A DNA stretch of 37,066 nucleotides. It comes from Verrucomicrobiales bacterium. Its GTDB lineage: Bacteria > Verrucomicrobiota > Verrucomicrobiia > Verrucomicrobiales > V1-33. Shown one piece after another: positions 1-37,066 of the stretch. A program made the position numbers and the translations under genes. Position 1 is the first letter of the stretch. Each line of letters opens with the position of its first letter. Location of the stretch: positions 1 through 37,066 of the forward strand of contig JAGNEJ010000046.1 in assembly GCA_018003315.1 (NCBI GenBank), in the 5' to 3' direction. The notes below the pieces were generated by a model. That model did no database searches. It had not been told where the DNA came from and saw only the letters and a list, made by a program, of their open reading frames with translations.

Positions 1-1
1 C

Positions 2-85
2 GGAGCAGTAGCAGCGGCGGGATTGCTGCTGGGGGTCATCGGCTGGCGCGGACGGCGTTCGGCAGTGCGGAGCCGTACTGTTTAA
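2..85 (+). CDS. C-terminal end of a membrane-anchored or exported protein (5' truncated)
   Basis: The reading frame is open from the left edge and ends at a TAA at 83-85. The 27 visible residues are a hydrophobic stretch (GAVAAAGLLLGVIGW) followed by an arginine-rich end (RGRRSAVRSRTV). A short transmembrane helix followed by a basic cluster at the extreme C-terminus is the layout of PEP-CTERM and related sorting tails, which are common in Verrucomicrobiota. The Pro-Glu-Pro motif itself would lie outside the window, so this is inference. It could equally be the last transmembrane helix of an ordinary membrane protein. Confidence 0.5.
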   Translation, partial: GAVAAAGLLLGVIGWRGRRSAVRSRTV

Positions 86-289
86 GGGGGACGGACACAC
101 GGATCGGCCGCGGCACCTTGAGAATAAGATGCCAGACAGATTATCGGCGCCGCGGGACGGGCAGAAACCCTGGGGTCGTCGAAACACGGCCCACTCCAGC
201 ATTGCAACCCGCTCGGCAACCTGCATGATCCGAACCGAAAACCAAAACCAACGACCGGCACCCCACTGGCTGCGCGTCCATCCGAGGAG

Positions 290-316
290 CCCGGTGCGGT
301 AATTCCGCACGCCGGG
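290..316. repeat. Imperfect inverted repeat (hairpin 1 of a pair)
   Basis: GTGCGG (294-299) and CCGCAC (305-310) are perfect complements around the loop TAATT. The stem is extended by CCCG (290-293) pairing with CGGG (313-316) across a two-base bulge. It lies in the 289-base gene-free stretch between the upstream gene end (85) and the small membrane gene at 375. It has no T-tract, so it looks more like a REP-type palindrome than an intrinsic terminator. Confidence 0.45.
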
Positions 317-325
317 ATCTGCGAG

Positions 326-351
326 GGGGGCGCCGGGCAACCGGCGTCCCT
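326..351. repeat. GNRA-capped inverted repeat (hairpin 2 of a pair)
   Basis: CGCCGG (331-336) and CCGGCG (341-346) form a perfect stem around a GCAA tetraloop. The flanking G-run (326-330) pairs with TCCCT (347-351) through GC pairs and GT wobbles, giving about 11 base pairs. It sits 10 bases after hairpin 1. Two adjacent GC-rich palindromes between genes is the arrangement of REP/BIME elements. Dispersal in the genome cannot be judged from this window. Confidence 0.45.
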
Positions 352-374
352 ACCTCAATCGCCAAGAAACCATC

Positions 375-836
375 ATGCCGCGACTTGTGCTGCCACACGA
401 AAGACCTTTGAGCCGTTCCAACGGATTCTTCTGGTGCATGGCCGCGACAATCCTTCCATCGATCGTGATAGCTATCGTATGGCGTCCACCCGGAGCCGAC
501 CTTATAGGATTGTTTCTGGGGGCCGTGATTGCAGGAGGCTTTATTTCTTGGACGGCCAGCAATGTCTTCAGCGGGGTTTACACGAGCAGACAGGGTATCT
601 ACAGGCGAGACGAATCTCCCATTCGTTATTGGATTCACACCATCATTATTGCGGCGGCAACGGCGCTTCTCATCTTCTACTGGTTCTACCAGATATTCGC
701 GGTTGCCGGAGCCCAATCAAAATCCCAATCGGCGAATAAGACGTCCCTCCTAACGCCTGACCCGCCTCCAGTTCCAGCCGCCATGACCGCTACAACCTCA
801 ACCCGCAGTCGAAGCCTCGCCCCCGGTCAGGCGTAG
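375..836 (+). CDS. Small hypothetical membrane protein, three predicted helices
   Basis: This 153-residue protein has hydrophobic segments at about residues 18-36, 42-62 and 88-110, with a polar segment around residues 65-85 and a Pro/Thr/Ser-rich C-terminal tail. I recognise no family. The TAG stop (834-836) overlaps the ribosome binding site of the next gene (TTG at 849), which suggests co-expression. Its base composition is visibly less GC-rich than the housekeeping genes to the right, so it may be horizontally acquired. The ATG at 375 is the first in frame, and no good Shine-Dalgarno sequence precedes it. Coding status is likely but not certain. Confidence 0.55.
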   Translation: MPRLVLPHERPLSRSNGFFWCMAATILPSIVIAIVWRPPGADLIGLFLGAVIAGGFISWTASNVFSGVYTSRQGIYRRDESPIRYWIHTIIIAAATALLIFYWFYQIFAVAGAQSKSQSANKTSLLTPDPPPVPAAMTATTSTRSRSLAPGQA

Positions 837-840
837 GAGG
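835..840 (+). promoter_or_regulatory. Canonical Shine-Dalgarno AGGAGG deciding a TTG start
   Basis: AGGAGG lies eight bases before the TTG at 849. It supports this unusual start codon over the downstream ATG at 861. Very few other genes in the window have any recognisable Shine-Dalgarno sequence. Confidence 0.7.
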
Positions 841-848
841 ACTCGACG

Positions 849-1214
849 TTGTCCAAAGAAATGAAGAAGATCGGAACAACCACTACTGGTAGCGTGATCG
901 TTGAGATGACGACCCAAGAATATGACGCGCTGCAACAACTTCAGATCGGATGCTCTACACCTCCGGCGAAGGTGGTAATCGATCAGGAAGTTGCCCATCG
1001 AATGAATCACTCCGAGAGGTTGGCGTATGTTGCGGAGCGATTGAAGAAGCTGAGTCCGAAGAAGAAGGATGGAGTTGTTCGCTCCATTGAGGCGATGTTT
1101 CAGTTTGGTGGCGGCATTGAGTCACCCGAGGTTGAGAAGGTCATTGCCACGCTCCAGAAGCAGAAGTTTTTCTCCATTGCTCCAGATGGCCGCGTCACCT
1201 ACACCAAGGGCTAA
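849..1214 (+). CDS. Hypothetical 121-residue soluble protein
   Basis: It starts at TTG, chosen because a perfect AGGAGG precedes it at the ideal distance. The protein is charged, with no signal peptide or membrane segment. Residues 1-30 hold a beta-like stretch (TTGSVIVEMT), followed by a predominantly helical, lysine-rich centre (AERLKKLSPKKKDG) and a C-terminal half resembling a small winged-helix or helical bundle (VEKVIATLQKQKFFSI). I do not recognise a family, and a DNA-binding role is only a guess from the basic helices. It follows the small membrane gene by 12 bases, so the two probably form one transcription unit. AT-richer codons set the pair apart from its neighbours. Confidence 0.6.
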   Translation: MSKEMKKIGTTTTGSVIVEMTTQEYDALQQLQIGCSTPPAKVVIDQEVAHRMNHSERLAYVAERLKKLSPKKKDGVVRSIEAMFQFGGGIESPEVEKVIATLQKQKFFSIAPDGRVTYTKG

Positions 1215-1792
1215 CAACGTGCTTGGTCAACTCCTTCAGCAGATTCCGCGCTCGATGGTTTGCGCCGCCGCGTGCGAATGCGGCGTCGAGGCCAAAGCGC
1301 GAAGCTTCAGCGCATTCTGTCGCATGGTGACCATGGTTTTCGTGTTGCTTGGCCCGCGCGCCCTTGCTCAATGATGTGTGCGACTGGCTGTGGCTCAAAA
1401 TGAGGGCTGTCGGCGGGCTGGGCATCAAGCCGCCCTCGCGCAAAACCATCTCTCCCACGCCAACACGGTGCGTCCGGCGGCGTTCATGGAGGCGGTTTTT
1501 TGGAGAAGGCTCACCTTTCTCCGCCGCTGGGAGCCGGGCTTCGGCGGCAAACGCCGGGGTCGGCGGCTGCGCCATCGGGGACACGGCACGGGAAAACGGA
1601 AACAAGTGCGCCGGAAAAGTCTGTGCGAGGCTGGGGCGCGGAGGCATTCGGAGATTGCCGTCGTTTGGTGTCCGCGACTTCCCGGCAGGCTCAAACCGGT
1701 GGCATCCTGCGGCTGCGCGATCCCCCCCCCGATAACGCGCCCCCTGGGGCGAAAGAAAACCGGGATGGCGGGGCCGGTTCCAGGTCGGTCGG
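1215..1792. other. Gene-free stretch with hairpins and a C9 tract
   Basis: I find no convincing gene in these 578 bases. Many frames are open for 100-150 codons on both strands, but the translations are low-complexity Arg/Ala/Gly/Pro-rich and show no protein-like pattern, as expected of GC-rich non-coding DNA. Visible structure: a bulged stem GGAGAAGG/CCTTTCTCC with a CTCA loop (1502-1522), a short stem CGGCG/CGCCG (1542-1556), and a run of nine C (1722-1730). It may be a decayed gene or a dispersed intergenic element. Confidence 0.4.
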
Positions 1793-2722
1793 TTAGGTTG
1801 TCAGGGTGCTTCCTGCAGGGGCTGCGAGGCTGTTGCGTTTCAGGCTGCGGGCGATGAGGAAAGGCAGATTGACGCAAAAGATGGCCAGCAGCACTTCGAA
1901 TTCCGGAAAATGGAGGCCCATGATTTCACTGATGGACAGATGCATGCCGATGAGGGCCAGGCCGAACCACCGTGCCCAGCCGCGGCTGCACAACAGCAGG
2001 AATCCACCCAGTTCGAACACCAGCCCAGGAGCAAACAGCGCCCGTGCCAGGCCCGGGTGTTCCGCCAGCCAGGACGCCCACGGTGCGACGGGTGCCTGGT
2101 CCGCATTGAGCGAGGGATTGCTGAAATACCGCTGACGCCAGACTTTTTGAATGCTGCGGGCGAACAGGTGGCTTTCCAACAGCCAGCGTCCCTGGGATTT
2201 GCTCAGTTTGGTGATGGCGCTGGCCACGTACACCGCGGCGATCGCGCACTGCGAGAAATACAGCAGCATGCCGTCGAGGTTAGTCCAGCGTGCGGTGTTC
2301 GGCATGCCGCGGGCCTGGCGCACCAGGGTGATGACGCAGGCAGCCACCTGCAGCAGCAGCACCAGGGTGGTCATGTTCGAGCCGTGAAAGGTATTTCCCT
2401 GGGAGTTTGCCAGCGTCCAATAGGTCAGGTGCAACCAGGCCAGTCCGCCCACGCCCGCCAGCGTCAGGATGGGCCGCCAGACCCAGACGCCGGCGAGATA
2501 AAGGACGCCGGAAAGCGCCGCCAGGCCCAGCACCCACGGATGCATGCCCTCCCGTCCGATCCAGGCCACATTCACGCCCCAGCGGGCGATGCCGGCGGCA
2601 TCCTCCACGCGGTCGTAGCGCGACGGGTCCCAGATGGACCAAATGACCGCTGCGCAGAGAAACAGCCGCAGGAAAAACGCCTCGGTGCGTCCGACCAATT
2701 CGGGAAGAAAGCGTGGCTTCAT
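1793..2722 (-). CDS. HTTM-like (vitamin K-dependent carboxylase-type) integral membrane protein
   Basis: This 309-residue protein has many hydrophobic segments and the sequence style of the HTTM/DoxX-like superfamily. It has a membrane segment followed by an SAITKLSKSQGRWL motif (compare the K-x-x-G-x-x-W pattern of HTTM proteins), and later FELGGFLLL and a GMHLSISEIMGLHFP block with the His-rich helix typical of the family. Family members are integral membrane proteins of mostly unknown function; a few are related to gamma-glutamyl carboxylase. Its start overlaps the stop of the upstream small gene by four bases (ATGA, 2719-2722), so the two are translationally coupled and probably act together. 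The family call rests on motif resemblance, so the biochemical role is open. Confidence 0.6.
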   Translation of the reverse strand: MKPRFLPELVGRTEAFFLRLFLCAAVIWSIWDPSRYDRVEDAAGIARWGVNVAWIGREGMHPWVLGLAALSGVLYLAGVWVWRPILTLAGVGGLAWLHLTYWTLANSQGNTFHGSNMTTLVLLLQVAACVITLVRQARGMPNTARWTNLDGMLLYFSQCAIAAVYVASAITKLSKSQGRWLLESHLFARSIQKVWRQRYFSNPSLNADQAPVAPWASWLAEHPGLARALFAPGLVFELGGFLLLCSRGWARWFGLALIGMHLSISEIMGLHFPEFEVLLAIFCVNLPFLIARSLKRNSLAAPAGSTLTT

Positions 2723-3213
2723 GGTGCGGGCGGGGTTGCCGGAGCCTCAGCGGAGACCGGCTGCAGTCGGGCCGTCGCCACCGGGGTGATGACTTCGCGG
2801 AACGCACCGTTTTCCTGGAAAATGTCGCCCATTTCCAGCCGGAGTTCTGCGGGCAGTTGTTTCCTGCGTTTTTTGGCGAGGCGTTCCAGCCGCCCGGCCA
2901 CTTCCTGCCACGCTGCCTGCTTGATTTCCGCAGTGGCCTTTTCCCCTTCCTTGATGCCTGCTTTGGCGGCGAGATCGTTGCGGGCGTCCACGTATTTTTT
3001 GCCGACTTTTGCCGAAGTTTCGCCGGTGAGCCGCTGCATGTCCACCAACTGGCCGCTGCCGTCCCTGATCACGATGAACCGCGAGGAATCCGTTCCCGGG
3101 TCTGCATACATGGGGAATTTGTTCAACGGATAGAAATCCCCCGCCCACCGGCAGAGGATGACCACAACCGCCATGGCTATGATGGGATGTGTTAGGATGG
3201 ACTTGACAGGCAC
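2719..3213 (-). CDS. Signal-anchored partner protein of the HTTM-like gene
   Basis: This 164-residue protein has one N-terminal hydrophobic segment (residues 7-23), then the motif NKFPMYADPG and a hydrophilic, Lys/Glu/Ala-rich helical region. It ends in an Ala/Pro tail. It probably has a single membrane anchor with the bulk in the periplasm. Its TGA overlaps the ATG of the HTTM-like gene. The FPMY motif next to an HTTM-like gene suggests a dedicated accessory subunit. I do not recognise a named family. It is 74 bases downstream of the PIG-L deacetylase gene on the same strand. Confidence 0.7.
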   Translation of the reverse strand: MPVKSILTHPIIAMAVVVILCRWAGDFYPLNKFPMYADPGTDSSRFIVIRDGSGQLVDMQRLTGETSAKVGKKYVDARNDLAAKAGIKEGEKATAEIKQAAWQEVAGRLERLAKKRRKQLPAELRLEMGDIFQENGAFREVITPVATARLQPVSAEAPATPPAP

Positions 3214-3287
3214 CGTGCCAGCAAAGCCGGGGCCGGGTGGAAATCAACCGCCGCAACCGACGGGCCTTGGAAAAGCCTGGGTTGGGC

Positions 3288-4079
3288 TCAATCGTCCTGC
3301 GTCCAGGCTGGATTTGGCAGGAACCGCTCACCGAGCGCCTCGCGCAGCGGGTCCGTGTCCTCCCTGCTGAACCCCAGGTAGAGATGGCGTCGCCAGCCTT
3401 CGGCCAGTGGAAAGACACCCGACAATGCCCCGACCTCGCGGCTCATGTCCTCCATCGCCTGCAAATAGGAATTCATGCCCTGGCTGGAATCCAGCCAGGC
3501 CTGCTGGCTGCGGTGCGCGGCCAGGGCGGCGAGCTTTTGTTGGTGCATGGAAGTGACATCGACAAATGCTTCCGGAACGATGCGCCGCCGCAGTCCGTCG
3601 CGCAGTCCATGCGGCATGGCGTGGTAGATGGCCACATCCTGGCCTCTCGGTTCCGTGGGCGGGTCCGTGCGGAAATTCGGCATGCCGTGGGTGAACGCCG
3701 CGGTCACCGCCAGGCGGCAGGTGTTCATGTGGTCCTCCATGTAGTCCTGCGGCGAATGCGTCAGCACAATCGCCGGAGCCACCTGCCGGACGACCGCCGC
3801 CACTTTCCGCAGCAGGTCCACGGAATAGACAATTTCCAAGTCCCGGCAGATCGGCTCATGAAATGCGGCCCCCAGCATCCGGGCTGCCTCTTGGGCTTCC
3901 AGCAGGCGCACCCGCTCAGTTTCCTCCGGCCCCATTTCCAGACTGCCGCAGTTGCCGCTCGCCAGGTTGAAATAATGGATTTCCCAACCTGCCTCCCGCA
4001 GCAGCAGCAGGGTGCCGGCCATGACGTATTCGATGTCGTCAGGGTGGGCGGCGATGGCGATGGCGGTGCGCGGCCTCAC
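3288..4079 (-). CDS. PIG-L/LmbE family N-acetylglucosaminyl deacetylase-like metalloenzyme
   Basis: Family members are zinc-dependent deacetylases of N-acetylglucosamine conjugates (BshB, MshB, PIG-L). The 263-residue protein shows the diagnostic N-terminal AAHPDD (H12, D14, D15) after a hydrophobic beta strand, and the third metal-ligand region HSPQDYMEDH with H117. I chose the GTG at 4079 because it puts the AHPDD strand at the usual N-terminal position and lies only four bases after the stop of rsfS. Extending upstream would add 49 residues that are an rsfS shadow. The tight spacing implies co-transcription with rsfS. The substrate cannot be deduced. Confidence 0.85.
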   Translation of the reverse strand: MRPRTAIAIAAHPDDIEYVMAGTLLLLREAGWEIHYFNLASGNCGSLEMGPEETERVRLLEAQEAARMLGAAFHEPICRDLEIVYSVDLLRKVAAVVRQVAPAIVLTHSPQDYMEDHMNTCRLAVTAAFTHGMPNFRTDPPTEPRGQDVAIYHAMPHGLRDGLRRRIVPEAFVDVTSMHQQKLAALAAHRSQQAWLDSSQGMNSYLQAMEDMSREVGALSGVFPLAEGWRRHLYLGFSREDTDPLREALGERFLPNPAWTQDD

Positions 4080-4083
4080 GGTC

Positions 4084-4578
4084 TCACTGCCAGTCGATGC
4101 GTCCCGCGTCCGACCACAGATCCTCCAGCGCGAAGGTCTGCCGCTTCTCCTTGAGGAAAATGTGCAGCACCACATCGCCGAAATCGAGCACCATCCAGCC
4201 GCTGTCCGGCATTCCCTCCATGGCATGGGGCTTCAGCGAGTGGTTGTCCCACAGCTGATCCGTCACCTCGTTGCGCACCGCGCGCAGGTGGGGCAGCGAC
4301 AGGCCGGAGGCCACCACGAAAAAATCCGTGATCGAAGAAATCCCCCGCACGTCGAGAATCACCAGGCTTTCCGCCTTCTTGTCGTCCGCATAGGTGCAGA
4401 TCAGCCGCGCCAGATCCAGTCCCTCCACCGGACCGCTCGGAATCGCCGGCACCGGCGGCGGCGCGGCAGGCGCTTTTTTCGCAACAGGTTTTTTCCTGGC
4501 GGTGGTTTTCGCAGGCGGCTTGCCAGTCGCGGATTTCTTGGCTGGAGCTTTTTTGGCGGGAACTTTTTTGGCGGGCAT
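4084..4578 (-). CDS. rsfS: Ribosomal silencing factor RsfS with a lysine-rich extension
   Basis: RsfS (Iojap family) binds ribosomal protein L14 on the 50S subunit and blocks joining of the 30S subunit, lowering translation when nutrients are scarce. The conserved domain runs from about residue 51 to the end: ADDKKAESLVILDVRG, then ITDFFVVASG, then DSGWMVLDFGDVVLHIF, ending in the LEDLW motif. At 164 residues it is longer than the usual 105-120 because of an N-terminal Lys/Ala/Pro-rich segment (AKK repeats, residues 1-46). That segment resembles histone H1-like tails and could bind RNA. The gene directly precedes the PIG-L deacetylase gene. Confidence 0.93.
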   Translation of the reverse strand: MPAKKVPAKKAPAKKSATGKPPAKTTARKKPVAKKAPAAPPPVPAIPSGPVEGLDLARLICTYADDKKAESLVILDVRGISSITDFFVVASGLSLPHLRAVRNEVTDQLWDNHSLKPHAMEGMPDSGWMVLDFGDVVLHIFLKEKRQTFALEDLWSDAGRIDWQ

Positions 4579-4820
4579 GGAGGCAGTGGGGCTTTCGGTG
4601 CAGACCTTTCACCCGTTGCGCAGTCCCGGCAACCGGATGCCGCAGAAAATTTGCCACCCGGCAGGCAAGGAAGGCCGTGCCAAAATCCATGGAGTCTGCC
4701 GGTTCCGTCGCCACTTTCGCCGACTGTTCCGCCACCCCCCCGCGACTGCGCCTCGCACCTACGGAAGCACGTTCCTTCCTTGTCTTGTCAGGAGCGGCTG
4801 CTTCTGGTTTTCATGGCGGC

Positions 4821-5894
4821 ATGCACTGGTTTTCCCTTGTCCTGGCGGCTTCGAGTTCCTGCATCCTGGCATCCCGCGGCCAGGAATCCTCCGCTCCGGC
4901 GGGGAGCCACCAGTCGGTCCTGTGGTTTCCCGGAGACAGCGGCAAGCCCGCCCCTGTCAAAACACTGGCCGACTGGGAAAAGCGCCGGGCGGCCATCCTG
5001 GCAGGCTTTGAGGAAGCTGCCGGAAAACTGCCCTCCCGAGAGGTGCTGCCCGATCTCGACGTGCGGGCCGGCGAGCGCCTGGAGACCGCGCACTATGTTC
5101 GCGAAACGATCTCGTTTGCGTCCGAACCCGGCGACCGCACCCCCGCCTATCTCTACCTGCCGAAGGGCCTCAAACCCGGCGAACGCCGCATCGGCATCGT
5201 TGCGCTGCACCCTACCAGCGCCCTTGGCAAAGGAATCATCGACGGCGCGGGCGGGGCCCCAAACCGGGCTTACGCCCGCGAACTGGCGGAGCGGGGGCAT
5301 GTGGTCATCGCCCCGGACTATCCTTCCTTCGGCGACTGCAAGGACTACAACTTCGCCGCGGATCGTTATGAATCCGGCACGATGAAAGGCATCTGGAACC
5401 ACATGCGCTGTGTGGACCTGCTGCTCGCGCGGCCCGAAGTGGATCCTGGCAAGATCGCGGTCATCGGCCATTCGCTCGGCGGGCACAACGCGATTTTCCT
5501 GGGCCTGTTCGACCGCCGCGTGAAGGCCGTTGTCTCCAGTTGCGGGTGGACGCCGTTTCACGATTACTTTGGCGGTGACCTCAAAGGCTGGACCAGCGAC
5601 CGCTACCTCCCCGCCATCCGCGACCGCTACCGACTCGACCCGGACAAGGTTCCCTTCGACTTCTTTGAACTCGTCGCTGCTCTCGCCCCGGCCGCCTTCT
5701 ATTCCAATTCTCCGCTGCGCGATGCCAATTTTGACTGGCGCGGCATCGAAAATGCCGCTCCGCAGGCCCGCCGCATTTTCGAACTCCACGGCGTGCCGAC
5801 CAAGCTTCGCTTCGCCTACCCCGACGCCGAACACGATTTTCCCCAGCCAGAGCGGGAGGAATCCTATCGGTTCCTGGAACGGTGGCTCCAGTGA
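4821..5894 (+). CDS. Secreted alpha/beta hydrolase (dienelactone hydrolase/acetyl xylan esterase-like)
   Basis: This is a 357-residue exported esterase or peptidase-like hydrolase. An N-terminal hydrophobic signal peptide begins at the ATG at 4821. In-frame ATG codons further upstream would prepend 48 non-signal residues and are rejected. The nucleophile elbow is GHSLGG with Ser218. A candidate catalytic histidine is H338 in the C-terminal DAEHDF motif. A strand VALHPTS before the oxyanion region and the ERGHVVIAPDYPSFG block match family members annotated as acetyl xylan esterase or prolyl-oligopeptidase-like proteins in Verrucomicrobiota and Planctomycetota. It is followed by leuD after 107 bases. 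The substrate is probably a carbohydrate ester, by inference only. Confidence 0.82.
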   Translation: MHWFSLVLAASSSCILASRGQESSAPAGSHQSVLWFPGDSGKPAPVKTLADWEKRRAAILAGFEEAAGKLPSREVLPDLDVRAGERLETAHYVRETISFASEPGDRTPAYLYLPKGLKPGERRIGIVALHPTSALGKGIIDGAGGAPNRAYARELAERGHVVIAPDYPSFGDCKDYNFAADRYESGTMKGIWNHMRCVDLLLARPEVDPGKIAVIGHSLGGHNAIFLGLFDRRVKAVVSSCGWTPFHDYFGGDLKGWTSDRYLPAIRDRYRLDPDKVPFDFFELVAALAPAAFYSNSPLRDANFDWRGIENAAPQARRIFELHGVPTKLRFAYPDAEHDFPQPEREESYRFLERWLQ

Positions 5895-6001
5895 CGGTCG
5901 TTTCCAGCCGCCGTGCGGTCAGCCCGTTCCGGAGACGATCCCCTTGCACCGGCGTCCCGGCCATGCATGTTGGGCGCTCACCATTTTCCACCCGCTCTCT
6001 C

Positions 6002-6607
6002 ATGGCACTTGAAAAAATCACGACGGTCCGCGGCACCGCGGTCCACGTCCCTGGGTCCGACATCGACACGGACCGCATCATTCCCGCACGGTTCATGAAA
6101 TGCGTGACGTTCGACGGCCTCGGGGAATTTCTCTTTCATGACGTACGCAAAAACCCTGACGGCAGCGACCGGGACCACCCGCTGAACGATCCGCGCTTTG
6201 CCGGGGCCAGCATTCTGCTGACGGGGGTGAATTTCGGCTGTGGCAGCTCCCGCGAGCATGCTCCGCAGGCACTTTACCGCTACGGATTCCGCGCCGTCGT
6301 CGCGGAGAGTTTCGCCGAAATCTTTTTTGGCAACTGCACCACGCTGGGCATCCCCTGCGTGACCGCCACCACGGCGGATTTGGAAACGCTGCGCGGCCTG
6401 GTCGAGCAAAACCCGGCGCTCCCGATTGCCGTGGATGTGGAAAAATGCCGGGTGTTTTACGGCGATGAAGGCGGGAACTTCACCGTGCACATCCCCGACA
6501 CCGCGCGGGAGGCGCTGATCAACGGCCAGTGGGACCCCATCGGCGAACTCCTGGAGGCCGGACCGGAAACGGATGCCGTGGCGCGGCAGGGCGGCTACCT
6601 TGTCTGA
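6002..6607 (+). CDS. leuD: 3-isopropylmalate dehydratase small subunit
   Basis: LeuD pairs with LeuC, a [4Fe-4S] protein, to isomerise 2-isopropylmalate to 3-isopropylmalate in leucine biosynthesis. The 201-residue protein has the family signature SDIDTDRIIPARFMK near the N-terminus and the swivel-domain motif NFGCGSSREHAPQAL. Its length matches the usual 190-210. I chose the ATG at 6002 because homology begins right there; upstream in-frame ATGs give unrelated residues. The gene is three bases from hisF, so they share a transcript. No leuC lies in this window. A citramalate synthase gene at 31158-32726 may feed the same enzyme in isoleucine synthesis. Confidence 0.95.
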   Translation: MALEKITTVRGTAVHVPGSDIDTDRIIPARFMKCVTFDGLGEFLFHDVRKNPDGSDRDHPLNDPRFAGASILLTGVNFGCGSSREHAPQALYRYGFRAVVAESFAEIFFGNCTTLGIPCVTATTADLETLRGLVEQNPALPIAVDVEKCRVFYGDEGGNFTVHIPDTAREALINGQWDPIGELLEAGPETDAVARQGGYLV

Positions 6608-6610
6608 GCG

Positions 6611-7369
6611 ATGCTCGCCAAGCGGATCATTCCCTGCCTCGACGTGACGGATGGCCGTGTCGTAAAGGGAACGAAATTTCTGAGCTTGCGGGACGCCGGG
6701 GACCCGGTGGAATGCGCCGTGGCCTACAACCAGCAGGGTGCGGATGAACTGGTGTTTCTGGACATCACCGCCACCTCCGATAACCGCTCCACCATGGTGG
6801 ATGTGGTCGCCCGCACGGCGGAACGGTGCTTCATGCCGCTGACGGTGGGCGGGGGCATCCGCAGCGTCTCCGACATGAAACAAATGCTCCAGGCCGGGGC
6901 GGACAAGGTCAGCATCAACTCCGCGGCGGTGAAAAACCCCAGCCTCATCAATGCCGGGGCGGACACCTTCGGCTGCCAGTGCATCGTGGTCGCCATCGAT
7001 GCCAAACGCAGCGGTGACGGCACCTGGCAGGTTTACACCGCCGGCGGACGAACCCCCGCGGGATTGGACGCCGTGGCCTGGGCTCGGGAGGCCGCCCGCC
7101 GTGGGGCCGGGGAAATCCTGCTCACCAGCATGGATGCGGACGGTACCAAAGACGGTTTCGACCTGGCCCTGACCCGCGCCGTGAGCGAGGCCGTCGGCAT
7201 CCCGGTGATCGCCAGCGGCGGCGCCGGCACGCTGGACCACTTGGCCAGCGCCCTGCGCGAGGGTTTGGCCGATGCCGTGCTGGCCGCCAGCATTTTTCAC
7301 TTCGGCCAATACACCGTGGATGACGTGAAGCGCCACCTGGCAAGTCAGGGCATTCCGGTGCGGCGCTGA
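6611..7369 (+). CDS. hisF: Imidazole glycerol phosphate synthase cyclase subunit
   Basis: HisF uses ammonia from the glutaminase HisH to convert PRFAR into IGP and AICAR, the branch point of histidine and purine metabolism. This is a (beta/alpha)8 barrel of 252 residues, the standard length. The catalytic aspartates are both present at canonical positions: Asp11 (IIPCLD) and Asp130 (VVAID). Phosphate-binding motifs VGGGIRS and ASGGAG are also clear. It begins three bases after the stop of leuD. No hisH or other his gene is adjacent, so the pathway is dispersed in this genome. Confidence 0.97.
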
Positions 7370-7374
7370 AACGC

Positions 7375-7388
7375 AGCCGCTTGCGGCA
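7375..7388. terminator. Possible bidirectional hairpin between convergent hisF and dedA
   Basis: Between the two convergent stops is GCCG, loop CTTG, CGGC. The stem is short and there is no T-tract. It is offered only because it fills the 19-base gap between convergent genes. Confidence 0.25.
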
Positions 7389-8063
7389 TCACTCCTCAGC
7401 GGCGTCGCGCTGTTCGAGCTTCGCCTGCCGCACCGCGCTGATCCAGCCCAGGACCGCCGGCAGCAAACTGATGGCGATGACTCCCAGCACGATGATTTCA
7501 AAATGTTCCTTCACCCACGGCAGGTTGCCCAGGAAATAACCGGCTCCGGCGCAAATCCACACCCACAAAAACGCTCCGATGAGGCCGTAGGAGAGGAAGA
7601 CTCCGTAGTGCATCTTGCCCACTCCGGCCACAAACGGGGCAAACGTGCGCACCAGCGGAACAAAGCGGGCCAGCACCACCATTTTCCGCCCGTGCTTGGC
7701 ATAAAACGCCTGGGTTTTGTGCAGGATTTCCGTATTGAAAAAGAGCGATTTTTGCCGCTTGAACACCTTCGGTCCCAGGAAGCGGCCGATCCAGTAATTG
7801 AGGTTGTCCCCAAGAATGGCTGCCAGAGGGAGCAGCGCCCCCAGGATGAGGAGGTTGAGTTTTCCAACGGAGGGCGCACAGAGCGCACCGGCCGCGAAAA
7901 GCAGTGAATCCCCCGGCAGGAACGGCATCACCACCAGGCCGGTCTCACAAAAAATGATCAGAAACAGAATCAGGTAAATCAGCGCACCATAGCGCCCGGT
8001 CCATTCCTCCAGGTGATCCTGAAGGTTGGCGATGATGTCCCAGACTTGGTGGAAAAAATCCAT
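7389..8063 (-). CDS. DedA family inner-membrane protein (VTT domain)
   Basis: DedA proteins are inner-membrane transporters or scramblases involved in lipid carrier recycling (undecaprenyl phosphate or phosphatidylethanolamine) and envelope homeostasis. The 224-residue protein shows the hallmarks: FCETGLVVMPFLPGDSLL in the first re-entrant region, and RFVPLVRTFAPFVAGVGKM in the second, with the conserved arginines. Five or so hydrophobic segments are visible. It is convergent with hisF and divergent from the TolC-like gene. The exact substrate cannot be inferred. Confidence 0.93.
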   Translation of the reverse strand: MDFFHQVWDIIANLQDHLEEWTGRYGALIYLILFLIIFCETGLVVMPFLPGDSLLFAAGALCAPSVGKLNLLILGALLPLAAILGDNLNYWIGRFLGPKVFKRQKSLFFNTEILHKTQAFYAKHGRKMVVLARFVPLVRTFAPFVAGVGKMHYGVFLSYGLIGAFLWVWICAGAGYFLGNLPWVKEHFEIIVLGVIAISLLPAVLGWISAVRQAKLEQRDAAEE

Positions 8064-8223
8064 GGAATTTCGGGGGGGAGGACAGAGCGAAACGGGCGAA
8101 ACCGGTAGCCGCGGCCCACCCGGAATCCAGCACGAATTGCGGCCAAACCGAAAATTCCTCCTCCGGCACGCATTGAAATCGCCCTGCGCAGTCGGGGCGG
8201 GTTAAAAGCGGCAAATTTCCGCC

Positions 8224-8250
8224 TTGCGTCTGTGGGGTGGAACCTATAAG
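8224..8250 (+). promoter_or_regulatory. Candidate promoter of the TolC-like gene
   Basis: TTGCGT (8224-8229) and TATAAG (8245-8250) are separated by 15 bases, in the 278-base divergent spacer between dedA and the TolC-like gene. The spacing is short and the -35 match only fair. The rest of this spacer (8064-8341) holds nothing else I can name. Confidence 0.3.
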
Positions 8251-8341
8251 CGGTGGGGATTCCCTTCCCCGGAACCCGGCCAATGCCCGGCATCGCCGCC
8301 GCGTTCCCCATTGTTTCACCGCCAGACCGATCGTCCCCGTC

Positions 8342-10114
8342 ATGTCCCAGCATCCTTCGCACCGCCGTGCGGCAGTCCTAACTTTCGTTGCGGCTGCGGC
8401 GCTGCTGCCTGCGCCCTCTGGGTTCGCCAGGCAAAAAACAGCCGCCAAACCGGTGGTGCAGCCCGCAGTGAAGGCAACCGCACCGGCATCCGCCAAATCC
8501 GGCGCAACGGCCGTCAAAGCCCGCGTCAAAGCGGACAACCTGACCGCGCCGGCCGAGGCCTCGCCCGTTCCCGCCACCGGTCCGCTGAACCTGGAACAAC
8601 TGCTCCAGTTGGCGATCTTCAACAATCCGGAAATCTTGCGCCGCCGCGGCGAGGCCGAAGTGGCCAGAGCGGCCCGCAAGGCTGCCACCGACTGGGAGGA
8701 CCCCGAACTACGCTTCTCCTGGTCCACTCAAACGGACATTGAGGTCGGCTCCCCCTACAGGGAGCGCTCCGTTTCCCGCGAACACTACTCCGGGACGGAA
8801 TTCGACCGCCAATCCACCCGCGGCATGGGGGAATACCGCATCGACACCGAACGCACCCGCTTCTCCGAGGACCGCTACCGCACCGTGGAGCGACAGGTGA
8901 TTCCCGGAGCCACCCGCGACAAGATCATCACCACGGAATACGAAACCCGCCGGACCAACTCCCGCGGCAACCGCACGCGGGTGGACGGCTTCAACGGCGG
9001 CGTTCCCATTTCACGCAATGACGCCACCGGCCGCCAGAACGGCAGGCGCATCGCGGGCAGAAGCGTCACCTACCGCTACCACGACGACGATACCACGCCG
9101 GAGGATTCCTACGAGCTGCTGCTGCGCTTTCCGTTTCCCAATCCCTGGCAAATGAAGGCGAATGTTGCCATGGCCGAAGCGGAAATCCGCGAGGCGGACT
9201 TCACGCTCAAGGCCATCGAGGACGAAGTCATCCTCGATGTCAGGGAACTCTACGAGGAAATCGCCTACTACGAATTCACCCAGGCGGCCCAGACCGCCCT
9301 CAACAAGGAACAGCAGGACTTTCTGAAAGTCACCCAGGGCGTGCTGACGGACAAAATCGCCAAGGCGGCCAATGACACCCTGTCCTCCAAAGTGAAGGCC
9401 TTCAGTGCCGGACAAAAAGCGGCAGAACGCCGGCGGGATCTCGCGCGGCTCGTCGGCCTGGCCGATCCCTCACGCATTGCCATTCCCAAGTCATTTCGCC
9501 GCCGCGTCGTGGACCTCGGCGGGGCCAGTCTCCCCTACCTTATCGAAATGGCGCGCATTTACCGCGCCGACCTCAACCTGCTGCACGCCAAAAACGAACT
9601 TGCCCGCGCCGAATACCGCGAGGCCCAGTCGCTGAAAATCCCCGCCGCTGCCTTTGTGGACGTGGCCGTCGGCAGGGACTATGACCGCCAGGGGCGCGAT
9701 GAAACCGAACTCCAACTGCGGGTGGGCGTCTCCCTTCCGCTGTGGAGCTGGCTGTTCAACGACGCCGAACGCGTGCCGGAAGCAGCCGCCCGGGCCTACA
9801 GCCGGCAGATCGGACGCATGGCCAACAGCATTGAGGGCGATGTCATCGCTTCCTTGGAAGCGCTGCGCGCCGCGGAAAAAATGATGAAGGAATTTGAATC
9901 CCAGGCCGCCGCGGCGGAAGTCCTGGCCAAGGAAGGACAGGTTGCCGCCCTGATGTCGGAAAAAGTCGAGCAAGGCGTTTCGGAAAGTCGGCAACTGGTT
10001 CGGGAGCTGGCCATCAACCGGCTCGAGGTCATCCGCCTCTACAACTTGGCCGTGCTGGAGCTGGAACGCGCCCTGGGTACGCGGCTCGAAAAAATCCTCA
10101 CCCCGCAGCCCTAG
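8342..10114 (+). CDS. TolC-like outer-membrane efflux protein with a large polar insert
   Basis: Outer-membrane factors of this family form trimeric channels for efflux or type I secretion. The protein has 590 residues, longer than the usual 430-500. A basic start and hydrophobic signal peptide (about residues 8-29) are followed by an Ala/Pro/Lys linker to about residue 80. The first OEP repeat begins at LNLEQLLQLAIFNNPEI (residues 83-99). After DPELRFSWSTQ an Arg/Thr/Glu/Tyr-rich segment of about 120 residues (133-253) intervenes before the canonical LRFPFPNPW (261-269). The second repeat starts near IYRADLNLLHAKNELARAE. I chose the ATG at 8342 because the signal peptide begins there. No inner-membrane pump or adaptor gene is adjacent. 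Confidence 0.87.
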   Translation: MSQHPSHRRAAVLTFVAAAALLPAPSGFARQKTAAKPVVQPAVKATAPASAKSGATAVKARVKADNLTAPAEASPVPATGPLNLEQLLQLAIFNNPEILRRRGEAEVARAARKAATDWEDPELRFSWSTQTDIEVGSPYRERSVSREHYSGTEFDRQSTRGMGEYRIDTERTRFSEDRYRTVERQVIPGATRDKIITTEYETRRTNSRGNRTRVDGFNGGVPISRNDATGRQNGRRIAGRSVTYRYHDDDTTPEDSYELLLRFPFPNPWQMKANVAMAEAEIREADFTLKAIEDEVILDVRELYEEIAYYEFTQAAQTALNKEQQDFLKVTQGVLTDKIAKAANDTLSSKVKAFSAGQKAAERRRDLARLVGLADPSRIAIPKSFRRRVVDLGGASLPYLIEMARIYRADLNLLHAKNELARAEYREAQSLKIPAAAFVDVAVGRDYDRQGRDETELQLRVGVSLPLWSWLFNDAERVPEAAARAYSRQIGRMANSIEGDVIASLEALRAAEKMMKEFESQAAAAEVLAKEGQVAALMSEKVEQGVSESRQLVRELAINRLEVIRLYNLAVLELERALGTRLEKILTPQP

Positions 10115-10181
10115 CCATCGGCTCAATGGCCGCGGTCGGCGCGTCGGCTCGACCAGTGCAGGCTGCCATGGGCAGCGATTC

Positions 10182-10225
10182 AAAAAATTTTGCGCCGGGA
10201 ACTGAAATGCATCAGCGCCCGGCGC
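10182..10225 (-). terminator. Probable terminator of rpmF
   Basis: On the minus strand GCGCCGGG (10225-10218) pairs with CCCGGCGC (10199-10192) around an 18-base loop. It is followed by AAAA and a run of six T (10187-10182). It lies about 40 bases after the rpmF stop and between convergent genes, so it may also slow transcripts from the TolC-like gene. Confidence 0.6.
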
Positions 10226-10262
10226 GGGGAGGTTGCGGGAGAATGGCGAGTTGGGGCAAAGT

Positions 10263-10445
10263 CTATTCCAGGGCCACGGTGAGCACCTGGCGGCCGCGAT
10301 ACTGTCCGCAGGACGGACAGGCGACGTGGGAAGGAACGGCGCTGCCGCATTCGGGGCAGGTTTTCAGCAGGGGAGCCCGCCAGCGGTTGGCGTTGAAACG
10401 GGATTTTTGTTTGCTGCGGGAAACGCGTCGCTTGGGTACGGCCAT
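10263..10445 (-). CDS. rpmF: 50S ribosomal protein L32
   Basis: L32 is a small zinc-binding protein of the large ribosomal subunit. The 60-residue protein begins MAVPKRRVSRSKQKSR, the family's standard basic N-terminus, and carries two intact CxxC pairs (C30/C33 in CPEC and C43/C46 in CPSC), so it is the zinc-ribbon form. It lies 70 bases downstream of yceD, the usual arrangement in bacteria. The lipid genes plsX and fabH that often follow it are absent: the next gene is convergent. Confidence 0.97.
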   Translation of the reverse strand: MAVPKRRVSRSKQKSRFNANRWRAPLLKTCPECGSAVPSHVACPSCGQYRGRQVLTVALE

Positions 10446-10515
10446 GGTGCTTGTCTCAGGTTAAAGGGTGATGGAAATGGGAAAGGGGCGGGAAGTTGTC
10501 AGGGACTGGATTCTG

Positions 10516-11028
10516 TCAGGAACTGGATTCGTCGAGCCGCTCTTTGACTTCGTCGAGGACCCCCCAGACTTCGTTGCGGCGCAACTCATTGGAGTTTTTC
10601 TCGGAAATCGGCGCGTATTCGCTCGCGGAGGCGAACCGGCCCGCTTCCGGGCAAATGCGGGGAGAGACATTGGAGTCCTCACAATGCGGATAGCCCGGAA
10701 GGGCGAGCAGTATGTCCTCCCTCAGGGTTTCTGTCAAGTCGAGGATTGAGCGCCCGTCCCTGGGCTCGTCGCTGAAATAATCCGGCAGCCGGACTGCCCA
10801 AGGAAACCGCTCCAGGCACCGGGAGCAGGTCAGTTGGAAATCGGTTTCGAGGGAGCCCTCAATGAGGACAAGGTCGCGCTGGAGGCGGACCACCACATCA
10901 TATTGCACCGGACCTGACGGTTCGGGGCTGACCGGCCCTGAGAGGCCGAAGACATCCGCACCCAGTGTGCCGGTGAAGCGCTTTCCTTCCGCGGGCAGCT
11001 CGTTTAAGTTGACCTTCAAATGGTCCAT
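10516..11028 (-). CDS. yceD: YceD/DUF177 family protein, 23S rRNA accumulation
   Basis: YceD-family proteins are needed for normal 23S rRNA levels and are almost always encoded directly upstream of rpmF, as here. From the ATG at 11028 the protein has 170 residues. It has the signature LTCSRCLERF (C68, C71) in the core and a second cysteine pair near the C-terminus (C116, C126) ahead of the conserved CPEAG region. An alternative ATG at 11046 adds six residues. A weak GGAG sits just before the chosen start. The metal-like cysteine arrangement is visible, but metal binding is only inferred. Confidence 0.88.
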   Translation of the reverse strand: MDHLKVNLNELPAEGKRFTGTLGADVFGLSGPVSPEPSGPVQYDVVVRLQRDLVLIEGSLETDFQLTCSRCLERFPWAVRLPDYFSDEPRDGRSILDLTETLREDILLALPGYPHCEDSNVSPRICPEAGRFASASEYAPISEKNSNELRRNEVWGVLDEVKERLDESSS

Positions 11029-11261
11029 GGCACTCCGCAGATGCATTCGGAGACGGGGTCGTGCAATGAAAAATTCCGAATTCGGCGCTGCCGGATGCAG
11101 GCGGCACCCAGCGGCAAGAGAGGAAATTCCTACCAATTCACGGAATGGACGCGCCGGGGAAATGCCTGCACTGGTCGTTCAGACGCACCTTCCGGAAACG
11201 GAACCTGCCAGCAGTTTGCCTCCCGTTGTTCTCCAATGTTTATATGCCAGCCAACTCATTC

Positions 11262-12668
11262 ATGAATCCAACATCCGCCCACTCCTCGCCCTCGTCCCGC
11301 CGGCAGTTTCTCAAAGCCGGAGCCGCCACCGCCTTTGCCGGCATGACCGTACCCTTTGTGCATGCCGCGGAGGACAACACGCTCAATGTCGCACTGATCG
11401 GCTGCGGCGGCCGGGGATCCGGGGCGGCGAAAAACGCCCTCGACACCAAACTCGTGCCGACAAAACTCGTCGCCATGGCGGATGTCTTTGAGCACAGGCT
11501 CAACGGCAGCTACGCTGGTCTGAGCAGTGAATTCGCCGCCAAACCGGGCAAAGTGGACGTGCCCCAGGAGCGCAAATTTGTCGGATTCGACGCCTACCGC
11601 CGGGCGATCGACTGCCTGAAGCCCGGGGACATTGCGATTTTCGCCACGCCACTAGCGTTCCGCTGGTTGCATTTCAAGCATGCGGTGGAAAAGGGAGTTC
11701 ATGTCTTCATGGAAAAGCCGCTCACGGCTGACGTGCCGACTTCCAAGCGCATGCTGCAGATCAACGAGGAGGCGAAAAAGAAGGGGCTCAAGGTGGGAGT
11801 GGGGTTGATGATCCGCCATTGCCGGGTCCGGCAGGCGCTGTTCAAGCGGATCAAGGACGGGGAGATCGGGGACATCATTTCCATGCGGGCCTACCGGATG
11901 CACCCGCCGGTGGTCACGGCCTTTTCCCATGCGAACAAGGTCATGTATCCGCCAAACGGAAAACAGGAACTCATGTATCAGATCGAACGCTTCCACAGTT
12001 TCCTCTGGGCCAGTGGGGGACTGTTCAGCGATTTCAACATCCACCAGATCGACGAGTGCTGCTGGATGAAAGATGCCTGGCCGGTGAAGGTCCATGCCAT
12101 CGGCGGACGCCATTACCGCAAGGACCCGCAGGGCAAGGCCTTTGTGGATCAGAACTTCGACGTGTATGCCTGTGAATACACCTTTGCCGACGGTGCCAAG
12201 CTGCACTGGAACAGCCGCATCATGAACGACTGCAAGCAGGACTTCCACAGCTACGCCCACGGGTCGAAGGGGTCCGCCATCATCAGCCTCTCCGGCCACT
12301 CACCCGGCCACTGCGCCACGTTCCGCGGCCAGCAGATCAAAAAAGACGACCGGATTTGGGAATGGCCAGAGGAGGAAGAGCCCAATCCCTATCAAACCGA
12401 ATGGGATGACCTTGTGGAATCCATCGTCAAGGGCACCGAACACAATGAGGTGGAACGCGGCGTCATGGCCAGCCTGGTGACCAGCATGGGTCGCCATGCC
12501 GCCCATACCGGCCAGGAAATCAAGCTCGACGACTTCATGAAGCTCACCCACGAATTTGCGCCGGATGTGGAGAAATTCACTCCGGATGGTCCTGCGCCGG
12601 TCACGCCGGACGCGGACGGCAACTACCCGTGGCCCGCTCCGGGCATCAAAAAAGACCGCGAATACTGA
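11262..12668 (+). CDS. Tat-exported Gfo/Idh/MocA family oxidoreductase
   Basis: These are NAD(P)-dependent sugar or inositol dehydrogenase-like enzymes. Exported versions are abundant in Verrucomicrobiota and Planctomycetota. The 468-residue protein starts with a twin-arginine signal: SRRQFLKAG at about residues 12-20, followed by a hydrophobic alanine-rich segment. After it comes a Rossmann fold with VALIGCGGRGSG, then the family motif VHVFMEKPLTAD, and a C-terminal substrate-binding domain. I chose the ATG at 11262 to give a compact Tat signal; 11244 is also possible. Tat export fits folding with bound cofactor in the cytoplasm. It is divergent from yceD and convergent with a membrane gene. 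The substrate is unknown. Confidence 0.9.
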   Translation: MNPTSAHSSPSSRRQFLKAGAATAFAGMTVPFVHAAEDNTLNVALIGCGGRGSGAAKNALDTKLVPTKLVAMADVFEHRLNGSYAGLSSEFAAKPGKVDVPQERKFVGFDAYRRAIDCLKPGDIAIFATPLAFRWLHFKHAVEKGVHVFMEKPLTADVPTSKRMLQINEEAKKKGLKVGVGLMIRHCRVRQALFKRIKDGEIGDIISMRAYRMHPPVVTAFSHANKVMYPPNGKQELMYQIERFHSFLWASGGLFSDFNIHQIDECCWMKDAWPVKVHAIGGRHYRKDPQGKAFVDQNFDVYACEYTFADGAKLHWNSRIMNDCKQDFHSYAHGSKGSAIISLSGHSPGHCATFRGQQIKKDDRIWEWPEEEEPNPYQTEWDDLVESIVKGTEHNEVERGVMASLVTSMGRHAAHTGQEIKLDDFMKLTHEFAPDVEKFTPDGPAPVTPDADGNYPWPAPGIKKDREY

Positions 12669-12700
12669 GGCGCCCCAGCGGTTGTGGGCGGACGGGCTGA

Positions 12701-13162
12701 CTACCGGAAATCATAGATCACCTGCGCCTCGCGAAGCTGCAGCCAGAGCGCCACTGCGGCGCAGCAAAGCCCGCCCACCACGACCAGCGTGGTCAGGACT
12801 TTCCCCGCATTGCTGTTGTCCGCGCCGCTCAGTAAAATGGCGGCTCCCGCCACGGCGGCCATGGCATAAAACGCCCAGGCATGGTCCGCGCGGCGGCGCG
12901 TCTGTTCATTGAGGGCGCGGCTGCTGGCGGACCCAATGGGGGCGGCCTTTTTGCGGTAGTGCTCGACCGGCACCACCAGCAGCGCGGACAGCGCCAGGAG
13001 CACGAGACTGAAAATGAGGGCTCGCCGGTCGTGCAGCACAAACCGTGCGAGCAGGAAAAACAGCCAGCTCAGGGCCAGTCCCCAGAACACGCCCCATTCC
13101 AGGAGGACATGAAGAAACTTGGGATTGCCGAGGTGGGCTTTGAGATCGTTGAGGATGTTCAT
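12701..13162 (-). CDS. Hypothetical four-helix membrane protein coupled to ruvB
   Basis: This 153-residue protein has hydrophobic segments at about 17-40, 47-66, 96-113 and 119-142, with a basic HYRKKAAP loop between the second and third. Its ATG overlaps the stop of ruvB by four bases (13159-13162), so it is translationally coupled to the Holliday junction helicase gene. I recognise no family. The coupling may be historical rather than functional. Confidence 0.75.
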
Positions 13163-14208
13163 TCGGGAAGCTGCGGGAACAGTTCAGGCTGGGCCGGTGA
13201 CGGCGGGGGGGCACCGACTTTGACAAAGGCCGCGGGCATGGCCACCCGACCGCGCGGGGTGCGCTTGTAAAAGCCCTTCATGATGAGATAGGGTTCATGC
13301 ACCTCCTCAATGGTGGTCGCATCCTCGCTGACCGCCACGGCGATGGTGTTCAGCCCCGCCGGTCCGCCGCCAAACTTGAATATGAGCGCCTCCAGGATGC
13401 GCTTGTCCATGTCATCGAGCCCGTCTTCGTCGATGTCGATCATCGACAGCGCCGCGTGGGCGACCGGTCTGGTGATGACGTTTCCCGCCCGCGTCTGGGC
13501 GTAGTCGCGGACGTGGGCGAGCAGCTTGTTAGCCACCCGCGGCGTGCCCCGGGAGCGGGCGGCGATTTCCCTGGCCCCGGCCTGTTCGATGGCGATGTCG
13601 AGCAGGCCCGCGGAGCGTTCGAGGATGACGGCGAGATCCTCCGGCGAGTAGTAGTCCAGCCGGCAAGTGATGCCCATGCGGGTGCGCAGCGGAGCCGTGA
13701 GCAGTCCGGAACGGGTGGTGGCTCCGACGAGGGTGAAGCGGTTCAGGGTCAGGGGAATGCTGCGGGCATTGGGGCCCTGGTCGATCAGGATGTCCACTTT
13801 GAAATCCTCCATCGCCGGATAGAGGTATTCCTCGATTTTGGGGTGGAGCCGGTGGATTTCATCGATGAAGAGCACATCGCCGTGCTGGAGATTGGTCAGC
13901 ACGCCGGTGAGGTCGCCAGGGCGTTCCACCTGCGGGCCGCTCAGGCAATGAATCTGCGAGCCGACACTCTGTGCGATGATGTGGGCGAGGCTGGTCTTGC
14001 CCAGTCCCGGCGGACCGCTGAGCAGCACATGGTCCAGGACATCGCCGCGCTGTTTGGCGGCCTCCACCCGCATGGTCAGGAGTTCCACCACCTTGGCCTG
14101 GCCGCGGAATTCACTGAAAACCGGGGGGCGCAGCGACACTTCGAAGGCCGTCTTGGGAGACTGGACGGCATCGGTGTAAAAATTCCGCTGGTGAGGCTCC
14201 TCGCTCAT
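13159..14208 (-). CDS. ruvB: Holliday junction branch migration ATPase RuvB
   Basis: RuvB is the hexameric AAA+ motor that drives branch migration with RuvA. The 349-residue protein has Walker A GPPGLGKT (residues 65-72), Walker B LFIDEIH (113-119), the sensor-1 block [17 protein letters not shown], and the C-terminal winged-helix motif [17 protein letters not shown]. All catalytic features look intact and the length is standard. ruvA and ruvC are not adjacent. The stop overlaps a small membrane protein gene. The plus-strand gene at 14423 is divergent. Confidence 0.98.
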
Positions 14209-14327
14209 GGTGTCATTGCCCGGTTTCTATTCCCCCGGTCCGCCCCGCGACGCAAAAGTTTTCTCCATCCGTTTGGAAAAAAAATCGCCGCCGGGCTGGC
14301 ATCGTCGCCCTGGAGGGGACTCGCCGA

Positions 14328-14355
14328 TTGACGCCCTGCCGCTTTGTTGCACAAT
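14328..14355 (+). promoter_or_regulatory. Candidate promoter for the metal ABC transporter operon
   Basis: TTGACG (14328-14333) and CACAAT (14350-14355) are 16 bases apart in the divergent spacer after ruvB. A start near 14362 would leave a leader of about 60 bases before the ATG at 14423. The -35 matches consensus at five of six positions. Confidence 0.42.
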
Positions 14356-14422
14356 AGCAGAACCGGACCGGCAGCGGCACAGGCTGGAAATATCTCTCCG
14401 GTTCGGCGACAGCACCCTCACC

Positions 14423-14878
14423 ATGCGCGGTTTCCCCCTGCTCAACCTCATCGGCATCCTCGCTCTGCTGGCGTTGATGGCCGTGCCGCTGGTGGCGATT
14501 TCCCGCAGGCAGGCCGCCCCCGCCCCGGTGGTGGCCCCGCCCCCCGAAACCGTTGAGGGAATGAAAGCGCGCTCCACCGTCGTCACTCTGGTCCTGGTGC
14601 ATCCGGCCAGCGCGGCCGCGCTGTGGAAGGACGGACGGATGCTCTGGCAATGGGCGGATCCGCTGCGCATGGGCACGCGGCTGGAAACCACCCTCGATCT
14701 GCCGTATTTCGAAGGCACGGTGGAGTTTGAACTCCGGCTGCAATGGCCGCAGGGCACGCCCCGTTCCGTGGTGGAAGTCACCCTCAGTCCGGAAGGGCTG
14801 GACGCCAAAACCCAGAACGCCTGGGGCGATGGCGGGGTGGAGGAACTGGTGTCCCAGCAGTGGAAGGAGGCTCCGTGA
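14423..14878 (+). CDS. Signal-anchored hypothetical protein heading the ABC operon
   Basis: From the ATG at 14423, the first codon of an obvious hydrophobic segment (residues 3-24), the protein has 151 residues. Beyond the anchor lies a Pro/Ala linker and a domain of about 100 residues rich in alternating hydrophobic residues (VVTLVLVHPAS, LPYFEGTVEFELRLQW), probably beta-sandwich and periplasmic. I see no cluster-A-1 metal-binding protein features, although this is where a binding protein might be encoded. Its TGA overlaps the GTG start of the ATPase gene, so expression is coupled. The function is unknown. Confidence 0.75.
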   Translation: MRGFPLLNLIGILALLALMAVPLVAISRRQAAPAPVVAPPPETVEGMKARSTVVTLVLVHPASAAALWKDGRMLWQWADPLRMGTRLETTLDLPYFEGTVEFELRLQWPQGTPRSVVEVTLSPEGLDAKTQNAWGDGGVEELVSQQWKEAP

Positions 14879-15669
14879 CCCACCCGGCCGGCGGTCCCGC
14901 GTGCGAACACTGTGCGCACCACCACGAATTGCAGGTGGCTGGCCTGACGGTGCACTACCGCAGCGTCGTCGCCCTGGAGGAAGTCAGCTTTGCCACCTCG
15001 TGCGGGAATGTGGTGGCGCTCATCGGCCCGAACGGCGCGGGCAAAAGCACCCTGCTCAAAAGCATCGCCGGACTGGTGCCGCGCCAGGCGGGATCCATCC
15101 AGTGGCGCGGCTCCGCAGTGGCCCGGTGGCACCGGGAATTTGCCTATCTGCCGCAGCGCGAGGAGGTGGACTGGAACTTTCCCGTCACGGTTCGCGGACT
15201 GGTGGAAATGGGCCGCTATCCGCAGGTGGGCTGGTGGCGGCGCTTTCGTGCCCAGGACGCCGCCGTCGTGGAAAAAGCCCTGCATGACATGCAGTTGGAT
15301 GGGCTGGAAAAACGGCAGATCAGCGAACTGTCCGGCGGCCAGCAGCAGCGCGCCTTTCTGGCACGGGCATTGGCCCAGGAAGCGCATGTGTTCCTGCTGG
15401 ACGAACCCTTCACCGGCCTGGACCGGCCCGCACAGCAGAATCTGGTGGCGCTCCTGCACGCCCAGGCCCGGGCAGGGAGGCTCATCATTTCGTCGCACCA
15501 TGATCTGGCCACGGTCCGGGCGATGTTCGACCAGGTCCTGGTCATCAACCGCCGCCTGGTTGCCTTTGGAAATGTGGACCAAGCCTATTCCAGCACCGTG
15601 CTCGACAAGGCCTACGGCATGACACGGCCACATACCGCCGAATCCGCCGCGCATCCCACCGCTTCCTGA
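14875..15669 (+). CDS. ABC transporter ATPase, manganese/zinc/iron uptake type
   Basis: This is the ATP-binding subunit of a metal-uptake ABC transporter (ZnuC/MntB/SitB class). All motifs are intact in the 264-residue protein: Walker A GPNGAGKST (51-59), Q-loop in LPQREEVDWNFP, signature LSGGQQQR (152-159), Walker B VFLLDEP (172-178) and the switch histidine in SSHHDL (about 208). I chose the GTG at 14875, which overlaps the upstream stop (GTGA); the ATG at 14743 would be a long overlap. The N-terminus is unusual: C10, C13 and a run of three histidines (H15-H17) precede the ABC domain and could bind metal. EVDWNFP is typical of the Mn/Zn group. Confidence 0.92.
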   Translation: MTHPAGGPACEHCAHHHELQVAGLTVHYRSVVALEEVSFATSCGNVVALIGPNGAGKSTLLKSIAGLVPRQAGSIQWRGSAVARWHREFAYLPQREEVDWNFPVTVRGLVEMGRYPQVGWWRRFRAQDAAVVEKALHDMQLDGLEKRQISELSGGQQQRAFLARALAQEAHVFLLDEPFTGLDRPAQQNLVALLHAQARAGRLIISSHHDLATVRAMFDQVLVINRRLVAFGNVDQAYSSTVLDKAYGMTRPHTAESAAHPTAS

Positions 15670-15711
15670 TGCCCCGGACCATGCTGCTTTCCCTCCACTC
15701 CGCCGCCTGAC

Positions 15712-16557
15712 ATGCACTCGCTCCAGGAAATGCTCGGCTACACGTTTTTCCAGCGCGCCCTGCTGGCGGGCATCATCATCGGTTTCGTCAACGGCGCGTT
15801 TGGCGCGGTGGTCGTGCTGCGCAAATCCGCCCTGGTTGCCAGCAGCCTCAGCCATGCCCTGCTCCCTGGCGTGGCCATCGGCATCCTCGTCGCCGGTCTC
15901 TCGGCATGGAATGCCTTTCTCGGCGCCCTGTTTGCCGCACTGGTGGTCGTGCTCAGCTCGCTCTCGGTTTCCAGGAATACCCGGCTCGATTACGGCACTT
16001 CGCTCGCCGTCATTCTCACGCTTGCCTTTGCCGTCGGAGTCATGATCGCCGACAAGCTGCCCGAAGGCCGCCGCATCAATCTGGAGGACTATCTTTTCGG
16101 CAACATCCTCAACATCGCCCGCGATGACCTCTGGGTAGTGTTCATCATCGGCGCCGTCACCCTGACACTGGCCACCGCATTGCAGCGGCCCATCCTGCTC
16201 ACGCTGTTCGAACCGTCGGTGGCCGCGGCGCAGGGCGTGCCGACGCGCAAAATCAACTATCTTTTGATGACGCTGCTCGTCCTGGTGATGGTCGCCTCGC
16301 TCCAGGCCGTCGGCTGCATTCTCTCCCTGGTCATGCTCGTCGCTCCGGCCGCCACCATTTACCTGCTGACCAATTCCGCCCAGGCCATGTTCTGGGGCGG
16401 GGGCCTGCTGGGCTCCGCCGGGGCGGTGGCAGGCATTCTCCTGGCCGACCGTCTGGAATTCCGCCCCGGCACCATGATCACGCTGATCCTCGGCGCGTTT
16501 TTCCTTGCCGCCCTGCTCTTTGCACCCAAGCCCGCGGGCGCTCCGCTCCGGGAATGA
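15712..16557 (+). CDS. ABC-3 family metal permease (ZnuB/MntC-like)
   Basis: This is the membrane subunit of the metal-uptake transporter encoded with the preceding ATPase. The 281-residue protein is highly hydrophobic with about eight or nine segments. Family features include GAFGAVVVLRKSALVASSLSHALLPG near the N-terminus and LLVLVMVASLQAVGCILSLVMLVAP, the conserved coupling and pore region. Length is standard. It follows the ATPase gene by 42 bases. No periplasmic binding protein (TroA/ZnuA type) follows: the next gene, glmS, is convergent after 12 bases. The metal cannot be settled from sequence. Confidence 0.93.
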   Translation: MHSLQEMLGYTFFQRALLAGIIIGFVNGAFGAVVVLRKSALVASSLSHALLPGVAIGILVAGLSAWNAFLGALFAALVVVLSSLSVSRNTRLDYGTSLAVILTLAFAVGVMIADKLPEGRRINLEDYLFGNILNIARDDLWVVFIIGAVTLTLATALQRPILLTLFEPSVAAAQGVPTRKINYLLMTLLVLVMVASLQAVGCILSLVMLVAPAATIYLLTNSAQAMFWGGGLLGSAGAVAGILLADRLEFRPGTMITLILGAFFLAALLFAPKPAGAPLRE

Positions 16558-16569
16558 CCGCCGACCCGC

Positions 16570-18420
16570 TCACTCCACGGTGACGCTTTTGGCAAGGTTG
16601 CGCGGCTTGTCCACGTCGCGCCCCAGGGCCACCGCGCAATGATAGGCCAGCAGTTGCAGCGGCACGACGTTTAATAGCGGCTGCAGCATGTCGATGGTTC
16701 GCGGCACGAAAATGATGTCGTCGGCATGATCGGCGATTTCCTCATCCCCTTCGGTCGCTACCGCGACGATCGGTCCGCGACGCGCCCGGACTTCCTGCAT
16801 GCTGGAGATGTTTTTGTCATGCAGGCTGTCCTGTGGACAGAGGAAGACCGAGGGCGTCTCCCGGTCGATCAGCGCGATCACCCCGTGCTTGAGTTCCGCG
16901 CTGGGATAGCCCGCGGCGTGGATGTAGGAAATCTCCTTCAGCTTGAGGGCCGCCTCCAGCGCCACGGGGAAATTCGCCTGCCTTCCCAGAAACAGCATCG
17001 ACTTCGCCCCGCAGTATTTCTGGGCGATCAGTTCGATGTGCTCGTTGGCTTCCAGAATGCGGCTGATCTGCGCGGGCAGGGCCTCGAAGGCCTCGATGAT
17101 GCGCCGTCCACCGCTGGCGGAAAGATGGCGCATCCTCCCCAGCAGCAGCGTCAGCAGTCCGAAAATGGCACATTGGGAAAGGAAGGATTTGGTGGCGGCA
17201 ACGCCGATTTCCGGACCTGCGTGCATGTAAATGCCGCCGTCAGACTCGCGGGCAATGGTGCTGCCGACGTGATTGCAGAGGCCCAGGCACCGGAATCCCT
17301 TGCGGCGGGCCTCGCGCAGTGCGCCCAGGGTGTCCGCGGTTTCTCCGCTCTGGCTCACCGCTAGGAAAAGCGTGTTGCGCGGGACCGGACAATTCCGGTA
17401 GCGGAATTCGCTGGCATGGTCGGTCTGCGCGGCGAGAAACGCATGATCCTCCAGCATGTGGGCCCCCACCATGCCGGCATGCAGGGCGGTTCCGCAGCCC
17501 AGGATGATGATGCGGTCGATTTCCCGCAGTTGCTGCGGTGTCAAATTCAACCCGCCCAGTTGCGCGCTGTTTTCCTCCTGATGCAGCCGCCCGCGGATCG
17601 CATTTTCCACCGTCAGCGGCTGCTCGAAGATCTCCTTGAGCATGAAATGCGGAAAATCACCGCGCTCCGCAGCAGTCGGAGTGAAATCCAGCGCCTGGAT
17701 TTCATACGCGGAGGCCTCGTGCTCCAGGGTCTCGATGGTGAAGCTGTCGCAGCGCATTTCCGCCAGGTCGAAATCCTTCAGATACACCACTTTCTGGGTG
17801 TAGGGGAGCAGCGCGGTGGCGTCCGAGCAGAGAAACATTTCCCCTTCGCCCAGGCCCAGCACCAGCGGCGAACCGCGCCGCGCCCCGAGGATCAATCCGG
17901 GATGATTCCGGTGCATGACCGCCACGCCGTAGGTGCCCTTCACCGCCTGCAGCGCCCGTCGCACCGCCTCCACCAGCCTCCGGTCGCCGCCGGTCCGCGC
18001 CTCCTCCGCATAACACTTTCCGATGAGGTGGGCCAGCACCTCGGTGTCCGTCGCACTGTGGAAGACATCGCCCTGCGCTGCCAGTTGCCGTTTCAGCGCC
18101 TGGTAGTTTTCCACCACCCCGTTGTGCACCAGCGCCAGATCGCCGCTCTGATCCAGGTGCGGATGCGCATTGACGTCCGTCGGCTCGCCGTGCGTCGCCC
18201 AGCGCGTGTGGCTGATTCCCATCCGCGCAGGGTGGCCCCCTTTTCCCAAATCCCGCGCCAGTTCCGAAATCCGCCCCGCCTTCTTCGCAATTTCAAAACT
18301 CCCGTCCGCCAGCGTCGCCAGTCCGGCACTGTCATACCCCCGGTATTCCAGCCGCCGCAGCCCGTCGATCAATACCGGACGAACTTCCCGGGCTCCAACA
18401 TAGGCAATGATTCCACACAT
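16570..18420 (-). CDS. glmS: Glutamine-fructose-6-phosphate aminotransferase (isomerizing)
   Basis: GlmS makes glucosamine-6-phosphate, the first step toward UDP-GlcNAc for peptidoglycan and LPS. The 616-residue protein begins MCGIIAYVGAR, so the catalytic Cys of the glutaminase domain is residue 2 after the initiator. RLEYRGYDSAG, THGEPTDVNAHPH and the C-terminal SIS domains (SQSGETADT, ending in DKPRNLAKSVTVE) are intact. In-frame codons upstream of 18420 would bury Cys2, so the start is secure. It is preceded by a 559-base gene-free stretch with a terminator-like hairpin (18543-18569). Confidence 0.98.
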   Translation of the reverse strand: MCGIIAYVGAREVRPVLIDGLRRLEYRGYDSAGLATLADGSFEIAKKAGRISELARDLGKGGHPARMGISHTRWATHGEPTDVNAHPHLDQSGDLALVHNGVVENYQALKRQLAAQGDVFHSATDTEVLAHLIGKCYAEEARTGGDRRLVEAVRRALQAVKGTYGVAVMHRNHPGLILGARRGSPLVLGLGEGEMFLCSDATALLPYTQKVVYLKDFDLAEMRCDSFTIETLEHEASAYEIQALDFTPTAAERGDFPHFMLKEIFEQPLTVENAIRGRLHQEENSAQLGGLNLTPQQLREIDRIIILGCGTALHAGMVGAHMLEDHAFLAAQTDHASEFRYRNCPVPRNTLFLAVSQSGETADTLGALREARRKGFRCLGLCNHVGSTIARESDGGIYMHAGPEIGVAATKSFLSQCAIFGLLTLLLGRMRHLSASGGRRIIEAFEALPAQISRILEANEHIELIAQKYCGAKSMLFLGRQANFPVALEAALKLKEISYIHAAGYPSAELKHGVIALIDRETPSVFLCPQDSLHDKNISSMQEVRARRGPIVAVATEGDEEIADHADDIIFVPRTIDMLQPLLNVVPLQLLAYHCAVALGRDVDKPRNLAKSVTVE

Positions 18421-18432
18421 GGCGTTGAATGT

Positions 18433-18438
18433 TCTATA
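18433..18438 (-). promoter_or_regulatory. Candidate -10 element close to the glmS start
   Basis: On the minus strand TATAGA lies 12 bases before the glmS ATG, in a locally AT-rich pocket. No convincing -35 is seen, and the resulting leader would be very short. It is offered because the strong hairpin further upstream would otherwise sit in the glmS leader. Confidence 0.25.
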
Positions 18439-18538
18439 AAAGGTTGACGACAATCTGAAACATTCGAGTTTCCGCGCCGCCAGGTGAAATGCAAGCGGCA
18501 AATCCACCCAGCCAGACCGCCGCGGCGTTTGGGAACGC

Positions 18539-18569
18539 AAAACGCCCCGGAAGAAACCCTCCCGGGGCG
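18539..18569 (-). terminator. Intrinsic terminator-like hairpin upstream of glmS
   Basis: On the minus strand CGCCCCGG (18569-18562) pairs perfectly with CCGGGGCG (18550-18543) around an 11-base loop and is followed directly by TTTT (18542-18539). It lies about 120 bases before the glmS ATG and 410 bases after the stop of the preceding gene on that strand. It therefore either ends a separate small RNA or acts as an attenuator in the glmS leader. Confidence 0.6.
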
Positions 18570-18706
18570 CAGTGCGTGGAATCCCGCTTGTGCCGTCTAT
18601 GGCCGAGAGCGACTCGTTCCCAAGGCTCTACAAAGGTGGCGGCCGCCATCCCAGCTTCTGCCTTCCTGAAAAGGCCTGGCATCGGTCTGAACGGCAAAAC
18701 CTCCTC
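18539..18706 (-). ncRNA. Candidate structured RNA between the 18980 gene and glmS
   Basis: On the minus strand a GATAAT -10-like element (18718-18713) precedes a segment with nested inverted repeats and ends at the terminator at 18569-18539. TGCCGT (18591-18596) and ACGGCA (18691-18696) would close the domain. Inside it, CCAG/CTGG (18651-18654 with 18676-18679) enclose GCCTT/AAGGC (18660-18664 with 18671-18675). No convincing open reading frame fills it and no -35 is obvious. It does not match SRP RNA, 6S or tmRNA as I know them. It could be a small RNA or a leader regulator of glmS. Confidence 0.35.
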
Positions 18707-18979
18707 TACTGAATTATCGGAGCGGGCTCCATGGCCAGGCGTCGCGAACACAGCAGGAAATTCGACAAACTTTCAAAGAACTGCCCGGATTGTGATGACC
18801 CTCCTCCTGCCGGTCAAGCATCGAGTGGCGAATTCCGCCATTTCGGCGGGATTGCTGCACAGTTTCGATCCGCCAAGGCTGCCCAAAATGAGCGCCAGCC
18901 AAACCACTCACAGTGCCAATCCTGCCCGGGACGCACCGCACCCGCGCAGCATCACGGCGCAGGGCGGCTGGATTGCGCC

Positions 18980-19522
18980 TCATCGCTTCCGGTTACGGGA
19001 GCCGGAGGAAGTGTCGAACAATTCCAATTGCTCCCACCCCGGCTTGGGAGGCTGCCGGTGGCCTGTGGTGCCGGTGTTCCTGGGCGGCTTTTCCGGCGTG
19101 GTCGGCAGATCGGGAATCGCCGGTGCGTCTGAACAATGCACCGCAGTGGGAATGCGCCCGCGTTCAAAATGTTCGGCCTGCTCTGCCGTTCCCTGGCAGG
19201 TGATGAATTTGAGCAGCCGGTACACGGTCCCGCTGCCGTCGCGCCGCTGTCGGGGCGGCAGAACATAGGCCTCCAGGGCGGAGTCGGGCGGCACTGACTC
19301 CCAGTGCTCCTCCCCGGTATCGTCGTCGCGGTTCCCAAAGGCCGACACATGGGGAACGAGCACTTTGCGGCCATGCCTCCAGGCCCCCGGATTGTCGTCG
19401 CGGGCGGAACCGCTAAAAATGCCTTGGCCAAGCTCCAATGTGCCCTCAGGATGACGCATGAAATACACCAGGGGCTCGCCTGGTTTGACCCGACGCTTGT
19501 TTTGCATGATCCGGTTGCACAT
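18980..19522 (-). CDS. Hypothetical protein beginning Met-Cys-Asn-Arg
   Basis: The start at 19522 lies 50 bases after the MFS stop and gives 180 residues. It begins MCNRIMQNKRRVKPG; a Cys at position 2 recalls SRAP/HMCES and glutaminase N-terminal nucleophiles. The rest (GIFSGSARDD, VLVPHVSAFGNRDDDTGEEHW) shows no SRAP core motifs, so I do not assign that family. The C-terminal 50 residues are Pro/Thr-rich and probably disordered. Codon use looks coding. It follows the MFS transporter and PhoD-like genes on the same strand and may belong to their transcript. Confidence 0.5.
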   Translation of the reverse strand: MCNRIMQNKRRVKPGEPLVYFMRHPEGTLELGQGIFSGSARDDNPGAWRHGRKVLVPHVSAFGNRDDDTGEEHWESVPPDSALEAYVLPPRQRRDGSGTVYRLLKFITCQGTAEQAEHFERGRIPTAVHCSDAPAIPDLPTTPEKPPRNTGTTGHRQPPKPGWEQLELFDTSSGSRNRKR

Positions 19523-19572
19523 GGCGGTGAGGATATCCCGGAACGGCAGCAGCCTGCAAACCAGAATGGCGG

Positions 19573-20811
19573 TCACTCCACGCCTTGTTCCGGGAGTTCG
19601 GATTGCTCCGGCAGGCCGCGCAGAGCGGATTTTTCCCGCCAGAGGAGGAGGGAGGCAACGATGACCAGTCCGGCGCAGGCAAAGGCGACGTAGCGGATGT
19701 CGTGAGTGGCGATGAGCTGAAATGCCAGGATGGGGGCAATGACTCCGCGGACGCCGGTGAGAAAGCTGTGCACGGCCATGTATTCCGCGGTTTTGTCCGG
19801 CGTGGCGATTTTGGTGACCCAGAGGTTCCACACCACGTCGGCCCCGGCATTGGAAATGCCGAAAAGCACGGCCCCGAGGACCAGCCCGAAATGATCCTGT
19901 GCGGAGGAGGCGGTGAAAAAGGAGAGGAAACCGAGCATGAATCCGGTATTGAGGATGATGCGGAGGTTGAAAAAGTTCATCCGGTCGAACAGCGGACCCC
20001 AGATCGGATTGAAGCAGAGCCGGGCCAGGTTTGGAATGACGGCGGTGTAGAGGGCGACATCGTTCGGATCGAGGCGCAGCCCGTAGCGTTCGTGGGCGAG
20101 GTATTCGGTGCGCAGTGGAAACATGCAGAGATTGGCAAAGCCCAGGAACATCCAACTGACGAGCGTCCAGCGGAAGCGGAGGTCATCGCGCACATGGCGC
20201 AGGGCCGCCAGAGGGTTGCGTCCGGCAGCCGGTTCCACCCGGACTGCGGGCATGCGCGAGACGACCAGTGCCGAGAACGCAAAGCACACCGCATAGGCTC
20301 CGAGAACCCACGGATACCAGGCGAGGTTGTGCTGGAGCAGTTTCCCGGCGACCAGGGCAAAGGCGATGTTGCTGAGAATCCGCAGGAAATAGTTCCGCGA
20401 AAAGAGCAGTCCCCGGGTGGCAGCGCGGTAGTTGGCCTCGTAAATGATGGTGTAGAGCGGCGCGATGGCCGCCGCGGCCATGTAGGCGATGACGCTGCCT
20501 GCGGAAAACACCGTGAGGTCATTGACCGCAGCGCCGGCGCAGGCCACCGCGGCAATGGCGGAGAAAACCGCAATGCCCCGGCTGGCGGACCAGCCGCGGT
20601 GTCCGACAAACCAGAGGATGAGCGGCGCGAGCAGCAGGCCCAGGCTGGTGTTTGTCAGCAGAATGCCCTTGGCCGTCTGGCTGGCGTGGAAATGCTGGAT
20701 GGCCACCACGCCCAGAAAGGTGCTGTTGGCCGTCTCGGTGATGCCTGCCGCAACCGACCGCCACCGTTCCAACTGGAAGGTGCGCCGTTCGGCCAGTTCA
20801 GCGGTCAGCAA
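19573..20811 (-). CDS. Major facilitator superfamily transporter
   Basis: This hydrophobic protein of about 412 residues has around 12 membrane segments in two halves separated by a basic linker near the middle (RHVRDDLRFRW). It resembles MFS permeases. The conserved cytoplasmic loop motif after helix 2 is weak (FVGHRGWSASRG). The frame is open across the end of the phoD-like gene. I place the start at TTG 20811, the first plausible codon after that gene's TAA (20835-20837); the true start may differ. The substrate is unknown. It lies between the PhoD-like phosphatase and the Met-Cys-Asn-Arg protein on the same strand. Confidence 0.78.
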   Translation of the reverse strand: MLTAELAERRTFQLERWRSVAAGITETANSTFLGVVAIQHFHASQTAKGILLTNTSLGLLLAPLILWFVGHRGWSASRGIAVFSAIAAVACAGAAVNDLTVFSAGSVIAYMAAAAIAPLYTIIYEANYRAATRGLLFSRNYFLRILSNIAFALVAGKLLQHNLAWYPWVLGAYAVCFAFSALVVSRMPAVRVEPAAGRNPLAALRHVRDDLRFRWTLVSWMFLGFANLCMFPLRTEYLAHERYGLRLDPNDVALYTAVIPNLARLCFNPIWGPLFDRMNFFNLRIILNTGFMLGFLSFFTASSAQDHFGLVLGAVLFGISNAGADVVWNLWVTKIATPDKTAEYMAVHSFLTGVRGVIAPILAFQLIATHDIRYVAFACAGLVIVASLLLWREKSALRGLPEQSELPEQGVE

Positions 20812-20834
20812 TGCGCGGGTGGGACGGCGAATGG

Positions 20835-22307
20835 TTAGTGCTGGACCGGTGCCGGGCCGGGCTTGGCGGACGGCGGAAGCGCCGCCTTTGGGGTGGGCGG
20901 GGCATGCGGTGCGCCGTTCCATTCATGCACGGTCTTCCCCTTGGAGTCATGCAGGCGCACGGAGATCGCGCTGCCGGCAGAGCCCGGTGTGAGTTGGACG
21001 GAGCAGAACCCGCCGCCGCTGCGCGCAAACACATGCCAGGCGGGGTCCGGCTGAATCTTTGCCGCATGCCGATCACCGGCGGGGCCGACGGTGAATTCAT
21101 TCAATCCGGTTTGCGGATGCACCGCGTGGCTCTGCGCGTGCACGTCGCCGACCAGCACATAACAATTCCGCGGCGCGGTTTTTTTGAGAAATGCCCGGAC
21201 TTCATCGCCTTCGGTGCGGAACCCTGCCTTGCCCAGATTGTCCCCGCCTTTTCCCTTTCCGGGCGGACCGGTCAGGCTGGTGGGGCTGATGATGACCTTC
21301 CACTGGGCGGTACTTTCGGCGACGGTTTTGAAAAACCACGCCTTTTGCTCCCGGCCCAGCAGCGTTTTTTCCGGTCCGTCCTTTGCGCCGTTGGGCGAGC
21401 GGAAGTCCCGCGACTCCAGCAGCCAGATCTGCAGGTCGCGCCCCCAGCGGAACGTGCGATAGGGATTTTCTCCCACCGGCACCTGTTGTCGCCAGAGCGC
21501 GGCCCCGTCCTGATAGGTCCATCCCGGCATGGCTTTGGTCGGGTCGCAGTTGTTGCCCCAGGCATCATGGTCGTCCTTCTCCCAGTAGGCGGCGCAGTTT
21601 TTCAGGAAATCCACATGGCGCGGCAGGCTGTAAAGCCGCTCCCAGTGGAATTTCGCCAGCGGCACCGAGGTGGTTTTCGGCGGGTCATTATCGTAATAGA
21701 CGCTATCGCCAGTGAACACGGCGAACTTCGGCTTCAGTTTGGTCATCGCCGGAAAAATGTCGTATCCGGCGGCGGGATCGTCCACATCCGACCAGCCGAG
21801 GCAGTTGAGCACGCAAAAGGTGAGCGGCGCAGCCTGCTGCGGTGGCGGGGCGGTTTCAAATTGGCCATGGAGCGCTCCATGTGCCGCACCGGCGCTGCGC
21901 GATTCCACGGCATAGTGGTAAACGGTGGCCGGTTCGAGTTCTGTCAGGGCAAAGGTGCGTGCAAAATTCCCGGCCTGGTCCACGGCGGCCCAGGAGGTTT
22001 CCCTGGCATCCGAAAGATCCCGGGTTTTGCCGAAACGCACCCTCATTTCCCCGGCCATGCCAGGGCAGGCCCCGCGCCACGCCGCCGGGCCGCCAGCGAG
22101 GTCTTTCGGAGTCACTTTTTCTCCCTTCACAAACTGTTTTCCCGCGGCCAGCCTGGCGGGTGCTTTTGTCAGGCGGGCCCAGAGCAGCGCGGAGGCATCG
22201 GTCACCTCGCCGACCCGGGTGCCGGTGGCCTGGTGGGCGGGTGGTGGATCCTGTGCCGCGGAGTGGCCAGCGGTGGCGGCCAGAAAGACAACGTTCCATG
22301 CTCTCAT
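20835..22307 (-). CDS. PhoD-like alkaline phosphatase/phosphodiesterase, exported
   Basis: PhoD-family enzymes hydrolyse phosphomonoesters or phosphodiesters outside the cytoplasm using a Ca/Fe centre. From the ATG at 22307, which begins a hydrophobic signal peptide, there are 490 residues. An N-terminal Ig-like domain (GEVTDASALLWARL, TVYHYAVESR) is followed by the metallophosphatase core: FAVFTGDSVYYDN, then AYWEKDDHDAWGNN (the DDHD motif), and near the end LVGDVHAQSHAV. These are the family's metal-ligand blocks. It is 24 bases from the MFS gene. No Pho-box is apparent by eye. Confidence 0.87.
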   Translation of the reverse strand: MRAWNVVFLAATAGHSAAQDPPPAHQATGTRVGEVTDASALLWARLTKAPARLAAGKQFVKGEKVTPKDLAGGPAAWRGACPGMAGEMRVRFGKTRDLSDARETSWAAVDQAGNFARTFALTELEPATVYHYAVESRSAGAAHGALHGQFETAPPPQQAAPLTFCVLNCLGWSDVDDPAAGYDIFPAMTKLKPKFAVFTGDSVYYDNDPPKTTSVPLAKFHWERLYSLPRHVDFLKNCAAYWEKDDHDAWGNNCDPTKAMPGWTYQDGAALWRQQVPVGENPYRTFRWGRDLQIWLLESRDFRSPNGAKDGPEKTLLGREQKAWFFKTVAESTAQWKVIISPTSLTGPPGKGKGGDNLGKAGFRTEGDEVRAFLKKTAPRNCYVLVGDVHAQSHAVHPQTGLNEFTVGPAGDRHAAKIQPDPAWHVFARSGGGFCSVQLTPGSAGSAISVRLHDSKGKTVHEWNGAPHAPPTPKAALPPSAKPGPAPVQH

Positions 22308-22410
22308 TCCGCCATTCAATCCGCGGCGGTGCCGCTGGCAAATGCGCAATCGCTCAATCGCTTGATTTTTCCGCGGCGGGACGGATTACTCGGTTTTGCA
22401 TTCTGAACGC

Positions 22411-23700
22411 ATGAAGTTTGAGGACATCCGCGGCATTCTCCACTACGTCCCCCAGTTCCGGGGACAGACGTTTGTCGTGCAGGTGGAGGGCGAAGTCATC
22501 GATTCCGAAAATTTTGCCAATGTGCTGATGGACCTTGCGGTGCTGCATTCCTTGAGCATCCGCTGCGTGGTGGTCTATGGTGCGCGGCATCAGATTCGGG
22601 AATTGGCTGCACGGCGCGGCGTCGCGCTTTCCTCCGTGGATGGCACCGGGGTCACGGATGACGCCACGCTGGAAGTCTCAGTGGATGCCATTTCCCGGCT
22701 GGGCACCCAGCTCATGCAGCACCTGACCTCGATGGGCCTGCAGGCGGCCATGACCAACTGCGTGGTCTCGCATCCGGCGGGAGTCATCCGGGGGCGCGAT
22801 CTCGGCAGCACTGGAACGATCGACCGGGTGGAGGGGAAAATGCTGGAGGCACTGATTGAGAAAGGGATGATTCCGGTGATCGCGCCGCTGGGATTTGAAA
22901 AACAGGGCCGCACCCTGCGGCTCAACAGCGCCAATGTCGCCGCACAGGTGGCCATCGAGCTGAAGGCGGCGAAAATTCTCTTTGTCGTGCCCGACGCGCT
23001 GCAAAGCAGGGATGGGCGCAGCCTGCGGCAGCTTTCCGTGGCCGATGCCAAGGCGTGCGCCGACCAGATCGTGGATGATGCCGAGCAGTCCCGCGGCACC
23101 CAGTTGCGGACCGCGGCCAGGGCGTGTGAGCACGGGGTTCCGCGCTGCCATTTTGTGGATGGGCGGCAGGACGAAGCGCTGCTGGGGGAACTGTTCAGCG
23201 TCGAAGGCGTGGGCACCATGGTGTATGCAGATGCCTATTCCCAAATCCGCCCCGCCCGCAAAGCGGACATTCCGGGCATCGCTTCGATGATCCGCCACGC
23301 GGTGCAGGATGAGGAACTGGTCAAGCGCACCCGCCAGGAAATCCGCGAAAATCTGGGCGACTATTTCGTCCTCGAAATCGACGGCAGCCTCGTGGGCGTG
23401 GTCGCGGTGCAGCTGTTTTCCGAAAACAGGCTGGCGGAGGTCGGCTGCCTTTACATCCGCAAGTCGCACGAGGGCCAGGGCCATGGCGGCCGGCTGGTGG
23501 GCTTTGCGGAAAAACGCGCCCGGGCACTGGGTGCGGAGCGCCTGTTCGCCCTGTCCACGCAGGCCTATAATTATTTCGAAACCAAACTGGGTTTCCAGTC
23601 CTGGGACGAGGAGCACCTGCCGCCCGCCCGCCTGGAAAAACTGCGCCGCAGCGGGCGCAACTCCCGGATCATGGTGAAAACGTTGGGGGAGGAAAGATAA
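22411..23700 (+). CDS. argA: N-acetylglutamate synthase
   Basis: This enzyme acetylates glutamate with acetyl-CoA, the first step of arginine biosynthesis. The 429-residue protein has an N-terminal amino-acid kinase-like domain (HYVPQFRGQTFVVQVEG, later LRLNSANVAAQVAIELKAAK) and a C-terminal GNAT domain from about residue 280 (IRPARKADIPGI, then VGCLYIRKSHEGQGHGGRLV, the acetyl-CoA loop, and YNYFETKLGF). This two-domain order and length fit ArgA of the E. coli type rather than ArgJ or a bare kinase. I chose the ATG at 22411; a TTG at 22396 would add five residues. No other arg gene is in the window. Confidence 0.95.
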   Translation: MKFEDIRGILHYVPQFRGQTFVVQVEGEVIDSENFANVLMDLAVLHSLSIRCVVVYGARHQIRELAARRGVALSSVDGTGVTDDATLEVSVDAISRLGTQLMQHLTSMGLQAAMTNCVVSHPAGVIRGRDLGSTGTIDRVEGKMLEALIEKGMIPVIAPLGFEKQGRTLRLNSANVAAQVAIELKAAKILFVVPDALQSRDGRSLRQLSVADAKACADQIVDDAEQSRGTQLRTAARACEHGVPRCHFVDGRQDEALLGELFSVEGVGTMVYADAYSQIRPARKADIPGIASMIRHAVQDEELVKRTRQEIRENLGDYFVLEIDGSLVGVVAVQLFSENRLAEVGCLYIRKSHEGQGHGGRLVGFAEKRARALGAERLFALSTQAYNYFETKLGFQSWDEEHLPPARLEKLRRSGRNSRIMVKTLGEER

Positions 23701-23879
23701 ACGGATTGGTTAGGGATGCTTTGCGGGAAACTGCTTCCCCCCCAGGATCACCGATCACAGGCTCTTTCCGCTGAGCACAAGCCTGCGGCATCCTGCCGCG
23801 ACGCCGGGTTGCCCACGCAACGGATCGCGGTTGCACAGGTCTGATGTCCACTACCCAACGGCTGCCCCACATCCGGATG

Positions 23880-23897
23880 GACGCGGAGAACCGCGTC
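23880..23897. terminator. Perfect seven-base-pair hairpin between argA and the propeller gene
   Basis: GACGCGG, loop AGAA, CCGCGTC, in the 278-base gap between convergent genes. There is no T-tract, so terminator function is uncertain. Nothing else in 23701-23978 could be assigned. Confidence 0.35.
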
Positions 23898-23978
23898 TGA
23901 TTCGGGCGGGTGAAACCTCCTCCTCCCTCACGCCGTGGAGCGGTGAAGCACCTGGCGCGACGCGTATTCCGCCGCGCG

Positions 23979-25031
23979 TCAGGAAACCTTCCGGAGCCGG
24001 GTGACGCGTCCTCCTTCCACCCATTCGGCCACAATGATGTTTCCGTCCTTGTCGAAGGCGGCATCGTGCGGGTGGACGAAGCGGCCTGGCCGCCACAGTT
24101 TGGGGTCGCGCCGCACCTTGAAGCCGTCGAGCACCACCTTGCGCCATTCCGGGTCATCGCCCAGTTGCGCCAGGACCTGGTTGTTCCTGTCCAGCAGGGT
24201 GATGCGGGCATGGAGGTCCGGCACCAGCATGATTTCCCCGCGAATGTCGATGTTGGCAGGGAACAGGAAGCCTTCGAGGATCGAGAGCGGTTGCCCGTCG
24301 ATCGTCAGATACTGCAGGCGGGCGTTGGCGCGGTCGCAAACGCAGAGTTTCGGCGTGCCGTCGCGGGTGTCGAGCCAGTGGCCGTGCGGGGTGTTGAATT
24401 TTCCGGGTTCCTTGCCGTGGCCGCCGAACGTGCTCAGGTAGTTTCCGTCCTTGTCATAGCGGTGGATGAAGTGGCGGCCGTAGCCATCGCCGGCATGAAA
24501 TCCGCCATCGGGCGTGAAGCTGATGTTGGTAAAATTCCACCCCTTGCCGTCGTCGTATTGGTGGGATTCCGGCGGGGCGTTTTTGCGCCAGACGAGTTCT
24601 CCCTTCAGGGTGAGTTTTGCCAGTCCGCCATTGGGCCCCCCGCCATTGGCCGCCAGGTAGATGAATTCCTCATTGCCCTCTTTCCGAATCTCAATGCCAT
24701 GGCCGGCACCCTGGTGGAAGTCTGCCAGGGAGCGGACAAATTTCCCTGCCGGATCGAAGACAAAAACCGACCCCGGTTTGCCCTGGTGGGCGATGTAAAC
24801 CATGCCTGCCGCGTCAAAGGCAACGCCGTGCGAGGGTCCGCCATAGGTGTGGTCTGCGGGCAGCTCGCCCCAGCCGTGCTGGCATTCGTATTTCCACGCT
24901 CCGTCCCCGACGATGAGCGACTCCGCCGCAGCGGCCCGGCGGGGCAGCAGCAGAGTGGGCAAGGTGACGGCTGCGGCGGTGGCGGCGCCGGAGACTTTCA
25001 AGAATTGGCGGCGGGAGCGGGTGCGTTTCAT
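23979..25031 (-). CDS. Tat-exported NHL/six-bladed beta-propeller protein
   Basis: The 350-residue protein opens with a twin-arginine signal (SRRQFLKVSG, residues 6-15, then an Ala/Leu-rich hydrophobic core) and continues with propeller repeats. Recognisable blades include SHGVAFDAAGMVYIAH, HGIEIRKEGNEEFIYLA, YDKDGNYLSTFG and HPHDAAFDKDGNIIVAEW, with the GxVyvaD-like pattern of NHL repeats and the SMP-30/PAL lyase superfamily. Such proteins often sit in secreted lyase or binding roles. The activity cannot be deduced. The Tat signal suggests a folded, perhaps metal-containing, cargo. It is divergent from the Rsm22-like gene. Confidence 0.88.
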   Translation of the reverse strand: MKRTRSRRQFLKVSGAATAAAVTLPTLLLPRRAAAAESLIVGDGAWKYECQHGWGELPADHTYGGPSHGVAFDAAGMVYIAHQGKPGSVFVFDPAGKFVRSLADFHQGAGHGIEIRKEGNEEFIYLAANGGGPNGGLAKLTLKGELVWRKNAPPESHQYDDGKGWNFTNISFTPDGGFHAGDGYGRHFIHRYDKDGNYLSTFGGHGKEPGKFNTPHGHWLDTRDGTPKLCVCDRANARLQYLTIDGQPLSILEGFLFPANIDIRGEIMLVPDLHARITLLDRNNQVLAQLGDDPEWRKVVLDGFKVRRDPKLWRPGRFVHPHDAAFDKDGNIIVAEWVEGGRVTRLRKVS

Positions 25032-25173
25032 GGATCTGCGGAGTTGGCGTTCAGGAGCATGAGAGTAGCCGGTGGAGCGGCTGGGAAAAGGAAAATTTCC
25101 AGCGCTTCGGTGCTTGCGCGGACGGTTTCCGTTTCTCTACTGCTCCCGGCGCATTCTACCCGCCGCACTCCGC

Positions 25174-26145
25174 ATGACAAATGACGCTTCCGCCATGGTG
25201 GACATCGACTGGTCCCGCCTGCTGCACCTGAGGGATTCCTTTCTGGAAGGCCGTGCGGGCCACAAGGATTACTGGCGGGACGAGGCGCTGCTGCGCGACT
25301 ATGACGCCACGTTCGGACGCCGCATTGCCTGGAAGTGGGACTGGGTCATCGCGGACCTGCAGCGCCGCGGCTGGACGCCGCCCGACGGCACGGTGCTGGA
25401 CTGGGGATGCGGCAGCGGAGTGGCCATCCGGACATGGGTGGAATCCTTTCCCGTGCCGGAGGCGGTCCTGCAGGACCGTTCGCCCCTGGCCGTGCGGTGG
25501 GCTTCGGAGGCCCTGCGGCGGGAGTTTCCGGGCATTGCGCTTTCCCGCAGTGCCGCTCCGGCGTTGGTGCTGGTCAGCCATGTGTTGAGTGAACTTTCTG
25601 ACGGAGCGCTGTCTGCGCTGTTGGATCAACTGCGCCGCGTCCAGTCGTTCGTGTGGGTGGAACCTGGCACGTTCGCGCAGAGCCGGGCGCTCATTGCAGT
25701 CAGGGAAACGCTGCTGGAGGAGGGTTTCCACGCGGTGGCTCCGTGCGTGCACCAGCAGAAATGCGGCATGTTGGCGGCGGAAAATGGAAATCACTGGTGC
25801 CACCATTTTGCCCGGCCCCCGGGCAATGTGTTCATGGATGCGTTCTGGTCGCACTTTTCGCGGCTCATGGGGGTGGACCTGCGGAGCCTGCCGCTGAGTT
25901 ATCTGGTCATGGACCGCCGCCCCGCGCCGCCGGTGCGCGCAGGAGCCGTACGCATCCTCGGCAGACCCAGAGTTTACAAGCCGTACGCGCTGCTGCTCGG
26001 GTGCGATGCCCCCGGCGTCCGCGAACGGTCGCTGCCCAAACGGCAGCACCCCGAATGGTTCCGCGCCCTCAAACACCACGCCCCGCTCAGCCTCCAGACA
26101 TGGAATCCGCAGCAGGGCGACATAACCGAACTCGGCGAATGGTGA
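25174..26145 (+). CDS. Rsm22-like small-subunit rRNA methyltransferase family protein
   Basis: The 323-residue protein has a class I methyltransferase fold: VLDWGCGSG (SAM-binding motif I, residues 74-82) and SHVLSEL at motif IV. The distinctive part is a cysteine/histidine cluster near residues 191-211 (APCVHQQKC then WCHHFARPP), matching the CPH-CPL-WCHF pattern of Rsm22 (METTL17), which binds an iron-sulfur cluster and assembles with the mitochondrial small subunit. The C-terminal RILGRPRVYKPYALLLGC also fits that family. I chose the ATG at 25174. ATG 25195 is possible. It lies 59 bases before lysS, same strand. Bacterial members are poorly studied. Confidence 0.82.
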   Translation: MTNDASAMVDIDWSRLLHLRDSFLEGRAGHKDYWRDEALLRDYDATFGRRIAWKWDWVIADLQRRGWTPPDGTVLDWGCGSGVAIRTWVESFPVPEAVLQDRSPLAVRWASEALRREFPGIALSRSAAPALVLVSHVLSELSDGALSALLDQLRRVQSFVWVEPGTFAQSRALIAVRETLLEEGFHAVAPCVHQQKCGMLAAENGNHWCHHFARPPGNVFMDAFWSHFSRLMGVDLRSLPLSYLVMDRRPAPPVRAGAVRILGRPRVYKPYALLLGCDAPGVRERSLPKRQHPEWFRALKHHAPLSLQTWNPQQGDITELGEW

Positions 26146-26204
26146 GCGCTGCGGTTGCAAAATTCCGCTGGCAGCGCACACTCTGCCCCCGCCATTTCCC
26201 AGCC

Positions 26205-27740
26205 ATGAATGACTCCACGCCCCCCCCAAACGAGAAAGATCCGACGGATCCGACGGATCTGTCTGATCCGACACCCCCCCCCGACCCGGGCGACCTGCTG
26301 GCGATCCGCCGGGAGAAGCTCCAGGCCTTGCGCGCCCGGGGGATCGAGGGCTTTGGCGGGCGCTACGACACCACGCATGGCCCTGGGGAGCTGCAGGCGC
26401 AGTTTGCCGAAGGCCTGGCCGTGAACGTGGCCGGCCGGATCACGGCGCGCCGCGACATGGGGAAAACGCAGTTTTTCGACATCTCCGACCTGCACGGGCG
26501 CATCCAGTGTTTTTTGAATGCCAAGGCCGCGTCGGAAGAGGTCTGCAGCCTCTTCAAGGAATGCCTGGACCTGGGTGACTGGGTGGGCGTGGAAGGCGAG
26601 ACCTTCCTGACAAAAACCGGCGAGCCGTCGATCAAGGTGCGCGGCCTGACCGTGCTCAGCAAGACGCTGCGGCCCATGCCGGACAAGTGGCACGGCGTGA
26701 CGGATCGCGAAATCAAATACCGGCAGCGCTATCTGGACCTGATGTCCAACCAGCGCAGTCGCGAAATTTTCATTCTGCGCAGCCGGATGGTGGCGGAAAT
26801 CCGGCGCTTCCTTGCCGACCGGGGATTTCTGGAAGTGGAAACGCCCATGCTCCAGGGCATCGCCGGCGGGGCCGCCGCCCGGCCGTTCGTCACCTACCAC
26901 AACGCCTTGGCGCAGGACTTCTACCTGCGCATCGCCCCGGAACTGTATTTGAAGCGCCTGCTCGTGGGCGGCTATCCGAAGGTGTTCGAACTCAACCGCA
27001 ATTTCCGCAACGAGGGCATTTCCCGCCGGCACAATCCGGAATTCACCATGCTCGAAGCCTACTGGGCGTATGCCGATTTCGAACTCATGGCTGACATGGT
27101 CGAGGAAATGGTCTGCCACCTCGCGGAGAAATTCATCGGCACCCTGAAAATCGAACATCGGGGCGAGGACGGCAGCGTGGTGCGAACGATCGACCTCACC
27201 CGTCCCTGGCGTCGCGTGCCCTACCGCGACCTGCTGCGCGGTGTGGATGCCCGGTGGTTCGACTACACACCGCAGGAACGGCGGGAACGCTGCGCCGCGC
27301 TGGGAGTGGAAATTTCCGAGGCCATGGAGGACTACGAGGTGACGCAGCAGGTGTTTGAAAAACTCGTCGAGGAAAAAACCTTCGACCCGTGCTTCGTGAC
27401 CCACGTTCCCAAGGAACTTGTCCCCCTGGCCAAACAAAATTCGGCCGACCCAAGCCTGGTCGATGTCTATGAACTGGTCATCAACGGACAGGAAATTTCC
27501 CCCGGCTATTCGGAGCTGAACGACCCTCAGGTGCAGCGCGAACGGCTGGAACACCAGGCTGGCGAGGAAGTGCAAAATCTCGACGAGGACTTCCTCCTGG
27601 CCTTGGAGCATGGCATGCCCCCGGCCGGCGGCATCGGGGTGGGAATTGACCGCCTGATCATGATGCTCACCGGAGCCGAAAGCATCCGCGACGTGGTGCT
27701 GTTCCCCCAATTGAAGGCCCGGGACTCCGGCGTTTCCTGA
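26205..27740 (+). CDS. lysS: Lysyl-tRNA synthetase, class II, with a repeat-derived N-terminus
   Basis: LysRS charges tRNA-Lys. It has 511 residues. The anticodon-binding OB domain (GRITARRDMGKTQFFDISD) is followed by class II motif 1 (FLADRGFLEVETPML), motif 2 (FELNRNFRNEGISRRHNPEFTML) and motif 3 (GIGVGIDRLIMMLTG), all intact. The first about 30 residues are odd: NEKDPTDPTDLSDPT and two Pro-Pro-Pro stretches, encoded by a nine-base GATCCGACG repeat (26238-26272) between C8 (26220-26227) and C9 (26274-26282). LysRS homology starts at about residue 32. ATG 26205 is the only good start before that, because no ATG/GTG/TTG occurs further on. Confidence 0.96.
   Translation: MNDSTPPPNEKDPTDPTDLSDPTPPPDPGDLLAIRREKLQALRARGIEGFGGRYDTTHGPGELQAQFAEGLAVNVAGRITARRDMGKTQFFDISDLHGRIQCFLNAKAASEEVCSLFKECLDLGDWVGVEGETFLTKTGEPSIKVRGLTVLSKTLRPMPDKWHGVTDREIKYRQRYLDLMSNQRSREIFILRSRMVAEIRRFLADRGFLEVETPMLQGIAGGAAARPFVTYHNALAQDFYLRIAPELYLKRLLVGGYPKVFELNRNFRNEGISRRHNPEFTMLEAYWAYADFELMADMVEEMVCHLAEKFIGTLKIEHRGEDGSVVRTIDLTRPWRRVPYRDLLRGVDARWFDYTPQERRERCAALGVEISEAMEDYEVTQQVFEKLVEEKTFDPCFVTHVPKELVPLAKQNSADPSLVDVYELVINGQEISPGYSELNDPQVQRERLEHQAGEEVQNLDEDFLLALEHGMPPAGGIGVGIDRLIMMLTGAESIRDVVLFPQLKARDSGVS
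26238..26272 (+). repeat. GATCCGACG tandem repeat inside the lysS 5' end
   Basis: The nine-base unit GATCCGACG occurs about twice, then a diverged copy (GATCTGTCT) and a partial fourth, all in frame and read as Asp-Pro-Thr. The flanking C8 and C9 tracts code for prolines. This looks like an intergenic simple repeat caught in a coding sequence. Confidence 0.65.
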
Positions 27741-27830
27741 TGCCGCCGCCATACCGGTTGCGCGGCCTCTCCGGAAGGTTTACTGGAATTTCGGATTCCG
27801 CGGTCCGCGGCCTCAACCAATGTTCAGCGC

Positions 27831-28808
27831 ATGAAATTCGCCATCAGCTTCCTCGTGATTCTCGCGTTTGCCGCCGCCGGCTACTTCCTGCATCCGCTCA
27901 TTTACGAAGCGGTGGAAAAAGGCAAGCCCAAGGACACCGTTCTCGTCGTGCAGAAAACCGTGACGGTCGATGAAAGTGGAAACGCCTCGACGACCAGCAC
28001 CGCCGCCGTGAAGGAAAAATCCGCCGCCGAAAAGCTGCTCGACAAGATGAAGGGCAAGATGCCCGACGTGCCGCTGCCCGAAACGTCCACCACCCCGACC
28101 ACCGGCGCGCAACCCTCCGGCGAAGTGGAAGACGAATGGACGCGCAAATACCCGCTGCCCAAATTCAAACCGCTCGAGGACATCACCAAAAACTGGACCT
28201 ACGTGCCCAGCAGCGTGTTTCCGCGGCGGGTCAAAGCCAAAGTGCCCATTGATTTCATCCTCGCCGCCGGAAAAACCACCGTTCCCGCCGGCATGGAACT
28301 TCTGGCCAAAGGCATGCCCTCCGGCATGGTCATCGTGAGCCGCAGCGAAACCGACACCCTGGAAGCCCAAGTCCCGCTGCCGAATACCGACCTCCAGGAA
28401 ATCGTCAGCAGGCTGTATGACCTCTATAAACAGAAGGCCGTCGCCCGCGTCATGAAACGGCGGGAGGCCGCCAAATATGCTGCCGAGCACCCCGCGCCAC
28501 CGCCGCCGCCGGAAAACGAACGGGCTAAACTCGCCGGTGCCGAACCCGCTCCCGGAGTGGGTGGACAAGTGCCGGAAATGGTGGCGGACCTCAACAGCGG
28601 AAAAGTCACCGAATTCACCGCCGCCAACATCATTCGCTGGGGGCCCATGGAATTTCAAATGGACGGAGCCAAAGGCTTCTGGGCCTGCACCGTGGTCGTC
28701 CGCATGCAGACCATTTTCGGCGACGTGGACACCGAAGTCACTGCCTACATCGCCAACGGAAAAGTCGTGAAATGGTTCTACGCCGGTTCAAAGGAACCGG
28801 TCAACTAA
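27831..28808 (+). CDS. Signal-anchored hypothetical protein of 325 residues
   Basis: A single hydrophobic segment (about residues 3-20) is followed by a Lys/Thr/Ser/Pro-rich linker to about residue 100. A small beta-rich domain (VPIDFILAAGKTTVPAGMELLAKGMPSG, then MVIVSRSETDTLEAQV, about residues 138-185) resembles SH3-like repeats common in Verrucomicrobiota. A charged Pro-rich region follows. The C-terminal domain (FWACTVVVRMQTIFGDVDTEVTAYIANGKV) looks like a beta-sheet NTF2- or Tim44-like fold. No named family is recognised. It follows lysS by 90 bases on the same strand. Likely periplasmic or attached to the inner membrane. Confidence 0.72.
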   Translation: MKFAISFLVILAFAAAGYFLHPLIYEAVEKGKPKDTVLVVQKTVTVDESGNASTTSTAAVKEKSAAEKLLDKMKGKMPDVPLPETSTTPTTGAQPSGEVEDEWTRKYPLPKFKPLEDITKNWTYVPSSVFPRRVKAKVPIDFILAAGKTTVPAGMELLAKGMPSGMVIVSRSETDTLEAQVPLPNTDLQEIVSRLYDLYKQKAVARVMKRREAAKYAAEHPAPPPPPENERAKLAGAEPAPGVGGQVPEMVADLNSGKVTEFTAANIIRWGPMEFQMDGAKGFWACTVVVRMQTIFGDVDTEVTAYIANGKVVKWFYAGSKEPVN

Positions 28809-28834
28809 TTCCGATGCGCGGCCCAGTTGATCCA

Positions 28835-28849
28835 GATCCCGGAGGGATC
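28835..28849. terminator. Hairpin after the 27831 gene
   Basis: GATCCC, loop GGA, GGGATC begins 26 bases after the stop codon. There is no T-tract. It may terminate the lysS transcript, but the evidence is only the perfect stem. The rest of 28809-29054 shows nothing else convincing. Confidence 0.3.
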
Positions 28850-29054
28850 GCGGCCGGAAGCCGGTGGTCTCGCTCGTTTCTTCCATGAGAAGGCAGTGGC
28901 GGTGATCCGGTTTATCCGGAAACGGCTCCTTCAGCCACGGCGTTTATCCCGACTCCGTGGACACGCCTTCGTTTTCCCCGTCTGCACCAAGGCGACGGAT
29001 GGGATACGCGTTTCCAGAATACCGCCGTGCTGCGCGGTCGGCTAAATCTGCGGC

Positions 29055-31109
29055 ATGAATTACCGATGGCCCTTCTCCATCCTGCTGGTCCTGCTTGGTT
29101 CGGCGGCTGCGCAGGAAAAATTCACCCCGCGTCCGTGGATCGAATACAAAACCATCATGTGGATCGGCGACTCCGCGTGGAAAAAGCCTGACAAGACACC
29201 GCTGTTCTTCCAGCGGCTGCGCGAGATGGGAATCAACACGGCGATGGTGCATGGCGATGGAAATCTGAAGCCGCTGATCGACAACAAGTTTCCCTATTAC
29301 GTGGAAAACATGGTCAACAAAGGGCTGTGCCTGAAGTGGAGCAGCAAGGTGCAGGACTGGGATGCCATGGTGACCGGTTGGGCGAAATCAGGGCGGCCGG
29401 CCTCGGCCTTTGTGCGCGACTATTGTCTGGATGATCCGCAGTGGCGATCCTGGGCAAACCGGGAAATGGCCTCTCTGGTGAAGAAAAACGCCCCACACCA
29501 GCCGCTGCTCTATGACATTCGCGACGAGCTTTCCACGACGATGTCGGCGAATCCCTTCGACTATGATTTCAGCCCGGCGGCGCTGGCATCGTTCCGAACG
29601 TGGCTCAAGGCCAGATACCGTTCACTGGAAAAGCTCAATGATCAGTGGGAAACGACCTTCGCCAACTGGGATGCGGTGATGCCATTTTCCACCGACCAGA
29701 TTAAACATCGAATGTCTGGCGGTGGTGCGATGCCGCGGGGAAAGCCGGACTGGCAAGCGGTGCAGGCGACGAAATTCGACATGGACAAGGCGCTGGCGGA
29801 CCGGACCCGGTGGAATTTCGCCCCCTGGTGTGATTTCCGGACTTACATGGACACTTCCCTGGCTGGCACCCTGGATGAACTGCGCCAGACCGCCCACCGG
29901 CTGGATCCGCACACGCCGGTGGGCATCGAAGGCACGCAGATGCCGCATGCCTTCGGAGGTTACGATCTGTGGCGGCTGAGCCAGGCGCTGGACTGGGTGG
30001 AACCGTACGACATCTGCAATGCACGGGAAATTTTTGGCTCGTTCATGCCGGACAAGCCGATCCTAACAACCGTAGGGGAGACCAATGCCCGCAGTGCACA
30101 GCGCCGCCTCTGGCATCTGCTGCTGGAGGGGGACAAAGGCTGCATTGTCTGGTGGAGCGAGGACTGCATCGACTACGGCAGCGACGACTATGCCCTAACC
30201 GGACGCGCCAAGGCGCTGGGGGGCGTGCTGCGGCAGATGACCTCGCCGCTGGCGGCTCCGCTGCTGCGCGCGCGGCGCGTGCTGGATCCGGTTTATCTGC
30301 TCTATTCGCAGCCCAGCATCCAGGTGGGCTGGCTGCTGGAGTCCACGGTGGACGGGTCCACCTGGCACCGGCGGTTTTCCAGTCATGAAGCCAGCCACAA
30401 CCGGGGAGCCCAGGTGCGCGATGGATGGCTGAAGGGCCTGCAGGATTTGGGTTTCTCCGCCCAGTTCCTGTCAACCGCCCAGCTCACCGACGGATGGAAG
30501 TCGGCGGCTGGAACGGTCCTGGTCATGCCGCAGTGTCTGGCGCTGTCGGATGCGGAAATTTCCGCCATCAAGGCTGCGCAAGGCCGTGGTGTGGTGGTCC
30601 TGACCAATGGCCAGCCCGGAGTCTTTGATGAACACGGCACTCTGCGCGCCGCACCGCCGCTGCCCACACCGGGCGTTTCCCTGGAGCAGGCCTGCGTGCT
30701 GGGTGGATCGAAGGTGTTTGCGGGGCGCGTGGGCGACTACGGCAGGGATCGCCTCAAGGGTGCAGGAGCCGAATTTTCCGCATGGCTTCCACAGCCGAAG
30801 AAAACCTCGGGCATCCCCGTCGCACAACGTGTCAGGATCTACCGGTATGAACTGGGCAAAGCCAGGCTCGTTGCCTTTGAAAGAGGCATCAGCTATTCGA
30901 TGAGCGAATCGCTGTCGCAGGCGGGCGGCAATGAGCCGTTGGAAAAGCCCGTGGACATCACCGCCAACCTGCCCGCCGGAGAGGCTTATGATCTGCGCAC
31001 AGGAAAGCACCTGGGCAGCGGCAAGGTTCAATTCACCCTGGACCCGTGGGAGCCAACGCTGGTGGCCGTCTTTCCGGAGCGGGTGGCGGACCCGCTCAAG
31101 GAACTGTGA
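29055..31109 (+). CDS. Secreted GH42-like beta-galactosidase-type protein
   Basis: This 684-residue protein has a clear signal peptide (MNYRWPFSILLVLLGSAAAQ). A TIM-barrel-like N-terminal half contains LLYDIRDELSTT, with E158 where GH42 enzymes have the acid/base in Asn-Glu, here Asp-Glu. The block FRTWLKARYRSLEKLNDQWETTF is characteristic of GH42 and relatives. GIEGTQMP (E292) and TVGE (E342) are nucleophile candidates. The middle-to-C-terminal part (VLVMPQCLALSDAEISAIKAAQGRG) resembles the trimerisation, glutamine amidotransferase-like domain of GH42. Activity is not certain because the catalytic Asn is replaced. The 246-base upstream gap holds short hairpins and nothing else I can name. 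Confidence 0.75.
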   Translation: MNYRWPFSILLVLLGSAAAQEKFTPRPWIEYKTIMWIGDSAWKKPDKTPLFFQRLREMGINTAMVHGDGNLKPLIDNKFPYYVENMVNKGLCLKWSSKVQDWDAMVTGWAKSGRPASAFVRDYCLDDPQWRSWANREMASLVKKNAPHQPLLYDIRDELSTTMSANPFDYDFSPAALASFRTWLKARYRSLEKLNDQWETTFANWDAVMPFSTDQIKHRMSGGGAMPRGKPDWQAVQATKFDMDKALADRTRWNFAPWCDFRTYMDTSLAGTLDELRQTAHRLDPHTPVGIEGTQMPHAFGGYDLWRLSQALDWVEPYDICNAREIFGSFMPDKPILTTVGETNARSAQRRLWHLLLEGDKGCIVWWSEDCIDYGSDDYALTGRAKALGGVLRQMTSPLAAPLLRARRVLDPVYLLYSQPSIQVGWLLESTVDGSTWHRRFSSHEASHNRGAQVRDGWLKGLQDLGFSAQFLSTAQLTDGWKSAAGTVLVMPQCLALSDAEISAIKAAQGRGVVVLTNGQPGVFDEHGTLRAAPPLPTPGVSLEQACVLGGSKVFAGRVGDYGRDRLKGAGAEFSAWLPQPKKTSGIPVAQRVRIYRYELGKARLVAFERGISYSMSESLSQAGGNEPLEKPVDITANLPAGEAYDLRTGKHLGSGKVQFTLDPWEPTLVAVFPERVADPLKEL

Positions 31110-31157
31110 GCCGCAACGGTTGCGCCCGGCTCCGACCGCTCGGGCGGTGCTCGTCCG

Positions 31158-32726
31158 TTATTTGGCCTGCTGCAGCAGCAGGTATTCCACACTGTCCACC
31201 AGCGCCTTCCAACTGGCGTCGATGATGTTATGGCTCACGCCCACCGTGCTCCAGCGGTTTTGGCCGTCGGTGGATTCGATGAGCACGCGGGTCTTGGCGG
31301 CGGTGCCTGCATGGCCGTCGATGATGCGCACCTTGTAGTCGGTCAGGCGCATTTGGCGGATGCCGGGAAATTCCCCTTCCAAGGCCTTGCGCATGGCGGC
31401 GTCCAGCGCATTGACCGGTCCGTCGCCGTCCGCCACGGTATAAACTTCCCGCCCGCCCAGTTCCAGTTTCACGGTGGCGGTGCAGTTGTCATAGCCGCGG
31501 GCGGCATCGCGGCGGAAGACACACTCGTATTCCTGCATTTCGAACCGCGGTGAATGGGAGCCGAGCCTGCGGCGGATCAGCAGTTCAAAGGAAGCCTCCG
31601 CGGCTTCGAACTCATAGCCTTCGCTTTCAAGCTGTTTCACGTCGTTGAGGATGGCGGCGGCTTCGGGCGCTCCCTTGTCGAGCTTGAAGCCCAGGGCCTC
31701 CGCCTTCGCCAGCACGTTGCTCTGGCCTGACATGTCGGAAATGACGATGACCTGCTCGTTGCCCACCAGGGCGGGGTCAATGTGTTCGTAGGTGCGGGCC
31801 AGTTTCTGCACCGCGTGGACATGCAGTCCGCCCTTGTGGGTAAAGGCGGCTCGACCCACGTAGGGGGCACGGATGTCGGGAGCCACATTGGCCAGCTCAT
31901 CGACAAACAGCGCCAGTTCCCGCAGTCTGGTGAGGTCCGGGGCCACGGCGATGCCCATTTTGAGCTGCAGATTGGCAATGATGGTCGTCAGGTTGCAGTT
32001 GCCCACGCGTTCTCCATAGCCATTGATGGTCCCCTGCACCTGCACCGCTCCGGCACGCACCGCCGCCAGGGCGTTGGCCACCCCCACGCCGCCGTCGTTG
32101 TGCGTGTGAATGCCCACGCCGCAGCCGAGATGGGCCACTGCCTTGGCCGTGACTTCATGGACCAATTCCGGCAGGGCGCCGCCGTTGGTTTCGCACAGCA
32201 CCACGAGGTCCGCCCCGGCTTCCCGCGCCGCACGGATCGTCGCCAGCGAATACGCCGGATCCTCGCGGTAGCTGTCGAAAAAATGTTCCGCATCATAGAG
32301 CACTTCCCGCCCCTGGCTTTTCAGAAAGCGCACGGTGTCGGCAATCATTGCCAGATTCTCCTCCAGGCTGACCTTGAACACCTCCGTCACATGCAATGGC
32401 CAGGTTTTTCCGACGATGCACACCGCTGGGGTTCCCGCTGCCAGCAGTTTCCGCACTTGTTCATCCTCCTCGACGCGGAGTTTGCCGCGCCGCGTCATGC
32501 CGAATGCGGTGAGCTTTGCATGGTTCCACCTGCGCTGCGCGGCTTCCGCGAAGAAGGCCTCGTCGCGGGGGTTGCTGCCGGGCCAACCGCCCTCGATGTA
32601 ATCGATGCCGAATTCGTCCAGTTTTTCGGCCACGCGCAGCTTGTCGGTGACGGAGAAACTGATGCCCGTTCCCTGGGTGCCGTCGCGCAGGGTGGTGTCG
32701 TAGAGGGTGACTGCCTTGGGAGTCAT
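31158..32726 (-). CDS. cimA: Citramalate synthase (CimA-type)
   Basis: CimA condenses pyruvate with acetyl-CoA to citramalate, a threonine-independent route to 2-oxobutyrate and isoleucine. The 522-residue protein starts MTPKAVTLYDTTLRDGTQGT (catalytic Arg14-Asp15 of the DRE-TIM family). It has the metal site HTHNDGGVGVANALAAV and the CimA-typical GTINGYGERVGNCNLTTI, a THKGGLHVHAV linker and a C-terminal regulatory domain ending VGVSHNIIDASWKAL. The long form and these motifs favour CimA over 2-isopropylmalate synthase, though LeuA-like substrate range cannot be excluded. I chose the ATG at 32726; the in-frame codon further upstream precedes no homology. It follows dnaN on the same strand. 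Confidence 0.9.
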   Translation of the reverse strand: MTPKAVTLYDTTLRDGTQGTGISFSVTDKLRVAEKLDEFGIDYIEGGWPGSNPRDEAFFAEAAQRRWNHAKLTAFGMTRRGKLRVEEDEQVRKLLAAGTPAVCIVGKTWPLHVTEVFKVSLEENLAMIADTVRFLKSQGREVLYDAEHFFDSYREDPAYSLATIRAAREAGADLVVLCETNGGALPELVHEVTAKAVAHLGCGVGIHTHNDGGVGVANALAAVRAGAVQVQGTINGYGERVGNCNLTTIIANLQLKMGIAVAPDLTRLRELALFVDELANVAPDIRAPYVGRAAFTHKGGLHVHAVQKLARTYEHIDPALVGNEQVIVISDMSGQSNVLAKAEALGFKLDKGAPEAAAILNDVKQLESEGYEFEAAEASFELLIRRRLGSHSPRFEMQEYECVFRRDAARGYDNCTATVKLELGGREVYTVADGDGPVNALDAAMRKALEGEFPGIRQMRLTDYKVRIIDGHAGTAAKTRVLIESTDGQNRWSTVGVSHNIIDASWKALVDSVEYLLLQQAK

Positions 32727-32764
32727 GATGGAAATAAAGTAGTCCGGCCGGCGGTGCAAACGGT

Positions 32765-32823
32765 GAAGAGAAAGCAGCGCGGCACCGCCGCCAGCCGGAT
32801 TGATCGCGTCATCCGCCGCTGCT
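32765..32823 (-). terminator. Candidate terminator of dnaN
   Basis: On the minus strand AGCAGCG (32823-32817) pairs with CGCTGCT (32779-32773). The long loop includes an inner GGAT/ATCC stem. It is followed by TTCTCTTC (32772-32765). It sits between the dnaN stop and the cimA start, and the large loop lowers confidence. Confidence 0.35.
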
Positions 32824-32855
32824 TGCGTTTCGGCTTGAATGCCCGCCCCTCCTGG

Positions 32856-33953
32856 CTACTGCGAGACGCGCATCGGCATCAGCACATAGAGGAAGGGCGC
32901 ATTAATTTTCAGCACTCCTGGGCTGCCCTCGTCGATGAGATCGAGGAATATTTCATCCACATCCAGATTGCGGAAGGGAGCCATGAGAAATTCGGGGTTG
33001 AACGCGATGTTCATGTCCGGCCCGTTGTATTTCACCGTCAGGGATTCATGCGCTTCGCCAATGTCCACCGCATTGGCCATGATCTCGATGTTGTCCTGCG
33101 AAAAGAGCAGCTTGATGGAGGTGGACTTGTCCGCTGCCAGCAGAGCCACCCGCTGCAGGGCTTTGAGGGTGGGTTCGCGCTCCATGGTGACCCGGAACTT
33201 GGCCGGGGGAGGAACCACCTGCCGGTAGTTCGGATAATTTCCCTCCACCAGCTTGCTGACCAGCAGATTTCTGTTCAATTCGAATGCAATCTCCTTCTGG
33301 CCGATGCGGATGCGCAGGTCCCCCTCGTCCGTGAGCAGTGACTGCAGCAGATAGACGCATTTGCTGGGGATGATGACCGCCGCTTCCTGGCTCGCCGGCA
33401 CTTCCACATCGAAATCCGCCACCGCCAGCCGCCGTCCATCGGTGGCCACCAGGGTCAGTTGGTTGTCCTTGAAAACTGCGTAAACTCCGTTGAGGACCTG
33501 TCGCATTTCGTCGAGGGAAATGGCGTAGGATGTCTTCTTGAGGCCGTCCTTGAGGATGCGCTGGTCCAGCTTGAATTCCTTGACATCGTCGAACTTCGTC
33601 GGAGGTGGAAATTCATCCGCAGTGCGTCCCAGGAGCTTGAAATGGGAGGAGCCGCACCGGAGGCTGACCACATTGCCCTCGCTCAGGGTTACGGTCACTT
33701 CGTCCGCCGGCAGTTCCTTGACGATGCTCGACAGCTTGCGCACTGGAAGGGTTGTCGCCCCGGGTGTTTTGACATCGGCCTCCACCCGTCCGCTCACCAA
33801 CAGGTGGAGATCGGTCGTTGTCAGGCGCACTTCACCGTTGTCGGCTTCAATGAGCACATTCGACAAAATCGGAAGCGCCGCCCGGCTGCCCACCACGTTC
33901 TGCACCTGTTGCAAGCCTTCCAAAAAGTTGTCTCTGCGAATGTGGAACTTCAT
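32856..33953 (-). CDS. dnaN: DNA polymerase III sliding clamp beta subunit
   Basis: The beta clamp tethers replicative polymerase and repair enzymes to DNA. The 365-residue protein begins MKFHIRRDNFLEGLQQVQNVV and continues through three repeated clamp domains: ALPILSNVLIEADNGEVRLT, GRRLAVADFDV, and the C-terminal FNPEFLMAPFRNL and VLMPMRVSQ, the standard termination of this family. Length is normal. It is not next to dnaA, recF or gyrB. Its neighbours are terC upstream and cimA downstream, so the classical origin-proximal arrangement is absent here. The start ATG at 33953 is unambiguous. Confidence 0.98.
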   Translation of the reverse strand: MKFHIRRDNFLEGLQQVQNVVGSRAALPILSNVLIEADNGEVRLTTTDLHLLVSGRVEADVKTPGATTLPVRKLSSIVKELPADEVTVTLSEGNVVSLRCGSSHFKLLGRTADEFPPPTKFDDVKEFKLDQRILKDGLKKTSYAISLDEMRQVLNGVYAVFKDNQLTLVATDGRRLAVADFDVEVPASQEAAVIIPSKCVYLLQSLLTDEGDLRIRIGQKEIAFELNRNLLVSKLVEGNYPNYRQVVPPPAKFRVTMEREPTLKALQRVALLAADKSTSIKLLFSQDNIEIMANAVDIGEAHESLTVKYNGPDMNIAFNPEFLMAPFRNLDVDEIFLDLIDEGSPGVLKINAPFLYVLMPMRVSQ

Positions 33954-33975
33954 AATGCGTTTCGGGGAAAGGGCA

Positions 33976-34003
33976 TCTATATCAGCCTCTTTGGGTTCTG
34001 CAA
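33976..34003 (-). promoter_or_regulatory. Candidate dnaN promoter
   Basis: On the minus strand TTGCAG (34003-33998) and TATAGA (33981-33976) are separated by 16 bases and lie about 22 bases before the dnaN ATG. Both are fair matches to sigma-70 hexamers. Confidence 0.45.
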
Positions 34004-34064
34004 CCGGTTGATTTTCCGGTGATTTCCAGCGCGCTCACGCTTCCGAAAACGGGCGGCTGGTTGA

Positions 34065-34898
34065 TCAGGCGGGCGGGTGGAGGTGAACGGGATGACTCTT
34101 GCCGCGGGAGGCGCGGATGTTGAGCATTTCCACGCCTACGGAGAAGGCCATGGCGAAGTAAACATAGCCCTTGGGGATATGGAAGTGGATGGCCTCGGCG
34201 ATGAGGTTCGTGCCGATGAGCAGCAGGAAGGCAAGGGCCAGCATCTTCACCGTGGGGTGTTTTTCGACAAAGCGACTGATCGGTTCCACGGCGTAAATCA
34301 TGATGCCGGTGGACACCAGCACCGCCAGCACCATCACCGGCACCTGCTTGACCATGCCGATGGCGGTGATGATCGAGTCGAGCGAAAAAATGATGTTCAT
34401 GAACATGATCTGGGTCAGCACCGCAGCCCAGGTCGCCGCCTTCGCTCCGTTTCCGCCAGACCCGTTCACCGCTTCCGGACCTTCCAGTTTGTGGTGAATT
34501 TCCCGCACGGCCTGAACCAGCAGGAAAAGGCCGCCGATGATGAGCACCAGATTCTGCCCGGAGAGGCCGAGATTTCCTTCGTGTCCATTGGCAATGCTCT
34601 TGGCCTGGCGTTCCGGATCGGGATCTTCAAACGGCAGGTAGAACAGCGGATCCTGCAGGGAAAGGATGATGCCCAGCAGCAGCAGGAATACAATGCGCGG
34701 AATGACCGCCAGAATGAGGCCCTTTTTCCGCGCGGCGGCCCGCTGGTTCTCGGGCAGTTTGTTCGACAGAATGGAAATGAACACGATGTTGTCGATGCCC
34801 AGCACCACTTCCAGGGCGACGAGCGTCAACAGGCCGACCCACGCGCCGGAATCGGTGATCCAGGAAAGATCGGCCAGGGATTTGAGGGATTCAATCAT
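34065..34898 (-). CDS. TerC family integral membrane protein
   Basis: TerC-family proteins are metal-ion (Mn/Ca) exporters or associated membrane factors that can protect against tellurite or metal stress. The 277-residue protein contains the defining motifs VALEVVLGIDNIVFISIL near the N-terminus and MNIIFSLDSIITAIGM in the middle, plus seven or so hydrophobic segments and a histidine-containing C-terminus (HPVHLHPPA). A Glu/Lys-rich loop with PDPERQAKS separates the halves. I chose the ATG at 34898 over the upstream ATG at 34928 because it begins just before the first membrane segment. It precedes dnaN on the same strand. Confidence 0.92.
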   Translation of the reverse strand: MIESLKSLADLSWITDSGAWVGLLTLVALEVVLGIDNIVFISILSNKLPENQRAAARKKGLILAVIPRIVFLLLLGIILSLQDPLFYLPFEDPDPERQAKSIANGHEGNLGLSGQNLVLIIGGLFLLVQAVREIHHKLEGPEAVNGSGGNGAKAATWAAVLTQIMFMNIIFSLDSIITAIGMVKQVPVMVLAVLVSTGIMIYAVEPISRFVEKHPTVKMLALAFLLLIGTNLIAEAIHFHIPKGYVYFAMAFSVGVEMLNIRASRGKSHPVHLHPPA

Positions 34899-34955
34899 AC
34901 CCACGGGGATGAATCCGTTTTTCCGCACCGCGCAACGGAAAATGCGGCTGCTGGT

Positions 34956-35720
34956 TCACTCAGGCCGCGGCTGCCACGCCCTGACATAGTCGATTTCATG
35001 GGTGGCGGGCAGTTCGCTTTTTTCCGGGAGTCCGAACCATCCAGGCATGGTTTCCGTGTCCAGCAGCAGGTGCAGCGGCTGTGTCCAGTGGGTATTTTCC
35101 AGCACGCGGACGAGTTTGCCGTCGCAGTGCCATTTGATCTGCCGTGCATTCCACTCCAGGGCATAGACATGGAAGGCCGCTGCCGGATCCTGGGCGAGCA
35201 CGATGGGCTCCGGTTTTTGAAAGGCCTTGGTGATGCCCGGGGCATGCATGACATGGGCGCTGGTATGCATCCTGCCGGATTCCTTCCCCCGCCCGCAGAT
35301 TTCATACACGTCGATTTCCGTCCAGCGCTCCGGCGTGTTGTGGTAAAACCAGAAGGCGCTGGCCCCGGCGCTTTTCATCGCCTTGGCACGCACTTCGAAC
35401 CAGCCATAGCGCACCCGGTTCAGGCTGGCCACGCTGGCGCAGGTGAAGTCCCGGTAGCCCTCTGGCATTTTTGGGAGATTCTCCGCCCGCATCGTCAGCA
35501 GCAGGCGCCCGCCCTTCACCGCCACATTTTGGTCCGCAAAAAGCCCTGGCTGCCGCCCCTGCCACTGCGGATTTCCCTTCTGCCACTTCTTCAAATCCAA
35601 AGCGCTGCCGTCAAATTCATCGGTGAATTCCAGCAGGGGCTTCCAGTTTTCTCCGGCGGGAGGATTCCCCCGCAGTGCGGAAACCAGCGCGAGCAACAGG
35701 CAGGCGACGACGCGGTTCAT
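34956..35720 (-). CDS. Secreted glycoside hydrolase family 16
   Basis: GH16 enzymes cleave beta-1,3 or beta-1,4 glucans and galactans such as laminarin, agarose and carrageenan. The 254-residue protein has a signal peptide from ATG 35720 (MNRVVACLLLALVSALRG). The active-site motif WTEIDVYEICG carries nucleophile E135, D137 and acid/base E140, all conserved. The beta-jelly-roll strands RYGWFEVRAKAM and FHVYALEWNARQIKWHCDG are recognisable. The EIDVYE pattern and residues around it resemble agarase/porphyranase-like branches, but substrate is not assignable. Its ATG overlaps the stop of the upstream repeat-protein gene by four bases (35717-35720). Confidence 0.93.
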   Translation of the reverse strand: MNRVVACLLLALVSALRGNPPAGENWKPLLEFTDEFDGSALDLKKWQKGNPQWQGRQPGLFADQNVAVKGGRLLLTMRAENLPKMPEGYRDFTCASVASLNRVRYGWFEVRAKAMKSAGASAFWFYHNTPERWTEIDVYEICGRGKESGRMHTSAHVMHAPGITKAFQKPEPIVLAQDPAAAFHVYALEWNARQIKWHCDGKLVRVLENTHWTQPLHLLLDTETMPGWFGLPEKSELPATHEIDYVRAWQPRPE

Positions 35721-36559
35721 CGCACGGCGGCACGCTGTTTCATTCGACGCCACGCAAACACCAGCTTCATGCACCCCCAGATCGCCAGCAATCCGGCAAA
35801 TACCGCACCCACCGCACGCAGCGGTTCGCCAAATACTCGCTCGATGAATCCAGGTGCATCCGCACTGCCAAGATAAACGTCGGGATTCAGCAAAAACGAG
35901 GCCACCACCGCCGCGGTGAGCGTGCCCACCGGGTGGCGGCCCAGAAATTTCAGCACTTTTTCCGGAGCGGATTTCATCAGCGCCAGCAGCCCACTGCGTT
36001 CCTTGGCTCCAAGCTTGGCAAGGTCATCGGCGTGCCGGGCCAGCACGGTGGCGGCCTCGGTGCTGACCTTCGCCGCGGTTTCGGCCCCTTCCCGACCCAG
36101 CTTCTGGGCGACCTGCATGCCGACACCCGGGTGTCTGGCCGCGGCCTCCAGCCCCTCCTGCCCTGCCTCGCGGAGGACTTGCTGCATGGCGGCGGGCTGG
36201 CGCGCCACCGCCCGCAGGCCGTTTTCCGCCAGTTCAGCCGGCAGTTTTTCCACCGCCTGCGCGACCATTTTCGGCGCGCCCTTCATCGCCTGCAGGGCGA
36301 CGATTCCGTGTTCGGCGGTCTGCCGGGAAATTAGCGAAAGCAACTGCTCTCCCCCTTCCTTTTCGGCCTGCTGCAGGACCTCCTTGACCGCAGCCTCTCC
36401 GCCAAATTCCGCCAGCTCACGAGCGGCAGTCGTTCCTCCTTTGACACTGATTTTTTCCAGCACCTCGACGGCCACACGGCCGACAGCGCCGGCCTGCGCG
36501 TGACTGTGGCTCATGCCGCCCAGCAGCAGGGCGGCACACAGGATCCATGTCGTTTTCAT
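35717..36559 (-). CDS. Exported alpha-helical repeat membrane protein
   Basis: A signal peptide begins at ATG 36559 (MKTTWILCAALLLGGMSHSHAQA). The 280-residue mature region is almost purely helical. Tandem units of 22 residues stand out: one begins near G114, the next near G136 and another near G158, each with a G-L/A-x-A-x-A-R-x-P...V pattern. Related but irregular copies occur near residue 85 and near residue 190. C-terminal hydrophobic segments (211-226 and 245-268) and a basic tail (RRMKQR) suggest membrane anchoring. No family is recognised. Its stop overlaps GH16, so they are co-translated. A CAA/CAT-rich leader with no Shine-Dalgarno sequence precedes it. Confidence 0.7.
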   Translation of the reverse strand: MKTTWILCAALLLGGMSHSHAQAGAVGRVAVEVLEKISVKGGTTAARELAEFGGEAAVKEVLQQAEKEGGEQLLSLISRQTAEHGIVALQAMKGAPKMVAQAVEKLPAELAENGLRAVARQPAAMQQVLREAGQEGLEAAARHPGVGMQVAQKLGREGAETAAKVSTEAATVLARHADDLAKLGAKERSGLLALMKSAPEKVLKFLGRHPVGTLTAAVVASFLLNPDVYLGSADAPGFIERVFGEPLRAVGAVFAGLLAIWGCMKLVFAWRRMKQRAAVR

Positions 36560-36599
36560 GATGATGATGTTGTTGTTGCTAGTTTGGTAGTTGTCAGGA

Positions 36600-37066
36600 T
36601 CAGGGCTCCACCGGCGGCTGCAGCGACAGCCGGACCGCCTTTTCATAGGCACCGGCGGCCTGTTCCACCTGGTGGCGCATGGATTGTTTCAGGCCGGACT
36701 CCCCCTCCAGAAGCGAGGTCTTGGTGCTGGAAAGAAAGCCGCGGCATTCCTCCCCGATCTTCTCCTCAAACTCCTCCGTCATCCACCAGTCCACCGCCGC
36801 CCCGGCCAGAAATCCACCCGCGAGCCCGATCACCGTTCCCACCCCCGGTGCCACCGCCGTTCCCCCGCCGGCACCCGCCGCGGCGGCACCGCCCGCCGCA
36901 CCGCCGCTCGCCGCGGCCGTGACTGCCAGCCGGGCCGCCAACTGGGCCACCACCGCCCTGGCCAGATGCCGCACCGCCTCCTCCGCAGCAATGCCCGCGG
37001 CAAGACTTCCCACGCCAATGCCCACACTCTGCGCGGGCATGGAAGCGAGCAGTTCCTGCAACCGGG
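36600..37066 (-). CDS. Gly/Ala-rich membrane protein (5' end beyond the window)
   Basis: The frame is open to the right edge, so the N-terminus is missing; about 155 residues are visible. A long Ala/Gly-rich region includes glycine-zipper-like stretches (VGIGVGSLAAGIAA and VIGLAGGFLAGAAVDWW), of the sort that insert into membranes. A charged helical C-terminal part follows (EEFEEKIGEECRGFLSS). No family is recognised. The stop at 36600-36602 lies 40 bases before the repeat-protein start, so the three genes (this, repeat protein, GH16) are probably one transcript. Confidence 0.65.
   Translation of the reverse strand, partial: RLQELLASMPAQSVGIGVGSLAAGIAAEEAVRHLARAVVAQLAARLAVTAAASGGAAGGAAAAGAGGGTAVAPGVGTVIGLAGGFLAGAAVDWWMTEEFEEKIGEECRGFLSSTKTSLLEGESGLKQSMRHQVEQAAGAYEKAVRLSLQPPVEP

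Follow-up and report, generated by a model that had tools for sequence, protein, structure and literature searches.

The 37,066-nucleotide stretch of Verrucomicrobiales DNA analysed here (the window) raises the question of what is encoded by the structured segment lying upstream of glmS. A gap of 559 bases separates the glmS start at 18420 from the next ORF on the minus strand, which reaches down to 18980, as the initial annotation had pointed out. For this gap it had proposed either a small RNA in its own right or a premature-termination regulator of glmS, belonging to no known class. When the whole window was scanned against Rfam, the sole match was to the 6S RNA family, RF00013, so that a known class does apply, and it is the small RNA that was retained: as judged from sequence comparison, the segment is almost certainly a stand-alone 6S RNA gene (ssrS). 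The features of the locus are collected in Table 1.

Table 1. Features of the 6S RNA locus and its neighbour, in window coordinates
Feature	Position	Strand	Evidence
Predicted 6S promoter TTGACC-17-CACAAT	18789..18817	minus	9/12 consensus positions; 1 found vs 0.2 expected
boxA-like element AGTTCTTTGAAAG, predicted 6S leader	18770..18782	minus	between predicted promoter and 6S
6S RNA (ssrS)	18577..18762	minus	full length (1-187 of 187); RF00013 score 47.1 bits vs gathering score 46.4
Closing stem, 5' strand CCUGCUGUGUUCG	18745..18757	minus	95.6% of cells paired, 5/12 pairs changed on both sides
Central-bubble motif CCGAUAAU	18713..18720	minus	contains GATAAT; expected product-RNA start
Closing stem, 3' strand CGGCACAAGCGGG	18583..18595	minus	same covariation test as the 5' strand
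Intrinsic terminator of the 6S gene	18542..18570	minus	GCGCCCCGGGAGGGTTTCTTCCGGGGCGT then TTTTGC
glmS, downstream neighbour, outside the RNA gene	16570..18420	minus	Pfam SIS, GATase_6, GATase_7

The RF00013 score is marginal, being 0.7 bits above the gathering score, and the identity of the RNA was therefore tested in three ways. Two covariance models were employed: R1, built from 27 6S sequences of the order, and R2, a sparser model (20 pairs) built from relatives, from which the window and its genus were excluded. With R2, the RNA of the window was detected at 117.2 bits (E 5e-31). In the reciprocal direction, R1 recovered E. coli ssrS, the hit coinciding with the annotated position of the gene (58 bits, E 2.9e-13); R2 missed it. 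Furthermore, the 186-nt RNA of the window and 6S RNAs have the motifs GUGUUCG, CCGAU, CCACCU and CGGCAC in common, and the length is conserved among the 6S RNAs of relatives (181-194 nt). The narrow margin and the ordinary folding energy of the full-length molecule would also fit a novel RNA family with no relation to 6S that passes the Rfam cut-off by chance; this reading is opposed by the score obtained with R2, by the reciprocal detection, and by the shared motifs and the conserved length, and we consider it very improbable. Comparison of sequence and structure together with reciprocal detection thus demonstrates, at the sequence level, both the membership of the 6S family and the structure. 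The gene is an ordinary fresh addition to this family: it resembles E. coli ssrS and RF00013 in length, closing stem, central-bubble CCGAU and CCACCU...GGG motif, and likewise in being single copy, no second 6S match being present in the source genome (a draft of 5.09 Mb in 155 contigs).

In the closing stem of the 6S RNA, 95.6% of the cells were paired, against 29-54% in slid controls, and the structure as a whole performed better than both shuffled and slid controls. The inner helices were paired in 57-59% of the cells of a MAFFT alignment, which gives them weak support. When RNAalifold was applied to the whole set, mostly the outer stem and the apical hairpin were recovered because the inner helices are too variable for MAFFT. 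As the sequences of alignment A1 had been found with RF00013, this alignment favours the RF00013 structure. The folding energy of the full RNA taken alone was unremarkable and uninformative (z -0.66), and the case is therefore carried by the comparative evidence and not by stability.

These comparisons also modify the architecture originally drawn for the segment. The inverted repeats TGCCGT (18696-18691) and ACGGCA (18596-18591), taken to form a closing stem, both exist, but their pairing is unsupported: standard pairs were found in 42% of the cells among 27 relatives, no better than in shuffles. The true partner of ACGGCA is GTGTTCG, located further 5'. The limits set at 18539 and 18718 were misplaced and cut the RNA in two, the 5' limit leaving one half of the real closing stem, its 5' strand, outside. 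The strong hairpin followed by a T tail was correctly seen and comprises 13 pairs. The GATAAT element is present as well (18718-18713, minus strand), as a part of the conserved central-bubble motif CCGAUAAU. In the central bubble, CCG is invariant among the 27 relatives, which carry either CCGAU or CCGUU, and in the alignment CCGAUAAU of the window stands opposite GCCGAUAUUUCAU of E. coli ssrS. Judging from the E. coli case, we take this site to be the expected start of the product RNA.

Upstream of the 6S gene, sites resembling TTGAC[CG]-16..18-CA[TG]NNT precede the boxA-like element in several relatives of the window's family, and in several genomes of family f4, promoters of the type TTGAAT-17-TATGCT precede the box by about 37 bases. 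On the downstream side, the terminator scan alone was not significant, since 1.0 such site is expected by chance in shuffles; a hairpin followed by a T-run occurs at the corresponding place in many relatives, with a differing sequence.

The glmS gene, which encodes SIS and glutamine amidotransferase domains, follows on the same strand, and a cis-acting premature-termination regulator (a riboswitch-like leader) would be favoured by this arrangement, in which the RNA lies directly upstream and its terminator ends about 120 bases before the glmS start codon. However, in every relative in which both were found, 6S and glmS either occupy separate contigs or are separated by 34 kb or more: they lie on contigs C52 and C28 in G001, 34 kb apart on one contig in G019, about 93 kb apart on one contig in G027 and 2.4 Mb apart in G051. 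Among the relatives' 6S loci, none has glmS within 1.5 kb. Owing to this separation, the reading as a glmS regulator fails; the RNA, moreover, scores as a full-length 6S and as no other Rfam class, and we regard such a regulator as highly unlikely. The proposed premature termination is likewise unsupported, the terminator being the one that ends the 6S gene. As a conserved arrangement, glmS regulation is refuted, the position before glmS not being kept in relatives. The adjacency is peculiar to the window's genome among the genomes examined, and the two genes are chance neighbours. To the glmS ribozyme and to GlmZ/GlmY, the likeness is one of position near glmS only; the window differs in that none of these was matched in the Rfam scan and that no link to glmS is conserved.

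The genomic context of the 6S RNA gene also differs from that of E. coli, where ssrS sits between zapA and fau; this is not the case in the window, where glmS follows. In several relatives from other families of the order (for example at loci L163 and L116), pheT directly precedes 6S. The zapA-ssrS-fau context of E. coli and the pheT-6S context of these relatives could be remnants of an old pheST-zapA-ssrS arrangement.

The order and the phylum were searched as well, and the matches obtained speak for the 6S identity. RF00013 matches were obtained in 40 of the 57 genomes of the order, only 10 of the 57 being above the cut-off. R1 detected 6S in 14 of 19 other genomes which were searched again; 12 of these finds had earlier been without an Rfam match and two had a weak one. 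Thirteen scored between 73 and 133 bits, and the remaining one (G008) was partial, at 36 bits. Across the phylum, 97 of the 289 genomes sampled gave a 6S hit. Since the gathering score flags 10 of 57 genomes and the order model recovers most of the rest, it is useful to note that claims of absence for the phylum that rely on Rfam are unsafe. In PMC5673643, a 6S survey is cited solely for the absence of 6S from two Planctomycetes.

The gene of the window further differs from E. coli ssrS in two flanking features, a predicted leader with a boxA-like element and an intrinsic terminator of its own. The leader element AGTTCTTTGAAAG matches the element AGTTCTTTGAGAG of the 16S leader in the window's own genome. 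Within these 5.09 Mb, AGTTCTTTGARAG occurs three times, the third occurrence being antisense inside an hsdS-like ORF. When the regions upstream of 6S were aligned, the pattern [GA][ACT]TCTTTGA[AC]A recurred at a variable distance from the 6S start, among others at loci L006, L007, L016, L017, L019, L031 and L116, and the rRNA operons of these genomes possess a similar element at 120-280 bases ahead of 16S. The string GTGCGCTGCG, which is conserved in the 16S leaders, was not encountered in that of 6S.

Two observations were made on the 16S leaders themselves. At loci L142, L135, L152 and L161, a second conserved string, approximately TTGTGCGCTGCGCG, is located downstream of the boxA-like element and ahead of 16S; it may belong to the processing stem of the rRNA or represent a boxC-like element. 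At locus L134 of G001, a genome of the window's genus, no boxA-like element was found in the 16S leader; misbinning of this 16S contig or a different leader may account for this.

In the rRNA leader, boxA recruits NusB-S10 and further Nus factors, and beyond rRNA its known or predicted clients comprise suhB along with a small number of other protein genes (PMC5725501). The gammaproteobacterial consensus is GYTCTTTAANA (PMC5725501), and it is with this consensus in view that the box of the window is seen to share the core TCTTTGA with E. coli rrn boxA. Like the latter, the box stands upstream of an untranslated stable RNA and downstream of a predicted promoter. Unlike it, the box precedes 6S RNA instead of rRNA. 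In the limited collection of literature searched, no mention of boxA together with 6S RNA was found.

The box is unevenly distributed. It is present in 13 of 13 genomes of family f4 and in 7 of the 8 genomes from the family of the window; outside the order it is patchy, similar boxes being found in f15, f18, f24 and f43. The idea of a box universal for 6S in the phylum was rejected, since Akkermansia, which appears to belong to the sampled order of Verrucomicrobiota (group f2/g5), and the sampled f9 genomes are without it. The idea of a mark of all stable RNAs was also rejected, the upstream regions of RNase P and tmRNA being without the box.

Whether the element is a Nus-factor site has to be weighed against the alternatives that it belongs to the promoter, is some other motif or matches by chance. 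In the window, the box starts just 7 bases past the predicted -10, which would place it right at the 5' terminus of the transcript. It is lacking upstream of 6S in several f3 genomes, in Akkermansia (0 of 11 upstream regions at 9 bits or more) and in the sampled f9 genomes, which lie outside the order and in which the promoter abuts the 6S start. In G001 the 6S box is divergent (GTTCTTTTCCA), and its 16S leader yielded none. On the other hand, with a weight matrix built from the 16S-leader elements and a threshold of at least 9 bits, 26 of 37 non-Akkermansia 6S upstream regions were positive versus 35 of 2350 equal-sized control stretches (1.5%), the genomes being related and the events consequently not independent. 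At the same threshold, no positive was obtained among 23 RNase P and 25 tmRNA upstream regions. The distance from the start of the box to 6S varies between 11 and 55 bases, and the sequence separating the box from 6S, often with a small hairpin, cannot be aligned; this speaks for selection acting on the box itself. Promoters can be fitted in on the upstream side of the box. In addition, G003 carries the same unusual variant GTTCATTGA in its 16S and 6S leaders. On balance, a site without a role in Nus binding is a distinct possibility, though we would lean somewhat against it.

For the 6S RNA gene of the window, the following course of events can be proposed. Transcription probably begins at the TTGACC-17-CACAAT promoter, a short leader bearing the boxA-like element would be transcribed ahead of the 6S RNA, and the intrinsic terminator ahead of glmS would end the transcript. 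The RNA folds into a long hairpin whose central bubble mimics an open promoter, and it should for this reason bind the housekeeping RNA polymerase holoenzyme and, by analogy with the family, restrain transcription. Synthesis of a product RNA from the CCGAUAAU site would then release 6S from the polymerase, again as expected for the family. This general mechanism of holoenzyme binding and release by product-RNA synthesis is summarised in PMC11077062. The leader box, for its part, may recruit Nus factors and so shield the untranslated transcript from Rho; perhaps it also couples the folding or the output of 6S to that of rRNA.

The boxA-like leader is the interesting part of the locus and, as read from the sequence, a modest lead. 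It is nearly an even call, leaning slightly to the doubtful side, that in many Verrucomicrobiota 6S would be transcribed with an rRNA-type boxA leader, with one Nus antitermination complex serving both rRNA and 6S and the output of 6S being tied to the rRNA transcription machinery. If the leader does work in this manner, a regulatory non-coding RNA would be a client of the Nus antitermination complex.
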